In this document: piece by piece, positions 1-59,923 of the stretch
How the letters are laid out: every line of letters starts with the position of its first letter
Position numbering within the stretch: position 1 is the stretch's first letter
Assembly: GCF_002006795.1 (NCBI RefSeq)
Contig: NZ_MVDN01000001.1
Span: 385,149-445,071, forward strand
Direction of reading: 5' to 3'
Length of the DNA stretch: 59,923 nt
Origin: Wohlfahrtiimonas populi
GTDB lineage: Bacteria > Pseudomonadota > Gammaproteobacteria > Cardiobacteriales > Wohlfahrtiimonadaceae
Notes under the pieces: generated by a model
Told to the model about the DNA's origin: nothing
The model's database searches: none
What the model saw: the letters and a program-made list of their open reading frames with translations, nothing else
Program-made: the position numbers and the translations under genes

Positions 1-1
1 A

Positions 2-172
2 GTGGATTACTATGATGGGTTTGAAGCATTGGGCGAACAGATCAACATTCGCTGTTTTACCCATGATCCGAGTGTAAAATCATCCCTTAAATTTTTACGC
101 CAAACACCATGGGCAAGAGAAAAAGTTGAAAGCTTATATCTTTATATCCAACAACAAAAATCAGAAGAATAA
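2..172 (+). CDS. VF530-family (DUF2132) DNA-binding protein, 3' end only
   Basis: The frame is open from the window edge to the TAA at 170-172 and gives 56 residues, so the start lies outside the window. The text contains INIRCF, then [12 protein letters not shown] followed by TPWAREKVE, which I recognise as the conserved C-terminal half of the small VF530/DUF2132 family (about 70-90 residues in proteobacteria). Family members are described as double-stranded-DNA-binding proteins of unknown role. The conserved block is intact. The gene is convergent with the lipoprotein gene that follows, and the two share a hairpin. Family call from memory of the motif, fairly sure. Confidence 0.75.
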
Positions 173-213
173 AAACTTAAATACATTTTGATTCAATTAA
201 TATATTCATAAAA

Positions 214-245
214 AAATATCTCGCCATTGGCGAGATATTTAAAAT
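214..245. terminator. Bidirectional intrinsic terminator
   Basis: Arms AAATATCTCGCC and GGCGAGATATTT flank a 3-nt loop (214-240), with A/T tracts on both sides. It sits between two convergent genes, so it can serve both. Confidence 0.75.
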
Positions 246-1054
246 TAATTCTTTGGTACAGCCCAATAATTGTTGGGGTTATTTTTAGATAAATATGCTT
301 TAAATTCTTCTGAGTTATAAGCATCAATGATTGCTTTTGCCCATTCAGAATCTTTGTTTTTATCTCTCACCACAACTTGTAAATACAGATCAGGCAATAA
401 TTCTTCGTGTGCCAATGCTTTACTTGGATCCATTTTGCCTAGCCAAACAATACTGCCTGGAATTACAGCAAAATCAGCTTCTTCCAATACGCGTGGAATC
501 AATGTTGAATCAATCTCTTTAATCTCTAAATTATAAGGATTGCTGATCACATCCAATTTAGAAGCTTTCATCAAATCCAAACCTTCCGTTAATTGAATCC
601 AACCAATCTTTTGCAATAAGCCATAAGCACGTGCAGCATTCGATGCGTCCATCGGGATCAATATAGTCATTCCTTCTTTAACATCATTTAATGATTCAAA
701 ACGCTTAGAAAACACAGCGGCTGGCACTGTTGGAATCTTTTGAATCGCAACCAAATCTGTGCCACGTTGCTCATTGAATACCTTCATGTAACCTGCATGC
801 TGTGCAACTACAACATCCACACCATCTTCTAGCATCGCAATATTGGAATCCAGCAATGCTCTGAACTCAATATTTTCAACCTTATAACCATTTTTCTCTA
901 GAATCGGTGTAATCGCTACATCAAATAATTCATTATAAGGCCCTGCAGAAACACCCATTTTGATGATCTTTTCTGATGCTTCATCCTTCCCGCAGCCCGC
1001 TAATATTGCCACTGAAACCATAATACACAAGATAACTTTCATTGCTTTTTTCAT
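245..1054 (-). CDS. metQ: MetQ/NlpA-family substrate-binding lipoprotein
   Basis: 269 residues. The N-terminus has a lipoprotein signal peptide with lipobox LAGC and the lipidated Cys at residue 21. The body follows the MetQ/NlpA pattern: KMGVSAGPYNELF near residue 32, a hinge region with VVVAQHAGYMKVFN, then TVPAAVFSKRF and IPMDASNAARAYGLL, ending in NNYWAVPKN. MetQ proteins deliver D/L-methionine or related ligands to the MetNI ABC importer. No metN or metI gene is adjacent, so this is an orphan binding protein in this window and the ligand is inferred only from the family. The Shine-Dalgarno is weak (GAGAA). No SAM- or methionine-type riboswitch was seen upstream. Confidence 0.8.
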   Translation of the reverse strand: MKKAMKVILCIMVSVAILAGCGKDEASEKIIKMGVSAGPYNELFDVAITPILEKNGYKVENIEFRALLDSNIAMLEDGVDVVVAQHAGYMKVFNEQRGTDLVAIQKIPTVPAAVFSKRFESLNDVKEGMTILIPMDASNAARAYGLLQKIGWIQLTEGLDLMKASKLDVISNPYNLEIKEIDSTLIPRVLEEADFAVIPGSIVWLGKMDPSKALAHEELLPDLYLQVVVRDKNKDSEWAKAIIDAYNSEEFKAYLSKNNPNNYWAVPKN

Positions 1055-1253
1055 AATTCATTCTCAATTCAATTAACATACTATAAATATATGTTTAATA
1101 TATTTTACTGATTAGTATTCACGATTGAGATATTTCTGTCAATAGATCAATATAAAAAGAAGGCTGGTCAATATCTTCATAACACGAGATAATTCTGTCA
1201 TATAAATATGATAAATTTCTATACAAATCCCCTATTTCACTATGTTGTGGCTT

Positions 1254-1269
1254 TGTGACACATATCAAA
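1254..1269. promoter_or_regulatory. CRP-like binding site upstream of gldA
   Basis: TGTGA-N6-TCAAA differs from the consensus TGTGA-N6-TCACA at one base. It lies about 82-97 bp before the gldA start, in the 296-bp gap that separates gldA from the divergent lipoprotein gene. The rest of that gap is AT-rich without other recognisable elements. Functional status is inferred. Confidence 0.4.
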
Positions 1270-1350
1270 CATTTTTACGTTTCCCATGGTTATACTGAGT
1301 CTATCAATAAGTTTTGGTTCTTTTGTTTTATTAATGATAAGGAGATACTG

Positions 1351-2457
1351 ATGTTAAAAGTAATGCAATCCCCAGGTAAATATATTCAAGGTCCAGATGC
1401 ACTTCAACACTTAGCAGAACATGTTAAACCCTTAGCCGATCACGCTTTTGTGATTGCAGATCATTTCGTATTTGGTTTAGTGGAAGAAACCATCACAAAG
1501 AGCTTCAAAAAAGAAGATGTTAAATTCAATGAAGCCATTTTCCAAGGTGAATGTTCACAAAATGAGATCAATCGCTTAGGTGAGCTCTTTAAAGAAAGTG
1601 GTGCAAAAATCGTTGTTGGTATTGGTGGTGGTAAAACGTTGGATGCTGCAAAGGCAGTAGCATTCTATGCTCATGTTCCTATTGTCATTGTCCCAACAAT
1701 TGCTTCGACAGATGCACCAACAAGTGCATTATCCGTAATCTATACTGATAATGGCGAGTTCGAAAGCTATCTCTTTTATCCTAAAAATCCTGATGTTGTA
1801 GTGATGGATACAACTGTTATTGCCAATGCGCCTGCTCGTTTACTTGTCGCGGGAATGGGCGATGCTTTAGCCACATATTTTGAAGCTCGTGCTTGTGCTG
1901 AAGCTAATAAAACAACCATGGCAGGCGGATACAGCACATTGGCTGCAAAATCATTGGCACTTCTGTGTTATGAAACACTATTGTCCGAAGGCTATAAAGC
2001 TAAATTAGCAGCAGAAGGAAAAGTCAGTACTAAAGCATTAGAAAATATCATCGAAGCCAATACATTATTGAGCGGATTAGGCTTTGAAAGCGCAGGTTTA
2101 GCAGCAGCACATGCAATTCATAATGGATTTACAGTCATTGAAGAGTGCCACGGCATGTATCATGGTGAAAAGGTTGCCTTTGGTACATTGGTGCAATTGG
2201 TATTAGAAAATGCACCATTGGATGAAATTGATGAAGTTTTAGATTTCTGTACTCAAGTAGGTTTGCCAGTCACAATCGCTCAACTCGGCTTTGAAGCAAC
2301 AGCACCACATTATCATGATAAGTTAAAAGCAGCTGCTGAACTCAGCTGTGCAAAAGGCGAAACAATTCATAACATGCCATTTGAAGTCACAGCACAAGAT
2401 GTTTATGCTGCAATTATTACTGCAGATAAAATGGGTCGAGATTGGTTAGATGAATAA
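1351..2457 (+). CDS. gldA: Glycerol dehydrogenase, NAD-dependent, zinc-type
   Basis: 368 residues, essentially the length of E. coli GldA (367). It oxidises glycerol to dihydroxyacetone with NAD+ in the cytoplasm. The iron-containing alcohol dehydrogenase superfamily fold is shown by the NAD-binding GIGGGKTLDAAKA at about residues 90-102. The metal ligands fall on Asp171, His254 and His271, the same numbers as in E. coli. The open frame runs upstream to 1255, but the ATG at 1351 has an AAGGAG Shine-Dalgarno at 1339-1344 and begins at the family's usual N-terminus, so I take 1351. The gene is monocistronic, with a terminator behind it. No dhaKLM genes are nearby. A CRP-like site upstream suggests catabolite control. 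Confidence 0.93.
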   Translation: MLKVMQSPGKYIQGPDALQHLAEHVKPLADHAFVIADHFVFGLVEETITKSFKKEDVKFNEAIFQGECSQNEINRLGELFKESGAKIVVGIGGGKTLDAAKAVAFYAHVPIVIVPTIASTDAPTSALSVIYTDNGEFESYLFYPKNPDVVVMDTTVIANAPARLLVAGMGDALATYFEARACAEANKTTMAGGYSTLAAKSLALLCYETLLSEGYKAKLAAEGKVSTKALENIIEANTLLSGLGFESAGLAAAHAIHNGFTVIEECHGMYHGEKVAFGTLVQLVLENAPLDEIDEVLDFCTQVGLPVTIAQLGFEATAPHYHDKLKAAAELSCAKGETIHNMPFEVTAQDVYAAIITADKMGRDWLDE

Positions 2458-2482
2458 GATTCATTAAATTTCTACTCACAGA

Positions 2483-2512
2483 AAATGCCCGATTAATTCG
2501 GGCATTTTTTTA
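2483..2512 (+). terminator. gldA intrinsic terminator
   Basis: Stem AAATGCCCG / CGGGCATTT with a 7-nt loop (2483-2507), followed by a T run, 25 bp after the gldA stop. Confidence 0.85.
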
Positions 2513-2624
2513 TATTTTAAAATAATTACCGATAAAATTATCAAATTACATTATGTATAAAATTAGAACAATATTACATTTTCACTACAAATGTAGTTCA
2601 TCTTTTGATATCTTTGCGAAGCAT

Positions 2625-2651
2625 TTTGATGGGCAAACCTGCCAAATCAAA
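2625..2651. other. Interrupted inverted repeat upstream of the AbgT gene
   Basis: TTTGAT-G-GGCA-AACC-TGCC-AA-ATCAAA forms two nested arm pairs 65-91 bp before the abgT start, in a 258-bp intergenic gap. It could be an operator or an mRNA hairpin. No T run follows, so it is not a terminator. Confidence 0.35.
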
Positions 2652-2715
2652 TAATATCAAGAAGTTATTACAATAATAATTATGTAGTAGCTCAACAAAT
2701 AAAGGAAACATTGTT

Positions 2716-4290
2716 ATGGAAATGAAAGCCAAGAAGAATAAACTTCTGGATACATTGGAATGGCTAGGTAATGCCCTGCCTCATCCTGTAATACTTTTTG
2801 CAATCTTAATTGCAGCCATTTTAGTTTCATCTGCATTGGGTGCATATTTTGGTTTAAGCGTTGCTGATCCAAGACCAGAAGGCGCACCTGGTCGAGTGCC
2901 TGGTGGCATTATCTATGCTAAAAGCTTATTAAATGCAGAAGGTATTCGTAAAATTTTATCCAATGTTGTCACCAACTTCACAGGCTTTGCGCCATTAGGC
3001 ACAGTATTGGTTGCAATGTTAGGTGTTGGTATTGCAGATAAAGCTGGCTTATTCTCTTCTGCAATGCGTTTAATCGTTTTAAAGGCACCCACACAATTAA
3101 CGACACCAGCGATTGTATTTGCAGGTGTTATGTCCAATACAGCGGGTGAATTAGGCTATGTTGTATTAATTCCTTTAGCTGCTGTAATCTTCCATTCATT
3201 AGGCAGAAACCCATTGGCAGGCTTAGCAGCTGCATTCGCAGGTGTTTCAGGTGGTTATTCAGCAAACTTATTATTAGGCACTGTTGATCCTTTATTATCA
3301 GGCATCACACAGGAAGCTGCACGCATTGTTGATCCAACTTACATCGTAGGTGCGGAAGCAAACTGGTACTTCATGGCATTCAGTACATTCATCGTCACAG
3401 GTTTAGGCTGGTTTGTAACAGCAAAAATTGTAGAGCCACAGTTGGGACCATACAATCAATCCGACATGAGTGAAGAAGAAAGCACAATGGTTTCCTCTGC
3501 TGAAGTCACTTCTTTAGAGAAAAAGGGCTTAGTTTGGGCTGGTTTATCTTTCCTAGTTTTATCGGCAATTGTTGCGGTAACAATCATTCCTGCAGATGGT
3601 ATTTTACGTAATCAAACAACAGGTTTAGTAGCGAACTCACCATTCTTTAAATCAATTGTGATCTTCATTTTCTTCTTCTTCGCAATTCCTGGTGCTGTTT
3701 ATGGTTTTGTGACGAAAAATTTCACAAGCAGTAAAGATATCGTGAATGCTATGAGTGGCTCAATGAGCTCATTAGGCTTGTATCTTGTCATCGTATTCTT
3801 TGCAGCACAGTTCATTGCATTCTTTAACTGGACAAACTTAGGCCAAATCATTGTTGTTCATGGCTCTAACTTCTTAACAAGCATCAAAATCAATAGTATG
3901 TTGTTATTCATTGGCTTCATTTTGATCTGTGCATTCATCAACTTAATGATGAGTTCAGCTTCAGCACAATGGGCTGTAACAGCACCAATCTTTGTCCCAA
4001 TGTTGATGTTAGCTGGTTATGCGCCTGAAACAATTCAAGCAGCTTATAGAATTGGTGATTCAGCAACAAATATCATCACACCAATGATGAGCTACTTTGG
4101 CTTAATCGTTGCAATGGCAATTAAATATAAGAAAGATGCGGGTATCGGTACAATTCTTGCAATGATGGTGCCATATTCTGTGATCTTCTTAGTGGCTTGG
4201 ACAATCATCTTCTGTATTTGGGTATTTGTATTAGGTATTCCTGTTGGCCCTGGTTCTGAAACTTATTTCTCACCTGCAACTGGGCAATAA
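2716..4290 (+). CDS. abgT: AbgT-family transporter (p-aminobenzoyl-glutamate / sulfonamide-efflux type)
   Basis: 524 residues with about 11-13 predicted hydrophobic segments. The family signature is visible as NFTGFAPLGTVLVAMLGVG near residues 86-104, and a second conserved region MSSASAQWAVTAPIFVPM appears near residue 415. AbgT members import p-aminobenzoyl-glutamate (E. coli AbgT) or, in MtrF/YdaH-type proteins, act as proton-driven antimetabolite exporters linked to sulfonamide tolerance. No abgA/abgB hydrolase genes are adjacent, so salvage coupling is not supported here and an efflux role is as likely. AAAGGA precedes the ATG. The gene has its own terminator, which suggests a single-gene unit. 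Confidence 0.85.
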   Translation: MEMKAKKNKLLDTLEWLGNALPHPVILFAILIAAILVSSALGAYFGLSVADPRPEGAPGRVPGGIIYAKSLLNAEGIRKILSNVVTNFTGFAPLGTVLVAMLGVGIADKAGLFSSAMRLIVLKAPTQLTTPAIVFAGVMSNTAGELGYVVLIPLAAVIFHSLGRNPLAGLAAAFAGVSGGYSANLLLGTVDPLLSGITQEAARIVDPTYIVGAEANWYFMAFSTFIVTGLGWFVTAKIVEPQLGPYNQSDMSEEESTMVSSAEVTSLEKKGLVWAGLSFLVLSAIVAVTIIPADGILRNQTTGLVANSPFFKSIVIFIFFFFAIPGAVYGFVTKNFTSSKDIVNAMSGSMSSLGLYLVIVFFAAQFIAFFNWTNLGQIIVVHGSNFLTSIKINSMLLFIGFILICAFINLMMSSASAQWAVTAPIFVPMLMLAGYAPETIQAAYRIGDSATNIITPMMSYFGLIVAMAIKYKKDAGIGTILAMMVPYSVIFLVAWTIIFCIWVFVLGIPVGPGSETYFSPATGQ

Positions 4291-4328
4291 TCTACATTTA
4301 AACCAAGTTAATCAAAATTAATTGAAGC

Positions 4329-4360
4329 GTGCTTTGTTACTCAACAAAGCACACTTTTTT
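4329..4360 (+). terminator. abgT intrinsic terminator
   Basis: Stem GTGCTTTGTT / AACAAAGCAC with a 4-nt loop (4329-4352) followed by a T run. It ends just before the 3' end of the convergent Dabb gene. Confidence 0.85.
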
Positions 4361-4361
4361 A

Positions 4362-4682
4362 TTAGATTAAATTTGTATCATAATCAAATGCCATGAATGA
4401 ATCCGTACCTTCTTGATCCAAGAGTGATCGTAATTCCGTGCCAACTTTCACATGCTCAGGGTGAATCAAATATTCATCACGTTCTTTGGCATCATTGAAT
4501 TCCATATAAAATGCATAATCAAAGCCTTTGTGGCGAGCCATTGAGCCATTATATTTACCATAATCAAATGACTTCATTGTTGGTAATACTGATTCTAATG
4601 CACCAATCTTTTTAAAAATTGCTTCGATTTCTTGCGTTGTCACTTCTTTAGCAAAACGCACTAATACAATGTGCTTAATCAT
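4362..4682 (-). CDS. Dabb-family (stress-responsive A/B barrel) protein
   Basis: 106 residues beginning MIKHIVLVRF, the typical start of ferredoxin-like dimeric alpha/beta-barrel (Dabb) proteins. These are small cytoplasmic dimers, mostly without assigned substrates. Further family-like text is ALESVLPTMKSFDYG, FDYAFYMEFNDAKERDEYLIHPEHV. The frame stays open to 4763, but that extension would read through the terminator of the upstream SMR operon (4751-4783). The ATG at 4682 matches the family start and has an AGAGGA-like site upstream. No catalytic residue can be named. Confidence 0.75.
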   Translation of the reverse strand: MIKHIVLVRFAKEVTTQEIEAIFKKIGALESVLPTMKSFDYGKYNGSMARHKGFDYAFYMEFNDAKERDEYLIHPEHVKVGTELRSLLDQEGTDSFMAFDYDTNLI

Positions 4683-4750
4683 CTCTTCATATCCTCTATT
4701 GATAACGATTATTTGAATAAAAATCCATTCATCTAATATATTGCATCCAT

Positions 4751-4783
4751 AACAAAAAACCACTCATAATTTTGAGTGGTTTT
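4751..4783 (-). terminator. Terminator of the SMR operon
   Basis: Stem AAACCACTCA / TGAGTGGTTT (4757-4782). Read on the minus strand it is followed by a T run. It lies 31 bp after the stop of the second SMR gene. Confidence 0.75.
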
Positions 4784-4813
4784 CTTTTTAATCTATAACA
4801 TTATGAATGATGA

Positions 4814-5242
4814 TTAAACATCACTTTTTCCAGCTAGTACATGTGATTTTGACACATTCACAGTATGTTCTTGCTGAATGGCATTTTGTGCACTTGTATC
4901 ATCTTCTGTATATAAGAGTTTCAAACCACATACACCTGCAATGATCAAAGCTAAACTGATTAAGCGTTTAATGTCTTTTGATTCATTGAAAAACATAATG
5001 TTGATAGCAACAGCTGCTGCTGTACCAACACCCGTTAATACAGTGTAAGCAATACTCACAGGTAAATATTGAAATGAAAAATACAATGCAACAAATGATG
5101 CAGCTAAGCCGCCAAAATATAGAATAGTATTTACGATCGTTTTGCCTCGGCTATATAAGCTCAAGCCAAATATCCCAACCATTTCAGCTGCGATGGCTAA
5201 GGCAACTAAGCCCCAGCCGATCATACTTTGATAGTTATCCAT
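4814..5242 (-). CDS. SMR-family exporter subunit, YkkD-like (second of pair)
   Basis: 142 residues with four hydrophobic helices. The membrane-embedded Glu essential in SMR proteins is at about residue 20 (in AIAAEMVG), and the family motif YTVLTGVGTA follows in helix 3. The overall pattern resembles Bacillus YkkD. Two-gene SMR pairs form hetero-dimers; YkkCD/GdnCD pairs export guanidinium or small cationic drugs. The start at 5242 is preferred over 5257 because GAGGAGGAAA lies directly upstream; it then overlaps the partner gene's stop by 8 nt, implying coupled translation. An unusual 30-residue polar C-terminal tail (from about residue 112) has no counterpart in the roughly 105-residue family members I know. 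Confidence 0.8.
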   Translation of the reverse strand: MDNYQSMIGWGLVALAIAAEMVGIFGLSLYSRGKTIVNTILYFGGLAASFVALYFSFQYLPVSIAYTVLTGVGTAAAVAINIMFFNESKDIKRLISLALIIAGVCGLKLLYTEDDTSAQNAIQQEHTVNVSKSHVLAGKSDV

Positions 5243-5579
5243 GGCTTTCCTCCTCATCTGAAGATGGATCAGATAAGTTCAAACCAACGACGCCAATCAA
5301 AATCAAAGCCATACAAGCCATCATCCCAACAGAAATGCTAGTACCTAATAAGAATGTATCCATTAAAATAGTACCAACAGTACCTGTTGCAGCAAAAACA
5401 GCATAAACAGTACCTGCGGCCAAATATTGACAAGCTTTAGCTAAAAAATTGAGATCTAATACGATAAATCCAATGACAATTGCCCATTCTAATGCGCTTT
5501 CTGCACGATTAAAGCCATATAACCATATGAGCTCAAAAATGCTAGTGAGCCCAACGTATATCCAAGCTTTATTAAACAT
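5235..5579 (-). CDS. SMR-family exporter subunit, YkkC-like (first of pair)
   Basis: 114 residues and four transmembrane helices. The key Glu is at residue 16 (SIFELIW), then AAGTVYAVFAATGTVGT in helix 3, close to Bacillus YkkC. It is the promoter-proximal gene of the two-gene SMR operon and ends inside the start of its partner. The Shine-Dalgarno AGAGGA is the end of an inverted repeat in the leader (see the separate entry). No guanidine riboswitch signature (ACGR loops or the long ykkC consensus) is present upstream, so the substrate cannot be inferred from regulation. Confidence 0.82.
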   Translation of the reverse strand: MFNKAWIYVGLTSIFELIWLYGFNRAESALEWAIVIGFIVLDLNFLAKACQYLAAGTVYAVFAATGTVGTILMDTFLLGTSISVGMMACMALILIGVVGLNLSDPSSDEEESHG

Positions 5580-5584
5580 GATTT

Positions 5585-5640
5585 CCTCTATCTTTCTAAA
5601 ATTTAAATAATATTGTTTTAAGTGAAATGAAAGATAGAAA
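5585..5640 (-). promoter_or_regulatory. Hairpin masking the SMR-operon ribosome-binding site
   Basis: On the minus strand CTATCTTTC (5629-5637) is perfectly complementary to GAAAGATAG (5588-5596). Three more pairs (one A-T, two G-T) extend the stem over the AGAGG of the Shine-Dalgarno at 5584-5589. The loop is about 32 nt. This could hold the start site closed. A 22-codon ORF (5643-5711) ends just before the 5' arm but lacks a clear Shine-Dalgarno. Confidence 0.5.
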
Positions 5641-5792
5641 CGCTAATAGAGTAGCAATAAGAATTGTGAAGTTAAGAAGTGTGTGGTGTTATCTTTGTGT
5701 ATAACAAGCATAAAATAATTGGTAGTGGAACACTCAAATATGTTAACCGCCCAACCTTCATTGGTCAATGGCAATATTTCAACTTGTTATTT

Positions 5793-5817
5793 TAAAAGAT
5801 AACTAATTGTTATCTTC
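5793..5817 (-). terminator. rhtA terminator
   Basis: On the minus strand AAGATAAC-AATTA-GTTATCTT begins at the rhtA stop codon and is followed by a short T run. The remaining intergenic DNA (about 5641-5792) is AT-rich and holds the SMR operon leader and promoter. Confidence 0.55.
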
Positions 5818-6673
5818 CACGAGCTGTTAATGTTGCACCAATAGAAGCGATGATAATGGCTGCCAATCCACTCCATTGTATCGTAAACAAATGCTCACCC
5901 AAGAACACAATCCCAAAGAGCGCACCCACAGCTGGTTCTGCACTGCTTAGCATTCCATAAGTTTTAGAAGGAATGTGCGTCATAGCAATTAATTCCAACG
6001 CAAATGGAATGGCTGAAGATAATAAAGCCACAATCAAACCATACATTAAGATTGTTGGCGTGAATAAATTAGCGCCTTCTGTAATGATGCCAATCGGAGC
6101 GAATAGAATAGCACCCACAATCATCCCCGCAGAAACGATTGGTAAACCGTAATCTTTACCAACTTTACGGCCAAAAATAATATAAATCGCCCACCAAAAG
6201 CCTGCAACTAATGCAAACAATACACCTTTAAAATTCACATTATTCACTTCATCACCAATGGGCAATAGAAGTATCAAACCTAAGATCACCAATGCAATCC
6301 AGATAAAATCTATCGGGCGGCGAGAATAAAATAGCGCAACCGCCAAGGGTCCTGTGAATTCAATGCCCACAGCAATGCCAATTGGAATTTCTTTTAAAGC
6401 TTTATAAAAGAAAAAGTTCATAGCGCCTAACGCTAAGCCATAAACTAAAAAATTTCTAATATTGCCTTTTTTAAAGTCAATGCGCCATGGACGAAAAACC
6501 ACCAATAAAATAATCGCAGCAAAACCTAAACGCATGGATGTTGCGCCTTCTGCCCCAACCAATTCAAATAGCTTTTTCGCAAATACAGCACCTGATTGAA
6601 CTGTCAAAACTGCCAATAAAAATACGGCAACAGCCCAAGGTGCAAAAGAGTCTTTATTTTCCATACACAGCAA
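5810..6673 (-). CDS. rhtA: Threonine/homoserine exporter, EamA/DMT family
   Basis: 287 residues, near the 295 of E. coli RhtA, with about ten hydrophobic helices forming two EamA repeats. Typical text is VQSGAVFAKKLF and GATSMRLGFAAIILL near the N-terminus, FFFYKALKEIPIGIAVGIEFTGPLAVAL in the middle and SSAIPFALELIAMTHIPSKTYGMLSSAEPAVGAL in the second repeat. It is an inner-membrane exporter of threonine, homoserine and some amino-acid analogues. The start is uncertain: MLCMENKD has ATGs at residues 1 and 4 and no strong Shine-Dalgarno. Confidence 0.88.
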   Translation of the reverse strand: MLCMENKDSFAPWAVAVFLLAVLTVQSGAVFAKKLFELVGAEGATSMRLGFAAIILLVVFRPWRIDFKKGNIRNFLVYGLALGAMNFFFYKALKEIPIGIAVGIEFTGPLAVALFYSRRPIDFIWIALVILGLILLLPIGDEVNNVNFKGVLFALVAGFWWAIYIIFGRKVGKDYGLPIVSAGMIVGAILFAPIGIITEGANLFTPTILMYGLIVALLSSAIPFALELIAMTHIPSKTYGMLSSAEPAVGALFGIVFLGEHLFTIQWSGLAAIIIASIGATLTARGR

Positions 6674-6702
6674 CTTTAAAATGAATCCGACCGTACAAAT
6701 TA

Positions 6703-8070
6703 CTATTTAACTTTTGGAATAGCAACCTCTAATCGACCTAAAAATTGTCGGCCTTGATTGAACCAACGGATAGGCTGTGGCAGAAGTGGAGAACCTTCTT
6801 CTAACCCTTCATCAAAATCAATATAAAGGATTGAATTTTCTGTATCTAATTCCACTTGATCATCAGCATTTAAAGCTTCCCCCTTTAACACTTTAATCTT
6901 TGCTCTTAATAAAAGTTCATACGCTTTTTGATATTTAGCTTGCATTAAATATTCATAAGGCGATGCCAAATAAATATTAAAAGGCAATCCTTCAATGTTA
7001 GGCATCGCTTGCTGAAAAATTTTAGGATCAAGATTTTCCTGTGCTAATGATGCTTCGTAATTTTTATAATATTGATACAAAAACTCAGCGACCTTTTTTT
7101 CATCCTCTAAATCAATCTTTTCATCTTTCACTACATCTAATAACTTGGCTTTGTAGTCTTGATAAAGATATAGATTATTTTGCATCATCGCTTTGGCTTG
7201 CCATTTCAATGCGGCTCTAATTTTATGATCAAATCGATTAACATCTTCTCTATATAATTGTGTTAAAAACGGATCGTTAGGGTTCAATAATTTTTCATTC
7301 AATAGTGCATTGATGGTTTGATTCAATGCTTGCTGAATATTCAATTGTAATAATGGAAAAGTTAACGTGCCATTATGTGGAAGGCTTGCTAAAAAGCTAA
7401 TGCGCTCTAAACGTTCAATACCTTTATCTCTATTGCCTGAAGATAAATCAAGTACAGCATTTGCTGCATCTAAATCAATCAAGCTGATCAAACTTGTAAT
7501 GTCTGGATATGCAGCATCCGCAAAGCTATAAGGATGAAAATATCCTGTAGATTGATTAACCAACAAAGGGAAACTTTCATAACGTTTTTGCAATATTTCA
7601 TTTTCAACATTCAATGCCCAAATTTGTTCAGCATCTGCAATTGTGACTCTAATACAATTTTTATCATCGTATCGATTACAAACATTGATTCTTTTTCGGC
7701 CATTCTGCTCTGAAAAAAGATGATTGAATCTTAACAAAGCTTCATCATCCACAAGATAATCGTTCACGTATCGAATATTTTGTTTCAAATCCCAGTTTTC
7801 AAGTTGCTTCGATTTCATTTCCTGACCTAACAGATAATTACTCTCCGCAATTTTGCGCCCAACTTCATAATAATCATCATTTGGGTAACTCAATCCCACA
7901 CCCCAAATGTACAAATTTTGCTCAAGACTACGTTTAGGTAATGGCTGAATATCATAGAATTCCTCGATCTCTCGCTGTAAATCAGAAGTTTGATTTGCAT
8001 TCGTTTCTGCAAATGTAGATGCATTAAATGTTAGAAAAATGAGCATCATAAGAAATTGCTGTTTCATCAT
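6703..8070 (-). CDS. Unknown exported protein, 455 residues
   Basis: I do not recognise this protein. A cleavable signal peptide is likely (MMKQQF, then a hydrophobic stretch to about residue 22, NASTFAE cleavage region). The mature part is hydrophilic, mostly helical in composition, with repeated Leu/Tyr/Gln-rich segments and only two Cys (in NVCNRYDDKNC near residue 131-137), which may form a disulfide. It is divergent from the siderophore importer; both starts lie within 165 bp around a Fur-like site, so iron-dependent co-control is possible but unproven. AAGG precedes the ATG. Confidence 0.6.
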   Translation of the reverse strand: MMKQQFLMMLIFLTFNASTFAETNANQTSDLQREIEEFYDIQPLPKRSLEQNLYIWGVGLSYPNDDYYEVGRKIAESNYLLGQEMKSKQLENWDLKQNIRYVNDYLVDDEALLRFNHLFSEQNGRKRINVCNRYDDKNCIRVTIADAEQIWALNVENEILQKRYESFPLLVNQSTGYFHPYSFADAAYPDITSLISLIDLDAANAVLDLSSGNRDKGIERLERISFLASLPHNGTLTFPLLQLNIQQALNQTINALLNEKLLNPNDPFLTQLYREDVNRFDHKIRAALKWQAKAMMQNNLYLYQDYKAKLLDVVKDEKIDLEDEKKVAEFLYQYYKNYEASLAQENLDPKIFQQAMPNIEGLPFNIYLASPYEYLMQAKYQKAYELLLRAKIKVLKGEALNADDQVELDTENSILYIDFDEGLEEGSPLLPQPIRWFNQGRQFLGRLEVAIPKVK

Positions 8071-8180
8071 GGTTGGCCTTTTTATTATTCATTGTTATAC
8101 AGCTTCGTCTTTTATATTTTACAACAGCATCATTTCAATTATTACCCCGCATCTATGAAAAAGTTAAATATCATGTAAAA

Positions 8181-8199
8181 TACAATCATTATCATTCGT
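8181..8199. promoter_or_regulatory. Fur-box-like site before the siderophore importer
   Basis: Compared with the 19-bp Fur consensus, 13 positions match by hand; the core reads AATGATAATGATT on the minus strand. It sits 36-54 bp before the first permease start and 111-129 bp from the divergent unknown gene. A TAAAAT hexamer at 8176-8181 may be the -10 element it would cover. Confidence 0.6.
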
Positions 8200-8234
8200 G
8201 CATGAGTTTCATTTATGAAGGACAACCACTTAGC

Positions 8235-9191
8235 ATGAGAAAATGGCATCTTTTTCTCATTCTCGTAATTTTATCTGTGATTTCCCTATTTGTTGGTGAC
8301 ACAAACATTTCTGTGAGTGAAGTATTACGCTTAGAATTAACTGAAAGACAGTTACAAGTATTCTTTGTAAGCCGCGTGCCGCGTTTAATTACTATTCTAA
8401 TTGCGGGCGCTAGCTTGAGTATTGCAGGTTTAATCATGCAAAAACTCAGCCAAAATTCATTCGTATCCCCCACAACAGCAGGCACAATGGAATCAGCCAA
8501 GCTTGGCATTCTGATCTCCATGCTCTTATTTGCAAGCTCTGGCATGCTCGTTAAAATGTCTTTAGCTTTCATCTTCTCTCTTTTAGGCACTTTCATCTTC
8601 ATGAAAATATTGAATCACATCCGTTATAAAGATGTGGTTTTTGTCCCATTAGTGGGTTTGATGTTTGGTGGCATTATCAGTTCAATCGCAACATTCATCG
8701 CATACAAGCATGACTTAATTCAAAACATTTCATCATGGTTGATGGGTGATTTCTCAATGGTTTTAGCAGGCCGTTATGAGCTCATGTATTTATCCATTCC
8801 ATTGATGATCATTGCTTATCTCTATGCTAACCAATTCTCCATTGCTGGCATGGGCGAAGATTTTGCTAAAAACTTAGGATTAAAATATCAACAAGTCATC
8901 AACATTGGCTTAGCCATCGTTGCGATGATTACAGCTTGTGTGATTTTAACTGTGGGCATGATTCCATTTTTAGGCTTAATCGTACCCAATATTGTTTCGT
9001 TATATCGTGGTGATAATTTACGCGATACTCTGCCCTACACAGCTTTATTGGGCGCCATTGTTATTCTTGCTTGTGACATCATTGGCCGCATATTGATTGC
9101 ACCTGCTGAAATTCCAATCAGCGTTACCATTGGTATTTTAGGCAGTACAGTATTTATCTGGTTACTCTTTAAGAAGGCGTCAACATCATGA
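8235..9191 (+). CDS. fatD: Siderophore ABC importer permease (FecCD family), first subunit
   Basis: 318 residues, the usual FecCD length. Hallmarks are RVPRLITILIAGASLSIAGLIMQKLSQN near residues 50-77 and the coupling region TVGMIPFLGLIVPNIVSLYRGDNLRDTLPYTALLGA near residues 245-280. With its partners it resembles the FatDCEB/VctDGCP/CeuBCDE importers for catechol-type siderophores. The frame is open to 8073, but the longer version would run through the Fur-like site; the ATG at 8235 follows GAAGGA and gives the family length. The last four bases overlap the next permease, indicating coupling. Confidence 0.85.
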   Translation: MRKWHLFLILVILSVISLFVGDTNISVSEVLRLELTERQLQVFFVSRVPRLITILIAGASLSIAGLIMQKLSQNSFVSPTTAGTMESAKLGILISMLLFASSGMLVKMSLAFIFSLLGTFIFMKILNHIRYKDVVFVPLVGLMFGGIISSIATFIAYKHDLIQNISSWLMGDFSMVLAGRYELMYLSIPLMIIAYLYANQFSIAGMGEDFAKNLGLKYQQVINIGLAIVAMITACVILTVGMIPFLGLIVPNIVSLYRGDNLRDTLPYTALLGAIVILACDIIGRILIAPAEIPISVTIGILGSTVFIWLLFKKASTS

Positions 9192-10174
9192 GTAATCGCA
9201 CAAAGTTAATGCTTCTATTGGGTTTAACCATTGCCAGCATTCTATTCTTTTTATTATTTAAGTTAGGATTGCATTGGGAATATCTCTTCAGCGATTGGGA
9301 TAAGTTCACAGAGGATTCTGCTTATGCTTTTAATAAGCGCTGGTACAAAATCATAGCAATGGTGATCGCAGGCAGTGCCATTGCCTTTTCCACTGTTATT
9401 TTCCAAACCGTGACACACAATAGAATCTTAACACCCAGCATCATTGGTTTAGATTGGCTCTTCCTATTAGTACAAACATTATTGATCTATTTCTTGGGCG
9501 GTCGTAATTACGCTATGATCAGTAATGAATGGATGTTTGTCATTTCTATTGGTACTTTAGTTGCTTTCTCAGTGATTCTGTTCAAAATCATGCTGGGTAA
9601 AGAAGGTCGCTCCGTTTACTTCTTATTATTGATGGGCATCATCATGGGCGCGCTTTTCAATAGCTTGTCCACATTCATGCAAGTGTTGATTGATCCCAAC
9701 GAATTTTTAATCGCGCAAGATAAAATGTTTGCGAGCTTCAATAACGTACAAGTCAAACTCATTGTCTGGGCTGCTATTGTTCTTGTTGTGACATGCATTG
9801 CCTTCATTCCATTCATTCGTTATTTGGATGTCCTATCGCTAGGTCGTGATCAATCAGTGAACTTAGGCGTATCTTATCAAGCTGTAGTACGCATTTCTTT
9901 AGTAGTTGTAGCTATTTTAACCGCGCTTTCAACTGCACTTGTTGGTCCGATCACATTCTTAGGTTTGCTCGTTGTGAACCTCACCTACGAAATTTTTAAA
10001 ACCTATAAACATTCAGTATTAATCATTGGTTCGATTTTAGTCAGCATCATAGCGCTCGCTTTTGGGCAGCTGATCGTTGAACGAATCTTTACTTTCTCCA
10101 CCACTTTATCAGTCATTATCAATTTCATTGGTGGGATTTACTTTATCTATTTACTATTACGAGGAAGCAAATAA
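9188..10174 (+). CDS. fatC: Siderophore ABC importer permease (FecCD family), second subunit
   Basis: 328 residues, about nine to ten transmembrane segments. Family text includes RWYKIIAMVIAGSAIAFSTVIFQTVTHNRILTPSIIGLDWL near residues 50-92 and ALSTALVGPITFLGLLVVNLTYEI near residue 245. It is the partner of the upstream permease, overlapping it by 4 nt and the ATPase gene by 1 nt, so the four genes form one operon. The role is inner-membrane passage of the ferric siderophore. Naming follows FatC/CeuC by resemblance of the operon. Confidence 0.85.
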   Translation: MSNRTKLMLLLGLTIASILFFLLFKLGLHWEYLFSDWDKFTEDSAYAFNKRWYKIIAMVIAGSAIAFSTVIFQTVTHNRILTPSIIGLDWLFLLVQTLLIYFLGGRNYAMISNEWMFVISIGTLVAFSVILFKIMLGKEGRSVYFLLLMGIIMGALFNSLSTFMQVLIDPNEFLIAQDKMFASFNNVQVKLIVWAAIVLVVTCIAFIPFIRYLDVLSLGRDQSVNLGVSYQAVVRISLVVVAILTALSTALVGPITFLGLLVVNLTYEIFKTYKHSVLIIGSILVSIIALAFGQLIVERIFTFSTTLSVIINFIGGIYFIYLLLRGSK

Positions 10175-10932
10175 TGGTAGAAGTTAAAAATGTTTCCAAA
10201 TCATATGGTCAACGCAAAGTCGTTGATGATGTTTCCATCACGATTCCATCGAATAAAATCACATCGTTGATTGGCCCAAATGGTGCAGGCAAAAGTACTT
10301 TGCTTGGCATGATGAGCCGTTTATCAACGCCTGATCAAGGTGAAATCATCATTGATGGTCAAAACATCAAAAGCTGGAACAATGATCTTTTGGCACAAAA
10401 AATCTCCATTCTGAAGCAAGCGAATCACTTGAATTTGCGTATTACAGTCAAAGAATTGGTATCTTTTGGTCGATTCCCCCATTGCAAAGGTCGCTTAACG
10501 AAAGAAGATCAACACTATATTGATCAAGCGATTGAATATATGGGCTTAACTGATCTTCAGCATAAATACATTGGTGAATTAAGTGGTGGGCAAAGACAAT
10601 GTGCTTTCATCGCGATGGTGGTTGCTCAAAATACTGATGTAATTTTCTTAGATGAACCACTCAACAACTTAGATATGAAACACTCCGTAGAAATTATGCG
10701 AGTGCTACAAAAATTAGTGCGCGAGAAGAATAAAACGATTGTTGTTGTCATTCATGACATTAACTTCGCATCGTGTTATTCCGATCACATAATAGCTCTC
10801 AAGAATGGCGCACTCGTTCATGAGGGAGAAACAGGGAGAATTATCGATTCTCATGTCTTAAAAGATATTTATGACATGGATATTCCGATACAGTTAATCA
10901 ATGATCAACGCATTTGCGTCTATTTTTCTTAA
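10174..10932 (+). CDS. fatE: Siderophore ABC importer ATP-binding protein
   Basis: 252 residues. Walker A GPNGAGKST is at 34-42, the signature LSGGQ at 136-140, Walker B VIFLDEP with Asp160-Glu161, and the H-loop His in VVIHDIN. This is a complete FepC/FhuC-type ATPase that drives the two FecCD permeases. It overlaps the permease stop by one base. All catalytic motifs are intact. Confidence 0.9.
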   Translation: MVEVKNVSKSYGQRKVVDDVSITIPSNKITSLIGPNGAGKSTLLGMMSRLSTPDQGEIIIDGQNIKSWNNDLLAQKISILKQANHLNLRITVKELVSFGRFPHCKGRLTKEDQHYIDQAIEYMGLTDLQHKYIGELSGGQRQCAFIAMVVAQNTDVIFLDEPLNNLDMKHSVEIMRVLQKLVREKNKTIVVVIHDINFASCYSDHIIALKNGALVHEGETGRIIDSHVLKDIYDMDIPIQLINDQRICVYFS

Positions 10933-10956
10933 AATCCGAAATTGAAAGGAGTTAGA

Positions 10957-11979
10957 ATGAAGTCATTTAAAAAAGCAGCAATCGCTTCAACGTTAGTTCT
11001 CTTATTGGCAGCTTGTGGTAATGATAAACCTGCTGAAAACACAACAACACCAACGACAACAGAAACTCAAACATCAACACCAGCACCAGCAACTTCTGCT
11101 CCTGCAACAACTGCACCAGTGACAGAAACAAAAGCTGCAACAATGACAATCAAACACAATGCTGGTGAAACTGTTGTTAACATGAATCCTCAGCGCGTTG
11201 CTGCATTTGACTTTGGTTCTCTAGATACTTTAGAAGCATTGGGCGTTGAAGTTATCGGTATTCCAAAAGCAAATATTCCTGCTTATTTATCTAAATATAA
11301 AGATGATAAATACGCTAACTTCGGTGGTTTGAAAGAGCCTGATTTCGAAGCTGTATACAAAGCAAAACCAGATTTCATCGTATTATCAGATCGCCAAGTG
11401 AACTTGTATGATCAATTCTCTGAAATTGCACCAAGTGTTAACTTTAATATCGATATCAATAACTACATGGCTTCTTTAGAAGATCATACAATGGCTTTGG
11501 GTAAATTATTCGGTAAAGAAGATACAGCAAAAGCACAATTAGATGATTTGAAATCTCAAATCGAAACAATCAAAGCACAAACGAAAGATATGCCAGATCG
11601 CGCAATCATTGTATTAGCAAATGATGGCAAAATCAGTGCTTATGGTCCAGGTTCACGTTTTGGTTTCATTCACGATACTTTAGGTTTCAAACCTGCTGAC
11701 GATAAAATTGAAGTATCTCGTCATGGTCAAAACATTACATTTGAATATGTAATGAATTTAGATCCTGAATACATTTTCGTAATCGATCGTAGCGCAGTTG
11801 TGGGTAACAGCGAAACAGCAGCAAAAGATTTGATTGAAAATGACTTAGTGAAAAATACTAAAGCATTCAAAAATGGCAAAATCGTTTATTTAGATCCTAA
11901 CGTTTGGTATTTATCAGGTGGCGGATTGAAATCAACTCAATCAATGGTGAATGATATTAAAGGTGCTTTAGCACAATAA
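10957..11979 (+). CDS. fatB: Siderophore-binding lipoprotein (FatB/CeuE/VctP type)
   Basis: 340 residues. Lipobox LAAC with the lipidated Cys at residue 20, then a Thr/Pro/Ala-rich linker of about 35 residues that probably spaces the domain from the membrane. The two-lobed periplasmic binding domain follows (NMNPQRVAAFDFGSLDTLEALG, then the YGPGSRFGFIHDTLGF region). CeuE/FatB relatives bind ferric catecholates such as enterobactin fragments, anguibactin or petrobactin; which one cannot be read from sequence. AAAGGAG precedes the ATG at 10957, so the TTG at 10942 is not used. It is last in the operon, with a terminator behind it. Confidence 0.88.
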   Translation: MKSFKKAAIASTLVLLLAACGNDKPAENTTTPTTTETQTSTPAPATSAPATTAPVTETKAATMTIKHNAGETVVNMNPQRVAAFDFGSLDTLEALGVEVIGIPKANIPAYLSKYKDDKYANFGGLKEPDFEAVYKAKPDFIVLSDRQVNLYDQFSEIAPSVNFNIDINNYMASLEDHTMALGKLFGKEDTAKAQLDDLKSQIETIKAQTKDMPDRAIIVLANDGKISAYGPGSRFGFIHDTLGFKPADDKIEVSRHGQNITFEYVMNLDPEYIFVIDRSAVVGNSETAAKDLIENDLVKNTKAFKNGKIVYLDPNVWYLSGGGLKSTQSMVNDIKGALAQ

Positions 11980-11995
11980 TTCACTCTAAGCATTG

Positions 11996-12026
11996 AAAAA
12001 GCCTCTGAAATTCAGAGGCTTTTTTG
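11996..12026 (+). terminator. Siderophore operon terminator
   Basis: AAAAAGCCTCTG / CAGAGGCTTTTT hairpin with T run, 17 bp after the stop of the binding-protein gene. Confidence 0.9.
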
Positions 12027-12097
12027 TATTTCAATATCTATATCCAAAATCACCGAACTTCTACCTTCCAGATAATATTAAAAGGCAGTGAGTATAA

Positions 12098-12673
12098 TTA
12101 CGGTACTAATGAATAATCCACATTAAACAAACGGAATGTTGTTAATGGGCTATCCACATCATTGAATGTCCAAGTCATTTTGATACCTGAATCAGCAGGT
12201 ACAACTAATTCCCTACTCTCTTTTAAAGATTCATTGGTTGCAAAATGAGCAATGCCATTCGTATCCAAAGCGATCAATTCTAATTTTTTCATTTTACGCT
12301 TAAATTTCACAGGTTTTTTCGCTGTATTTTTTAAAATCGCGCTTACAGAGTATGAGTTGTTTTCCAATGCTTTAACTTTCACATCGCTCACTACAAGATA
12401 TTTTCTCAAGCTTGATGCATCTGAAACTTCATAGCTATTTTGCATATCATCAATAGTATTCATAATGCTATCACCAGCTTTATCTAAACCTTCTTTAGCA
12501 TCTTTTGATAATTCGCTCGTTTTCTCTTTTGTGACATCCCAACCTTCTTTCACACTAGAGCCAACGCTTTCAGTCATCATTTTAAAGCCTTCTTTAAAAC
12601 CACCTTCTTTTTCTTGTGCTGTCGCGATGCTTAAAACTAAAGCTAAACTGCTGAATAATACTAATTGTTTCAT
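12098..12673 (-). CDS. Unknown exported protein with amphipathic helical region
   Basis: 191 residues, not recognised. Signal peptide MKQLVLFSSLALVLSIATAQ is followed by about 60 residues with Lys/Glu-rich periodic text (GFKEGF, SVKEGWDVTKEKTSELSKDAKEGLDKAGDS) that resembles LEA-like or coiled-coil helices. A beta-rich C-terminal part reads like a small immunoglobulin-type fold (SVSAILKNTAKKPVKF, then GIKMTWTFNDVD). The open frame extends to 12742, but AGGGAG precedes the ATG at 12673 and the corA terminator lies in the extension. A single-gene unit downstream of the corA operon on the same strand. Confidence 0.65.
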   Translation of the reverse strand: MKQLVLFSSLALVLSIATAQEKEGGFKEGFKMMTESVGSSVKEGWDVTKEKTSELSKDAKEGLDKAGDSIMNTIDDMQNSYEVSDASSLRKYLVVSDVKVKALENNSYSVSAILKNTAKKPVKFKRKMKKLELIALDTNGIAHFATNESLKESRELVVPADSGIKMTWTFNDVDSPLTTFRLFNVDYSLVP

Positions 12674-12708
12674 GGTATTTCTCCCTGATGGATTCAGCCT
12701 TATGATAC

Positions 12709-12741
12709 ACAAAAGCAATGGCTCATGACTATTGCTTTTCA
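12709..12741 (-). terminator. Terminator of the corA operon
   Basis: AAAAGCAAT / ATTGCTTTT inverted repeat (12711-12739) with an 11-nt loop, 24 bp after the stop of the last CorA gene when read on the minus strand. Confidence 0.6.
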
Positions 12742-12764
12742 TTGTGCTTTAAAAATTTTATGGT

Positions 12765-13712
12765 TTAGAAATAATTTTTCTTACGGAAGATCATCGCAAC
12801 GACAACGCTCATCACAACCATTACACCAATCAATACCGCAAATGCTTCTGGTTCATCTTGATATGGTAATGGCACGTTCATACCATAAATGCTCGCAATC
12901 ATTGTTGGGATGGATAACACGATTGTTACTGCTGTTAATAATTTAACAACATGACTCACGTTGTTTTGAATAATGTTGCCATAAGCATCCATCACGTTAT
13001 TGGAGTTCAACTGATTGATTTCGGTCACAGCATAAGCCTGTTCTAATTCCACCAATGCATCTACGAAGATTTCACGATCATCACGATGCATTTCCAAAGC
13101 ACCATCTTGTTCAATTTTTCGCATTGTGTGTAACATTTGCTTTAAAGAAGTTGCCATGTAGAGCAAGCTTTCATTCAAATACAATAATGTATACAGCTCT
13201 GGGTTGCGATAAGAACGAGATAGTTCATCTTCAGCTGCAGTGATTTCATGCTCAATTTTCTGAGTCAATACAATGTAATCATCCGCTGTTTTATTCAGAA
13301 TATTCAATGTATTTTGCGTATGATACGCTGCTCCAAAATTCAAATTTTGGCTCATAAAATACTTTGCTGTGAATGGCGTTTCCTCTTGGCAAACAGTGAT
13401 GAAATGTGTGCCTGTCAAAATGATTGCGAATGGAATCGTACGATATTTCACATCCAATCCACTGTGTTCAATATTTGGATCATTGTATGGTAAATGAATG
13501 ATGAATAGCTGATCTGTGCCTTCGCTTTCAATTTTTGGGCGAACATTTTTATCAGTTGCTTCCTCCAAGAAATATGCAGGCAATGATAATTCTGCTGTAA
13601 GTTTTGCTATTTCATTCGCCGTTGGCGCGATCATTTCAATCCAGTTGTTTTGTATCAATGCATCTGCTTTTGTGAGTTCTTGGCCTGCATTGCGGTTATA
13701 AATTGTCATCAT
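12765..13712 (-). CDS. corA: CorA-family divalent-cation channel, third of three
   Basis: 315 residues. The CorA selectivity signature GMN is at 277-279 (SIYGMNVPLPYQDEP), between two C-terminal transmembrane helices, and a basic C-terminus follows. The large cytoplasmic N-terminal domain has the usual LFIIHLPYND-type strands. Family members are Mg2+ (also Co2+/Ni2+) channels that work as pentamers. The start at 13712 follows GAGGAA; the frame is open to 13727. It is the last gene of a three-paralogue operon and lies 39 bp behind the middle one. Confidence 0.88.
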   Translation of the reverse strand: MMTIYNRNAGQELTKADALIQNNWIEMIAPTANEIAKLTAELSLPAYFLEEATDKNVRPKIESEGTDQLFIIHLPYNDPNIEHSGLDVKYRTIPFAIILTGTHFITVCQEETPFTAKYFMSQNLNFGAAYHTQNTLNILNKTADDYIVLTQKIEHEITAAEDELSRSYRNPELYTLLYLNESLLYMATSLKQMLHTMRKIEQDGALEMHRDDREIFVDALVELEQAYAVTEINQLNSNNVMDAYGNIIQNNVSHVVKLLTAVTIVLSIPTMIASIYGMNVPLPYQDEPEAFAVLIGVMVVMSVVVAMIFRKKNYF

Positions 13713-13751
13713 AATTATGTTCCTCATTAATTTTATTGTGAATGATTGGTT

Positions 13752-14702
13752 TTACATGCGTAAGTATTTTTTCTTATAAAATACAATGAGTAACACTACG
13801 CTAATCACAACCATGCCAACGCCAACAACTACCGTTGAAATAGGGTTTTCTTCACCTGGCAAAGCCACGTTCATGGAGAAAATACTGCCAATCATTGTTG
13901 GAATGATCATCACAATTGCTAATGTTGTGAGCATTTTTAATACTGAATTTAAGTTGTTATGAATGATCGTTGCATAAGCATCCATCAAGTTACTTAAACT
14001 TTCACGGCGCATTTCAATCACTTCTGCTGATTGCTCTAAATCCACCAAGATTGATTGCAAACGCTTGCGTTCATCTTCATGAATTTTGAAAGTATCACCA
14101 TCCGCAATGCGCTTATATAAAATTGCCATTGCACTTAATGCTGTGGAGAAAAATACCAAGCTTTTATTCAAATTAATCAAGCCAAATAGCTCAGTGTTGC
14201 GATAAGAAACACGTAATTTTTTCTGTAAATCACACACTTGATGATTCACTAAGGCCAAATAATCTTCATAAGATTCTGAAACTGCTTTGAACAGCAATAA
14301 AGAAATTCGCGTTTTCATATAGCTTTGGAAATCACCATATTGCCCTTCGATCACTTCTTTCACCACATTCAATTCTTCACGGCTCACGATCACTAGATGA
14401 TCTTGCGCATGAATGATGCCCATTGGCACAGTATGATAAGGTGCTTGTTTTAAATCTTCGGCACCTTCTACTTTGACAGGCACATTCAAAATCATTAATA
14501 AACCATTGGCATGTCTTTCAATGCGCGGTCTTTCATCCTTATCCAATAAATTGCTGAAAAAATCTGTCGGCAATTCTAAGGTTTTTGCCATGAATTGAAT
14601 TTCATCGGTTGTTGGGTTAACCATATTGATTAAGCTATTGTGCTCGATTGCATTTGTTTGGGCCAATTGGCCATTCATATCACTTTTATAAATTGTAAAC
14701 AT
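13752..14702 (-). CDS. corA: CorA-family protein with SMN instead of GMN, second of three
   Basis: 316 residues, same architecture as its neighbours: cytoplasmic domain, then two C-terminal transmembrane helices. At the place of the universal GMN motif the text reads SIFSMNVALPGEENP, so residue 276 is Ser (codon TCC, checked on the strand). In studied CorA proteins the GMN loop forms the pore mouth and changes there usually abolish transport, so this copy may have altered selectivity, or be a regulatory or non-conducting subunit. GGGGAGAA precedes the ATG at 14702, 15 bp after the first gene's stop. The reading frame is intact, which argues against a pseudogene. Confidence 0.83.
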   Translation of the reverse strand: MFTIYKSDMNGQLAQTNAIEHNSLINMVNPTTDEIQFMAKTLELPTDFFSNLLDKDERPRIERHANGLLMILNVPVKVEGAEDLKQAPYHTVPMGIIHAQDHLVIVSREELNVVKEVIEGQYGDFQSYMKTRISLLLFKAVSESYEDYLALVNHQVCDLQKKLRVSYRNTELFGLINLNKSLVFFSTALSAMAILYKRIADGDTFKIHEDERKRLQSILVDLEQSAEVIEMRRESLSNLMDAYATIIHNNLNSVLKMLTTLAIVMIIPTMIGSIFSMNVALPGEENPISTVVVGVGMVVISVVLLIVFYKKKYLRM

Positions 14703-14717
14703 GTTTTCTCCCCACAA

Positions 14718-15650
14718 CTAAATATAACGACGTGCTTTAAAGAATGAAATCACAGCAACAGCAATTGCAACTGTAATGCCTGCCAATGCAGCTAAAGCAT
14801 AAGGTTCATCTTGGAATGGCAATGGCGTATTCATGCCATAAATGCCCGCAACTGCCATTGGAATGGCTGCAATTGTGACAAAAATAGTTAAGTATTGAAC
14901 AGCCAAGCTCAAGTTGTTTTCTATGGCTGCTGAATAGGCATCCATCAAGTTACGCAAGTTAGCATTGTAGATTTCTGCTTTCTTTTGCGTTTGCTGATTT
15001 GCCACAATGATGTCGATCATCTGAACATCAGTACGATGATCACTTGCCAATAAACGCTTCTTTGCCAAATCATCCAAAATGATGCCATTGTGTTTCAATG
15101 AACGAATGAAGAATAAATAGCTTTTATTATTATTCAATAAATCAAACACTTGCTTATTGCTGATAGAAACTTGTAAGCGGCGTTCCACTTCATCCACAAT
15201 GTCACTGATTTGAGCAATTGAAATTAAGAAATAACCTGTGGTTAATTCAAAAATACGATTCACAAAGCTTGTCACACCCATTGTAGAAAACAATGCAGCA
15301 TACTCTTTTTGCATATCTTCCAAAATTGGATGTGCTTGATCAGCAATCGTAATCACTACATCACCAATCACAATGATGGATAATTTCATGATGGAGAAAG
15401 GTACTTTCGAACCTGCTTCGTTAGCAATGGGCAATTCAATCACAAATGCAAATAGATCAGAATGGCGCTCGATCGCCGTGCTGCGTTTATCTGATTGATG
15501 CATATTGAGCATTGAAAAAGGAATCAAAAAGTCTTTAGCGATACGCTCAAGCTCATTCTGACTTGGGTTAACAAGCTGAATCCACAAATTGTTAGAAGGT
15601 TTAACGCGATTCAACTTATCTTTTGCTTGTATATCAAATGTTTTAAGCAT
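14718..15650 (-). CDS. corA: CorA-family divalent-cation channel, first of three
   Basis: 310 residues. GMN is at 272-274 (AGIYGMNTPLPFQDEP) with a helix on each side. The soluble domain begins VKPSNNLWIQLVNPSQNELERIAKDF. The start at 15650 follows GGAGG. The open frame continues to 15743, but that would place 31 residues across the intrinsic terminator of the M-box leader, so the longer start is rejected. As the first gene after the riboswitch it is the one most directly controlled by Mg2+. Its relationship to the two downstream paralogues suggests local duplication and divergence. Confidence 0.9.
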   Translation of the reverse strand: MLKTFDIQAKDKLNRVKPSNNLWIQLVNPSQNELERIAKDFLIPFSMLNMHQSDKRSTAIERHSDLFAFVIELPIANEAGSKVPFSIMKLSIIVIGDVVITIADQAHPILEDMQKEYAALFSTMGVTSFVNRIFELTTGYFLISIAQISDIVDEVERRLQVSISNKQVFDLLNNNKSYLFFIRSLKHNGIILDDLAKKRLLASDHRTDVQMIDIIVANQQTQKKAEIYNANLRNLMDAYSAAIENNLSLAVQYLTIFVTIAAIPMAVAGIYGMNTPLPFQDEPYALAALAGITVAIAVAVISFFKARRYI

Positions 15651-15681
15651 AGATAACCTCCGAAATAACAGTATTAAAGCC

Positions 15682-15715
15682 AAAAAAAATGCGCCTCTAA
15701 CGAAAAGAGGCGCAT
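15682..15715 (-). terminator. Expression-platform terminator of the M-box leader
   Basis: On the minus strand ATGCGCCTCT / AGAGGCGCAT makes a 10-bp stem (15690-15715) followed by eight T residues. It lies between the M-box aptamer and the first corA start, the expected position for Mg2+-dependent transcription termination. A further hairpin (TATCACT / AGTGATA, 15754-15796) stands between aptamer and terminator. Confidence 0.88.
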
Positions 15716-15804
15716 GTGTTATTCTTTTGGCGAACAAATACATGTCACACGAGTATCACTATGATTTACGCACACAAGCACGCACACACAGTGATATCTA
15801 CTTC

Positions 15805-15973
15805 CCTCAAATCGTTGAGTTTTAGCACTGTACGGCATAAGACGTGAATAAATATTCACTGCTAGCTACGTTATAAACCACCTTAATTCGATAGTTTCTG
15901 TTCAAACCCGTTGGCGTCTTTGGACGTTTCTGGGCAGTAGCATGTCTCCGTACAGGAGCCTCACCTAACGAGG
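15805..15973 (-). promoter_or_regulatory. M-box (ykoK) magnesium riboswitch
   Basis: Read on the minus strand, the segment matches the M-box consensus in order: CGTTAGGTGAGGCTCCT at the 5' end, GAGACATGCTACTGCCCA, AAACGTCCAAAGACGCCAA, a variable arm, TTAAGGTGG, then TATGCCGTACAGTGCTAAA near the 3' end. Closing stem CCTC/GAGG is at 15970-15973 and 15805-15808. M-boxes bind Mg2+ and turn off Mg2+ transporter genes. Here it precedes three corA genes and an intrinsic terminator. The class is best known from Firmicutes. Confidence 0.93.
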
Positions 15974-15994
15974 TTAGATTTGCAATCAGGGCGC

Positions 15995-16022
15995 ATTATA
16001 GCCCATAAAATTTTTATGGCAA
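15995..16022 (-). promoter_or_regulatory. Sigma70 promoter of the M-box/corA operon
   Basis: On the minus strand TTGCCA (16017-16022), 16-bp spacer, TATAAT (15995-16000). The predicted transcription start is about 15988, a few bases before the first conserved M-box nucleotides. Confidence 0.75.
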
Positions 16023-16526
16023 CCCTTAAAACTGTAAATATATTTTAAGCTGACACTGATTCAGTGATAGAAAGCTAGTAAACATCTCATCCCATTTGAT
16101 ATATTTCTCATCTAAAAATTATTTTCTTACAAGAATTCAAAATATTGATAGAATCACAATTAATATCAATATATTCAATGAATTAAATATATATTCTGTA
16201 TAAAATATTATAATAAGCCTTTCATAATTTTTAACCACAAATAGCCTTTATTGTTTACTTCAAAATAAATCTGCATAAAAAGCATTCAAAAATCGACCAG
16301 AATATACAAAAACATATCGCACCTAAGAAAGATATTTTTTACATTTAATTTCTTTTATTAACATTTTAATTTCAAATTTCTTTAGCCATTTATATGAATA
16401 AATAGATCAAAATTATTCTAAATTCAGAACACTCATTACCATTTTTTTTGCTATCTCATTGTTTTATTGCTTGATATAGTATTTCTCATGAAGTTATTTA
16501 TACCTTAATTTTTGGAGATTATCCTC
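16023..16526. other. Long AT-rich intergenic region
   Basis: About 500 bp between the divergent corA operon and yceI. Very AT-rich, with runs of A and T and no open frame, RNA motif or convincing palindrome that I can support. It probably holds the yceI promoter, for example the TATAGT at 16475-16480, but no matching -35 is clear. Confidence 0.5.
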
Positions 16527-17093
16527 ATGAAAAAACTCGTATTATCAGCTTTAGCATTATCAATATTTGCAGGCGCTTCAATGGCTGCGGATTACAAATT
16601 AGATCCTATGCACACTAATGCTCGTTTCAACATTGATCACTTTGGTACAACAACAAATCATGGCGGTTTTTATGGTATTGAAGGCAATGTAGCATTTGAT
16701 CCAGCCAATAAAACTGGCTCTGTAGAAGTGGAGATTCCAGTTGCATCATTGAATACTGGCTCCAAAGATTTTGATCATCACATGCAAAGTGCTGATCTTT
16801 TAGATGTTGCTAAGTTTGCCAATATCACATTCAAATCAACTGAATGGGTTTTCAATGGTGATAAACCTACTGAAATCAAAGGTGAATTAACAATGATGGG
16901 CAAAACAAACCCTGTAACATTGAAAGCAACTAAATTCAGCTGTTATGACAACCCAATGTTTAAAGCAGAAGTTTGTGGTGGTGATTTCACTGCAACAATC
17001 GATCGCACACAATGGGGCGTTGATTTCTTAGTAGATATGGGTATGACAAAAGATGTTGTATTACAGATCCAAGTAGAAGCAGTTAAGCAGTAA
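16527..17093 (+). CDS. yceI: YceI-family periplasmic lipid-binding protein
   Basis: 188 residues. Signal peptide MKKLVLSALALSIFAGASMA with cleavage after residue 20, mature start ADYKLDPMHTNARFNIDHFG, which is the standard YceI opening. The family forms an extended lipocalin-like beta-barrel that binds isoprenoid chains in the periplasm. Conserved text SVEVEIPVASLNTGSKDFDHHMQSADLLDVAKFANITFKST is complete. A single Cys pair (SCYDNP, EVCGGD) near residues 136 and 150 may form a disulfide. TGGAGA precedes the ATG at 16527, so the upstream TTG at 16512 is not used. Monocistronic. Confidence 0.93.
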   Translation: MKKLVLSALALSIFAGASMAADYKLDPMHTNARFNIDHFGTTTNHGGFYGIEGNVAFDPANKTGSVEVEIPVASLNTGSKDFDHHMQSADLLDVAKFANITFKSTEWVFNGDKPTEIKGELTMMGKTNPVTLKATKFSCYDNPMFKAEVCGGDFTATIDRTQWGVDFLVDMGMTKDVVLQIQVEAVKQ

Positions 17094-17129
17094 TTTTTCC
17101 AGTCCCAACTTTCCCTTACCTCTGATTTT

Positions 17130-17156
17130 GCCCCCAAAGATTTGGGGGCTTTTTTT
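17130..17156 (+). terminator. yceI terminator
   Basis: GCCCCCAAA / TTTGGGGGC hairpin (17130-17149) with a T run. It separates yceI from the convergent gene that ends at 17163. Confidence 0.9.
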
Positions 17157-17162
17157 GTTCTA

Positions 17163-17573
17163 TTATTGAGATAGTAGATCATTCACTACTGTAGTTTGAT
17201 CCTGATCCGGATATAAAATCTTTGCAGGTACACGATAAACGGTTTCCACTTGTTTTCTCTGCCCTTCCACTAAATCGACATCACTACCATCTGGCTTAAG
17301 TTGTAGCAAAATACCTTTACACTTTTCTTCAAATAAAGCCCGCTGGCTTTTAAGCCACAAAATAGTCTTTTTACGAGATTCTTGTGAAACTTTTTCATCA
17401 ATCGCCATAAACTTCACAGGATCAAATACGGGATAAACTAACACAAAGGGTTTTCCTTCTATAAATAATTGATCCAATTCATTTAACCATAATATTGTTT
17501 CTTCAACTGATGATGGAAATTGATGAATTTCTACGGATGGAAAATTCTCAACGGATAAAACTTTAAAAGACAT
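17163..17573 (-). CDS. Unknown small cytoplasmic protein, 136 residues
   Basis: Not recognised. No signal peptide or transmembrane helix. Alternating strands and helices in text such as PFVLVYPVFDPVKFMAIDEKV and KKTILWLKSQRALFEEKCKGILLQLKPDG, loosely reminiscent of STAS-like small alpha/beta domains, but this is not strong enough to name. GAGAGAA precedes the ATG. It is divergent from the SDR gene (120 bp apart) and convergent with yceI. Confidence 0.5.
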   Translation of the reverse strand: MSFKVLSVENFPSVEIHQFPSSVEETILWLNELDQLFIEGKPFVLVYPVFDPVKFMAIDEKVSQESRKKTILWLKSQRALFEEKCKGILLQLKPDGSDVDLVEGQRKQVETVYRVPAKILYPDQDQTTVVNDLLSQ

Positions 17574-17693
17574 AATTCTCTCCTTTACAAATATAAACGA
17601 GATTTAATGTTATTTGAAAATTAAATGCCAATAAATTTATTATCATCTTGAATTTTAATGATATTATGCGTTCATTCTTTATAGGAGCCTATT

Positions 17694-18407
17694 ATGTCAC
17701 GTAATTTTCTAGTCTATGGCGCAAGCAAAGGGCTTGGCAAAGCCATCATCGAATCGATACCATCTGAACAAGACAATACTTTTGCAATTGCACGAAACCC
17801 TTCTGAAACACGCAATAAAAACATTAAATGGATATTGGCTGATCTCAGTAAGACAATCGAGTCTGTTGCTCAAGTCACGGAAAATATTCAAGATGAAGCA
17901 ATAGATTGCTTGATTTATAACGTTGGTATTTGGGAATCTACAGCTTTTTCGGATGAATATGATTTTGAAGCGATGTCTCAACAAGAGATTTTAAACATGG
18001 TGCAAGTGAATATCAGTGCATGTTTATTACATATTCAAGCATTGTTGCCAAATCTAAAAAAAGCCAATCAGGCAAAAATTATCCTCATTGGCTCTACTTG
18101 GGGTTTAGATAATCACAATGGTTGTGAAGTTGTATTCTCTGCATCTAAATATGCATTGCGTGGCATTGCACAATCGCTTCGTGAAAATCTACGTAATGAT
18201 AAAATTGGCGTTTCTGTGCTGAACTTAGGTTATTTAGCGACAGAATACCCAATTGAAGTGCCCGCTGAAACTGTCATTTCAGAAACAGAAGGCACATTGA
18301 TTCCATTGCAAGATGTCATGTCTGCTATTCAGTTCATCCTCAGCACAAGCAACGCAACATGTGTAAAAGAGATTGATATGCCTGCAATGATGGATACGAA
18401 TGTTTAG
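17694..18407 (+). CDS. Short-chain dehydrogenase/reductase-like protein with Phe at the catalytic Tyr
   Basis: 237 residues, Rossmann fold. The cofactor loop GASKGLG is at 9-15, DL of the second strand motif in ILADLSKT, and YNVGIWES replaces the usual NNAG. The catalytic Ser is in ILIGSTWG. The YxxxK motif reads FSASK: residue 148 is Phe (codon TTC) and Lys152 is kept. Loss of the Tyr hydroxyl normally abolishes the standard SDR mechanism, so this protein may have a different chemistry or only bind nucleotide. The 3' end overlaps the convergent GNAT gene by 4 bp. GGAG upstream supports the start. Confidence 0.8.
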   Translation: MSRNFLVYGASKGLGKAIIESIPSEQDNTFAIARNPSETRNKNIKWILADLSKTIESVAQVTENIQDEAIDCLIYNVGIWESTAFSDEYDFEAMSQQEILNMVQVNISACLLHIQALLPNLKKANQAKIILIGSTWGLDNHNGCEVVFSASKYALRGIAQSLRENLRNDKIGVSVLNLGYLATEYPIEVPAETVISETEGTLIPLQDVMSAIQFILSTSNATCVKEIDMPAMMDTNV

Positions 18408-18949
18408 CGATCCATTTCTAACCATTCATTTTTAGTTAATCGCGTAATGTGCTCTTTTCGATAATCATTCATCACAGGATTATAAATATTCTCCTCTGTA
18501 CGATGAAATCGGAAACCACATTTCGCTTGTGCTTTATGAGATTGTTCATTGTCCGCATAATAACCACACCATAAGTTGTCTAAAGCCATATATTCAAAGC
18601 CATAATTAATCATAGCTTTTGTTGCTTCAGGTACTAAACCTTGCCCCCAATATGGCACGCCAATCCAATAAGAAATTTCACCATCATTGTCACCAATTTT
18701 GAAATTTGCATCCTCGCCCACAAGATAGCCAATTAAGCCGATAGCTTTATCTTCACCTTTCAATGTAATGGCAAAAATATGTGGTCGCATAAATACTTCA
18801 CGAATCACTTGTAAGCTTTCTTCTACGTTTTGATGAACTGGCCAGCCTGCGATTGGTCCTACTCTTTCATCTTTGGCATATTCATATAATGATTCTGCAT
18901 CTGTTTCTTTCCATGGTCGTAATACCATACGTTCTGTTGTTACTGTCAT
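18404..18949 (-). CDS. GNAT-family acetyltransferase (RimJ/RimL type)
   Basis: 181 residues. It opens TERMVLRPWKETDAESLYEYAKDERV, the usual RimJ/RimL/PhnO-like start, and contains ISYWIGVPYWGQGLVPEATKAMINYGFE with the acetyl-CoA pyrophosphate loop GQGLV, then NEQSHKAQAKCGFRF of motif B. Members acetylate protein N-termini, aminoglycosides or small metabolites; the substrate is unknown here. The frame runs to 18988 but AAAGGA stands 6 nt before the ATG at 18949. Confidence 0.82.
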   Translation of the reverse strand: MTVTTERMVLRPWKETDAESLYEYAKDERVGPIAGWPVHQNVEESLQVIREVFMRPHIFAITLKGEDKAIGLIGYLVGEDANFKIGDNDGEISYWIGVPYWGQGLVPEATKAMINYGFEYMALDNLWCGYYADNEQSHKAQAKCGFRFHRTEENIYNPVMNDYRKEHITRLTKNEWLEMDR

Positions 18950-19109
18950 TTTCTTTCCTTTCAACAATTCAGTTAATGAATGCATCACAGTTTAAATAAA
19001 TCAGCTCACTTTGATAATGGCATTACTTTCGCAATTTCGGTACTTTTGACAACTAATGGTAATTATTCAATAATAAAACACCTAAAAAACATTCAATATT
19101 AAAAATATC

Positions 19110-19949
19110 ATGTTTCCATTATTCAATATTACAGAGCAATCTACAAATGATTATTGGATTGGCAATCACACAATTCAGCAGCATGATCATGCGCCTTTGC
19201 AATTACCTTATGCCAATCTATGGATTTGCCAATCAGGCACCGCGAAAATTTCTGTAAATTTTAAACAATATGATTATCAACAAGGCGATATCTTATTTGT
19301 CTCTGATGATTCTATTGTCATCATTCATCAATGCTCATCTGATTTTTCTGTCTTTTTTTGTTTAATGGCGAGATCATTTGCTTCCGAAGTGGCTTATGTT
19401 TTACCTTCAGATCTATTTTCGTATCTCAGAGATCATCCTCATTTTAAACCCAATCATGATTACTTAAGCTTTATGCAGAATTGGATACAGCAAATCAGCT
19501 TTTTAACCCAAAATAGTGGCAATTATGCACGCACAACTTTGTGTAACCATTTGCAAAACTTCTTTCTGATCATGGCGAAACAAGCTAAGGATTTAAAGAT
19601 CATAGAGTCCACAAAACATAACCGAAAAGAGATGATTTGTTGGCAATTTTGGGAGTTAATTCATCAACATTGTCATCGAGAAAGAGCTGTTGCTTTTTAC
19701 GCAAAATTATTATCAATCACGCCCTATTATTTATCACAATTAACCCAAGATTTATTCAATGATGCGCCGAAAACATTGATTGATCGACAAGTAATTTTAG
19801 AAATTAAAAGACAGCTCACACAAACAAAACAATCCATCGAAGCCATTGCAGATACAATGAACTTCAATGATCCATCCTATTTGTGCCGCTATTTTAAAAG
19901 GCACACGGGTATTTCATTGAGCCAATATCGAAAAACGGGGCTAATGTAG
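19110..19949 (+). CDS. AraC-family transcriptional regulator
   Basis: 279 residues. N-terminal cupin-like sensing region (HAPLQLPYANLWICQSGTAKISV then QGDILFVSDDS), C-terminal pair of helix-turn-helix motifs from about residue 185, ending SIEAIADTMNFNDPSYLCRYFKRHTGISLSQYRK, the classical AraC signature. The effector and targets are unknown; the likely neighbours are the convergent dihydrofolate-reductase-like gene (5 bp apart at the 3' ends) and the divergent GNAT gene. There is no visible Shine-Dalgarno before the ATG, which could mean weak translation. Confidence 0.82.
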   Translation: MFPLFNITEQSTNDYWIGNHTIQQHDHAPLQLPYANLWICQSGTAKISVNFKQYDYQQGDILFVSDDSIVIIHQCSSDFSVFFCLMARSFASEVAYVLPSDLFSYLRDHPHFKPNHDYLSFMQNWIQQISFLTQNSGNYARTTLCNHLQNFFLIMAKQAKDLKIIESTKHNRKEMICWQFWELIHQHCHRERAVAFYAKLLSITPYYLSQLTQDLFNDAPKTLIDRQVILEIKRQLTQTKQSIEAIADTMNFNDPSYLCRYFKRHTGISLSQYRKTGLM

Positions 19950-19954
19950 ATTAA

Positions 19955-20473
19955 CTAAAAAGTATAAATTCGTTGCGTGATTGTGTTGTCAATGAGGTTA
20001 GATTCAACTTTCTGCGCTTTAATTGGCGCATAACTTTGTTGTGTGAATAATGGAATGCCTGTGCCCAATAATACAGGTGTAATGTAAACTTCTAGTTGAT
20101 CCATATAACCGAGTGCAATAGTAGAAGAAATCAATTCCCCACCACCTAAAATCCAACAATTTTTATCTTCTTCGCTTCGTATCATTTGCATCAATGTAGA
20201 TAAATCACCTTGCCAAATTTCTACATTAGTATCGGTAGTTTTCAAATCAGTTTGTGAGGTCACTATCCAAGTTTTCTGATGTGGGTATGGCCAATCAATG
20301 CCAAAACCCATAATGGATTCATATGTTTTTCTGCCCATTACAATAATGTCAATTTTCTGAATGAACTGATCATAACCACAATCAATATTTTGAAAATCAT
20401 TCAAAAAATCAATATTACCTTGTTCATCTGCAATATAGCCATCAATCGTTGTCGCAATGTATCCATAAATCAT
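19955..20473 (-). CDS. Dihydrofolate-reductase-like protein (RibD C-terminal domain family)
   Basis: 172 residues. Text IATTIDGYIADEQGNIDFL, IVMGRKTYESIMGFG, CWILGGGELISSTIALGYMDQLEVYITPVLLGTGIPLF is that of stand-alone RibD_C/DHFR-fold proteins such as Bacillus YyaP and YwjB. These bind NADPH; substrates are mostly unknown. It is not the housekeeping folA type, and a role in trimethoprim tolerance is not implied by sequence. The start lies 17 bp from a seven-copy AAATAT repeat, suggesting variable expression. It is the last of tetR, cat and this gene on the same strand. Confidence 0.82.
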   Translation of the reverse strand: MIYGYIATTIDGYIADEQGNIDFLNDFQNIDCGYDQFIQKIDIIVMGRKTYESIMGFGIDWPYPHQKTWIVTSQTDLKTTDTNVEIWQGDLSTLMQMIRSEEDKNCWILGGGELISSTIALGYMDQLEVYITPVLLGTGIPLFTQQSYAPIKAQKVESNLIDNTITQRIYTF

Positions 20474-20490
20474 ATGTTATTCCCAACTAA

Positions 20491-20532
20491 AAATATAAAT
20501 ATAAATATAAATATAAATATAAATATAAATAT
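20491..20532. repeat. Tandem hexanucleotide repeat (AAATAT)x7
   Basis: Seven exact copies of AAATAT, ending 18 bp before the start codon of the dihydrofolate-reductase-like gene (minus strand: ATATTT). The position overlaps where a -10/spacer or 5' leader would be. Simple repeats there are classic slip-strand sites that change promoter spacing or leader length. Confidence 0.95.
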
Positions 20533-20584
20533 ATTAAATTTATCCTGAAAATCACAAATAATAAACTTACTAAAAGGATTTCCC

Positions 20585-21223
20585 CTAATATATTAATTCG
20601 TCAATACATTCGTGTAAAAGATCAATAAACCTCCCAATATGAAAGCCATCACAAACAGCATGATGAACTTGTATTGCTAAAGGCAATAAAAGCTTTCCAT
20701 CCTTTTCACTAAATTTTTCCATCGTAAAAATTGGTGCAAAATGATCATTCACTTCAGAAAAGCCTAAATTGAATCCACTAAAGCTCATCCAAGGCAAGCT
20801 TGAAATATTGAAGTGATTTTCTGGCAAATTGGGCTTGGGTGATAATGCTAAATTATACTGATATTCTGCAAAATCTTCTTCATAAGCGCGCATAAATTCT
20901 GTGAGATCTGAATGATATTCAGTCCACAATGATGAAAATGTTTCTGATTCAGGATGAAAAATTGTGTAACTGGGTAATACAGTTTCCCATTCAATCAACT
21001 GTTCATTTTTCAATGCCATCTTTAGTGCAGGCACCTGATTCACAGCTTGTGTGATCAAGTAAATCATCACAGGGTAAAATTTGTAATGATAATGCTTATA
21101 GAAAGCAACAACATTAGTAACATCAATTTCTGTAGTTAAACTGAAATTACATTGTATTTGACGATAAAAATTATAATGCTCTTGGCGGTTCCAAGATGCT
21201 AAATCAATGATTTGGTATTGCAT
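20585..21223 (-). CDS. cat: Chloramphenicol O-acetyltransferase, type A
   Basis: 212 residues, typical for type A CAT (about 210-220). It acetylates chloramphenicol at the 3-hydroxyl with acetyl-CoA as a cytoplasmic trimer. It starts with the family pattern DLASWNRQEHYNFYRQ, contains FHPESETFSSLWTEYH, and the catalytic block QVHHAVCDGFH with catalytic His188 and structural Asp192. All key residues are intact. The cat Shine-Dalgarno (AAGGG, 7 nt before ATG) lies in the 3' arm of a hairpin preceded by a short leader ORF, so expression is probably drug-inducible. Base composition is like its neighbours and no mobile element is seen, suggesting a chromosomal cat. Confidence 0.93.
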   Translation of the reverse strand: MQYQIIDLASWNRQEHYNFYRQIQCNFSLTTEIDVTNVVAFYKHYHYKFYPVMIYLITQAVNQVPALKMALKNEQLIEWETVLPSYTIFHPESETFSSLWTEYHSDLTEFMRAYEEDFAEYQYNLALSPKPNLPENHFNISSLPWMSFSGFNLGFSEVNDHFAPIFTMEKFSEKDGKLLLPLAIQVHHAVCDGFHIGRFIDLLHECIDELIY

Positions 21224-21229
21224 ATGCCT

Positions 21230-21269
21230 GCCCTTTTAAAAAATTAAAAAACTATTTTGTTAAAAGGGC
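21230..21269 (-). promoter_or_regulatory. Translational attenuator hairpin of cat
   Basis: GCCCTTTTAA (21260-21269) pairs perfectly with TTAAAAGGGC (21230-21239). An AAAA/TTTT pair set extends the stem past a single bulged C. The 3' arm holds the cat ribosome-binding site; the 5' arm covers codons 10-13 of the leader ORF. A ribosome held in the leader would open the stem. Confidence 0.85.
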
Positions 21270-21296
21270 TAAATCCACTGCTCTCTTTTCTTTCAT
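21252..21296 (-). CDS. catL: cat leader peptide, 14 residues
   Basis: ATG at 21294-21296, stop TAG at 21252-21254; the product reads MKEKRAVDLALLTK. A strong Shine-Dalgarno GGAG stands 5 nt upstream, starting right behind the TetR stop codon (15 bp). Known cat leaders in Gram-positive plasmids are of 9 codons, and chloramphenicol stalls ribosomes in them. Chloramphenicol stalling favours Ala, Ser or Thr as the penultimate residue; Ala6 here would place the stalled ribosome over the hairpin's 5' arm. The sequence differs from the leader peptides I know, and the role is inferred from position. Confidence 0.8.
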   Translation of the reverse strand: MKEKRAVDLALLTK

Positions 21297-21311
21297 CAAA
21301 GCTCCAATAAT

Positions 21312-21917
21312 TTATGGTGATAATGTTTTACGAATGATCTTCTCTAAAAAATCCGTATGAACTTCCCAATCAAAACTTTGATCAGTCACGCTATAGCATA
21401 AAATGCCATTAGTTAAAATGAATAGCCAATCAGTAATAATGCCTGGCTGTAAATCTTGTGCGACTTCACCATTTTGAATACCAATGGTAATTAAATCTGT
21501 TAGGGCTTTTTTATTCCACTTTTCATTTTCTAAAAAAATCTTCATAATTTCTGGGTTGCGAGTAGCTTCAGCATTGATTTCAATACATAATCGCGCTGAA
21601 ATATGATAAACCGTGATGTATTTCACCACTGCACGAATGATAGCAACAATAGAATCAACAACCTTTGATTCATTCACATTTTCAGCAAAAATATCCGCAA
21701 AAATAACGCGATCATTTTCAGCAATTGCTTCAATGATCTCTTGCTTACTTGAAAAATAGTGAAAAACATGACCAGGGCTCATTCCTGCCTCACGACAAAT
21801 TTCTGCTGTCGTTGTTGAGTGGAATCCTTTTTTCGCAAAACAGACAACTGCAGCATCCAAAATATGCTGTATTTTCTCTTTCTGTTTTGCTGTTTTTTCT
21901 TTTGTCATGTTACTCAT
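21312..21917 (-). CDS. TetR-family transcriptional regulator
   Basis: 201 residues. The N-terminal helix-turn-helix reads QHILDAAVVCFAKKGFHS, then TAEICREAGMSPGHVFHYFSSKQEIIEAIAE near residues 40-70. The C-terminal ligand domain is variable, as usual, and resembles BetI/AcrR-like sensors. The gene is divergent from the GNAT pair with a perfect palindrome between them, and its stop is 15 bp before the cat leader with no terminator in between, so tetR and cat may share a transcript. It could control cat, the acetyltransferases, or both. Starts at residues 1 and 4 are both possible. Confidence 0.87.
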   Translation of the reverse strand: MSNMTKEKTAKQKEKIQHILDAAVVCFAKKGFHSTTTAEICREAGMSPGHVFHYFSSKQEIIEAIAENDRVIFADIFAENVNESKVVDSIVAIIRAVVKYITVYHISARLCIEINAEATRNPEIMKIFLENEKWNKKALTDLITIGIQNGEVAQDLQPGIITDWLFILTNGILCYSVTDQSFDWEVHTDFLEKIIRKTLSP

Positions 21918-22030
21918 CCACTGAATGAAAAATAATCAGCCAAAATTGGCTGAACCACAGTATTTACAGATCTATTCTATCAACTCTTCGCTACACATGA
22001 TGATGAAATTGTAAATTTACAAATTACATA

Positions 22031-22046
22031 TAGACTAATCAGTCTA
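22031..22046. promoter_or_regulatory. Probable TetR operator palindrome
   Basis: TAGACT-AATC-AGTCTA is a perfect inverted repeat in the 192-bp region between the divergent tetR and GNAT genes. It resembles the operators of NemR/AcrR-type TetR proteins, which share the TAGAC half-site. Confidence 0.7.
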
Positions 22047-22109
22047 AAAATAATATGCTACCACACCTATCAGTAATACGTTCTTTAAAATAATTGAATG
22101 AGGTTTTGC

Positions 22110-22883
22110 ATGATCAGTTTTCATTCCTTAGAGCAAGCATTCTGGCAAAGCATCAGTGTAGATCACTATGCATCTCAAAATGTCAAAGCTTACATTAGCC
22201 CTGTGACAGAAGTTCAGAGTTTTAATCTTTGTTACATCTATGATGGTGCAGATATCAATGAAATCACCAATGTTTTAAATTGGTATGATGCAAAATCTCG
22301 TGATTGCATGATTATTTGCCCTGAAGGTCAAACTCATTCGATCATTCAATCTCATCAAACAGAATGGCAGTTAGAAGATGAAGCGCCAACCACAGCGATG
22401 CAATTAAATTTGAATGAATGGCAACCTATCGCTAATCGTACAAATAACTTTACTATTAATTTAGTCAATGACAATTTGGCTCTATGGAGTTATCCATTAT
22501 TAACTGCATTTGGTTCTGGCAATACATTGCAAGATGCGATTATTATCCAGCAATATCAAAAAGCTCATGAACTTGCTTTACAACAAAATCAGCCACTCTA
22601 TCACTTCGTTTTAATGTTGAATAATGCACCTGTCTGTAATCTCACATTAACAATTATGAATGAAGGTTCACGTTTAGATGATATTGGCACAGACACTCAC
22701 CATCAAGGCAAAGGCTACGCAACTGCTTTAATTCAATATGCATTAGCATTCGCACAAAATAAAGGTGCTGAATATTGTGTCTTAGAAGCATCTTCAGATG
22801 GCTTATCTGTTTATCAAAAATTAGGTTTCAAACCTTTATGGAATTACCATGCCTACTTTAAATCACACTCAATTCTCGAATAG
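22110..22883 (+). CDS. GNAT-family acetyltransferase with extended N-terminal domain
   Basis: 257 residues. The C-terminal third is a GNAT domain: DDIGTDTHHQGKGYATALIQYALAFAQNKGAEYCVLEASSDGLSVYQKLGFKPLW, with the acetyl-CoA loop QGKGYA. The N-terminal 150 residues have no clear motif and may be a second degenerate GNAT fold. The start at 22110 is preferred because GAGG, itself part of an upstream ATG codon at 22098, precedes it by 7 nt. The last 35 bp overlap the next acetyltransferase, so the two are translationally coupled. Substrate unknown. Confidence 0.78.
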   Translation: MISFHSLEQAFWQSISVDHYASQNVKAYISPVTEVQSFNLCYIYDGADINEITNVLNWYDAKSRDCMIICPEGQTHSIIQSHQTEWQLEDEAPTTAMQLNLNEWQPIANRTNNFTINLVNDNLALWSYPLLTAFGSGNTLQDAIIIQQYQKAHELALQQNQPLYHFVLMLNNAPVCNLTLTIMNEGSRLDDIGTDTHHQGKGYATALIQYALAFAQNKGAEYCVLEASSDGLSVYQKLGFKPLWNYHAYFKSHSILE

Positions 22884-23553
22884 CATTTTAAATTATTGGC
22901 ACAATCAGTATCAGAACTGCGAATATGTGTTTAAGTCAGAAGATTTATCTATTGTCATCAATCCAAATTTAGATGAAGATTATCAAATTGTTAAATTAAC
23001 ATTGGCAGCACAAACAATCCTTATGGTTTCACCTCGTTTTGCACAATCAAATAACATGAATGATCAATTTAATTGGGATAATTTAAACTGGCATGGTGCA
23101 GATCAAATATTCTATTACAACGAACAGCAATTAGACGTTGTGAAAGATTTACCCAAACTATATTTAATTCGTCCATTAACACACGATGATCAGCAAATTT
23201 TTGATGAGTTTTGCCAAAATGCGCCCTCTCAAGATTTAGAAAATGCTTTTGTCGCATTGGATCATTGTTTAGTTTATGGCGTATTTGTTTATGGCAGATT
23301 AGTAGCGGCTGCAAGTATGTATTCATGGGATAAAGATGAATATAAAATTGCTGATATTGGCGTGATTACTTTGCCAGAATTTCGCCAACAAGGTCATGCT
23401 AAAAGAGTCATTAGAACCATTAGCCAAGCAGCAATTCTTGCTGGTTATGAACCACAATATCGTTGCCAATTGGATAATCATGGTTCTTTAGCATTAGCGC
23501 AATCAGCAGGTTTGACACCATTATTACAATGGGATGTTGTGCTTGCAAATTAA
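22849..23553 (+). CDS. GNAT-family acetyltransferase, second of coupled pair
   Basis: 234 residues. The GNAT domain is in the C-terminal half: VYGRLVAAASMYSWDKDEYKIADIGVITLPEFRQQGHAKRVIRTISQAAILAGYEPQYRCQLDNHGSLALAQSAGL, with acetyl-CoA loop RQQGHAKR. Like its neighbour it has an N-terminal part of about 120 residues without motifs. It begins within the previous gene (35-bp overlap), has no strong Shine-Dalgarno of its own, and is likely made by coupling. The two proteins may work as a hetero-complex; inferred from layout only. Confidence 0.78.
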   Translation: MPTLNHTQFSNSILNYWHNQYQNCEYVFKSEDLSIVINPNLDEDYQIVKLTLAAQTILMVSPRFAQSNNMNDQFNWDNLNWHGADQIFYYNEQQLDVVKDLPKLYLIRPLTHDDQQIFDEFCQNAPSQDLENAFVALDHCLVYGVFVYGRLVAAASMYSWDKDEYKIADIGVITLPEFRQQGHAKRVIRTISQAAILAGYEPQYRCQLDNHGSLALAQSAGLTPLLQWDVVLAN

Positions 23554-24359
23554 ATGCAAAACATCACAGCCAAGACTATCATCAACAAGATTGGATAAGC
23601 TTTAGCATGAATATGATCAGGTAGGTATTTCATTAAATGAGTACCTATTTTGATCCCAATCCAGGCACTAATGATTAATAATATTGCGCCCTTAATGTAT
23701 AAAAACCCAACAAAGCCTTCACCAAAATCCAATTGATCATGCTTTGCATATAACCAATAAACGACACTGCTTGTGATCGCCATTGGTAAAGTCAACGGGT
23801 TTGCCATCGCAGCAGATTCTTTCATACTTGCGCCACGCCTTCTCATCAATGGCACAGTCATAATGCTGCCACCAACGCCTAGAAATGCTGCCACAATGCC
23901 TATGACAATGCCAACCAAACCATCACGCTTACGAGTAACTGTTTGAATTTCAATTGTTTTGGGGTTCATAAAACCTTTTCTCACAGTGCAATCAATAATC
24001 GTGATTACTAAATAAAACATGAATAACCAACGAATCCAATCACCATCTACTAATGCAGCAATCAAAGCACCAAAACACCCACCGATAGAAATAGAAATGA
24101 ATAATGACCAAATGTGACTAAAGTTTAAATTCCCCTTTTGATAATGTTGGTAACTCGATAAGGATGCTGAAAAAATCATAATAAATGCAGAAGTTGCCAC
24201 AGAAATTTGCATGGCAAAATCACTGATCAAACCTTGATCATGCACGGTTAATGATAAATAAGAATACAACAAAGGCACTGTGACAAAACCGCCACCAAAG
24301 CCAAATAACACCGTTGTAATCCCTGAAATAATTCCGAAAAAACCTAATAGTAATAACAT
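23550..24359 (-). CDS. TauE/SafE-family membrane exporter
   Basis: 269 residues, about eight transmembrane helices. Family motif GFGGGFVTVPLL is near residue 20 and the second-repeat motif LGVGGSIMTVPLMRRRGASMKESAAMANPLTLPMAI is near residue 155. Members move sulfite, sulfonates or sulfoacetate. The open frame extends to 24434, overlapping the AraC promoter and a palindrome; the ATG at 24359 begins right before the first hydrophobic helix, as in relatives, and is preferred. It is divergent from an AraC regulator 107 bp away, which probably controls it. Confidence 0.84.
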   Translation of the reverse strand: MLLLLGFFGIISGITTVLFGFGGGFVTVPLLYSYLSLTVHDQGLISDFAMQISVATSAFIMIFSASLSSYQHYQKGNLNFSHIWSLFISISIGGCFGALIAALVDGDWIRWLFMFYLVITIIDCTVRKGFMNPKTIEIQTVTRKRDGLVGIVIGIVAAFLGVGGSIMTVPLMRRRGASMKESAAMANPLTLPMAITSSVVYWLYAKHDQLDFGEGFVGFLYIKGAILLIISAWIGIKIGTHLMKYLPDHIHAKAYPILLMIVLAVMFCI

Positions 24360-24431
24360 CGTAATCTCTACATTGATGGCGAATAATCGCATCATACTGA
24401 AATTACAACTGGCAAACTTACGGCAAAGTGA

Positions 24432-24451
24432 CATATATTATCGAATATATG
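24432..24451. promoter_or_regulatory. Palindrome before the AraC gene
   Basis: CATATAT-TATCGA-ATATATG is a perfect 7-bp inverted repeat that ends 4 bp before the Shine-Dalgarno of the AraC gene and lies between the two divergent genes. Candidate operator, or a hairpin near the start site. Confidence 0.45.
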
Positions 24452-24465
24452 CCAAAGGAGTTTAT

Positions 24466-25227
24466 ATGGTGATTTATGACATTGAAGACACGCCTAGAGA
24501 AATCATTGCCCTTGCAACTGATTATGAAGATGGTACATTTCTACCAACGCACCAACATCAACGAGCACAATTTCTATATAGCATTCGTGGCATGATGGAA
24601 GTTTCCACAGATCATGGCCGTTGGCTTGTTTTCCCTGATAGTGGCGTTTGGATTCCGCCACAAACACTACATTCTGTAAGGATGCTTAATGCTTCAACAC
24701 GAAGCTTATACATTTCACCTGAATTATCATTACGTAATCAATGTGAAGTCGTGAAAGTTTCAAAACTCATGCATTCACTTTTAATAGCAGCGACAGATAT
24801 TCCTCGCTTATATGAATCTCAAGGGCGGGATGCAACTTTGCTTCAACTTTTAATGTATGAAATTCAAAAAGCAGAAGCTTTGCCTTTTCATATTCCTTTG
24901 CCACAAGATTCTACTTTATTAGCGCTATGCCAAAACTTCATTCAATCGCCCAATATCCATGAATCATTAGAAAAATGGGCAAGCTTAAGCCATAAAAGCA
25001 CACGAACATTCTCTCGATTCTTTCAGAAAGAAACGGGAATGACGTTCAGCCAATGGCGACAACATATTTGTTTATTGTATGCGTTAACTGAATTAACAAA
25101 ACAGCAATCCATCACTAATATCGCGTTGTCATTGGGCTATGAAAGCATCAGCGCTTTTTCTGCCATGTTTAAGAAATCTCTGAATTATTCACCCAGTGAA
25201 TTTATATTCTTGCAAAATCGTGAATAA
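24466..25227 (+). CDS. AraC-family regulator (NimR/YeaM-like)
   Basis: 253 residues. N-terminal cupin with TFLPTHQHQRAQFLYSIRG and WIPPQTLHSVRM, C-terminal AraC helix-turn-helix pair (ESLEKWASLSHKSTRTFSRFFQKETGMTFSQWRQ and SITNIALSLGYESISAFSAMFKKSLNYSPSEF). This layout resembles E. coli NimR, which represses a divergent exporter gene; here the divergent partner is the TauE-type exporter. AAAGGAG stands before the ATG at 24466, so the longer frame from 24280, which runs antisense through the exporter gene, is not used. Confidence 0.86.
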   Translation: MVIYDIEDTPREIIALATDYEDGTFLPTHQHQRAQFLYSIRGMMEVSTDHGRWLVFPDSGVWIPPQTLHSVRMLNASTRSLYISPELSLRNQCEVVKVSKLMHSLLIAATDIPRLYESQGRDATLLQLLMYEIQKAEALPFHIPLPQDSTLLALCQNFIQSPNIHESLEKWASLSHKSTRTFSRFFQKETGMTFSQWRQHICLLYALTELTKQQSITNIALSLGYESISAFSAMFKKSLNYSPSEFIFLQNRE

Positions 25228-25308
25228 TCAATCATACAATTTCTAGCTTGATAATGTTATTGTAACTAGGCACTTTATTTCATTTTTAGAAACACACAAA
25301 GGTTTATC

Positions 25309-26235
25309 ATGGATTTCTTTTTGATTCTCTTCCCCATCTTTTCTATTTTTGTTGTGGGATTCATTGCACAAAAGATACTGCGCTTTGATATTCAGAATCT
25401 ATCCAAAATGTCCTTATATGTACTTTCACCATTTCTGGCCTTTCGTACGTTTTACACTCATGAATTAACGTTCGATTATTTCTACTTAGCTTTTTATGTA
25501 TTTGCACTCTGTTTAGGATTAGTGCTGATCATCAGCCTATGGTCAAAGCTTATGCGCTATTCTGAAAATATCCGCTGTGGCATGATTTTAAGCGCCTGTT
25601 TCATGAATAATGGGAATTATGGCGTGCCTGTGATTTTAATGTTCTTTGGCGCACAGGGATTTGACCTTGCTATCATTATGTTGGTGCTTCAACAATTTGT
25701 GATGAGTACCATTGGTATTTACTATGCTGCTAAAGGTAGTGATCGCCAAAGTGAAGCATCTTCTGCTAAATATGCATTGATTCGTGTGATTAAAATGCCC
25801 GTCGCTTATGGCGCATTGCTCGGCATTCTTTTCCAACTTATCAATATTCCCATTGGTGATTCCGTGATGAAATCCATTGCCATGATTGGTGATTCGTCCA
25901 TCGTTGTGATTATGATTATTCTAGGTATGCAATTGGCAATGATTCATATTAGAGAAATTGACCTACCCAAATTATCCATTTCTTTAATTGTAAAAATGGT
26001 GATTTCACCAATCTTGGCTTACTTTTTAGTGATGCTATTGCCTTTGCCAGAAACTTATAAAACCATCTTAATCATCTTAGCCGCAATGCCTGCAGCTGCC
26101 AATACAACTTTACAAGCGGTATTCTTCAATACACAACCTAAACTAGTTTCTAGCTCAACATTCATCAGCACAATTTTAAGCTTAATAACTTTACCGATTG
26201 TGATGTGGCTGTTAGATGTTTCAATCCCGACATGA
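25309..26235 (+). CDS. AEC-family (auxin efflux carrier) transporter
   Basis: 308 residues with about ten hydrophobic helices. Family features are the N-terminal FLILFPIFSIFVVGFIAQKI, MILSACFMNNGNYGVPVILMFFGAQG near residue 88, and AAMPAAANTTLQAVFFNTQPKLVSSSTFISTILSLITLPIVMWLL at the end. Bacterial AEC proteins move small dicarboxylates such as malate or malonate; the substrate here is unknown. AAAGG precedes the ATG. It follows the AraC regulator in the same direction with an 81-bp gap, so it might also belong to that regulon. Confidence 0.86.
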   Translation: MDFFLILFPIFSIFVVGFIAQKILRFDIQNLSKMSLYVLSPFLAFRTFYTHELTFDYFYLAFYVFALCLGLVLIISLWSKLMRYSENIRCGMILSACFMNNGNYGVPVILMFFGAQGFDLAIIMLVLQQFVMSTIGIYYAAKGSDRQSEASSAKYALIRVIKMPVAYGALLGILFQLINIPIGDSVMKSIAMIGDSSIVVIMIILGMQLAMIHIREIDLPKLSISLIVKMVISPILAYFLVMLLPLPETYKTILIILAAMPAAANTTLQAVFFNTQPKLVSSSTFISTILSLITLPIVMWLLDVSIPT

Positions 26236-26243
26236 TCATATTA

Positions 26244-26858
26244 CTACTTACCAAGTAACTTAGGTTGTTTGCAATAATATGTTATTTTCCTATGTGGGTA
26301 TGTAATCTCAATATCATGATCACGAATATAATGATCCCTTAACTTACTAATAAAACTCTCTTTTTTAAGATATGGACGTTGGTTAGTTGCACAAAACTGA
26401 GCAATATCTTTTTTATTACACAAACCAATGACACATAAATTTTCATCGATGACTTTATCTAAATTCTTTTCATATAAAGCGCGATACAAACCAGATGTAT
26501 AAAGTCTCTTTTTATCGTTCCATTCCATCCAAGGTGCAGCGCGTGACTTTGCATAAATATATGATATATCGACAATACCTTGATTATTTTTTAAAGTTAT
26601 CTCTTTGTTATCACAAAGATCTCTAGCAATATCATAATTCTGATTAACGATCTTTCGAGCATAGCTATTACCTTGCTGAATAATAATATTTTTATCCATA
26701 TTGGAAAGAATTTTATTATTTTTATCCACATAAACAGGCCTATCATAATCGACTGGTGGACTATAAGAATTATCTGTCCGTCCCAAGAGACACAAATCAC
26801 CTGTAGAAGAGCATCCACTAACGATAACAAATAAGATTAAATATGTAAATTTATCCAT
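26244..26858 (-). CDS. Unknown lipoprotein, 204 residues
   Basis: Not recognised. The signal peptide ends with lipobox VSGC, lipidated Cys at residue 16. The mature part is basic and hydrophilic, with six further Cys in CLLG, LCDNK, LCVIGLC, FCATN and YCKQP, so several disulfides are likely in the periplasm. Poorly conserved composition and higher A+T than its neighbours suggest an accessory gene. The stop lies 8 bp from the end of the convergent AEC gene. Confidence 0.55.
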   Translation of the reverse strand: MDKFTYLILFVIVSGCSSTGDLCLLGRTDNSYSPPVDYDRPVYVDKNNKILSNMDKNIIIQQGNSYARKIVNQNYDIARDLCDNKEITLKNNQGIVDISYIYAKSRAAPWMEWNDKKRLYTSGLYRALYEKNLDKVIDENLCVIGLCNKKDIAQFCATNQRPYLKKESFISKLRDHYIRDHDIEITYPHRKITYYCKQPKLLGK

Positions 26859-26894
26859 CTAAAAAACACCTTATTTTAATAGGAATTCTTATGA

Positions 26895-27086
26895 TTATAA
26901 TTTATTAGCGCGATGATTATGAATTAAGCCAATGAAGATCACGAGCAATAATAAAATTGCAGAAGCCAACGCAAATACTCCAAAATAGCCCATCATAGTA
27001 ATGGGTTTTAACCACCCAAATAACAGAACATACGGTGCACAAACGATTGCTAAAACAATCACTATTAAAACTAGAAAGATGGGCAT
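26895..27086 (-). CDS. Small membrane protein with two hydrophobic helices, 63 residues
   Basis: MPIFLVLIVIVLAIVCAPYVLLFGW forms the first helix and FGVFALASAILLLLVIFIGLIHNHRA the second, with a basic end; no family known to me. AAGG lies upstream of the ATG and the stop of the YdcF-like gene is 8 bp before it, so it is probably co-transcribed. An overlapping frame (26917-27108) gives a less plausible, Cys-scattered product and is rejected. Confidence 0.55.
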   Translation of the reverse strand: MPIFLVLIVIVLAIVCAPYVLLFGWLKPITMMGYFGVFALASAILLLLVIFIGLIHNHRANKL

Positions 27087-27094
27087 TGTAAACC

Positions 27095-27730
27095 TTATGG
27101 ATAATCAAATAACCATGAATTTAACAAAGCAAAAGGCTCGCGAATATAAGCAACAAAAATAGAGCGAGTATCTGTCGGCGTTGCTGCAGCTAATCCTGAA
27201 ACATGTTCAATGCCTGAACGTGCTGCCAGCATTAATGATCTTGGTAAATGGAAATCATTTGTCACAACAACTGCATTGTGAATATCCATCAATTTTTTAG
27301 AATTAATAAATTGATGCGCTGTGCGAGTGGAATCATCTTCCAATAAAATATTTTCTTCTGGAATGCCACGTTTTACTAAATATTCCTGCATCACTTCTGC
27401 TTCGCTTTTTTCTAAGCCTTGCGTTTTACCACCAGAAACAATAACTTTAACCTGTGGTGCTTCCAACCAATATTGATAAGCCATATCCAAGCGATTTTTC
27501 AATGCTTTTGTTGGCTCAAGTGGATCACCTTCAATTTGATAACCTAAAACAATCACAGCATCAGCATTGTCAGTTGCATGGATATCCTTAACTTGAGAAT
27601 GAATAATGCCATTGCCCACACAAATGACAACTAAACACATTAAGAAAAATAGAAAAACGCCGCAACGAAAGTTGCGAAAGCAAAAAAGGGCAAATGATTG
27701 TGTGGATGTTTTTTTATTATTATTTGTCAT
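27095..27730 (-). CDS. YdcF/SanA-family (DUF218) membrane-anchored protein
   Basis: 211 residues. One N-terminal transmembrane segment (about 26-45) and a periplasmic DUF218 domain: NADAVIVLGYQ, VIVSGGKTQGLEKSEAEVMQEYLVKRGIPEENILLEDDSTRTAHQFINSKKL, AVVVTNDFHLPRSLMLAARSG. E. coli relatives SanA, ElyC and YdcF affect envelope integrity and vancomycin sensitivity; biochemical role unsettled. It follows ribH on the same strand after 26 bp, so it may be transcribed with the riboflavin operon. Confidence 0.83.
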   Translation of the reverse strand: MTNNNKKTSTQSFALFCFRNFRCGVFLFFLMCLVVICVGNGIIHSQVKDIHATDNADAVIVLGYQIEGDPLEPTKALKNRLDMAYQYWLEAPQVKVIVSGGKTQGLEKSEAEVMQEYLVKRGIPEENILLEDDSTRTAHQFINSKKLMDIHNAVVVTNDFHLPRSLMLAARSGIEHVSGLAAATPTDTRSIFVAYIREPFALLNSWLFDYP

Positions 27731-27756
27731 TTACCCTTCTCATAAATCTTTACCAG

Positions 27757-28224
27757 TTAATTATCAATTTGAGCCATTAAGCTTAGCATTTCAATCACTG
27801 TTACCGCAGCATCTGCACCTTTATTCCCTGCTTTTGTGCCTGCGCGTTCTAAAGCTTGTTCGATACTATCTGTTGTTAATACACCAAATGCAATTGGCTT
27901 TTGATGATCTAAACTTACGTGTGCGATACCTTTAGAAACTTCGTTAGCAACGAAATCAAAGTGTGGTGTAGATCCGCGGATGACAGCGCCGAGACAAATA
28001 ATAGCATCAATATCATTTTTTTTCGCAAATTGTTGTGCGATTAAAGGAATTTCAAACGCACCTGGCACCCAAGCCAACTGAATATTGTCTTCACTTAAAC
28101 CGTGACGTTTCAATGCATCCACTGCACCATCAATTAATTGCTTTGAAATTAAACTATTAAAACGACCTGCAACAATAGCAATTTTCTTATTTTGAATGGA
28201 TAATTGGCCTTCGATAACTTGCAT
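27757..28224 (-). CDS. ribH: 6,7-dimethyl-8-ribityllumazine synthase
   Basis: 155 residues. It condenses the ribityl-pyrimidine with dihydroxybutanone phosphate, the step before riboflavin synthase. Active-site features: [12 protein letters not shown] near residue 18, [10 protein letters not shown] near 52, [24 protein letters not shown] around 75-98 with the catalytic His, and [26 protein letters not shown] precedes the ATG at 28224; the upstream Met at 28257 has no such site. Last rib gene of the operon. Confidence 0.95.
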
Positions 28225-28300
28225 AATAAATCTCCTAATAAAAAAATATTTAATCAAACTGTTTCACTGAAATACTAATTCTTAATTACCTGAACTCAAA

Positions 28301-29506
28301 CTATAAGTAATGCCCCATTTGAGTAGCTTTAGTTGCCAAGTAATCTTGATTCTCTTTTGTCACAAATTTAGGTGTTGGAATGCGTTCTAAAACTTCAATG
28401 CCATTTTTACGCAATACTTCCACTTTCTCAGGGTTATTTGTAATGAGTTTCACTTGTGATTGCTCGAAATATTGCAAAATACGCGCAGCAATTGTGAAAT
28501 CACGACTATCCACTGGATGACCCAAAGATAAATTGGCATCGATCGTATTTTGCCCTTGGTCTTGCAATGCATAAGCGCGAATTTTTTCAGCTAAACCAAT
28601 ACCACGGCCTTCTTGGCGAAGATAGATCATCATGCCATTTTCAGCTTTCGCAATCGTTTCCAAGCCAAAATTCAACTGTGCTTGGCAATCACATTTAATA
28701 GAATGGAAAATATCACCTGTTAAACATTCTGAATGAATGCGCATTGTGAGTGGTTTACTTGCATCAAAATTTTCATTACGCAATACAACGTGTGGCTCGC
28801 TACCTTCGCTATTTGGGAAAGTATAGATTGTGAAATTGCCATAAGCTGTTGGCAAATGTGCTTGGCTCATCACTTCTAATTTCGTCGCTTTCTCGATGAG
28901 GTAATTACGATAATCGACAATATCTTGAATCGTAATTAATGGCATTGCTTCTTTAGCGCTCAATGCAGTTAATTCTTTACGGCGCGCCATTGTGCCATCC
29001 TCATTCAATACTTCACAGATCACAGCAACGGGCTTCAATCCTGCCAATTCCATTAAATCTACCGCGGCTTCAGTGTGCCCACGACGCACTAAAACGCCGC
29101 CATCTTTCGCAATCAATGGGAAAATATGACCAGGCTTTTTAAAATCTGCCGCTGTTGTACTGTCATCCGTAATTTTACGGCAAGTTAAAGCACGCTCGCC
29201 TGCTGAAATCCCAGTATGCGTAGAGATATAATCCACAGTGACAGTGAATGCTGTTTGGTAGCTATCTTCATTACGCACAACCATCGGCGTGAAATCGAAA
29301 CGTTCAGCAATTGGTGCAGTCAATGGCAAGCAAACTAACCCACCTGCTTTTTTGATCATCGTATTCATGTGCGCATCAGAGCAATGCTCTGCGGCAACAA
29401 TCATATCACCTTCATTTTCACGAGATTCATCATCCATTACAATGATAATTTCGCCACGTTTTAATGTATCTAGCGCAGCTTCAACACGTTGAATCATTGC
29501 TTTCAT
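28301..29506 (-). CDS. ribBA: Bifunctional 3,4-dihydroxy-2-butanone 4-phosphate synthase / GTP cyclohydrolase II
   Basis: 401 residues in two domains. The N-terminal RibB domain (about 1-200) has VMDDESRENEGDMIVAAE with the acidic metal-binding residues and ISTHTGISAGERALT. The C-terminal RibA domain has ECLTGDIFHSIKCDCQAQL with the zinc Cys trio and YLRQEGRGIGLAEKIRAYALQD with the catalytic Arg/Tyr region. Both domains look complete, so GTP cyclohydrolase II activity is probably retained, unlike some RibBX proteins. Starts one base after the ribE stop, indicating coupling. Confidence 0.95.
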   Translation of the reverse strand: MKAMIQRVEAALDTLKRGEIIIVMDDESRENEGDMIVAAEHCSDAHMNTMIKKAGGLVCLPLTAPIAERFDFTPMVVRNEDSYQTAFTVTVDYISTHTGISAGERALTCRKITDDSTTAADFKKPGHIFPLIAKDGGVLVRRGHTEAAVDLMELAGLKPVAVICEVLNEDGTMARRKELTALSAKEAMPLITIQDIVDYRNYLIEKATKLEVMSQAHLPTAYGNFTIYTFPNSEGSEPHVVLRNENFDASKPLTMRIHSECLTGDIFHSIKCDCQAQLNFGLETIAKAENGMMIYLRQEGRGIGLAEKIRAYALQDQGQNTIDANLSLGHPVDSRDFTIAARILQYFEQSQVKLITNNPEKVEVLRKNGIEVLERIPTPKFVTKENQDYLATKATQMGHYL

Positions 29507-29507
29507 C

Positions 29508-30134
29508 TTAATATCCCCATTCTGCTAATTTGTCATAACTCAAAGTTGATTGCTCTTTCTCTTTCAAGATGTACTTGCCGAGCTGATCAAATTCAATATT
29601 CACACGATTACCCTCTTTCAATTGATGAAGATTGGTAATTTCAAAACTGTGTGGAATCACGCTGACACTGAACGCATTCGCTGTTACATCCGTCACTGTT
29701 AAACTGATTCCATTGATTGCAATTGAACCTTTTTCAACCACTAATTTTTGATAGTCTCTCGCTAAAGCAAAACTTAAAACATAGCTATTTTGAAGCTTCT
29801 GCAAGGATTGCAATGTCGTCATCGTATCTACGTGTCCAGAAACAATGTGACCATCCAATCGACTATTGGCAAGCATTGCGCGCTCTAAGTTAACACGACT
29901 GCCCATTGTGCTACTTGCAAATGTGCTACGCTTTAAGCTCTCTGGCGTTAAATCTGCCCAAAAACCATAATCATCAAATTTTGTCACAGTTAAACACACG
30001 CCATTGCTAGAAATGCTATCGCCGATCTTGACGTTTTCTAGCACCTTTTTGCAGCCAATTTTGATCGTGATAACATCCCCACGATGCTGTTTAGCTTGCA
30101 ATACACCTATTTCTTCAATGATGCCTGTAAACAT
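29508..30134 (-). CDS. ribE: Riboflavin synthase, alpha subunit
   Basis: 208 residues. Two tandem lumazine-binding repeats: the first begins MFTGIIEEIGVL with SSNGVCLTVTKF, the second has SRLDGHIVSGHVDTM and IAINGISLTVTDV. It dismutates two lumazine molecules to riboflavin as a trimer. The start codon overlaps the ribD stop region (1-nt junction) and ribBA follows at once, so translation of all three is likely coupled. Confidence 0.94.
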   Translation of the reverse strand: MFTGIIEEIGVLQAKQHRGDVITIKIGCKKVLENVKIGDSISSNGVCLTVTKFDDYGFWADLTPESLKRSTFASSTMGSRVNLERAMLANSRLDGHIVSGHVDTMTTLQSLQKLQNSYVLSFALARDYQKLVVEKGSIAINGISLTVTDVTANAFSVSVIPHSFEITNLHQLKEGNRVNIEFDQLGKYILKEKEQSTLSYDKLAEWGY

Positions 30135-31261
30135 TATTCAACCTCCTTCAAGGTTGCTCGTACATAAATAGAAGTGCCTAATTTTTCCGTTTCATGAATG
30201 GATAAAATTGGTGCTTCTGATAAATCTGTAATATTGCTGTGATCCCACAAGCTTGGCGCTTTGGCATCACCAATTAATCTTGGACCATAAAACAGTGCAA
30301 ACTCATTCACTTTTTGAGCACTGATAAAAGCATTATAAATACTGCTGCCGCCCTCCAATAGCACGCTCATGACTTTTTCTTCATAGAGTTTAATCAACAC
30401 TGAATCTACGGTAATTTCATCATCATTCAATTCAATTAAATGCACATTCTTAGCTATTAATTCGGCCTTTAAACCTGCATTGATAGCTTGGTTTTTAGGA
30501 TAGATAATCCAAGTTGGTGCAACTGCTGTATCAAATAATTGATAATTTGAATGCTCAATACCATTGAAATTACGAAGCAGTAACACACGAATAGGATTGG
30601 GATAATTTTGATCAGGAATACGCACAGCTAAACTTGGATCATCATTCAATAATGTTTTTTTACCAATGATTATCGCATCATGCTTTGCACGTAATTCATG
30701 CCCTTTTAATCGTGCATCAACGCCTGTAATCCATTGTGAATCACCTGATTGAGATGCAGTTTTACCATCCAAACTCATAGCGGCTTTCAATGTCACAAAA
30801 GGTGATTGTGTTAATTGATTATGAAAAAATATATGATTGATTTGGCGAGCTGAATCAGAATCTGCACAAATAGCTTCAATGCCATTTGCCACTAGGAAAG
30901 CTTCACCTTTGCCTGCCACTGATGGATTAGGATCTTGCGTTGCATACACAACTTTTGTGATGCCAGCATTTAAGATTGCCTCTGTACAAGGACCTGTTTT
31001 ACCATGATGACAACAAGGTTCTAGCGAAACATAAATCGTCGCACCGATTGTGCTTTCGTGATTGTCTTGAGCATTTTGAATCGCCACCACTTCAGCATGT
31101 GCTGTACCCGCTTTTGCATGAAAGCCTTCACCAATAATTTTGCCATCTTTCACAATCACAGCGCCCACATAAGGGTTTGGTGAAACGAATCCCATAGAAA
31201 TCGTTGCCAATGCAATGGCTTTATCCAAAAATTGATGATCTGATTCAGTTAGCTTGTTCAT
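30134..31261 (-). CDS. ribD: Bifunctional pyrimidine deaminase/reductase
   Basis: 375 residues (E. coli 367). The N-terminal deaminase domain has the zinc site His55-Ala-Glu57 and Cys83...Cys92 (PCCHHGKTGPC); the C-terminal DHFR-type reductase domain has KAAMSLDGKTASQSGDSQWITG and SVLLEGGSSIYNAFI. It carries out the second and third steps of riboflavin synthesis. AGAGGG precedes the ATG at 31261; the extended frame to 31318 enters the riboswitch leader and is rejected. First gene of ribD-ribE-ribBA-ribH, directly controlled by the FMN riboswitch. Confidence 0.95.
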   Translation of the reverse strand: MNKLTESDHQFLDKAIALATISMGFVSPNPYVGAVIVKDGKIIGEGFHAKAGTAHAEVVAIQNAQDNHESTIGATIYVSLEPCCHHGKTGPCTEAILNAGITKVVYATQDPNPSVAGKGEAFLVANGIEAICADSDSARQINHIFFHNQLTQSPFVTLKAAMSLDGKTASQSGDSQWITGVDARLKGHELRAKHDAIIIGKKTLLNDDPSLAVRIPDQNYPNPIRVLLLRNFNGIEHSNYQLFDTAVAPTWIIYPKNQAINAGLKAELIAKNVHLIELNDDEITVDSVLIKLYEEKVMSVLLEGGSSIYNAFISAQKVNEFALFYGPRLIGDAKAPSLWDHSNITDLSEAPILSIHETEKLGTSIYVRATLKEVE

Positions 31262-31351
31262 ATACCCTCTATCATTAGATTTATTTTGGGGCACAAAAAA
31301 ACACAGCATAGACAGCATGCCAAATAATAGGCACGTGAATAGAGTTGTGAT

Positions 31352-31471
31352 TTATCTTTTACCATCCAGACTATACTGTCGGTTTTGGAATTTCACCAAG
31401 ATCAGCTTTCGCTCGCGGACTATCACCGCCGGTCGGGAATTGAATTGCTTCGCACCCTGCCCCAAAGATAA
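31352..31471 (-). promoter_or_regulatory. FMN riboswitch (RFN element)
   Basis: On the minus strand the conserved blocks appear in order: GGGGCAGGGTG, AATTCCCGACCGGCGGTGATAG, AGTCCGCGAGC, GGTGAAATTCC, AAACCGACAGT, AGTCTGGATGG. Closing stem TTATCTTT / AAAGATAA at 31464-31471 and 31352-31359. It lies 90 bp before ribD. Downstream, CTCTAT (31339-31344) can pair with ATAGAG of the ribD ribosome-binding site (31267-31272), and a short stem with a 7-T run follows too, so either translational or transcriptional control is possible. Confidence 0.96.
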
Positions 31472-31563
31472 ATTTTTCAATTGGCAAAACTCTATCACAT
31501 ATAATTTTCGATATCAAATCACATGCTACAAGTTGTCCGAAATGAGGTTTTTCAAAAATAGAA

Positions 31564-32475
31564 TTATAAAAGAGGCTTATGCTCAAAGAGATAATCAATG
31601 AAAGCCCGTACTTTTGCTGGCACATACTTCGTGCTTGGATAAACAATATGAACATCCAATGGCTCTAAACGATGCTCAGGAAAAAGCTCCACTAAATCGC
31701 CACTTGCAATGGCATGATCTACGGTAAAGTCCAATAACTGAATAATGCCATAGCCATTAATCACGCTCATCACTGCACCAAAAGGGTCGTTATACAACAT
31801 TGCAAAATCTAAATTTAATGCATTTTCACCTTTTACTTTCCATGGCAATGGCGTACTAACACTAGGAAATTTCAGTCCAATGCATTTATGATTTTTCAAA
31901 TCACTGAGGGATTTTGGTGTGCCATATTTTCTTAAATACTCTGGAGATACTACAATTTTCTGTTCAATCCTTGCGTATAATCTTGCAACTAAATTTAAAT
32001 CCGTCACTTCGCCAATTCGAATTGCTAAGTCAAAGTTTTCTCGCATAAAGTCCACATAAGCTGTACTCAAGAATACTTCCATTTTCAATGTTTCATCATA
32101 CTTTTCCATAAAACCATTGATCACAGGAATCAATTTATTAATCGCCAAACTATCAGGCAAGCTAATGCGCAATGTTCCACGTGGTACAGAATTATTCAAT
32201 AGATGGTTTTCAATTTCCTGAATACTTTCTAGAGATTTACGGCAAGTTTCATAATAACTTCGCCCTTCCTCTGTCAAACGAATAGAACGTGTTGAACGAT
32301 AAAACAATTTTAGTTTTAATTTTTTCTCTAGGCGCTGCACAGCTTTACTCACAGCTGATGGCGTTACACCCAATGAAATTGACGCATCTGTAAAGCTTGA
32401 ACTCTCCGCTGCTCGGCAAAATACTTGAATATCATCTAACTCTAACGATTGTAATGGTTTCATGTTCGCATTCAT
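31564..32475 (-). CDS. LysR-family transcriptional regulator
   Basis: 303 residues. Winged helix-turn-helix at the N-terminus: LELDDIQVFCRAAESSSFTDASISLGVTPSAVSKAVQRLEKKL, then the co-inducer domain with PRGTLRISLPDSLAINKLIP and DFMRENFDLAIRIGEVTDLNLVARLYARI, as in the CrgA/DntR-like subgroup. AGGAA stands before the ATG at 32475 (the frame is open to 32499). It is divergent from a small secreted protein and DoxX gene, its likely targets. Confidence 0.88.
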   Translation of the reverse strand: MNANMKPLQSLELDDIQVFCRAAESSSFTDASISLGVTPSAVSKAVQRLEKKLKLKLFYRSTRSIRLTEEGRSYYETCRKSLESIQEIENHLLNNSVPRGTLRISLPDSLAINKLIPVINGFMEKYDETLKMEVFLSTAYVDFMRENFDLAIRIGEVTDLNLVARLYARIEQKIVVSPEYLRKYGTPKSLSDLKNHKCIGLKFPSVSTPLPWKVKGENALNLDFAMLYNDPFGAVMSVINGYGIIQLLDFTVDHAIASGDLVELFPEHRLEPLDVHIVYPSTKYVPAKVRAFIDYLFEHKPLL

Positions 32476-32510
32476 TCTATTTATTCCTGTGAGGCACAAA
32501 TGATTTTCCT

Positions 32511-32574
32511 GTTAACGATAGTAACAAAAAACTGATTTCATTAACATAGCAATCAGTTTGAAGTTATGGCTAAC
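32511..32574. promoter_or_regulatory. Candidate LysR binding region
   Basis: Two inverted repeats, GTTA-N7-TAAC at 32511-32525 and GTTA-N4-TAAC at 32563-32574, lie in the 142-bp gap between lysR and the small-protein/doxX operon. Spacing suits a LysR recognition and activation site pair; inferred. Confidence 0.4.
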
Positions 32575-32617
32575 ACACAAACAACTATCTCATTATATTT
32601 TTTAAAAGGAGTTTCAC

Positions 32618-32914
32618 ATGAAAACATTATCTAAATTGGCTATTCTTTCCCTATCAGCAACAATGGTAACAAGTATCGCAGTTGCTCAACCTTATCCTGC
32701 ATATCAAGTATTGAATGACTTAAGTGCAGAACAAGTAACACAGTTGAAACAATTGGGTCGCATTTCTGAAAATAATCCGATTAACCCTGTATATGAAGCA
32801 AAAGTGCAAAGCATTTTAACACCAGCACAAAATGCAGAATACACTTCAAAAATGTATGGTCCAAGAACGTCATCTAACTCTAACGATTTCAACTTCAATA
32901 TGGACAGCAAATAA
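32618..32914 (+). CDS. Small unknown exported protein before doxX, 98 residues
   Basis: Signal peptide MKTLSKLAILSLSATMVTSIAVAQ, then about 74 residues with QVLNDLSAEQVTQLKQLGRI, a pattern recalling helical Spy/LTXXQ-like or calcium-independent small periplasmic proteins, but not enough to assign. No Cys. AAAGGAG precedes the ATG. The stop codon and the doxX start share one base (TAATG), so the two are coupled. Confidence 0.65.
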   Translation: MKTLSKLAILSLSATMVTSIAVAQPYPAYQVLNDLSAEQVTQLKQLGRISENNPINPVYEAKVQSILTPAQNAEYTSKMYGPRTSSNSNDFNFNMDSK

Positions 32915-33333
32915 TGTTAACGTTTGATCGTCATATTGAAACATTGATCAATCGCCCAAGCATTAACAACTCGTTAATGCTTGCGGGCAGAGCTTTGATG
33001 GCATACTTATTCATCATCGCAGGTTGGAATAAAATCTCAGGCTATGCTGGCACAGCAGCCTACATGGAATCTCAAGGTATTCCAGGTAGCTTAGTCTATG
33101 TAGTGATTCTATTAGAATTCGGTGGTGGATTGGCATTATTAATCGGCTACCAAACGCGCATTGTTGCGTTCTTTTTAGCATTTTTCTGTATTGCATCAGG
33201 TTTAATTTTCCATGGTGCACCAGAAGAAGCAACCAGTTTAATGAAAAATTTAGCGATGGCAGGTGGATTCATTTATATCCTTGTGCAAGGCGCTGGAAAA
33301 TTCAGCATTGATAGTTTCCTAACGAAAAAATAA
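32914..33333 (+). CDS. DoxX-family membrane protein
   Basis: 139 residues, four hydrophobic helices. Family text: LAGRALMAYLFIIAGWNKISGYAGTAAYMESQGIPG, LEFGGGLALLIGYQTRIVAFFLAFFCIASGLIFHG, and MAGGFIYILVQGAGKFSIDSF. DoxX proteins are poorly characterised inner-membrane proteins often linked to redox stress. It is coupled to a small secreted protein and lies divergent from a LysR regulator, an arrangement common for redox-responsive doxX genes. Confidence 0.88.
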   Translation: MLTFDRHIETLINRPSINNSLMLAGRALMAYLFIIAGWNKISGYAGTAAYMESQGIPGSLVYVVILLEFGGGLALLIGYQTRIVAFFLAFFCIASGLIFHGAPEEATSLMKNLAMAGGFIYILVQGAGKFSIDSFLTKK

Positions 33334-33350
33334 TTTTTCTCTGATTATCT

Positions 33351-33379
33351 ATGCCATTCCCCCGAATGGCATTTTTTTG
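33351..33379 (+). terminator. doxX operon terminator
   Basis: ATGCCATTC / GAATGGCAT hairpin with a 4-nt loop (33351-33372) and a T run, 18 bp after the doxX stop. Confidence 0.9.
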
Positions 33380-33436
33380 CCCAAAAATCAGTAATATGAC
33401 CTATAATTTCACTATCTCCCTAACCTCAGGATTTTT

Positions 33437-34768
33437 GTGAAGCAAAGAACATTACGTTTACTCTTCATTAGTTACGTTATTCCAACATTGGGCGCTATGC
33501 TCATCAGCGGTGCTTACCAATTAATTGATGGTTTCTTTATCGGGCATTTTATAGGTGCTGAAGGCTTAGCCGCTGTTAATATTGGTTGGTCATACATCAC
33601 AGTTTTATTAGGCTTTGGCTTGTTGGTCGGCGTTGGCACAGGCAGTTTATATTCCATTGCCAAAGGTGCAGAAGATGATAAGGAAGCCCGAAAAATCATT
33701 GGGCAATCCATTACATTAATTCTTATTCCTGGGTTAATCTTCGGCATCATTCTCTATCTTTCAGCACCCACATTGGTTTATATGTTGAGCGATGCAGAAT
33801 ATCGTGTGAGCCAAAAATTCGTTACAACTGCTTATATGGCAATTGATTTCATCCAAGTATTTGCAGTCAGTTCACCATTAGTGATTGGTAGCTTAGCCTT
33901 ACCATTCCTCGTTCGCAATATGGGTAAACCTTATTATGCAACGCTCTATATGGCAATCGGCGTTTCCATCAACGTCTTATTTTCTTATCTCTTCATTGTT
34001 GTATGGGAAATGTCTGTCTTTGGTGCTGCTGTTGCCAATATTTTAGGTGAATCATGTGCTATGTTTTTAGGTTTATATTACATCCTTTTCAAAAGTGGTG
34101 AACCCCTTAAACCTCATCACTTTAAGCCTAATTTCACGTTGATTAAAAATATTATGGTCAATGGCGCATCCACATTCTTTATGTACATTTATGTGGGCTT
34201 TATCATGATGTTGCATCATAAAATGCTCGTAAAATATGGTGGCACAGTTGCTGTTTCTGCTTATACAATTACAGGCTATATCATCACGATCTATTATTTA
34301 GGCATGGAAGGCATTGCCAACGGTGTGCAACCCATCATCAGTCGTTTATATGGCCGTGAAAATTATCTTTCAACACGCGCAATCATTCGTATGATGGCTT
34401 TTGTGGGCATGACTTATGGCATTACACTAACAATATTCTTACAGATATTCCCTGAGTTTTTTACAGCACTCTTTACCAATGAACTGGAACTTTCCAAAGT
34501 CACCATTCATGCTATTAATTTCCATTTGCCACTGCTCTTTTTAGAAGGTGCATTTGTCATGGTCACAGTCTTCTTCCAAGCCATTGGCGAAGGTACAAAA
34601 GCTTTAGTAATTTCCATTGGTAATTTAGTGATTCAGATTCCTTTCCTATTCATCGCACCTAAATTCTATCAACTAGATGGCGTTTGGGTTGCAATGCCAT
34701 TAAGCTCTGCATTACTAGCTGTACCTGTGATTTATTGGGCATATTTACGTTATAAAAAAATCTCATAA
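33437..34768 (+). CDS. MATE-family efflux transporter
   Basis: 443 residues, twelve hydrophobic helices in two repeats. Typical opening RLLFISYVIPTLGAMLISGAYQLIDGFFIGHFIGAEGLAAVNIGWS, and the second half with GIANGVQPIISRLYGREN. It belongs to the MepA-like branch (sodium or proton-coupled drug export). The frame starts with GTG at 33437, preceded by CAGG at suitable spacing; no ATG upstream is in frame. A TATAAT at about 33400-33405 may be its -10. Substrate unknown. Confidence 0.85.
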   Translation: MKQRTLRLLFISYVIPTLGAMLISGAYQLIDGFFIGHFIGAEGLAAVNIGWSYITVLLGFGLLVGVGTGSLYSIAKGAEDDKEARKIIGQSITLILIPGLIFGIILYLSAPTLVYMLSDAEYRVSQKFVTTAYMAIDFIQVFAVSSPLVIGSLALPFLVRNMGKPYYATLYMAIGVSINVLFSYLFIVVWEMSVFGAAVANILGESCAMFLGLYYILFKSGEPLKPHHFKPNFTLIKNIMVNGASTFFMYIYVGFIMMLHHKMLVKYGGTVAVSAYTITGYIITIYYLGMEGIANGVQPIISRLYGRENYLSTRAIIRMMAFVGMTYGITLTIFLQIFPEFFTALFTNELELSKVTIHAINFHLPLLFLEGAFVMVTVFFQAIGEGTKALVISIGNLVIQIPFLFIAPKFYQLDGVWVAMPLSSALLAVPVIYWAYLRYKKIS

Positions 34769-34855
34769 GAGTTATTCACATAATAATGGTTAACAATGAT
34801 GCAATCTTTGCGTACTATCAAAGTATTGATTAAATTTAATATATAAGGATGTACG

Positions 34856-35626
34856 ATGAACTCTCGCACCACCATAATTTTAAGCTTCAGCATTGCTGTT
34901 GCTTTAGCAGTCACAAATATGAGCCAAGCACGCCCATTGGATGAAATTCGAGCTTCTGGTACCCTAAAAGTTGGCGTACCTGGAGATTATGCGCCTTTAG
35001 CATTTTACGATAAAGATAAAAATCTTGTGGGCTTCGATGTTGATCTCATCCAAGATTATGCTGCAAAGCAAAATCTCACTGTTGAATTTGTACCAACCTC
35101 TTGGCCAACTGTTAGCCAAGATTTAAAAGCCAATCAATTTGATGTGGCAATTGGCGGCATTACATTCACAGATCAACGCGCACAAGAATTTTTTCTCACA
35201 GAAGAAATTCTACCCAATGGCAAAATAGCTTTAGCTCGTTGCACAATCTCACAAGAAATTGGTAACTTTGAAAAAATTAATCAACCAACAGTGACTTTAG
35301 TTGTCAATCCTGGAGGAACTAATGAATCATTCGTCAATGAACGTATAGATAAAGCTAATGTTGTGCGTGTTAAAGATAACTTCGATAACATCCAAGCACT
35401 ACGTGATCAAACTGCTGATGTCATGATTACAGATTTAATTGAAGGTAAATATTACCAACACAATGAACCGAATGTTCTATGTATGGCAACAACTGAGCCA
35501 TTCACTGGTACTGCAAGCTACAAAGCTTATATGGTAAATCAAGATGATGGCAAACTACTCAATAGCCTTAATGGTTGGTTGCAAAATACTGAGTTAAAAA
35601 CTTTCCAAGATAAATGGGGAATGTAA
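34856..35626 (+). CDS. Periplasmic PheC-like cyclohexadienyl dehydratase or amino-acid-binding protein
   Basis: 256 residues. Signal peptide to about residue 25 (SQARPL), then a family-3 solute-binding fold: IRASGTLKVGVPGDYAPLAFYDKDKNLVGFDVDLIQDYA. It keeps the PheC hallmarks LVVNPGGTNESFVNERI and VMITDLIEGKYYQHNEP with the acidic residue used by Pseudomonas cyclohexadienyl dehydratase, which makes phenylpyruvate or phenylalanine in the periplasm. A plain amino-acid-binding role cannot be excluded. No permease or ATPase gene is adjacent, which favours the enzyme. The 3' end overlaps the convergent chrA by 33 bp. Confidence 0.7.
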   Translation: MNSRTTIILSFSIAVALAVTNMSQARPLDEIRASGTLKVGVPGDYAPLAFYDKDKNLVGFDVDLIQDYAAKQNLTVEFVPTSWPTVSQDLKANQFDVAIGGITFTDQRAQEFFLTEEILPNGKIALARCTISQEIGNFEKINQPTVTLVVNPGGTNESFVNERIDKANVVRVKDNFDNIQALRDQTADVMITDLIEGKYYQHNEPNVLCMATTEPFTGTASYKAYMVNQDDGKLLNSLNGWLQNTELKTFQDKWGM

Positions 35627-36808
35627 TAACCAACCTACCATCCCACTTGCAATGACAACTAACCATATTGGCAATTTCCAATACATTAATGCAACGAATG
35701 CGATTAGCGCTAAACTAAAATCTGTGGCATTGAAAATTGTATTTATCCAAATGGGTTGATAGAAAGCCGCTAATAACAAACCAACTACAGCAGCATTGAT
35801 CCCAATTAATGCTGCTTTTGTTTGAGCATGATGACGTAAGCTTTCCCAAAATGGCAAAGCCCCCACAACCAACAAAAAAGATGGCAAGAAAATTGCCACC
35901 AAAGCAATCATTCCACCCACCCACCCATTAGGAAATTCATTCATACTTGCACCTAAAAATGCTGCAAATGTGAATAATGGTCCAGGTACAATCTGTGTTG
36001 CGCCATAACCTGCTAAAAACAAGTCATTGCTAACTCTACCAGTTTCCACAACTTCGGCTTGCAATAACGGCAAAACTACATGTCCACCACCAAAAACCAA
36101 AGACCCTGCACGATAAAAATCATCGAACATGATGGCTGTAGTATTTGGCCAAATCCATACAATCATAGGTAAAATTATCAATAATACAAAAAACATTAAT
36201 AGCCAAATACCGCCTGATTTTTTTGAAATTGGGACGTTTAAAACTTGATGAGTATCATCAAGATTAGGCTGAAATAATTTCCAACCTACAAATCCCGAAA
36301 TGATAATTGCTAAAACCTGCCCGATTGCCGATGGAACTGCCAAGACAAAACATGTTGTGATCACCATAATGGTAATCCTAGCTTTATCAGGGCAAAGGTT
36401 CTTTGCCATTCCCCAAATTGTTTGAGCAACAATGGCAACAGCTGCAATTTTTAATCCATGCAAAATTCCTGATGTTGCAATATCACTATATTGCGCTACA
36501 CCCAATGCAAAAATAATCAAAAAAATTGCTGAAGGTAGTGTAAACCCTAACCACGCTGAGAATGCGCCTTTATATCCTGCTTGAGATAAACCAATTGCCA
36601 TGCCAACCTGGCTACTCGCAGGACCTGGCAAAAACTGACAAATAGCAACAAGATCGGCATATTGCGCATCGCTCAGCCAACGTCTTTTACTGACAAATTC
36701 TTCTCTAAAATAGCCTAAATGTGCGACTGGCCCACCAAATGATGTTAACCCTAACTTTAAGAAGATTAGAAACACCTGCCAAGCAGAAATAGATTGAGAC
36801 ACAATCAT
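35594..36808 (-). CDS. chrA: Chromate transporter, two-domain (long-chain) CHR family
   Basis: 404 residues with two CHR repeats. First repeat: LKLGLTSFGGPVAHLGYFREEFVSKRRWLSDAQYADLVAICQFLPGPASSQVGMAIG; second repeat: FGGGHVVLPLLQAEVVETG and GATQIVPGPLFTFAAFLGA. ChrA exports chromate across the inner membrane; homologues also occur in bacteria without special resistance. AAGGG precedes the ATG. The 3' end runs into the convergent PheC-like gene by 33 bp, so there is no room for a separate terminator. Confidence 0.9.
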   Translation of the reverse strand: MIVSQSISAWQVFLIFLKLGLTSFGGPVAHLGYFREEFVSKRRWLSDAQYADLVAICQFLPGPASSQVGMAIGLSQAGYKGAFSAWLGFTLPSAIFLIIFALGVAQYSDIATSGILHGLKIAAVAIVAQTIWGMAKNLCPDKARITIMVITTCFVLAVPSAIGQVLAIIISGFVGWKLFQPNLDDTHQVLNVPISKKSGGIWLLMFFVLLIILPMIVWIWPNTTAIMFDDFYRAGSLVFGGGHVVLPLLQAEVVETGRVSNDLFLAGYGATQIVPGPLFTFAAFLGASMNEFPNGWVGGMIALVAIFLPSFLLVVGALPFWESLRHHAQTKAALIGINAAVVGLLLAAFYQPIWINTIFNATDFSLALIAFVALMYWKLPIWLVVIASGMVGWLLHSPFILESF

Positions 36809-36870
36809 TGCCCTTATGAATCAGAAAACGATCTAACAGTATAACTATTAAATATGACAGAAATATTAAA

Positions 36871-37578
36871 CTAGTACATCTTCATCGCTAAACTATTCAA
36901 CAGTTTTCTGCGTACAGGCCAATCTGGTAAAAATGTAGTCATGAATGCTTTAAAACGGTGATTATGGCTGCGTTCCAATAAATGTACTAATTCATGCACG
37001 AGTACGTATTCCAAACACTCTAAAGGATATTTGGCTAATTCCGTGTTGAGCCAAATCCTTTTGGCTCGAGTATTACAAGTGCCCCATCGTGTTTTCATTT
37101 TCTTCAATCGCCATTCTGATGATTGCACTTGCATAGTTTCTTCCCATTGCAGGATCAATGTAGGCATGATTTTTTGGATTTCCATGCGATAAAGGTTATC
37201 TAATAACTTAACTTTTTGCTCAAGAGTTAAATCACCATTGCTTTGCAAAATCATCTGGTCATCTCGCATAAAAGCTTCTGCTTTTTTGTGATCAGTTTCC
37301 AATAGCAATGGATAGGATTTTCCCCATAAACAATGGATTTCACCTGATTGATATTCCAGTTCTGGTTTTATTGACAAAGATGATAATTTAGCTAATTGTG
37401 CTTTTACCCAAGGCAAATGGCTTAACAGAGTCATTTGAATTTGTGTTTGGGGTAACCTTTTCGGCACGCTGACGTAAGCTTTGCCATCTTTTTTCACGCG
37501 GATATAGAGATTTTTAATGGCTTTTACATCCAAAATAAACTCAATATCCTCGATAATTACACTACTATGTTTAGTCAT
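36871..37578 (-). CDS. YgjP-like zinc metallopeptidase (M48/DUF45)
   Basis: 235 residues. The zinc motif HELVHLLERSHNHRF lies near residue 195, preceded by WGTCNTRAKRIWLNTELAKYPLECLEYVLVHE, the DUF45/YgjP pattern. The cytoplasmic enzyme's substrate is unknown; the family is related to SprT and M48 gluzincins. The start at 37578 gives an 8-nt overlap (ATGACTAA) with the upstream phosphatase gene; the TTG at 37590 is less likely. No Shine-Dalgarno, so translation is probably coupled. Confidence 0.83.
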   Translation of the reverse strand: MTKHSSVIIEDIEFILDVKAIKNLYIRVKKDGKAYVSVPKRLPQTQIQMTLLSHLPWVKAQLAKLSSLSIKPELEYQSGEIHCLWGKSYPLLLETDHKKAEAFMRDDQMILQSNGDLTLEQKVKLLDNLYRMEIQKIMPTLILQWEETMQVQSSEWRLKKMKTRWGTCNTRAKRIWLNTELAKYPLECLEYVLVHELVHLLERSHNHRFKAFMTTFLPDWPVRRKLLNSLAMKMY

Positions 37579-38188
37579 GTTTTTGAACAAAAACTTTATA
37601 ATCCGTTAAATATAGATTAAATTTCTGAGTATTACCAACATGTAAAGCCATGTGAAATTTCATATAAGCTTTCATGGATTGAGAATCCGAAACTCGTGAA
37701 CCAAAGCCCAATGTTTGCCACATAAGTTGAGTAATCCACAAACCATGCCCAACAATGGCACTGTTATTTTCTAATGTGAATAATGTTGGTATAAAATCTT
37801 CAACTTGTGCACAGAACTCATTATATGTTTGCCCTGTTTCACCGCGTCTTGCATTAGGATCAGCTTCTTCCCAATAAGCAATTGCCAATGGCAAGCGTTC
37901 TTCACCTGTTAAACCTTCCACAAATTCATAACCAAAAGTATTGAACTCATTCAATCCTGAGAACTGCAAAGGCTTCATATCATATTTTTGCATCAATGGT
38001 ATTGCTGTTTGTGTTGTACGAATAAACTTAGAAACATAGATTTTCGATGGCTTTTCCAACCATTCATCTGCCAATAATTGCGCTTGCACCAAACCTGTCT
38101 CTGTTAATTCAACAGTCTCATTCGGCTTACTGATTCCACCTGCATTCGCTTCACTTTCTGCATGGCGCGCAAATATAATCTTTTTCAT
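37571..38188 (-). CDS. Histidine-phosphatase (phosphoglycerate-mutase-like) family protein
   Basis: 205 residues. Catalytic RHAE motif with His9 (IIFARHAESEANAGG), the second His in SAIVGHGLWITQ near residue 145, and Arg in FIRTTQTA. Members dephosphorylate diverse small molecules; the substrate is not predictable here. The N-terminus is clear. Its stop overlaps the start of the YgjP-like gene by 8 nt, so the two form an operon. Confidence 0.82.
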   Translation of the reverse strand: MKKIIFARHAESEANAGGISKPNETVELTETGLVQAQLLADEWLEKPSKIYVSKFIRTTQTAIPLMQKYDMKPLQFSGLNEFNTFGYEFVEGLTGEERLPLAIAYWEEADPNARRGETGQTYNEFCAQVEDFIPTLFTLENNSAIVGHGLWITQLMWQTLGFGSRVSDSQSMKAYMKFHMALHVGNTQKFNLYLTDYKVFVQKHD

Positions 38189-38355
38189 CAGTTATCCTCA
38201 TTGCTTAATTAGTGATCAAATAAAAAGAAGATCTTTTATTTACTTATATTTCAAACAATTAATATAGTTATAAAAAGATCTTCACTTTTTCCTCACAATT
38301 TTATCCACAGGTTATTTGGATAAAATGGGATAACTCCAAACAACTTCAAATTTCT

Positions 38356-38380
38356 GCTTTCTCTCCTACGGCGAGAAAGC
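38356..38380. other. Inverted repeat in the gap before the phosphatase operon
   Basis: GCTTTCTC / GAGAAAGC, with a 9-nt loop, no T run on either strand. It lies in the 236-bp gap (38189-38424) between two minus-strand genes. The remainder of that gap is AT-rich without a recognisable element. Confidence 0.4.
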
Positions 38381-38424
38381 TTCTAGATAAATATCTAACA
38401 AATTTAAAAAGGTGCTGAGGATAA

Positions 38425-38793
38425 CTATTCGCTTTTTGCCAATGTTTGAAGATAGAGCATAATAGCATTGGATTCATACAACCAAGTCACAGATTGATCT
38501 TCATTCACAATATACAAACAAGGTACTTGGCGTTTGCCACCCTCATTGATCAAGCGCTCTTCAGCAGCTTTATCATTCAATGCATCCACCAATTCAATTT
38601 TTAAGTTCAAACGGCGAATTTCACGGCGAACTTTCACACAAAATGGACAAGCGTGAAATTGATACAATTTTAATTGTGCTGTTGCTTCATCCAATTTCTT
38701 TTGCTCTTCCACTGCACGAATCATTGGTGCTGGCGCTGTTAATTTATCCAAACCTAAAATGATTTTGCCTAAAATCCAACGAATTACTTTCAT
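38425..38793 (-). CDS. Glutaredoxin-like protein with CPFC active site
   Basis: 122 residues. A thioredoxin-fold domain from about residue 40: LKLYQFHACPFCVKVRREIRRLNLKIELVDAL, cis-Pro in KRQVPCLYI, then ESNAIMLYLQ as in glutaredoxin 2 or glutathione-transferase N-termini. The first 35 residues contain a hydrophobic helix (WILGKIILGL) that may act as a membrane anchor. It overlaps the rhodanese stop by one base. Probably thiol-redox maintenance with its two neighbours. Confidence 0.83.
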   Translation of the reverse strand: MKVIRWILGKIILGLDKLTAPAPMIRAVEEQKKLDEATAQLKLYQFHACPFCVKVRREIRRLNLKIELVDALNDKAAEERLINEGGKRQVPCLYIVNEDQSVTWLYESNAIMLYLQTLAKSE

Positions 38794-39176
38794 TATTTTT
38801 GCTCCTTAGCTGTTTCCCATTGTTGCCATGCATTGTAACCACCTTGTAAATCGTAAACTTCTTTAAAGCCTAGATCCAACATGATTTTGCGTGCTTTTTC
38901 ACTGCGATTACCTGAGCGACAAAATATATAAACAGGTTCATCTTTATTCAAACCTTTCAATTTCACTGTGAAATCTTCTGACAAATAATCGATGTTTTGT
39001 GCTTTACCAATTGTACCTTCATTGAACTCGTCAGCAGTTCTCACATCCACTAATTGAATTGAATGGTCTTTCATTAATTCATCATAAGTTGCAGGATCAC
39101 GTAAATAGCTAACATCATCACTCCAACCCAATTGCAAAGTAAATAGACATATCATCAATAACAGAGTCTTTTTCAT
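38793..39176 (-). CDS. Periplasmic rhodanese-like sulfurtransferase
   Basis: 127 residues. Signal peptide MKKTLLLMICLFTLQLGWS, then a single rhodanese domain: LVDVRTADEFNEGTIGKAQNI, active-site loop FCRSGNRS with the catalytic Cys, and VYDLQGGYNAW. PspE-like single-domain rhodaneses move sulfur or act in periplasmic thiol chemistry. GGAGAAAA precedes the ATG at 39176; the GTG at 39188 is not used. Coupled to the glutaredoxin-like gene and close to dsbB. Confidence 0.88.
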   Translation of the reverse strand: MKKTLLLMICLFTLQLGWSDDVSYLRDPATYDELMKDHSIQLVDVRTADEFNEGTIGKAQNIDYLSEDFTVKLKGLNKDEPVYIFCRSGNRSEKARKIMLDLGFKEVYDLQGGYNAWQQWETAKEQK

Positions 39177-39185
39177 ACTTTTCTC

Positions 39186-39219
39186 CACAAAACAAAAGCC
39201 CCAATCTGAGGCTTTTCTC
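39186..39219 (-). terminator. dsbB terminator
   Basis: On the minus strand AAAAGCC / GGCTTTT with a 9-nt loop and a following T-rich tail, 14 bp after the dsbB stop. Confidence 0.6.
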
Positions 39220-39232
39220 GATTAATAAAAAA

Positions 39233-39808
39233 CTAGGCTTTCTTTAAGAATAGTCTACTTAACCAACAAGTCATCATAATACCTAGAACTAATGCAAATA
39301 TGCCATAAATGATCATCATATATTCAGCCATATTTAAACCCCACAATGACCATGTATCCTCACCACAAATGCCTGTTTGCATGAAATGCGATGGGAACCA
39401 TCTGTGCATTGGCAGACCAAATGGGAATGATGCTTCTGTCATAGAGCAGCTACTTGTGAAAGGATTATAATCTGGACGCAAACGATCCAATGTAATCATT
39501 TCCAAATTCAAGCTCCATAAAAAGCCCTTAACAATCGCCCAAAATGCACCAATATAACCAATCAGTTTTAAAATAATATTCTTTGGATAAAGTGCCGTAA
39601 TAAATGCAAATACTGCTATTGCGATCATTGCAAAGCGAATATAAACGCACATTTCACAAGGCCTTTGTCCTAAATGCTCTTGGAAATAAAAGACAGCAAT
39701 CAACTCCAATGCTAATGCAATGAATCCACCTAAAATCCATAACCAGCGTTGATCTTGCCATTTGGCAACAGTTTGCCACCATGAGTTTTTTTGATTGAGC
39801 TTAGACAT
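39233..39808 (-). CDS. dsbB: Disulfide bond formation protein DsbB
   Basis: 191 residues, four transmembrane helices. The first periplasmic loop carries the redox pair PCEMC (FQEHLGQRPCEMCVYIR), and the second periplasmic loop has the other two Cys (SSCSMT and TGICGEDTW). It reoxidises DsbA by passing electrons to ubiquinone. The second loop is somewhat long and Pro/Phe-rich, as in the DsbI-like branch. The start MSKLNQKN lies 4 bp after the ubiK stop. No dsbA is present in the window. Confidence 0.9.
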   Translation of the reverse strand: MSKLNQKNSWWQTVAKWQDQRWLWILGGFIALALELIAVFYFQEHLGQRPCEMCVYIRFAMIAIAVFAFITALYPKNIILKLIGYIGAFWAIVKGFLWSLNLEMITLDRLRPDYNPFTSSCSMTEASFPFGLPMHRWFPSHFMQTGICGEDTWSLWGLNMAEYMMIIYGIFALVLGIMMTCWLSRLFLKKA

Positions 39809-39812
39809 AATT

Positions 39813-40079
39813 TTAATCTTCTTTTGAAGTTTGTAATGTACGAATCACAGCTTCTAATTCTGTAACACGCGCTTTTAAATCATCCACTTCGCTGCGTGTT
39901 TTTAAAAGAATCTTCTGTTGGATTTCAAATTCATCTTGTTTCGCGAATTTAAAGTTTGGCAAAACATTTTCAAGCTGCTCTTTCACAACTCGATCAATCT
40001 CTGCATGAGTGTTTTTTAAACCTTCTGGCAATGATTCCTGAATTTTACCTGCCATATTTTGTAAAAAATCTTTTGGCAT
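39813..40079 (-). CDS. ubiK: Ubiquinone biosynthesis accessory factor UbiK
   Basis: 88 residues (E. coli 96). Opening MPKDFLQNMAGKIQESLPEGL and the trimeric coiled-coil C-terminus DEFEIQQKILLKTRSEVDDLKARVTELEAVI are typical of the UbiK/YqiC (BMFP) family. It supports the soluble ubiquinone-biosynthesis complex under aerobic conditions. Next to dsbB, whose electron acceptor is ubiquinone, though co-location may be chance. Confidence 0.9.
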   Translation of the reverse strand: MPKDFLQNMAGKIQESLPEGLKNTHAEIDRVVKEQLENVLPNFKFAKQDEFEIQQKILLKTRSEVDDLKARVTELEAVIRTLQTSKED

Positions 40080-40124
40080 AACGCCCTCACAACTTTCAAT
40101 AAAGTCATCATTATACGCGAAAGA

Positions 40125-40601
40125 TTAGCTCCATCGTACCAATAAAGATAATAATCCTGCTGCAATTAATGGGCCAACTGGTACACCATTAAAGACCGCA
40201 ACACCAATAATTGTGCCGATCAATAATTCAGGTACATACATTGGGCGAACTTCCAACAATGAAGCACCTTCTCCACCAAGCCATGCAACTGCAATGCCCA
40301 TCAAAACGGCAGCAATGGATTGCCAATTCTTCAATGAGCCAAGTACTTCCATAAAATTAATTTTGCCACTGGCTAAAGGAGCCATTACACCAATTGTGAG
40401 AATAATCACCCCAAGCCATAAACCTTTCTTTTCTACTAATGGTAAAAATTGATTTAAGGGCGTAACTTTCATCACAATTAATACAAGCATTGCAATCAGC
40501 ACTGTATCGTTTTTGCTGAGTAAGCCTAATCCTGCAATGACTAATAAAAATAGCAGTGTAAAATCTATGTTTTCCATTAATTTCTGTAATCCTTGTTTCA
40601 T
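40125..40601 (-). CDS. DUF441 membrane protein (YeaL family)
   Basis: 158 residues with four to five hydrophobic helices. [47 protein letters not shown] and [17 protein letters not shown] match E. coli YeaL closely. Function unknown, UPF0756. The start is uncertain: the ATG at 40577 would match the E. coli N-terminus better, but GGAT stands closer to the ATG at 40601. Confidence 0.88.
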
Positions 40602-40720
40602 GCATCATCCATTGAACGATATCGATCAAATATAATATAAAGTATGCTACCACTTAAGCAAAATGGTTCATAATATGTTGGATTAACCATTTACTTTAAT
40701 ATCAATGATAAGGGCTTAAC

Positions 40721-41392
40721 ATGACATTATCTTGGACAAAACTATTAATCACATCCATATTATTACTATCATTCAGCCATGCTGTGCCTTATGCGCCAAT
40801 AAATATTGATCAATTACTGGTTAAAAAAGAGCAAGGCGCGACAATTAACCTTCAATATTTACAAGATCGCATTGCAGAATTATCTAAAAATGCAGGCACA
40901 TATCCAACACAATTTGATTCAGAAACTGATAAAACTGAAGCAGCCAAAGAAGCTCAGGTTTTATTGGAAATTGCCAAAACAATGACAGAAGCATCCGATG
41001 AGCCAAGTACACTGTATTTATCCATGCAGATTGCGCGCATTGGACATAATTTAGATATTAAAGGTGCGGCAGAACAAGCTATCAGTTATGCAGATCGTTT
41101 CATAGAAAAAACACCTGATGATTCCACTGGTTATTTCTTCATGGGCGCATTCTTATCCGAATCAGGAAAAGTCAAAGAAGGTCGACCTTATTTAGACAAA
41201 GCATTAGAGCTAGGTAATGAAGCTGCTCGCTGGTCAATTGCTATGTCATATCTATTTGAAGGCAATGCAGAAGAAGCTTTAAAAGAATTAAAGCTTTATC
41301 AAAAAAGCTATCCAAAAGATGATCGTGCTAAGCAACTCATTGAAGCGATTAATAGCGGTAAATTAGAGCTCAAAAGTTCAGAACCTAAATAA
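40721..41392 (+). CDS. Exported tetratricopeptide-repeat protein
   Basis: 223 residues. Signal peptide to about residue 20 (LLLSFSHA), then helical repeats; clear TPR-like text DSTGYFFMGAFLSESGKVKEGRPYLDKALELGNEAARWSIAMSYLFEGNAEEALKELKLYQKSYPKDDRA in the C-terminal half (two to three repeats). Probably a periplasmic scaffold; partner unknown. AAGGG precedes the ATG. Single gene with a terminator shared with the convergent MFS gene. Confidence 0.75.
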   Translation: MTLSWTKLLITSILLLSFSHAVPYAPINIDQLLVKKEQGATINLQYLQDRIAELSKNAGTYPTQFDSETDKTEAAKEAQVLLEIAKTMTEASDEPSTLYLSMQIARIGHNLDIKGAAEQAISYADRFIEKTPDDSTGYFFMGAFLSESGKVKEGRPYLDKALELGNEAARWSIAMSYLFEGNAEEALKELKLYQKSYPKDDRAKQLIEAINSGKLELKSSEPK

Positions 41393-41399
41393 CAACTAT

Positions 41400-41429
41400 A
41401 GAAAAGCCACTCAATTGAGTGGCTTTTCT
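41400..41429. terminator. Bidirectional terminator
   Basis: Perfect inverted repeat AGAAAAGCCACTCAA / TTGAGTGGCTTTTCT between the convergent TPR and MFS genes. Confidence 0.85.
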
Positions 41430-41455
41430 AATACTAATATTTTGTAAATATTAAA

Positions 41456-42802
41456 CTAATTCTCCATCAAATCAATATCTTTCGTTTCTTTAGAAAAAGT
41501 AATCGCGATAAAGCTGATAATACCAACCACAGCTAAATAGTAGCCCACATAATAAATACCTTTCTCAAAGCCCATTAAATATGTGATCGCAAATGGTGGC
41601 AATGATCCGCCTAAAATCCCACCTAAGTTATAGGTCATCGATGCGCCTGTATAACGTACTTGCGTAGGGAAAATTTCCGATAAAAATGCCCCCATCGGTG
41701 CAAAGTTAAAACCCATTGCAAATAAGCCAAACGATAAATAGATTGTTGTCCGTGCAACATTACCACTCGTTACAGACATGCCAAATAACAAACCCGCTGC
41801 CATGATAATGAAATAACTCAACAATAAAATCGGTTTACGACCATAACGATCACATAATAAAGCTGAAATGGGTGAAGCTATTGCCATAAACATAACTGCG
41901 ATGGATAACATCACTAAATATTCTGTGCGTGTATAAACATGCGTTGTTACTGTGCCATACTGCAATGAAAATACTGTAATGATGAAAAATAACGTATAAC
42001 AAGCAACCATACTAATCGAGCCAACTGCCAACATTTTTGTGTGTTTTGTGAACATTTCCATTAATGGAATTTGCACCTGTTCTTCTGATTGCTCTAATTT
42101 CTTAAAGGCAGGGCTTTCAATGATGCTTAAACGCACATATAAACCAACAATCACTAATACAGAACTTAAAATAAATGGTATGCGCCAGCCCCATGAATTC
42201 ACAGCTTCTGTCGTTAACATTTGCTCTATCGCAATAAAGATTCCGCACGCTGCTACAAAGCCAATTGGCGGACCTAATTGTGGAAACATGCCAAACAATG
42301 CTCGTTTACCTTTCGGTGCATTTTCTGTGGCTAATAATGCTGCCCCACCCCATTCGCCACCTAAACCTAAACCTTGCCCAAAGCGCAAAATGCATAATAA
42401 GATTGGGGCAATGAACCCTATAGAATAATACGTTGGCAAGAAACCAATCAAAGTTGTACTGATGCCCATAATGAGCAATGAAGCCACCAATGTAGTTTTT
42501 CGCCCAATGCGATCACCAAAGTGACCAAACAGTGCAGAACCTACAGGACGCGCGACAAATGCGACACCAAAGGTTAAAAATGTTAACAGCGTTTGTGCTT
42601 CAGGATTCGTAGATGGGAAAAACAATGGACCGATAAACAATGCCGTCGCTAAGCCAAAAATATAGAAATCATAAAACTCAACTGCTGTACCAATGAAGCT
42701 TGCAAATGCTACACGAACATAAGAATTTCTTGGTTCTGCTTCTTTTGCTGTTGCCATGGTTTCATCCATGGGCTCGAAAGTATCTTCAAAAACTGTCGAC
42801 AT
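41456..42802 (-). CDS. MFS transporter of the metabolite:H+ symporter (MHS) family
   Basis: 448 residues, twelve helices. MHS traits: VAFASFIGTAVEFYDFYIFGLATALFIGPLFFP in helix 1, VARPVGSALFGHFGDRIGRKTTLV as the helix 2-3 loop, and RFGQGLGLGGEWGGAALLATENAP in helix 4. E. coli relatives are YhjE, ShiA, KgtP and ProP, so the substrate is probably an organic acid or zwitterion. The start at 42802 follows AAAGGG; the frame is open to 42877 but that part is in the leader. A palindrome about 117 bp upstream may be an operator. Confidence 0.88.
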   Translation of the reverse strand: MSTVFEDTFEPMDETMATAKEAEPRNSYVRVAFASFIGTAVEFYDFYIFGLATALFIGPLFFPSTNPEAQTLLTFLTFGVAFVARPVGSALFGHFGDRIGRKTTLVASLLIMGISTTLIGFLPTYYSIGFIAPILLCILRFGQGLGLGGEWGGAALLATENAPKGKRALFGMFPQLGPPIGFVAACGIFIAIEQMLTTEAVNSWGWRIPFILSSVLVIVGLYVRLSIIESPAFKKLEQSEEQVQIPLMEMFTKHTKMLAVGSISMVACYTLFFIITVFSLQYGTVTTHVYTRTEYLVMLSIAVMFMAIASPISALLCDRYGRKPILLLSYFIIMAAGLLFGMSVTSGNVARTTIYLSFGLFAMGFNFAPMGAFLSEIFPTQVRYTGASMTYNLGGILGGSLPPFAITYLMGFEKGIYYVGYYLAVVGIISFIAITFSKETKDIDLMEN

Positions 42803-42918
42803 AAAACACCCTTTAGACGGAATAACGTCTTTTTTATATTTATAAAATTCGCTAAACCTATTGGCGTTGTAAAGCAAGGGTGCGTGCTTTGAACATTAGT
42901 AACCTTATGGGTTTTATG

Positions 42919-42936
42919 ACCAATAGTACTAATGGT
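42919..42936. promoter_or_regulatory. Near-perfect palindrome upstream of the MFS gene
   Basis: ACCAATAGTACTAATGGT reads the same on both strands except at one symmetric base pair position. It lies 117-134 bp before the start codon, in a 240-bp gap. Shape suits a LacI- or GntR-type operator; no such regulator is in the window. Confidence 0.45.
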
Positions 42937-42992
42937 ATATCACATATATTTGGGAAGATGAAGGATAATACTGATAAATAATATTTTCACAA

Positions 42993-43018
42993 TAAAAAAG
43001 CCAGATAAATTTCTAGCT
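42993..43018 (-). terminator. Terminator of the unknown membrane-protein gene
   Basis: On the minus strand AGCTAGA / TCTGGCT (seven pairs, one G-T) with a 6-nt loop, followed by a T run, 26 bp after the stop at 43044. Confidence 0.6.
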
Positions 43019-43043
43019 TCCTAATTACTTCAATCGGCACAAC

Positions 43044-44171
43044 TTATGCGAAATAATATAGCTCTGCATTGATGGGATATTTGATACCGCCAAGCTTTTT
43101 AAATTGTCGCTCTTTGGGTAACAATGGCAATACTGCATTCACATAATCAAATGGGCGATGGATATATCGATCTTTCAGATCATTCAATTGCGCCATCACA
43201 GTCTCATCCACTAAAGGTTGATCTACCCAATCATCTTCTTTTTCATCATGCACATATTCGATGAAATAATTTTGAAAGTGCTCATCCCACAATGTTTCTG
43301 CTGTTTGCCTTTCATGCACGATCACAATATTGTCATCATAATTCTGCCATTCTGCGGCATCCATTTTGTTCTCTTTCAAAAAACGATCTTTTACAATGAA
43401 AGGAATATTATGCTCATAACCTTCGCGCATATTATCTTGGATCATTTGGATCATCTCTTGAAGCTCTTCTGGGCTTTGCTTTTGCTTAGGATTATCTTGA
43501 GCAAATTTGTCCACTTGAGACTTTGCATAAGCATAATCCGCAAAGTTTAGATGAATCAAATAGTCCTGTTGCATCGCATATAATTGCTCAATGATAGAAC
43601 TTAACTTCTCGCCTTGTACAGCAAAAATGCCATCTTGAGAAAACTCTGTAGACATATAGTGCAATAATTCTGTCAATGATGTTTCTGGTGGCAATTTTTC
43701 TGTTTTCACATTGCTTGGGTACGGCAAAGATGCAAATGGGCTATTGGAAACACCGCGAATGGTTTTATCTTGATAACACTGCATCATGTCGATCATTGGC
43801 TTATCTAGTTGCTCGCTATCATAAATCGCAATGTGTTGAGTTTTAATGCGGTTTTGCAGGAAATAAACATAAATACCCGCAGGTAAATCTGACACAAATA
43901 AATAATTCGGCTGAACTAAATGAAAGTCTAGATGCTCAGCTTCATGGATCAATTGATCAATCATAGCTTGATGTGCAGTTTCACCACGATATGCAGTTAA
44001 TTTCACTCGTGGCTGATTGATGATTGGTATGCCATAATTTGGCATTGTCATCGCTTTTTTCATCATTCGGCTGATCCAAAAACGAAAGCCAATAATCGCC
44101 AACAAAACAACAATAATCACAGCCACAATCGCCGCACCAATAAACTTCCCAACTAATAATATAAAATCCAT
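43044..44171 (-). CDS. Unknown membrane-anchored protein, 375 residues
   Basis: Not recognised. One strong N-terminal helix (LLVGKFIGAAIVAVIIVVLLAIIGF, residues 4-29), then a basic stretch RMMKKAM, so the large soluble part is probably cytoplasmic or anchored facing it. The soluble part is acidic and rich in aromatic residues, with two somewhat similar halves around HLVQPNYLFVSDLP and NFADYAYAKSQVDKFA, and no known motif. Transcribed alone, with its own terminator. Confidence 0.55.
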   Translation of the reverse strand: MDFILLVGKFIGAAIVAVIIVVLLAIIGFRFWISRMMKKAMTMPNYGIPIINQPRVKLTAYRGETAHQAMIDQLIHEAEHLDFHLVQPNYLFVSDLPAGIYVYFLQNRIKTQHIAIYDSEQLDKPMIDMMQCYQDKTIRGVSNSPFASLPYPSNVKTEKLPPETSLTELLHYMSTEFSQDGIFAVQGEKLSSIIEQLYAMQQDYLIHLNFADYAYAKSQVDKFAQDNPKQKQSPEELQEMIQMIQDNMREGYEHNIPFIVKDRFLKENKMDAAEWQNYDDNIVIVHERQTAETLWDEHFQNYFIEYVHDEKEDDWVDQPLVDETVMAQLNDLKDRYIHRPFDYVNAVLPLLPKERQFKKLGGIKYPINAELYYFA

Positions 44172-44264
44172 TCAAATCCTTTGTTTTACTTTTTAATACT
44201 TATTTTTCAGTCGATTAAATTAGATTGGCATTATACAAGAGGATTTATTGATAAAGCTATCAAA

Positions 44265-44294
44265 CAAAAATAAGCAACTCAATTGAGTTGCTTA
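44265..44294 (-). terminator. hrpA terminator
   Basis: Perfect inverted repeat TAAGCAACTCAA / TTGAGTTGCTTA (44271-44294). On the minus strand a T-rich tail follows. 25 bp after the hrpA stop. Confidence 0.8.
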
Positions 44295-44318
44295 TTTTGA
44301 CATAAAAGCTATTTGAAT

Positions 44319-47300
44319 TTACCTCTGATTCTTCATCATCAAATCAAGCTTTTCCCAAATTTTCTCTAAGCGCTTTTCAGAAACAGGCACGACCGTTTTC
44401 ATAGGTTGCGCGAACAGTGAAACGGCTAGCTCTTCAATCATCCAACGATACTCCACAACTTCCACAATCTCACCAACTTTCATGGTCGCTGTTTTGAGCT
44501 GAGATAAATGCTGATCAATGATTTTGGCATGATCACCATCACGGCTCATATTTTGGCTAAAGCGCTCCACGCGAACTACCATTGCCTTCATATAACGTGG
44601 CAATTGCTTGCGCCATTCTTGTGGCGTATTGCTAATAAAACCTGCATAAATCAAGCGATCTTTCGCTTTTTGAATCGGCTTTTCGATCATAGCTCGATTC
44701 ATCGGATGCATTGCACGAAGTGCATCGGAAACCTTTTCACTTTCCATAAAAATTTCGATCACAAGCTTCGTTAAGTCCGTTGCTTCACTCACGATTGTTT
44801 TACGCATATTATTCAGCAATGCATTGAATGTCGCTGCATCTTTTGGCAATTTTGCTTCATCCAAATAATCGCGAATCAAAGCTTTCATCAAATCATCTTT
44901 GAGGATCGCTTCGTTACCTACTTGGCGGAACATCAAAGCCAATTTGCCAAATTGAGGCCACTGCTTTTGTAGATATTTAACTTCTTGGCGAAGCTCTTTT
45001 AAACTCAAATCAATCAGAGTTTGCAAATGTGCACGGTTCGCTTCACTTTGGCGATCATATAATTTTGCCTTCACGCCATTTTCAACTTCTTCTAACGCAA
45101 CATATCCAACCAATTGAATACCGTTTCTTGTGAATTTAACTTCTGATTCAATCGCCCAATCATCTGTTGTGAATACTTTCTCAGCCGATTGTGATTGTGT
45201 TACTGAGCTATTTTCACTAGTATCAACTTGCTTTTGCTTCTGTTTTTTAGGCTTATTTGGGGAAGCTGCCAATGCTTGGAAAGCTGTTTCCGCTTTATGG
45301 GAAAACTGCTGCTTCAAACTTTCTAAATCACGACTTTGCCCTAATGTTTTACCACCTGCATCGATGATGCGAATGTTCATACGCAGATGTTTATCGAGTG
45401 CTGATTCATCAAATTCATGTGGTTCAATTTCAATCTGACGAAGCTTTTTAATGATGGTTTGTAATTGATAATAGAGATTACCTTCTGCAAATTCGATCTC
45501 GTTAAAAATCTTATCCGCAAAATCAGGCAGCGGCACAAATTGACGACGATAACTTTTTGGCAAAGTGCGAAGTAATTCCGTAATTTTTTCTAAAATCAAA
45601 CCGTGTGATAACCAATCCAATCGTGTTTGATCCAATAAATTGAGCGCTGCAATTGGCACAAGCAACGTCATACCATCATCTTGATGTGCAGGATCAAATA
45701 GATATTGTGTATTGAGTTTTAATCCATTCAATTCCAATACTTCAGGAAAATCATCGAGATTCAGATCTCCATCGTGCGCGAGAATATCTGATTCAGTGAA
45801 GATCAAAGCATCATTATTTTTACGAACTTGGCACCATTTTTCGAGCTTTTGTACCGAATAACAATCCGCTGGTAAACGCGAATCGTACCATTCATAAAGC
45901 ACAACTTCTTCTGCCAAAATATCACGGCGGCGCGTTTTATCTTCCATCTCTTCCACTTTTTCAATCGTAGCTCGATTCTGTCGATAGAAATGCGCACGCG
46001 TTGCAATGTCATCTTGAATCAATCCTTCTTTGATCATCAATTCACGAGATAATTCAGGATTAATACGTCCAAAGCTCACAGGGCGATTGCGAATGATCGC
46101 GAGGTTAAACAAGAACACCGTTTCATCTGCAACAGCCTGCCCTTGCTTCTTACTCCAATGGGGTTCGTTGTATTGCTTTTTGATCAAATGAGAACCGATG
46201 GATTCCAACCATTCAGGATTAATGCCCGCACACATGCGCGCATAAACTTGTGAAGTTTCTACAATCTCCATCGCCATTAACCATTTCGGTGGTTTTTTAT
46301 ACAAGCTTGATCCTGGGAACACGCGGAACTTTTGTCCCATTGCACCTTGGTAAGCATTATCTTCCCCAAGCGCACCAATGTGATCCAATAAGCCCACCAA
46401 TAAAGATTGATGGATCATATCTGTGGCAAAAGTTGGGAACTGATAATTACTCTCTTGCTCACCTGAAATTTCAGGCAAATCATTCAATGTAATTTTAGAA
46501 GCTTTGAGCATATCTTTGATTTGCTGGTACAACTCAAACCATTCACGCATACGCATGAATGAGATAAAATGTTTACGGCACAATTCACGCAAATAGGACT
46601 GTGAATTGCCTTTCACTTGATTTTGATACCAGAACCATAAGTTCAAGTAACCAATGAAATCTGACTGCTTATCCTTAAACAAACGATGCTTTTCATCGGC
46701 TGCTTGTTGTTTATCAATCGGGCGCTCATTCGGATTCTGAATGGATAGCAAAGCAACTAAAATTAAAACTTCTTGCCCAATGCCATGTTCAATGCCTTTA
46801 AAGATCATTGCACCAAAACGAGGATCCAATGGTAATAATGCAAGCTTTTTACCCAATTGAGTTAAGTAAGAATTTTCATCAATCGCCTTAATTTCACGAA
46901 GCGCCATGTAGCCTTCTTTAATTTGACGAAGCTCTGGCGGTTCAATGAATGTGAAATCTTCAGGATTACCCAAGCGCAAATGTGCCATCTGTAAAATTAC
47001 AGAAGCCAATTGTGTGCGCTTAATTTCAGGATCTAAAAATAATGGACGATTATCAAAATCTTCCTGACTAAATAAACGAATGGCAATACCTTCACTCACA
47101 CGGCCACATCGACCACTTCGTTGATTTGCAGAAGCTTGTGCGATCGGCTCTATCAATAAACGCTGTAAACGGGATCTTGGACTATAGCGACTAATACGAG
47201 CAACGCCTGTATCGATCACATATTTAATGCCTGGTACTGTTAAGGATGTTTCTGCAACGTTTGTTGCCAATACAATGCGAAGCTTATGATGTGGGGCAAA

Positions 47301-48299
47301 TATACGATTTTGCTCTGCATTGCTTAAGCGAGAAAATAGGGGCAATACATCATAATAACGAGAAAATTCTTTATGCAGAACATCCGCTGCATCTCGGATT
47401 TCACGTTCACCTGGCAAGAATACTAAAATATCACCCGGTTGCTCTTGTGACAGCTCACGCACAGCCGTTGCAACGCCTTCGATCATATCTTGATCATCGC
47501 CATCATCATCTTGCAATAATGGACGATAACGAATTTCTACAGGATAAGTTCTACCTGAAACATTGATGATGGGAACTTTTGATTTAGGCGTAGAAAAGAA
47601 GTTTGCAAACTTTTCAGGATCAATCGTTGCTGATGTGATGATCACTTTGAGATCTTTACGCTTTTCTAAAATGCGCTTTAAAATTCCCAATAAAAAATCA
47701 ATGTTCAACGAGCGCTCGTGCGCTTCATCGATGATGATGACTTCATATTGATTTAGATAAGGATCTTTTGTGAGCTCTGCCAATAAAATACCATCTGTCA
47801 TTAATTTCACAGTGGTTTCTGACACTGTTTGATCCGAGAATCGCATTTTATAGCCCACAAACCCACCAATTGGCACTTTGAGTTCTTCTGCGATGCGATC
47901 AGCAACACTTCTTGCCGCTAATCGTCTTGGTTGCGTGTGGCCAATTAAACCTTTCGCGCCTAAACCCAATTCTAAGCAGAATTTTGCTAATTGCGTTGTT
48001 TTCCCTGAGCCTGTTTCACCACAAATCACAACCACAGGATGATCAGCCAATGCAGCTTTAATTTCATCCCGCGCACGTGCAATTGGCAATGCTTCATTGT
48101 ATGTAATTTCAGGGAATTGTTTTAATTTAGCCTGAACATTGGCACAAGATTCTGCCATCTCAGCTGCGAGTTTTTCGATCTCTTCTGGTGATGCATCCTT
48201 TTTCTTAAATTGATGCAAGGTACGACGAAAAAAGTGAGCACGCTTTAGCTCAACTTGCGGTAATAACTCAAACAGCGATGACAAAGAATTCTGACTCAT
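44319..48299 (-). CDS. hrpA: ATP-dependent RNA helicase HrpA (DEAH box)
   Basis: 1326 residues (E. coli 1300). Walker A GETGSGKTT is at 94-102, DEAH at 191-194, motif III SAT after it, motif VI QRSGRCGR near 400. It then has the HrpA-type helicase-associated domain and the long C-terminal DUF3418 region that distinguishes HrpA from HrpB. HrpA rescues stalled or collided ribosomes by pulling mRNA. All motifs complete. Single-gene unit, with its own terminator. A Gln/Lys-rich linker lies at about 1005-1040. Confidence 0.95.
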   Translation of the reverse strand: MSQNSLSSLFELLPQVELKRAHFFRRTLHQFKKKDASPEEIEKLAAEMAESCANVQAKLKQFPEITYNEALPIARARDEIKAALADHPVVVICGETGSGKTTQLAKFCLELGLGAKGLIGHTQPRRLAARSVADRIAEELKVPIGGFVGYKMRFSDQTVSETTVKLMTDGILLAELTKDPYLNQYEVIIIDEAHERSLNIDFLLGILKRILEKRKDLKVIITSATIDPEKFANFFSTPKSKVPIINVSGRTYPVEIRYRPLLQDDDGDDQDMIEGVATAVRELSQEQPGDILVFLPGEREIRDAADVLHKEFSRYYDVLPLFSRLSNAEQNRIFAPHHKLRIVLATNVAETSLTVPGIKYVIDTGVARISRYSPRSRLQRLLIEPIAQASANQRSGRCGRVSEGIAIRLFSQEDFDNRPLFLDPEIKRTQLASVILQMAHLRLGNPEDFTFIEPPELRQIKEGYMALREIKAIDENSYLTQLGKKLALLPLDPRFGAMIFKGIEHGIGQEVLILVALLSIQNPNERPIDKQQAADEKHRLFKDKQSDFIGYLNLWFWYQNQVKGNSQSYLRELCRKHFISFMRMREWFELYQQIKDMLKASKITLNDLPEISGEQESNYQFPTFATDMIHQSLLVGLLDHIGALGEDNAYQGAMGQKFRVFPGSSLYKKPPKWLMAMEIVETSQVYARMCAGINPEWLESIGSHLIKKQYNEPHWSKKQGQAVADETVFLFNLAIIRNRPVSFGRINPELSRELMIKEGLIQDDIATRAHFYRQNRATIEKVEEMEDKTRRRDILAEEVVLYEWYDSRLPADCYSVQKLEKWCQVRKNNDALIFTESDILAHDGDLNLDDFPEVLELNGLKLNTQYLFDPAHQDDGMTLLVPIAALNLLDQTRLDWLSHGLILEKITELLRTLPKSYRRQFVPLPDFADKIFNEIEFAEGNLYYQLQTIIKKLRQIEIEPHEFDESALDKHLRMNIRIIDAGGKTLGQSRDLESLKQQFSHKAETAFQALAASPNKPKKQKQKQVDTSENSSVTQSQSAEKVFTTDDWAIESEVKFTRNGIQLVGYVALEEVENGVKAKLYDRQSEANRAHLQTLIDLSLKELRQEVKYLQKQWPQFGKLALMFRQVGNEAILKDDLMKALIRDYLDEAKLPKDAATFNALLNNMRKTIVSEATDLTKLVIEIFMESEKVSDALRAMHPMNRAMIEKPIQKAKDRLIYAGFISNTPQEWRKQLPRYMKAMVVRVERFSQNMSRDGDHAKIIDQHLSQLKTATMKVGEIVEVVEYRWMIEELAVSLFAQPMKTVVPVSEKRLEKIWEKLDLMMKNQR

Positions 48300-48353
48300 G
48301 ACATATTCAGTAAAAATAAAATAGTGTCATAGGTTATCACAAATCAGTTTATT

Positions 48354-49364
48354 TTACGCTTCTGCTGATAGAAACTGTTGTTCTAATTCTTCAAAAGGTA
48401 AATTTCTACCAATCACAACTAGAGTTGATTCGGCAGTTTCATGAGCTTGCCATTCATCACCATAATCAAAACCCACAACTTTATAAACACCTTGAATAAT
48501 TAAGCGTTCTTCATTATTGGCAATTGCTAAAATGCCTTTATAGCGGAGCATATCATTGCCATAATTTTCGATCATCTGCTCCATCACGCTGCCAATGGCA
48601 TCAATGTCCATTCGCTTGCCACGAAATACGTAGGATTTAATGTCATCATTCCATGAGCGTTCATTAGGATCAAATGAAAATGGCTGAAAACTCATTTGGC
48701 TTTCTGTGGATTCAAATTGATAACTGCCCTTTTGGACATTGAGATTATTATCAATTTCAAAGGCTTTAATATCCAACCAAGATGCTTTAGGCAATGCACC
48801 TAAAACTGCTTCTAATATTTCTGCTTTCTGATTGATGCGATTCAAGCGATTCAATACAGCTTCTTTTTGCTCACTATCTACACGATCAACTTTCGTCAAT
48901 ACAATGCGATCAGCAAAGCCAATTTGCGCAGAAGCGACACGATGTTCATCGAGCTGGATCAATGCATGTTCTGCATCCACTAATGTGATCACTGCATCTA
49001 AATAGACAGAATTACGGATTCGTTCATCCACAAAGAAAGCTTGAATGATCGGTCCAGGATCTGCCAATCCCGTTGTTTCTAAAATTAAGCGATCAATCGC
49101 CACATCACCACGTTCAATTTTATCGAGGAGTTCATGCAGAGCTTCAGTTAATTCACCACGAACGCTACAACAAATACAGCCATTGCTTAACTCAATTAAT
49201 TCCATCGTTTGGCTATGTTTCAATAAAGCACTATCAATGCTCACTTCGCCAAATTCGTTTTCAACAATCGCAAGCTTTTCACCCTGATTGTTCGTTAACA
49301 AATAATTAATGAAAGTTGTTTTGCCTGAACCTAAAAACCCAGTCAATATTGTAACTGGTAACAT
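48354..49364 (-). CDS. yjiA: CobW/YjiA-type G3E GTPase
   Basis: 336 residues. Walker A GFLGSGKTT near residues 8-16, metal-binding CxCC in NGCICCSVRGEL near 63-72, guanine motif TKVD near 152, C-terminal CobW_C domain with YVFRGKRMDIDAIGSVMEQM. G3E proteins are metal chaperones that bind zinc at the CxCC motif. It follows btsT and yjiX on the same strand, the same neighbourhood as E. coli btsT-yjiX-yjiA, suggesting a conserved operon. AAAGGTGGGG precedes the ATG. Confidence 0.92.
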   Translation of the reverse strand: MLPVTILTGFLGSGKTTFINYLLTNNQGEKLAIVENEFGEVSIDSALLKHSQTMELIELSNGCICCSVRGELTEALHELLDKIERGDVAIDRLILETTGLADPGPIIQAFFVDERIRNSVYLDAVITLVDAEHALIQLDEHRVASAQIGFADRIVLTKVDRVDSEQKEAVLNRLNRINQKAEILEAVLGALPKASWLDIKAFEIDNNLNVQKGSYQFESTESQMSFQPFSFDPNERSWNDDIKSYVFRGKRMDIDAIGSVMEQMIENYGNDMLRYKGILAIANNEERLIIQGVYKVVGFDYGDEWQAHETAESTLVVIGRNLPFEELEQQFLSAEA

Positions 49365-49387
49365 CGCCCCACCTTTTTAATCCTTAT

Positions 49388-49585
49388 TTAACAACACTTA
49401 AATCCACCTTTACCACCATAACGCGCATCTTGGCGCTCTCTGAAGAATTCTTCATAAGTCATTGGCGTTTTATCAGGATGATTCAACTTCATATGTTGAA
49501 CATAATTATCATAATCAGGAATGCCCACCATCAAATTGGCCATTTGACCTAGATATTTACCAGCTTTAGCTAATTTATTAAACAT
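49388..49585 (-). CDS. yjiX: YbdD/YjiX-family small protein
   Basis: 65 residues. Text [52 protein letters not shown] matches the DUF466 family that is always found beside CstA/BtsT transporters. Function unknown; a role in transporter activity or complex formation has been suggested. C-terminus ends with two Cys. Strong Shine-Dalgarno AAAGGAG. Confidence 0.92.
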
Positions 49586-49599
49586 CTACAATCTCCTTT

Positions 49600-49634
49600 A
49601 ATAAAATTCAGGCTAATCCAAAGATTAGCCTGAA
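49600..49634 (-). terminator. Intercistronic hairpin between btsT and yjiX
   Basis: On the minus strand TTCAGGCTAATC / GATTAGCCTGAA (12 pairs, 4-nt loop, 49607-49634) followed by a weak T run. It stands 10 bp after the btsT stop, inside the operon, so it probably gives partial termination or 3' end protection. Confidence 0.7.
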
Positions 49635-49644
49635 ATATTACACA

Positions 49645-51756
49645 TTAATGTGATGCAGGTAATTTCTCTGGAAATGCTTCATAAGGGACTTCATTCGCTG
49701 ATGGTTTCGGGTTTCTCAAACCTGACAGTGCAGTTTTAATGGAATAGAAACCTAATACAACCACAACGATCATGAAGAACAATGTTAAACCACCGTTCAA
49801 ATTGTTATTGAAAATAACTTGTTGAACTTGTTCCACTGATTTGAAAGTACCTTGTGGCACAAATGGAACATCGATGAATTTAGCTTGTAAGCTATCCGCA
49901 GTTGCCCAGAAACCTACTTTAGGATCTGATGAGAATACTTTCTCAGCACCTGCCCACATTGTTGCTAACAATAACCATGCTGTTGGGAAAATCGCAACCC
50001 AAACATGGCGTTGATGTTTCATCTTATACAATACTGCCGCACACAACATTAACGCAATTGCCGCTAACATTTGGTTTGCAATACCGAATAATGGCCATAA
50101 TGTGTTAATACCACCCAATGGATCCACAACGCCTTGGTACAAGAAGTAGCCCCAAGCTGCAACTACAATGCCCGTTGCGAGTAAATTTGCAGGTAAGAAA
50201 TCTGTTTTACCCCAAGATGGGTGAATGATTGCCAATAAACCTTGGAACATATAACGTGCTGAACGAGTACCAGCATCTACCGCTGTCAAAATGAACAATG
50301 CTTCAAACAAGATCGCAAAGTGATACCAGAATGACATAGAAACAAGGCCACCAATTGCACCATGTAAAATCGTCGCCATACCAACTGCTAGTGTTGGCGC
50401 ACCACCTGCACGAGAAATGATGCTTTCTTCACCTACATCTGCCGCAATCTGACGAAGATCTTCAGGTGTAATTTGGAAGCCAATATTACTCACAGTTTGA
50501 GATGCTGCTAATACTAAATCTTCCATCCCTGTAGGATTCAAGAAAGCGATTGGGCTGTTCATTGCGAAATAAACACCTGGATCAATGATCGCTGCTGAAA
50601 TCAAAGCCATAATCGCAACGAATGATTCCATCAACATACCACCGTAACCAATCAATGCCGCTTGATCTTCATTTTCCAACATTTTTGGCGTTGTACCTGA
50701 GGAAATCAACGCATGGAAACCAGAAACAGCACCACAAGCGATTGTGATGAATAAGAATGGGAACAGATCACCTGACCAAACTGGGCCATTACCTTCAATT
50801 GCATATTTTGTAATTGCAGGCATTTTCATTTCAGGCATGATCACAACAATACCAATTGCCAATGCAAAAATTGCACCAATTTTTAAGAATGTTGATAGAT
50901 AATCACGTGGTGCTAATAATAACCAAACAGGTAATACAGCAGCAATGAAACCATAAATAATCAATGCCCATGTTAAACCAACGCCTGATAAATCAAACCA
51001 CTCTTTCATCACAGGGTGCGCTGCAACATCTTGGCCATAAATGATGCCAACCACTAACAAAATAAAGCCCACAATAGAAATTTCCATGACTTTACCTGGG
51101 CGGATATAGCGCATGTAAAGCCCCATAAAGACAGCTAATGGAATTGTAAAGACAACAGCAAACGTACCCCATGGACTATGAGTCAATGCTTTAACAACGA
51201 TCATCGCTAATACAGCTAAAATGATAATCATAATCATAAAACACGCAACTAAAGCAATGATGCCCGGAATTGTCCCCATTTCCATTTTAATGAGCTCGCC
51301 CAATGATTTACCATCACGGCGAGTGGAAACAAATAAAACCATAAAGTCTTGTACTGCACCAGCGAATACAACACCTGCTAATAACCAAAGCATACCTGGC
51401 AAATACCCCATTTGCGCAGCTAATACTGGTCCGACTAATGGCCCTGCACCTGCGATTGCTGCAAAGTGGTGACCAAATAAAATAGATTTACGAGTTGGAA
51501 CATAATCCAAACCGTCATTATGGCGATACGCTGGCGTTAAACGAGTTTTATCAACACCTAAAACTTTATTAGAAATGTATAACGCATAATAACGATAACC
51601 AATGAGATAAATACACACTGATGCAACTAATACCCACATTGCATTAATTGTTTCGCCACGATTCAAGGCGACATAACCAAGGCTAATTGCCCCTAATATT
51701 GCAATTACGATCCATATTGCATGTTTCGCAAGTTTGTTTTCCGATGATACAACCAT
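49645..51756 (-). CDS. btsT: Pyruvate:H+ symporter / carbon-starvation protein (BtsT/CstA family)
   Basis: 703 residues with about 16-18 hydrophobic helices. Conserved blocks PTRKSILFGHHFAAIAGAGPLVGPVLAAQMGYLPGMLWLLAGVVFAGAVQDF near residue 90-140 and GFHALISSGTTPKMLENEDQA near 345 belong to CstA. E. coli BtsT and CstA import pyruvate; neighbours yjiX and yjiA support BtsT. The ATG at 51756 follows AAGGTGG; the GTG at 51765 is part of that site and not used. No BtsSR or other two-component genes are here. Confidence 0.93.
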   Translation of the reverse strand: MVVSSENKLAKHAIWIVIAILGAISLGYVALNRGETINAMWVLVASVCIYLIGYRYYALYISNKVLGVDKTRLTPAYRHNDGLDYVPTRKSILFGHHFAAIAGAGPLVGPVLAAQMGYLPGMLWLLAGVVFAGAVQDFMVLFVSTRRDGKSLGELIKMEMGTIPGIIALVACFMIMIIILAVLAMIVVKALTHSPWGTFAVVFTIPLAVFMGLYMRYIRPGKVMEISIVGFILLVVGIIYGQDVAAHPVMKEWFDLSGVGLTWALIIYGFIAAVLPVWLLLAPRDYLSTFLKIGAIFALAIGIVVIMPEMKMPAITKYAIEGNGPVWSGDLFPFLFITIACGAVSGFHALISSGTTPKMLENEDQAALIGYGGMLMESFVAIMALISAAIIDPGVYFAMNSPIAFLNPTGMEDLVLAASQTVSNIGFQITPEDLRQIAADVGEESIISRAGGAPTLAVGMATILHGAIGGLVSMSFWYHFAILFEALFILTAVDAGTRSARYMFQGLLAIIHPSWGKTDFLPANLLATGIVVAAWGYFLYQGVVDPLGGINTLWPLFGIANQMLAAIALMLCAAVLYKMKHQRHVWVAIFPTAWLLLATMWAGAEKVFSSDPKVGFWATADSLQAKFIDVPFVPQGTFKSVEQVQQVIFNNNLNGGLTLFFMIVVVVLGFYSIKTALSGLRNPKPSANEVPYEAFPEKLPASH

Positions 51757-51820
51757 AATGGCCACCTTATATTTATTTTTTTCAGCAAATAACTACAGTA
51801 CGACAACATCATCTACATAT

Positions 51821-51852
51821 AAAAAAACTCTAAATCACATCTGACTTAGAGT
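51821..51852 (-). terminator. HU gene terminator
   Basis: On the minus strand ACTCTAA / TTAGAGT (51827-51852), 12-nt loop, followed by a run of T residues, 16 bp after the HU stop. Confidence 0.75.
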
Positions 51853-51867
51853 TCTTTAGAGAAGCAA

Positions 51868-52176
51868 TTACTTCTTCTTAGCTACTTTTTTAGCTTCTGG
51901 ACCATTTACTGCATCTTTCAAGCCTTTACCTGCTTTGAACGCTGGTACTTTAGATGCTTTGATCTGAATTGTTTTTTCTGGGTTACGTGGGTCACGGCCT
52001 ACGCGTGCAGCACGATCACGTACTGAGAAAGTACCGAAACCGATTAAAGTAACGCTGTCACCATTTTTCAAAGTTTCTTTAACTGTTTCCATCACTGCAT
52101 CAACTGTTTTAGCTGCTGCTACTTTACTGATGTCTGCTTTTTCTGCAACTGCTGCAATTAGTTCTGTTTTATTCAT
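51868..52176 (-). CDS. hupB: HU-family histone-like DNA-binding protein
   Basis: 102 residues, about 12 longer than E. coli HU because of the Lys-rich tail AKKVAKKK. Body is typical: MNKTELIAAVAEKADISK, FGTFSVRDRAARVGRDPRNPEKTIQIKASKVPAFKAGKGLK with the DNA-intercalating Pro in the arm. It is a dimeric nucleoid protein. Position directly after lon is the same as E. coli lon-hupB. Shine-Dalgarno is AGGTAG; gap to lon 106 bp suggests an own promoter. Confidence 0.95.
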   Translation of the reverse strand: MNKTELIAAVAEKADISKVAAAKTVDAVMETVKETLKNGDSVTLIGFGTFSVRDRAARVGRDPRNPEKTIQIKASKVPAFKAGKGLKDAVNGPEAKKVAKKK

Positions 52177-52282
52177 AAATTACCTACCTAGTTATTATAT
52201 ACAAGTTCAAACATACTGATCCCCAGCTTTTAGGGGATACAATATGCTTTATACGTTGCAATTCCTAGGTAGTCAAGAAATT

Positions 52283-54757
52283 TTAGCAGTGTTTCTCTGT
52301 ACTCTTGATGTTGCTCATAGGTACTGAAAAGTCTTCCAATGCATTATATCCTTGAAATTCATCATCTTTTTCGATATTTTTCACAAAAGAGTGCTGAATC
52401 ACTTCATCGAAATGTGACACTGGAATAATGGTTAATTGCTTCTTAATTTCAGCAGGAATATCCTCTAAATCTTTGATATTTTCTTCAGGGATCAGAACTG
52501 TTTTCAAACCAGCACGTGCGGCTGCCAACAATTTTTCCTTCAATCCACCAATCGCCAAGATGTTACCACGCAACGTTACTTCACCCGTCATACCGATATC
52601 TGAGCGAATCGCTTGATTCAATAATGCAGACAAAATTGCAACGGTAATTGCACCACCAGCACTTGGACCATCTTTTGGCACAGCACCTTCTGGTGCATGC
52701 ACATGAATATCCAATTTATCTGCAAAATCATGCGCTAAACCATAAGATCTCGCACGTGAACGAATCAAACTCATTGCTGTACGCATAGATTCTTTCATCA
52801 CATCACCCAAACTACCTGTTGTGATTAAGTTACCTTTGCCCGGCATCACTTCAACTTCAATGCCTAACAATTCACCGCCCATTTGCGTCCAAGCTAAGCC
52901 ATTCACGTAGCCCACTTGATCTTCTTTCTCTTTCACACCGAAGCGGAAACGTGGAACACCTAAATATGATTCCAACATTTTCTTCGTTAGAGTGACAGGC
53001 TTATGATCATTCACTTTCGTTGCAGCTTTGCCTTTTTTGCCATCAGATTTCTTCATGATCTCTTTAATCACTTTACGGCAAACTTTTGCAATTTCACGAT
53101 CTAAAGAACGTACACCAGCTTCTTTCGTATATAAACGAATGATATCCAACATGATTGCATCAGAAACCTTAATCGCATCTTCCTTCAACTTGTGCTCTTT
53201 CAACTGCTTTGGCAACAAGTAATTCTTAGCGATATCTAATTTTTCAAGTTCTGTATAGCTTGATAATTCGATGATCTCCATACGATCACGGAGTGGGCCA
53301 GGAATGTTAAAGCTATTCGCTGTTGCAATGAACATCACTTCAGACAAATCCACATCCACATCCAAATAGTGATCATTGAACGTAGAGTTTTGCTCGGGGT
53401 CTAAAACTTCCAACATTGCATGAGCAGGATCACCTTTATAATCCGAACCCATTTTATCGATTTCATCCAATAACATCAATGGGTTTTTAGTTTTAGCTTT
53501 AGACAACATTTGTACGATTTTACCTGGCAAAGCTCCAATATAAGTACGACGATGACCACGAATTTCTGATTCATCATGCACACCGCCCAAGCTCATGCGC
53601 ACCAATTCACGGCCAGTGGCATCTGCAATTGAACGCGCCAATGTTGTTTTACCAACACCCGGCGGACCAATTAAGCATAAAATATTACCTTTCACACTTT
53701 TCGTATGATTAGTTACTGCTAAATATTCTAAAATGCGCTCTTTCACTTTTTCTAAACCAGAGTGATCTTTATCCAAGCGATCTTCCGCTTTCACGATGTC
53801 ATATTTCAAACGTGAACGTTTGTTCCATGGCATTTTCAATAACCAATCAATATAAGTACGCGCAACTGTACCTTCTGATGACATGGCTGGCATAGATTTC
53901 AAGCGTTTCAATTCTGTTAATGCTTTTTCTTCTGCTTCTTTTGGCATTTTTGTTTCAAGAATTTTCTCTTCCAATTGATCCAATTCAGACAAGCCAGATT
54001 CATTCAAATCATCCAATTCAGTACGAATCGCTTTGATCTGTTCATTCAAATAATATTCGCGCTGATTCTTGCTCATCTGCTTTTGTACAGAAGCTTGAAT
54101 ACGATTTTGCGTTTCTAAAACATCCACTTCATAAGTCAATTGTGATACTAAGTTTTTCACCAATTGACCCAATGCAGGCTCTTCTAAAACTTCTTGTTTT
54201 TTCGCAATCGAAACAGGCAAATAATTAATGACTTTAATTGCCAACTGTTTCAAATCATCTTCATGTTTAATATTTTTTAATAAATCTTCAGGGATTTTCG
54301 TCAATGTAGAAATATTATTGAATAAGTTACGAATCACATTGCCATAAACTTTAGATAAGTTTTCTGATAAATCCTCTTCAATTGGTTCCAATGAATAATC
54401 TGCAATGCAATAATCCAAATCCTCTTCGCTATCATCTGCTACAACCTTATTGATCGCCTGTAATTTAATGCGCTCATCCGTTTCCACGAGCACTTTATAT
54501 GTGCCATCTTCAATTTGAACTTTTTGAATAATACGACCGATAACACCTGTACCATAAACACTTTCCATGTCTACAATTTCGCTATCCATAGATATATGAG
54601 TCACGAGCAACACTTCATTGTTAAAATCTTCGGCTGCTTGCAATGCGCCCATAGAAAGCGGACGACCAATCAAAAGTGGCACTGTTGATGTTGGGAATAC
54701 CACTAAATCACGAATCGCAATAATTGGACGCTGATGAATTTCTTGGGAATGTGACAT
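52283..54757 (-). CDS. lon: ATP-dependent protease La (Lon)
   Basis: 824 residues (E. coli 784). N-terminal substrate domain from [25 protein letters not shown]+ module with Walker A GPPGVGKT at 364-371 and Walker B LLDEIDK, then the Ser-Lys protease domain with catalytic Ser699 (GPSAGGA) and Lys about 742 (GGLKEK). All intact. A charged insert around residue 600 ([19 protein letters not shown]) and a 20-residue longer C-terminal tail account for the extra length. Divergent from uvrB; no sigma32-type promoter was recognised upstream. Confidence 0.97.
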
Positions 54758-54914
54758 AATATAATAACGACTCCAAAATAATTTTTAGATAACGACTGGT
54801 AAACTGTACCATCGTAACTGATTTTTTAAATCATACAATTTAAAATTTCACACTTGTTTATCAATGGAGGCGCCACCATTAAAATTCAATCCTGTTATTA
54901 AATATTTATTAAAA

Positions 54915-56909
54915 ATGAACTTATTTGAGCTAAAAAGTGATTACAAACCCGCGGGTGATCAACCAACCGCCATCCAAAGTTTAGTGAATGGCTTAGAAAA
55001 TGGTCTCTCATCTCAAACATTATTGGGCGTAACTGGCTCGGGTAAAACTTTTACCATGGCAAATATTATTGCTCAGACACAGCGCCCTGCCATTATTCTT
55101 GCGCCCAATAAAACATTAGCTGCTCAACTTTATGGGGAAATGAAAGAATTCTTTCCAAATAATGCTGTTGAATACTTTGTTTCCTACTATGATTATTACC
55201 AACCCGAAGCTTATGTTGCAGCCTCAGATACTTATATTGAAAAAGATGCTTCTGTGAATGATCACATTGAACAGATGCGATTATCCGCAACCAAAGCAAT
55301 TTTGGAGCGTAACGATACAATCATTGTGGCAACGGTTTCTTCCATCTATGGCTTGGGTGATAAAGATCACTATATGAAGATGATTCTACATCTTTCAGTG
55401 GGTGAAATGATTGATCAACGCAGTATTTTAAAACGATTAGCAGAACTCCAATATACAAGAAATGATGTTGTACTTGAACGTGGTAATTTTAGAGTTCGTG
55501 GAGATGTCATTGATGTATTCCCTGCTGAGAGTGAACGCTATGCTGTTCGCATCGAATTGTTTGATGATGAAGTAGAACGTTTAAGCTTTTTTGATCCATT
55601 AACTGGTCATGTTGAGCGTAAAGTGCCACGCTTAACTGTTTACCCTTCGAGCCATTATGTCACACCAAGAGAGACATTATTGGCAGCCATTGAAGAGATT
55701 AAAGAAGAATTGGTTCAACAACTAGCATACCTTCGCGCCAATGACAAATTAGTTGAAGCACAAAGATTAGAGCAACGTACAAGATTTGACATCGAAATGA
55801 TCGTAGAATTAGGTTATTGCCAAGGCATTGAAAACTATTCGCGCTATTTATCGGGGAGAAATTCAGGCGATGCACCGCCAACGCTATTTGATTACTTGCC
55901 AGCCAATGCACTACTTTTCATCGATGAATCTCACGTAACCATTCCACAATTGGGTGCAATGTATAAAGGTGATCGATCACGGAAAGAAAACTTGGTAACT
56001 TATGGCTTCCGTTTACCTTCAGCGTTAGATAATCGTCCACTTAGATTTGATGAATTTGAAAAACTCATGCCACAATCTATATTTGTTTCCGCAACACCAA
56101 GTGTTTATGAAGCAGACAATGCAGATAATATTGCAGAACAAGTTGTGAGACCTACAGGGTTATTAGATCCTATTTTAGAAGTCCGCCCAGCGGACACACA
56201 AGTGGATGACGTATTAAGCGAAATCTATAAACGCGTCACTAAAGGTGAGCGTGTATTAATCACAACGTTGACGAAACGCATGAGTGAAGATCTCACAGAT
56301 TTCTTGAATGAGCATCAAGTAAAAGTTCGTTATCTCCATTCAGATATTGATACTGTAGAACGTACAGAGATCATCCGTGATCTTCGTTTAGGTGTATTTG
56401 ATGTTTTAGTTGGGATTAACTTATTGCGTGAAGGCTTAGATATTCCTGAAGTTTCCTTAGTTGCAATATTGGATGCAGATAAGGAAGGATTCTTACGCTC
56501 TGAAAGATCATTGATTCAAACCATTGGCCGAGCAGCACGTAACTCTGAAGGTAAAGCAATTTTGTATGCCAATAAAATCACTAAGGCAATGGCAGCCGCG
56601 ATTGGCGAAACAGAACGACGCAGAGCAAAACAAGAAGAATATAATGAATTGCATAGCATAACGCCCAAAACTGTCCACAAGAAAGTTGCAGATATTATGA
56701 GTGAAGCCCGTGATATAGAGGATAATGGTGATGATCGACAAAACTGGACATCAAATATTGACTTAAATCAAATTAAAGATCCTAAAATCGTCACTGAAAA
56801 AATTGCAGCCCTAGAAAAACAGATGATGGAACATGCAAAGAATTTAGAATTTGAAGAGGCTGCTAAAGTGCGTGATGAGATTGATTATTTAAAAAGACAT
56901 TTTATTTAG
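54915..56909 (+). CDS. uvrB: Excinuclease ABC subunit B
   Basis: 664 residues (E. coli 673). Walker A GVTGSGKT at 38-45, one residue from the E. coli position, beta-hairpin [10 protein letters not shown], motifs with [13 protein letters not shown] near 500, and the C-terminal UVR domain [23 protein letters not shown] that binds UvrC. It verifies damage and loads UvrC in nucleotide-excision repair. The open frame starts at 54864, which would add 17 residues; I take the ATG at 54915 because it aligns with the family N-terminus, although no Shine-Dalgarno is visible. Confidence 0.96.
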
Positions 56910-56948
56910 TTTCTTATTTTGTAACCATTCAAAATTCTATAGATAAAA

Positions 56949-56976
56949 AGAAACCCCGCAAGCGGGGCTCTTTTTG
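56949..56976. terminator. Bidirectional terminator between uvrB and pilin gene
   Basis: CCCCGC / GCGGGG stem (56954-56967) with flanking A and T runs on both sides. Serves the convergent uvrB and pilin genes. Confidence 0.88.
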
Positions 56977-56992
56977 GATTGCCACTAAATCT

Positions 56993-57550
56993 TTAGTGAG
57001 CTTCTGTACGGCAGTTAGCCGGTAACCATTTTGATTCAATAGCATTAGTATTTGTAGCTGCACGTGGCATACAAGCCCATTTAACAGACCCTTGCTCAGC
57101 AGCGCCAAATAACACTGGAGCAATAGTCAAAACACCTGCACCATTACCTGCAGTATATGTATTTTGAGCAGAAGCCCCTGTAACTTTTTGATTATAGTGA
57201 ATCAAAATATTAGTTACATTACTACCAGGTACTAAAGTCAATGAAGAATTAACTTTAGTATTACTGCCGTTGTAACCTGTTCCTGAGATAATTTCAACAC
57301 CAGATACTGATTGACCAACAATAGTATTAGCAGGTGAAATTCCTGCTAATGCATTTGTTGTTGGCCATGTACCAGTAGTTGAGAATACTTCAGTCGCCGC
57401 TAATTTAGCAGCAGTTGCTAAAGCAATACCTTCTGATACATAAGTACGCTTAGTGTAGTCTTGATAAGCAGGCAATGCGAACATTGATAAGATGCCGATG
57501 ATAGCAACAACGATCATTAACTCGATTAATGTAAAACCTTTCTGTAACAT
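56993..57550 (-). CDS. pilA: Type IVa major-pilin-like protein
   Basis: 185 residues. Short leader MLQKG, then the prepilin peptidase site and hydrophobic helix [27 protein letters not shown] with the conserved Glu5 of the mature pilin. The Ser/Thr/Gly/Asn-rich C-terminal head ends with a disulfide pair, Cys in WACMPRA and NCRTEAH, the D-region of pilins. Pilins of this type form fibres for adhesion, twitching and DNA uptake. It stands alone, without other pil genes nearby. Confidence 0.92.
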
Positions 57551-57776
57551 AATTTTCTCTCCAAAAATTAATTATTATTGTCTAGTGACGTTTGATACAA
57601 AGCAAAACACATGCCAAATTAAAAACAATACAATAAAATCAATTACATATATAAAAATATATTTATATTAACATCACCACTAAGCTTTAGCCGAAGATAA
57701 TTTTGAATGATATGACTTAAATGGTCACTTTATAAAATCTCTTCAGGCACAACTATATCATAATTACAAAAAGCCA
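57551..57776. other. AT-rich intergenic region upstream of the pilin gene
   Basis: Most of the 389-bp gap between the pilin gene and holB. It should hold the pilin promoter (possibly sigma54, as for many pilA genes), but I could not identify GG-N10-GC boxes with confidence. No open frame or palindrome that I can support. Confidence 0.4.
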
Positions 57777-57809
57777 TAAAAAAAGCCCACATCCAAATGG
57801 ATGTGGGCT
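57777..57809 (-). terminator. holB terminator
   Basis: On the minus strand AGCCCACATCC / GGATGTGGGCT (11 pairs, 4-nt loop) followed by seven or more T residues. It marks the end of the mltG-tmk-holB unit, 130 bp after the holB stop. Confidence 0.88.
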
Positions 57810-57939
57810 GAAGTGGAGATGCTATTATTATTTATAATTCTGTAAAATTTATTTATATCTTTTTACATGATTACAAATAAGCAAAATAGATACCATTAAA
57901 ATAAAATCATTAAAATTCAATACATTATAAAATTAAATT

Positions 57940-58890
57940 TTATAGTTTCATCAGCCATTCTTGAACCATCCACTCCTGTTTAACACTTGTTGATGATAAT
58001 TCAATAATTTTCACAAATGATTCATAGCTTTCAAAAAGCGCAGTAGATGATAGGCTAACCAACGATACCATCACATTCTCTTGATTCTGAGCGCCTTTAA
58101 TTGCACTCATTAACCAATATAAAATCAAATGAGATGCAAACTGCCAATTTTTGACAATGAAATCAGACAGCTCATCCAAATTGCTTTTGTGCTGTAAATA
58201 TCGACTACAGAGCCTTTCTAACTCATTCATAACTGATAAAACATCAGCTGACAAAAATTGGTACGACAAAACTGGTCGTCCATAACTTAATGTTAATATC
58301 TGCTGAATATCTGCATCATTTGTATCACTCACAGCACGTTGCAACCAATTAAAGATGCCTTCTTTCTGACCAACTATTGACAATAATTGTCTTTGGCAAC
58401 GACTTGTGATGGTAATGGGTAATTTCTTAGGATAACTTGTCACTAGAATTAAGTAACAATTATTGACAGGCTCTTCTAATGTTTTTAATAAAGCGTTCGC
58501 AGCATTGAGATTCATTTCATGCGCGTCATGAATCACAATGACCTTCCTGCCTGTTTCACTCGTCATTTGTGCAAATTGAATGAGCTGACGAATTTGGTCA
58601 ACCTTAATAAAATTACTCTTTTCTTCTGAAGCAACATTCATAAAGTCTGGATGGCTATTTTTACCAATCCATAAGCAACTTTGGCATTGCCCACAAGCAT
58701 GATGACTTTTACGATCTAAACATAAAATGCTTTTTGCAACATCATTGGCAAAAATTGATTTACCAATATCCTGCTCACCCGTAATTAATAATGACTGAGG
58801 AAATATTTTGACATCATAACGATTGACCATTTCTGTCAATTGATTTTCAAACCAAGGCAAGCATTCAAATTTTGTCACTGAATTATTCAT
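57940..58890 (-). CDS. holB: DNA polymerase III subunit delta'
   Basis: 316 residues (E. coli 334). AAA+ clamp-loader fold with a degenerate Walker A, GEQDIGKS, as expected for delta', zinc-binding Cys group (CxxCxSC in HACGQCQSC), ANALLKTLEEP and SRCQRQLL sensor text. It is the rigid arm of the clamp loader. It overlaps tmk by 4 nt (ATGA), so the two are coupled. Confidence 0.92.
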   Translation of the reverse strand: MNNSVTKFECLPWFENQLTEMVNRYDVKIFPQSLLITGEQDIGKSIFANDVAKSILCLDRKSHHACGQCQSCLWIGKNSHPDFMNVASEEKSNFIKVDQIRQLIQFAQMTSETGRKVIVIHDAHEMNLNAANALLKTLEEPVNNCYLILVTSYPKKLPITITSRCQRQLLSIVGQKEGIFNWLQRAVSDTNDADIQQILTLSYGRPVLSYQFLSADVLSVMNELERLCSRYLQHKSNLDELSDFIVKNWQFASHLILYWLMSAIKGAQNQENVMVSLVSLSSTALFESYESFVKIIELSSTSVKQEWMVQEWLMKL

Positions 58891-59504
58891 AGAAATTTCT
58901 GCAATGCAGTTTTAATCTGCAATGTAATATCATCAATGGATAATGCCGCGTTGATTTTGACAAACTGGCCAGGACGCTCTTCAGCTAATTTTGCATAACC
59001 TGAACGAACTTTTTCAAAAAACTCTATTTGCTCATTTTCAAAGCGATCCAAAGCCTGACGTTTTTTGGCGCGCGCAATACCATCTACCACTTCAATATCA
59101 AACCAGAAAGTATAATTAGGCTTTAACTCGCCTTGCAACCAAGATTCTAAATATGCAATATATTGTCGATCGATCGCTCGGCCTGCAGATTGATATGCAT
59201 AAGTTGCTTCTGTAAAGCGATCACACAAAACCCAATCACCGCGCTTCAATGCAGGCTTAATCACTTGTTCAATATGCTCTTTACGTGCTGCAAACATCAA
59301 TAACAACTCTGTTTCAGCACACATATTTTCTGTTAATAATAAATGACGGATTTTTTCAGAAAGATCTGTACCACCAGGTTCACGAGTTGTGACAACATTA
59401 ATACCTTGATCTGATAACCAATCTTTAATGACTGGAATTTGAGTGCTTTTACCAGCGCCTTCTGTACCTTCAAACGTAATAAAACGTCCAAGATTTTTTG
59501 ACAT
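58887..59504 (-). CDS. tmk: Thymidylate kinase
   Basis: 205 residues. P-loop FEGTEGAGKST, DR motif in TREPGGTDLSEKIRHLL, LID region DRFTEATYAYQSAGRAID, matching the E. coli-type (class II LID) enzyme. It phosphorylates dTMP to dTDP. Two bases after the mltG stop and overlapping holB, the standard mltG-tmk-holB order. Confidence 0.96.
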   Translation of the reverse strand: MSKNLGRFITFEGTEGAGKSTQIPVIKDWLSDQGINVVTTREPGGTDLSEKIRHLLLTENMCAETELLLMFAARKEHIEQVIKPALKRGDWVLCDRFTEATYAYQSAGRAIDRQYIAYLESWLQGELKPNYTFWFDIEVVDGIARAKKRQALDRFENEQIEFFEKVRSGYAKLAEERPGQFVKINAALSIDDITLQIKTALQKFL

Positions 59505-59506
59505 GA

Positions 59507-59923
59507 TTATTTTCCATTATTCAATCGTGCACGATATTCACGCACTGATTTATTATGTCCATCTAATGTTGCATTGAATACATGCTCGCCTGAGCCATCA
59601 CCTTTTGCCACAAAATATAAGCTATCGCCTTCTTTAGGGTTTGCAGCAGCATAAACTGCTGCAACACTTGGCATGGCAATTGGTGTTGGTGGTAAACCAT
59701 CTCTTGTATAAGTATTGTATGGCGTATCGCGCTGTAAATCACTGCGATAAATTGTACCGCGATATTTGTCACCTAAACCATAAATGACTGTAGGATCCGT
59801 TTGTAAACGCATGCCTTTTTGCAAACGACGAACAAATACACCTGAAATTTCAGGGCGTTCATGCGCAACACCTGTTTCTTTTTCGATAATAGAAGCCAAC
59901 GTCAATAATTCATGTTTATTCTG
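59507..59923 (-). CDS. mltG: Endolytic murein transglycosylase MltG, C-terminal part
   Basis: The frame is open to the window edge, so the N-terminus is missing; 138 residues are present. The catalytic region LASIIEKETG with the essential Glu is followed by GVFVRRLQKGMRLQTDPTVIYGLG, YNTYTRDGLPPTPIAMPSVAAVYAAANP and FVAKGDGSGEHVFNATLDGHNKSV, all standard MltG/YceG. It cuts nascent glycan strands at the inner membrane and sets chain length. Followed by tmk and holB on the same strand. Confidence 0.93.
   Translation of the reverse strand, partial: QNKHELLTLASIIEKETGVAHERPEISGVFVRRLQKGMRLQTDPTVIYGLGDKYRGTIYRSDLQRDTPYNTYTRDGLPPTPIAMPSVAAVYAAANPKEGDSLYFVAKGDGSGEHVFNATLDGHNKSVREYRARLNNGK

Follow-up and report, generated by a model that had tools for sequence, protein, structure and literature searches.

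The cat gene of the window, by which we mean the whole stretch of 59,923 nucleotides of Wohlfahrtiimonas populi DNA that was analysed, is very probably controlled by a chloramphenicol-inducible translational attenuator. This reading, put forward in a preliminary description of the DNA, is supported comparatively by homologous loci, by covariation in the stem and by a motif, spacing and hairpin common to the attenuators of pC221 and catA9. In the proposed mechanism, a stem in the transcript would hide the AAGGG Shine-Dalgarno sequence of cat, so that little CAT would be made. At a low dose of chloramphenicol, a ribosome translating the leader would stall with Val7 in the P site and Asp8 in the A site, Ala6 being one residue before the P-site residue. 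The footprint of the stalled ribosome would reach the G-C half of the 5' arm, opening the stem and freeing the Shine-Dalgarno sequence, and cat would then be translated until the drug had been acetylated. We infer the stall, the role of the drug as signal and the induction from sequence comparison.

Leader, stem and cat in the window

The features of the region all lie on the minus strand (Table 1). The cat product matches NCBIfam model NF000491.1 over model positions 1–207 of 208 with 270.7 bits, barely over the cut-off of 270, and its nearest relatives are 50–57% identical. Upstream of this phenicol resistance gene, a short ORF, the leader, is preceded by a Shine-Dalgarno sequence of its own. 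The 5' arm of the stem overlaps the leader and the 3' arm masks the Shine-Dalgarno sequence of cat, and the leader has an Ala/Ser/Thr-penultimate codon context positioned for a stalled ribosome to reach the 5' arm. The arms GCCCTTTTAA and TTAAAAGGGC are perfect complements over 10 bp, and the predicted MFE structure is exactly this stem. The coordinates first given for the 14-codon ORF with its GGAG all check, the perfect 10-bp stem is correct to the base, and AAGGG does lie within the 3' arm as the Shine-Dalgarno sequence of cat. No Rfam family reached its gathering score over the leader-hairpin region of the window or of the pC221, catA9, catA3, Ignatzschineria and Providencia loci. Elsewhere in the window, an M-box (magnesium) riboswitch (15799–15979) and an FMN riboswitch (31350–31473), both on the minus strand, scored well over the Rfam gathering score.

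Table 1. Features of the tetR-leader-cat region, in window positions
Feature	Position	Strand	Basis
cat, type A chloramphenicol O-acetyltransferase, 212 aa, HHAVCDG motif	20585..21223	-	NF000491.1
Masking stem, 3' arm TTAAAAGGGC, carries cat Shine-Dalgarno	21230..21239	-	sequence, predicted fold, covariation
cat Shine-Dalgarno AAGGG, 7 nt from ATG (21223)	21231..21235	-	sequence
Leader ORF MKEKRAVDLALLTK plus stop, 14 codons	21252..21296	-	ATG 21296-21294, TAG ends 21252
Masking stem, 5' arm GCCCTTTTAA, within leader ORF	21260..21269	-	sequence, predicted fold, covariation
Presumed arrest site: Ala6 (21281-21279, E site), Val7 (P site), Asp8 (A site)	21273..21281	-	aligned core of leaders, PMC8987054 context rule
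Leader Shine-Dalgarno GGAG, 5 nt before ORF	21302..21305	-	sequence
TetR-family regulator gene directly upstream; stop codon 21314-21312	21312..21917	-	sequence

The genome comprises 2.78 Mb in 74 contigs, and the window together with 400 kb of the same genome provided a control sample of 341 gene starts. These were scanned for a Shine-Dalgarno sequence and short ORF overlapping a 5' arm, with the 3' arm at most 22 nt from the gene start. A stem of at least 10 bp in such an arrangement was found at one of the 341, namely cat. Dinucleotide shuffles of the cat upstream region gave a stem of at least 10 bp with at least four G-C pairs once in 3000. The rarity is one of arrangement and not of energy, because the folding energy of the region is unexceptional for AU-rich DNA (z about −1.3). 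Such a plain z value is compatible with AU-rich DNA holding an inverted repeat and a short ORF by chance, but this explanation is made exceedingly improbable by the two counts above, by the conserved leaders, by the covariation and by the matches of a covariance model to classical attenuators described below. The inverted repeat sits between leader and cat, where a transcription terminator, i.e. transcriptional attenuation, might also be sought. That reading was rejected, and its probability is negligible: CAGGCATATG follows the 3' arm without a U-run, no terminator-like site was found there, and the 3' arm lies at a fixed distance from the start codon, as for Shine-Dalgarno masking.

Because the tetR stop is 15 nt from the leader start and no promoter-like or terminator-like site was found on the minus strand between tetR and cat, the regulator gene, leader and cat probably share one transcript. 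The same closeness would suit a regulator that mainly controls cat, with the leader and stem an inherited remnant now without a role. We consider this very improbable, as the leader and stem are intact in the window and the unit accompanies cat in places that lack an adjacent upstream tetR stop (L003, L005, Providencia, plasmids). Moreover, neither cat nor tetR was found in five congeners, which points to gain in this lineage, and the pair is probably recent. Alongside attenuation by the leader, the TetR protein might, speculatively, add a transcriptional layer. Leader translation might also be coupled to tetR termination. The genome holds a second type A cat, 45% identical (G000 C18:197-829, L002), on a 5.9-kb contig, which has no leader or stem and whose nearest relative is in a family mate (G016). 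Seven perfect copies of AAATAT (20491–20533) form a candidate slippage tract between cat and a dihydrofolate-reductase/RibD-C-like gene (19955–20473).

Leaders before related cat genes and covariation of the stem

Leaders with a hairpin were found before type A cat genes in 16 distinct versions, which comprise four groups. (i) The window's family has MKEKRAVDLALLTK (window), MSMKKAVDLALLR (an Ignatzschineria MAG) and MFVQKAVDSSLLK (family mate G013). (ii) Providencia has MLFSTAEKLPF, MLLSKAERVALLR, MSPIKAERVALLH, MVFSKAERAPF, MVLSKAERKPF, MLPKAEKLPF, MLFSKAERSPF, MLFSKAEKYPF, MSQSKAEKPPF, MNQLKTEKFPF and MNQSKTEKFPF. (iii) MLSIQTERMPF stands before the catA3-type gene in a genome of the genus Providencia (L138), the Providencia-type source of catA3, and is also present on the Edwardsiella plasmid pEIB202 (L147). 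(iv) MLPIETTRLPSDY precedes catA2 (CatII); it was rejected as a catA3 leader, the loci concerned being catA2. At L138, where the leader is intact, the match to the query is limited to residues 46–207 and the cat frame may be interrupted near the N terminus.

The leader ATG is 69–77 nt from the cat start across all leaders. Each distinct leader encodes Ala or Thr immediately ahead of the presumed P-site codon; Glu, Val or Thr comes next and then Lys, Arg or Asp, giving the core [A/T][E/V/T][K/R/D]. The P-site codon starts 9–11 nt ahead of the conserved CCTT core in the arm. In MLPKAEKLPF, which is one codon shorter, a value of 7 nt arises because codon 7 is counted; from its own P-site codon, codon 6, the distance is 10 nt. 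The presence of leader and stem in homologues, a check proposed in the preliminary description, was thus confirmed, but its statement that the leader is unlike known ones did not hold, since its relatives have the cores KAVD, KAER, KTEK and TTR, with which its own RAVD core aligns. Sampling of the class yielded no further relatives. Weak scan matches in Clostridia and Sphingobacterium (L036, L039, L040, L046), with mutually different stems of 7–8 bp, were not counted. A count of synonymous and non-synonymous changes used only four core codons and gave no informative signal.

For the stem, the arms were anchored on their common CCTTYT/ARAAGG cores, with padding in the loops (alignments A3 and A4), which assumes that the cores correspond. 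RNAalifold found no pairs in the first MAFFT alignment (A2) because MAFFT had shifted the arms by a few columns. Of the cells for the 13 possible pairs, 89% are paired, as compared with 42–58% when one side is slid by 1–3 columns; anchoring biases the alignment towards structure, and the slid columns are the fairer control. Changes on both sides occur in six of the 13 pairs, and none of 500 shuffles reached the covariation score, with which the shorter alignment agrees, so that the compensatory changes that had been proposed as a check are present. Foreign combinations of arms between groups mostly pair more poorly than cognate arms. One Providencia locus (L136) conserves the leader MNQSKTEKFPF with a weakened stem, AGAAGTAA, which is possibly decaying or leaky.

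A covariance model (R1) was built from 17 gammaproteobacterial sequences. It matches the pC221 attenuator (leader MKKSEDYSS), which is absent from the model, with 38.8 bits and an E-value of 1.7e-4, E-values of this model being rough. The attenuators of catA9 (leader MKKADKSAS) and catA8, neither of which is in the model, are matched as well. Among 793 genomes (395 of the Providencia order and 398 of the window's phylum), R1 found two cat leaders, both in the model, and one other match (G906, E 6e-4), which is apparently antisense to xseB/ispA and was taken as chance.

Predicted stalling site and opening of the stem

Stalling by chloramphenicol is best with Ala penultimate in the nascent chain and less with Ser or Thr (PMC8987054). 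On the KNAD sequence of the cmlA leader, the P site of the stalled ribosome holds Asp8 and its A site Lys9 (PMC11190716). The Ala6-Val7-Asp8 sequence of the window and the Ala/Thr-Glu-Lys/Arg sequences of its relatives would fit this context, although the window has Val after Ala and Asp in the A site, where cmlA and catA9 have an acidic and then a basic residue. Ala10 may provide a second stall site, with Leu11 occupying the P site, both in the window and in its closest kin.

Opening was modelled by refolding with 16 nt masked, counted from the first nucleotide of the P-site codon. With the stall at Val7, the predicted probability of an open AAGGG is 0.018 (0.085 for GGG alone), up from 3e-8, and with Leu11 or Leu12 in the P site it is 0.06–0.85. 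At the stall codon of the relatives, the Shine-Dalgarno sequence has a predicted open probability of 0.003–0.59, with most values at 0.13–0.59 and a small opening in L003, L022, L140 and L135. The Val7 stall leaves a weak alternative A-U hairpin (−1.9 kcal/mol) over part of the Shine-Dalgarno sequence, and for this reason a fuller opening is predicted with Leu12 or a later codon in the P site.

Any ribosome that finishes the leader opens the stem in these refoldings, and some basal coupling of cat to the leader is therefore expected. The stem might then serve merely to keep cat translation low, to couple cat to the leader or to affect mRNA stability, with a leader that does not respond to the drug. 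This is very improbable, given that the Ala or Thr before the presumed P-site codon recurs in every distinct leader, that the spacing equals that of pC221 and catA9, and that the element is restricted to chloramphenicol acetyltransferase genes among the genomes sampled.

Relation to known attenuators, spread and loss on plasmids

Translational attenuation is textbook knowledge for Gram-positive cat genes and is known for cmlA; Gram-negative type A cat genes, to our knowledge, are treated as constitutive. The latter view, which the preliminary description had repeated, is at odds with the sequences before catA2 and the catA3 source. The Gram-positive type A cat attenuators (cat-86, pC221, pUB112, catA8 and catA9) are like the unit described here in having a short leader with a Shine-Dalgarno sequence, Ala, Ser or Thr before an acidic or small P-site residue, a stem that overlaps the end of the leader and masks the cat Shine-Dalgarno sequence, and about 9 nt from the P-site codon to the arm. 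They differ in leader length (9 codons, as compared with 10–14 here) and in the arms (CCTCC/GGAGG in place of CCCTTYT/AGAAGGG); the window also has another host, another CAT clade and a tetR gene upstream. The cmlA leader of Tn1696, likened here by its description, shares the penultimate Ala, the acidic P-site residue and a Gram-negative host, but the gene under its control lies in an integron cassette and encodes an exporter instead of an acetyltransferase. The catB gene of Agrobacterium tumefaciens, again compared by its description, is likewise a proteobacterial chloramphenicol-inducible acetyltransferase gene under translation attenuation, but its product is a type B enzyme unrelated to type A.

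Attenuation of Gram-positive cat genes is classical (Lovett 1990, as cited in PMC11489765), and translation attenuation of the Agrobacterium catB has been reported (Rogers et al. 2002, as cited in PMC5331189). In a 2024 study on resistance of Enterobacterales to chloramphenicol, the passages found speak of attenuation for cat_pC221 only and not for catA2. The openly accessible literature searched gave no account of attenuation for catA2, catA3 or Providencia cat. The mechanism itself is known; what appears to be new is how widely it extends among the type A cat genes of Gammaproteobacteria, catA2 and catA3 among them.

Of 637 plasmid records with similarity, about 592 retain the catA2 leader region, a record being counted if a single place in it covered 80% of a query beginning 48 nt ahead of the leader; the region also occurs in 46 of 5426 E. 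coli genomes. It carries no feature annotation in the records examined, for which the plasmid gene table is incomplete. On the CAT tree, leaders occur in the clade of the window, in two clades of Providencia, in the catA2/catA3 clade and in the Gram-positive catA7-9 clade, and none occurs in the catA1/Enterobacterales/Pseudomonas clade or in Bacteroidota. The distribution of the leader requires 6 changes on this quick tree, as compared with a shuffled mean of 16, and gain and loss are indistinguishable because the root is unknown.

In several mobile copies the leader and the 5' arm are gone and the arm with the Shine-Dalgarno sequence is left. For catA3, such copies lie behind an IS5-type transposase in Vibrio (L122) and behind sul2 in Pasteurellaceae (L015, L146); for catA2, one lies behind IS26 on an IncC plasmid of Salmonella (L125). 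An Actinobacillus locus (L007) has a window-like cat in the same state behind an apparent sul2 end. Such copies are predicted to be constitutive. A broader proposal, offered tentatively and with a likelihood that we put clearly below even, is that the Gram-negative and Gram-positive type A cat attenuators are one homologous mobile cassette that travels with its gene, that the drug induces catA2 and the catA3 source, and that mobilisation onto plasmids (IS5, sul2 junction, IS26) has repeatedly cut away the leader and 5' arm, turning inducible genes into constitutive ones.

catA2 is common on Klebsiella and Enterobacter plasmids and on hospital plasmids. If the switch works, catA2 and the Providencia cat genes would be inducible, and this would bear on the reading of susceptibility tests and on the genotype-phenotype mismatches studied for the re-use of chloramphenicol. 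The leaders would provide a natural set of about 16 putative arrest peptides, with varied P-site and A-site residues, on which context rules could be tested, and the leader-truncated plasmid copies, if the prediction for them is true, would be their ready-made constitutive counterparts.
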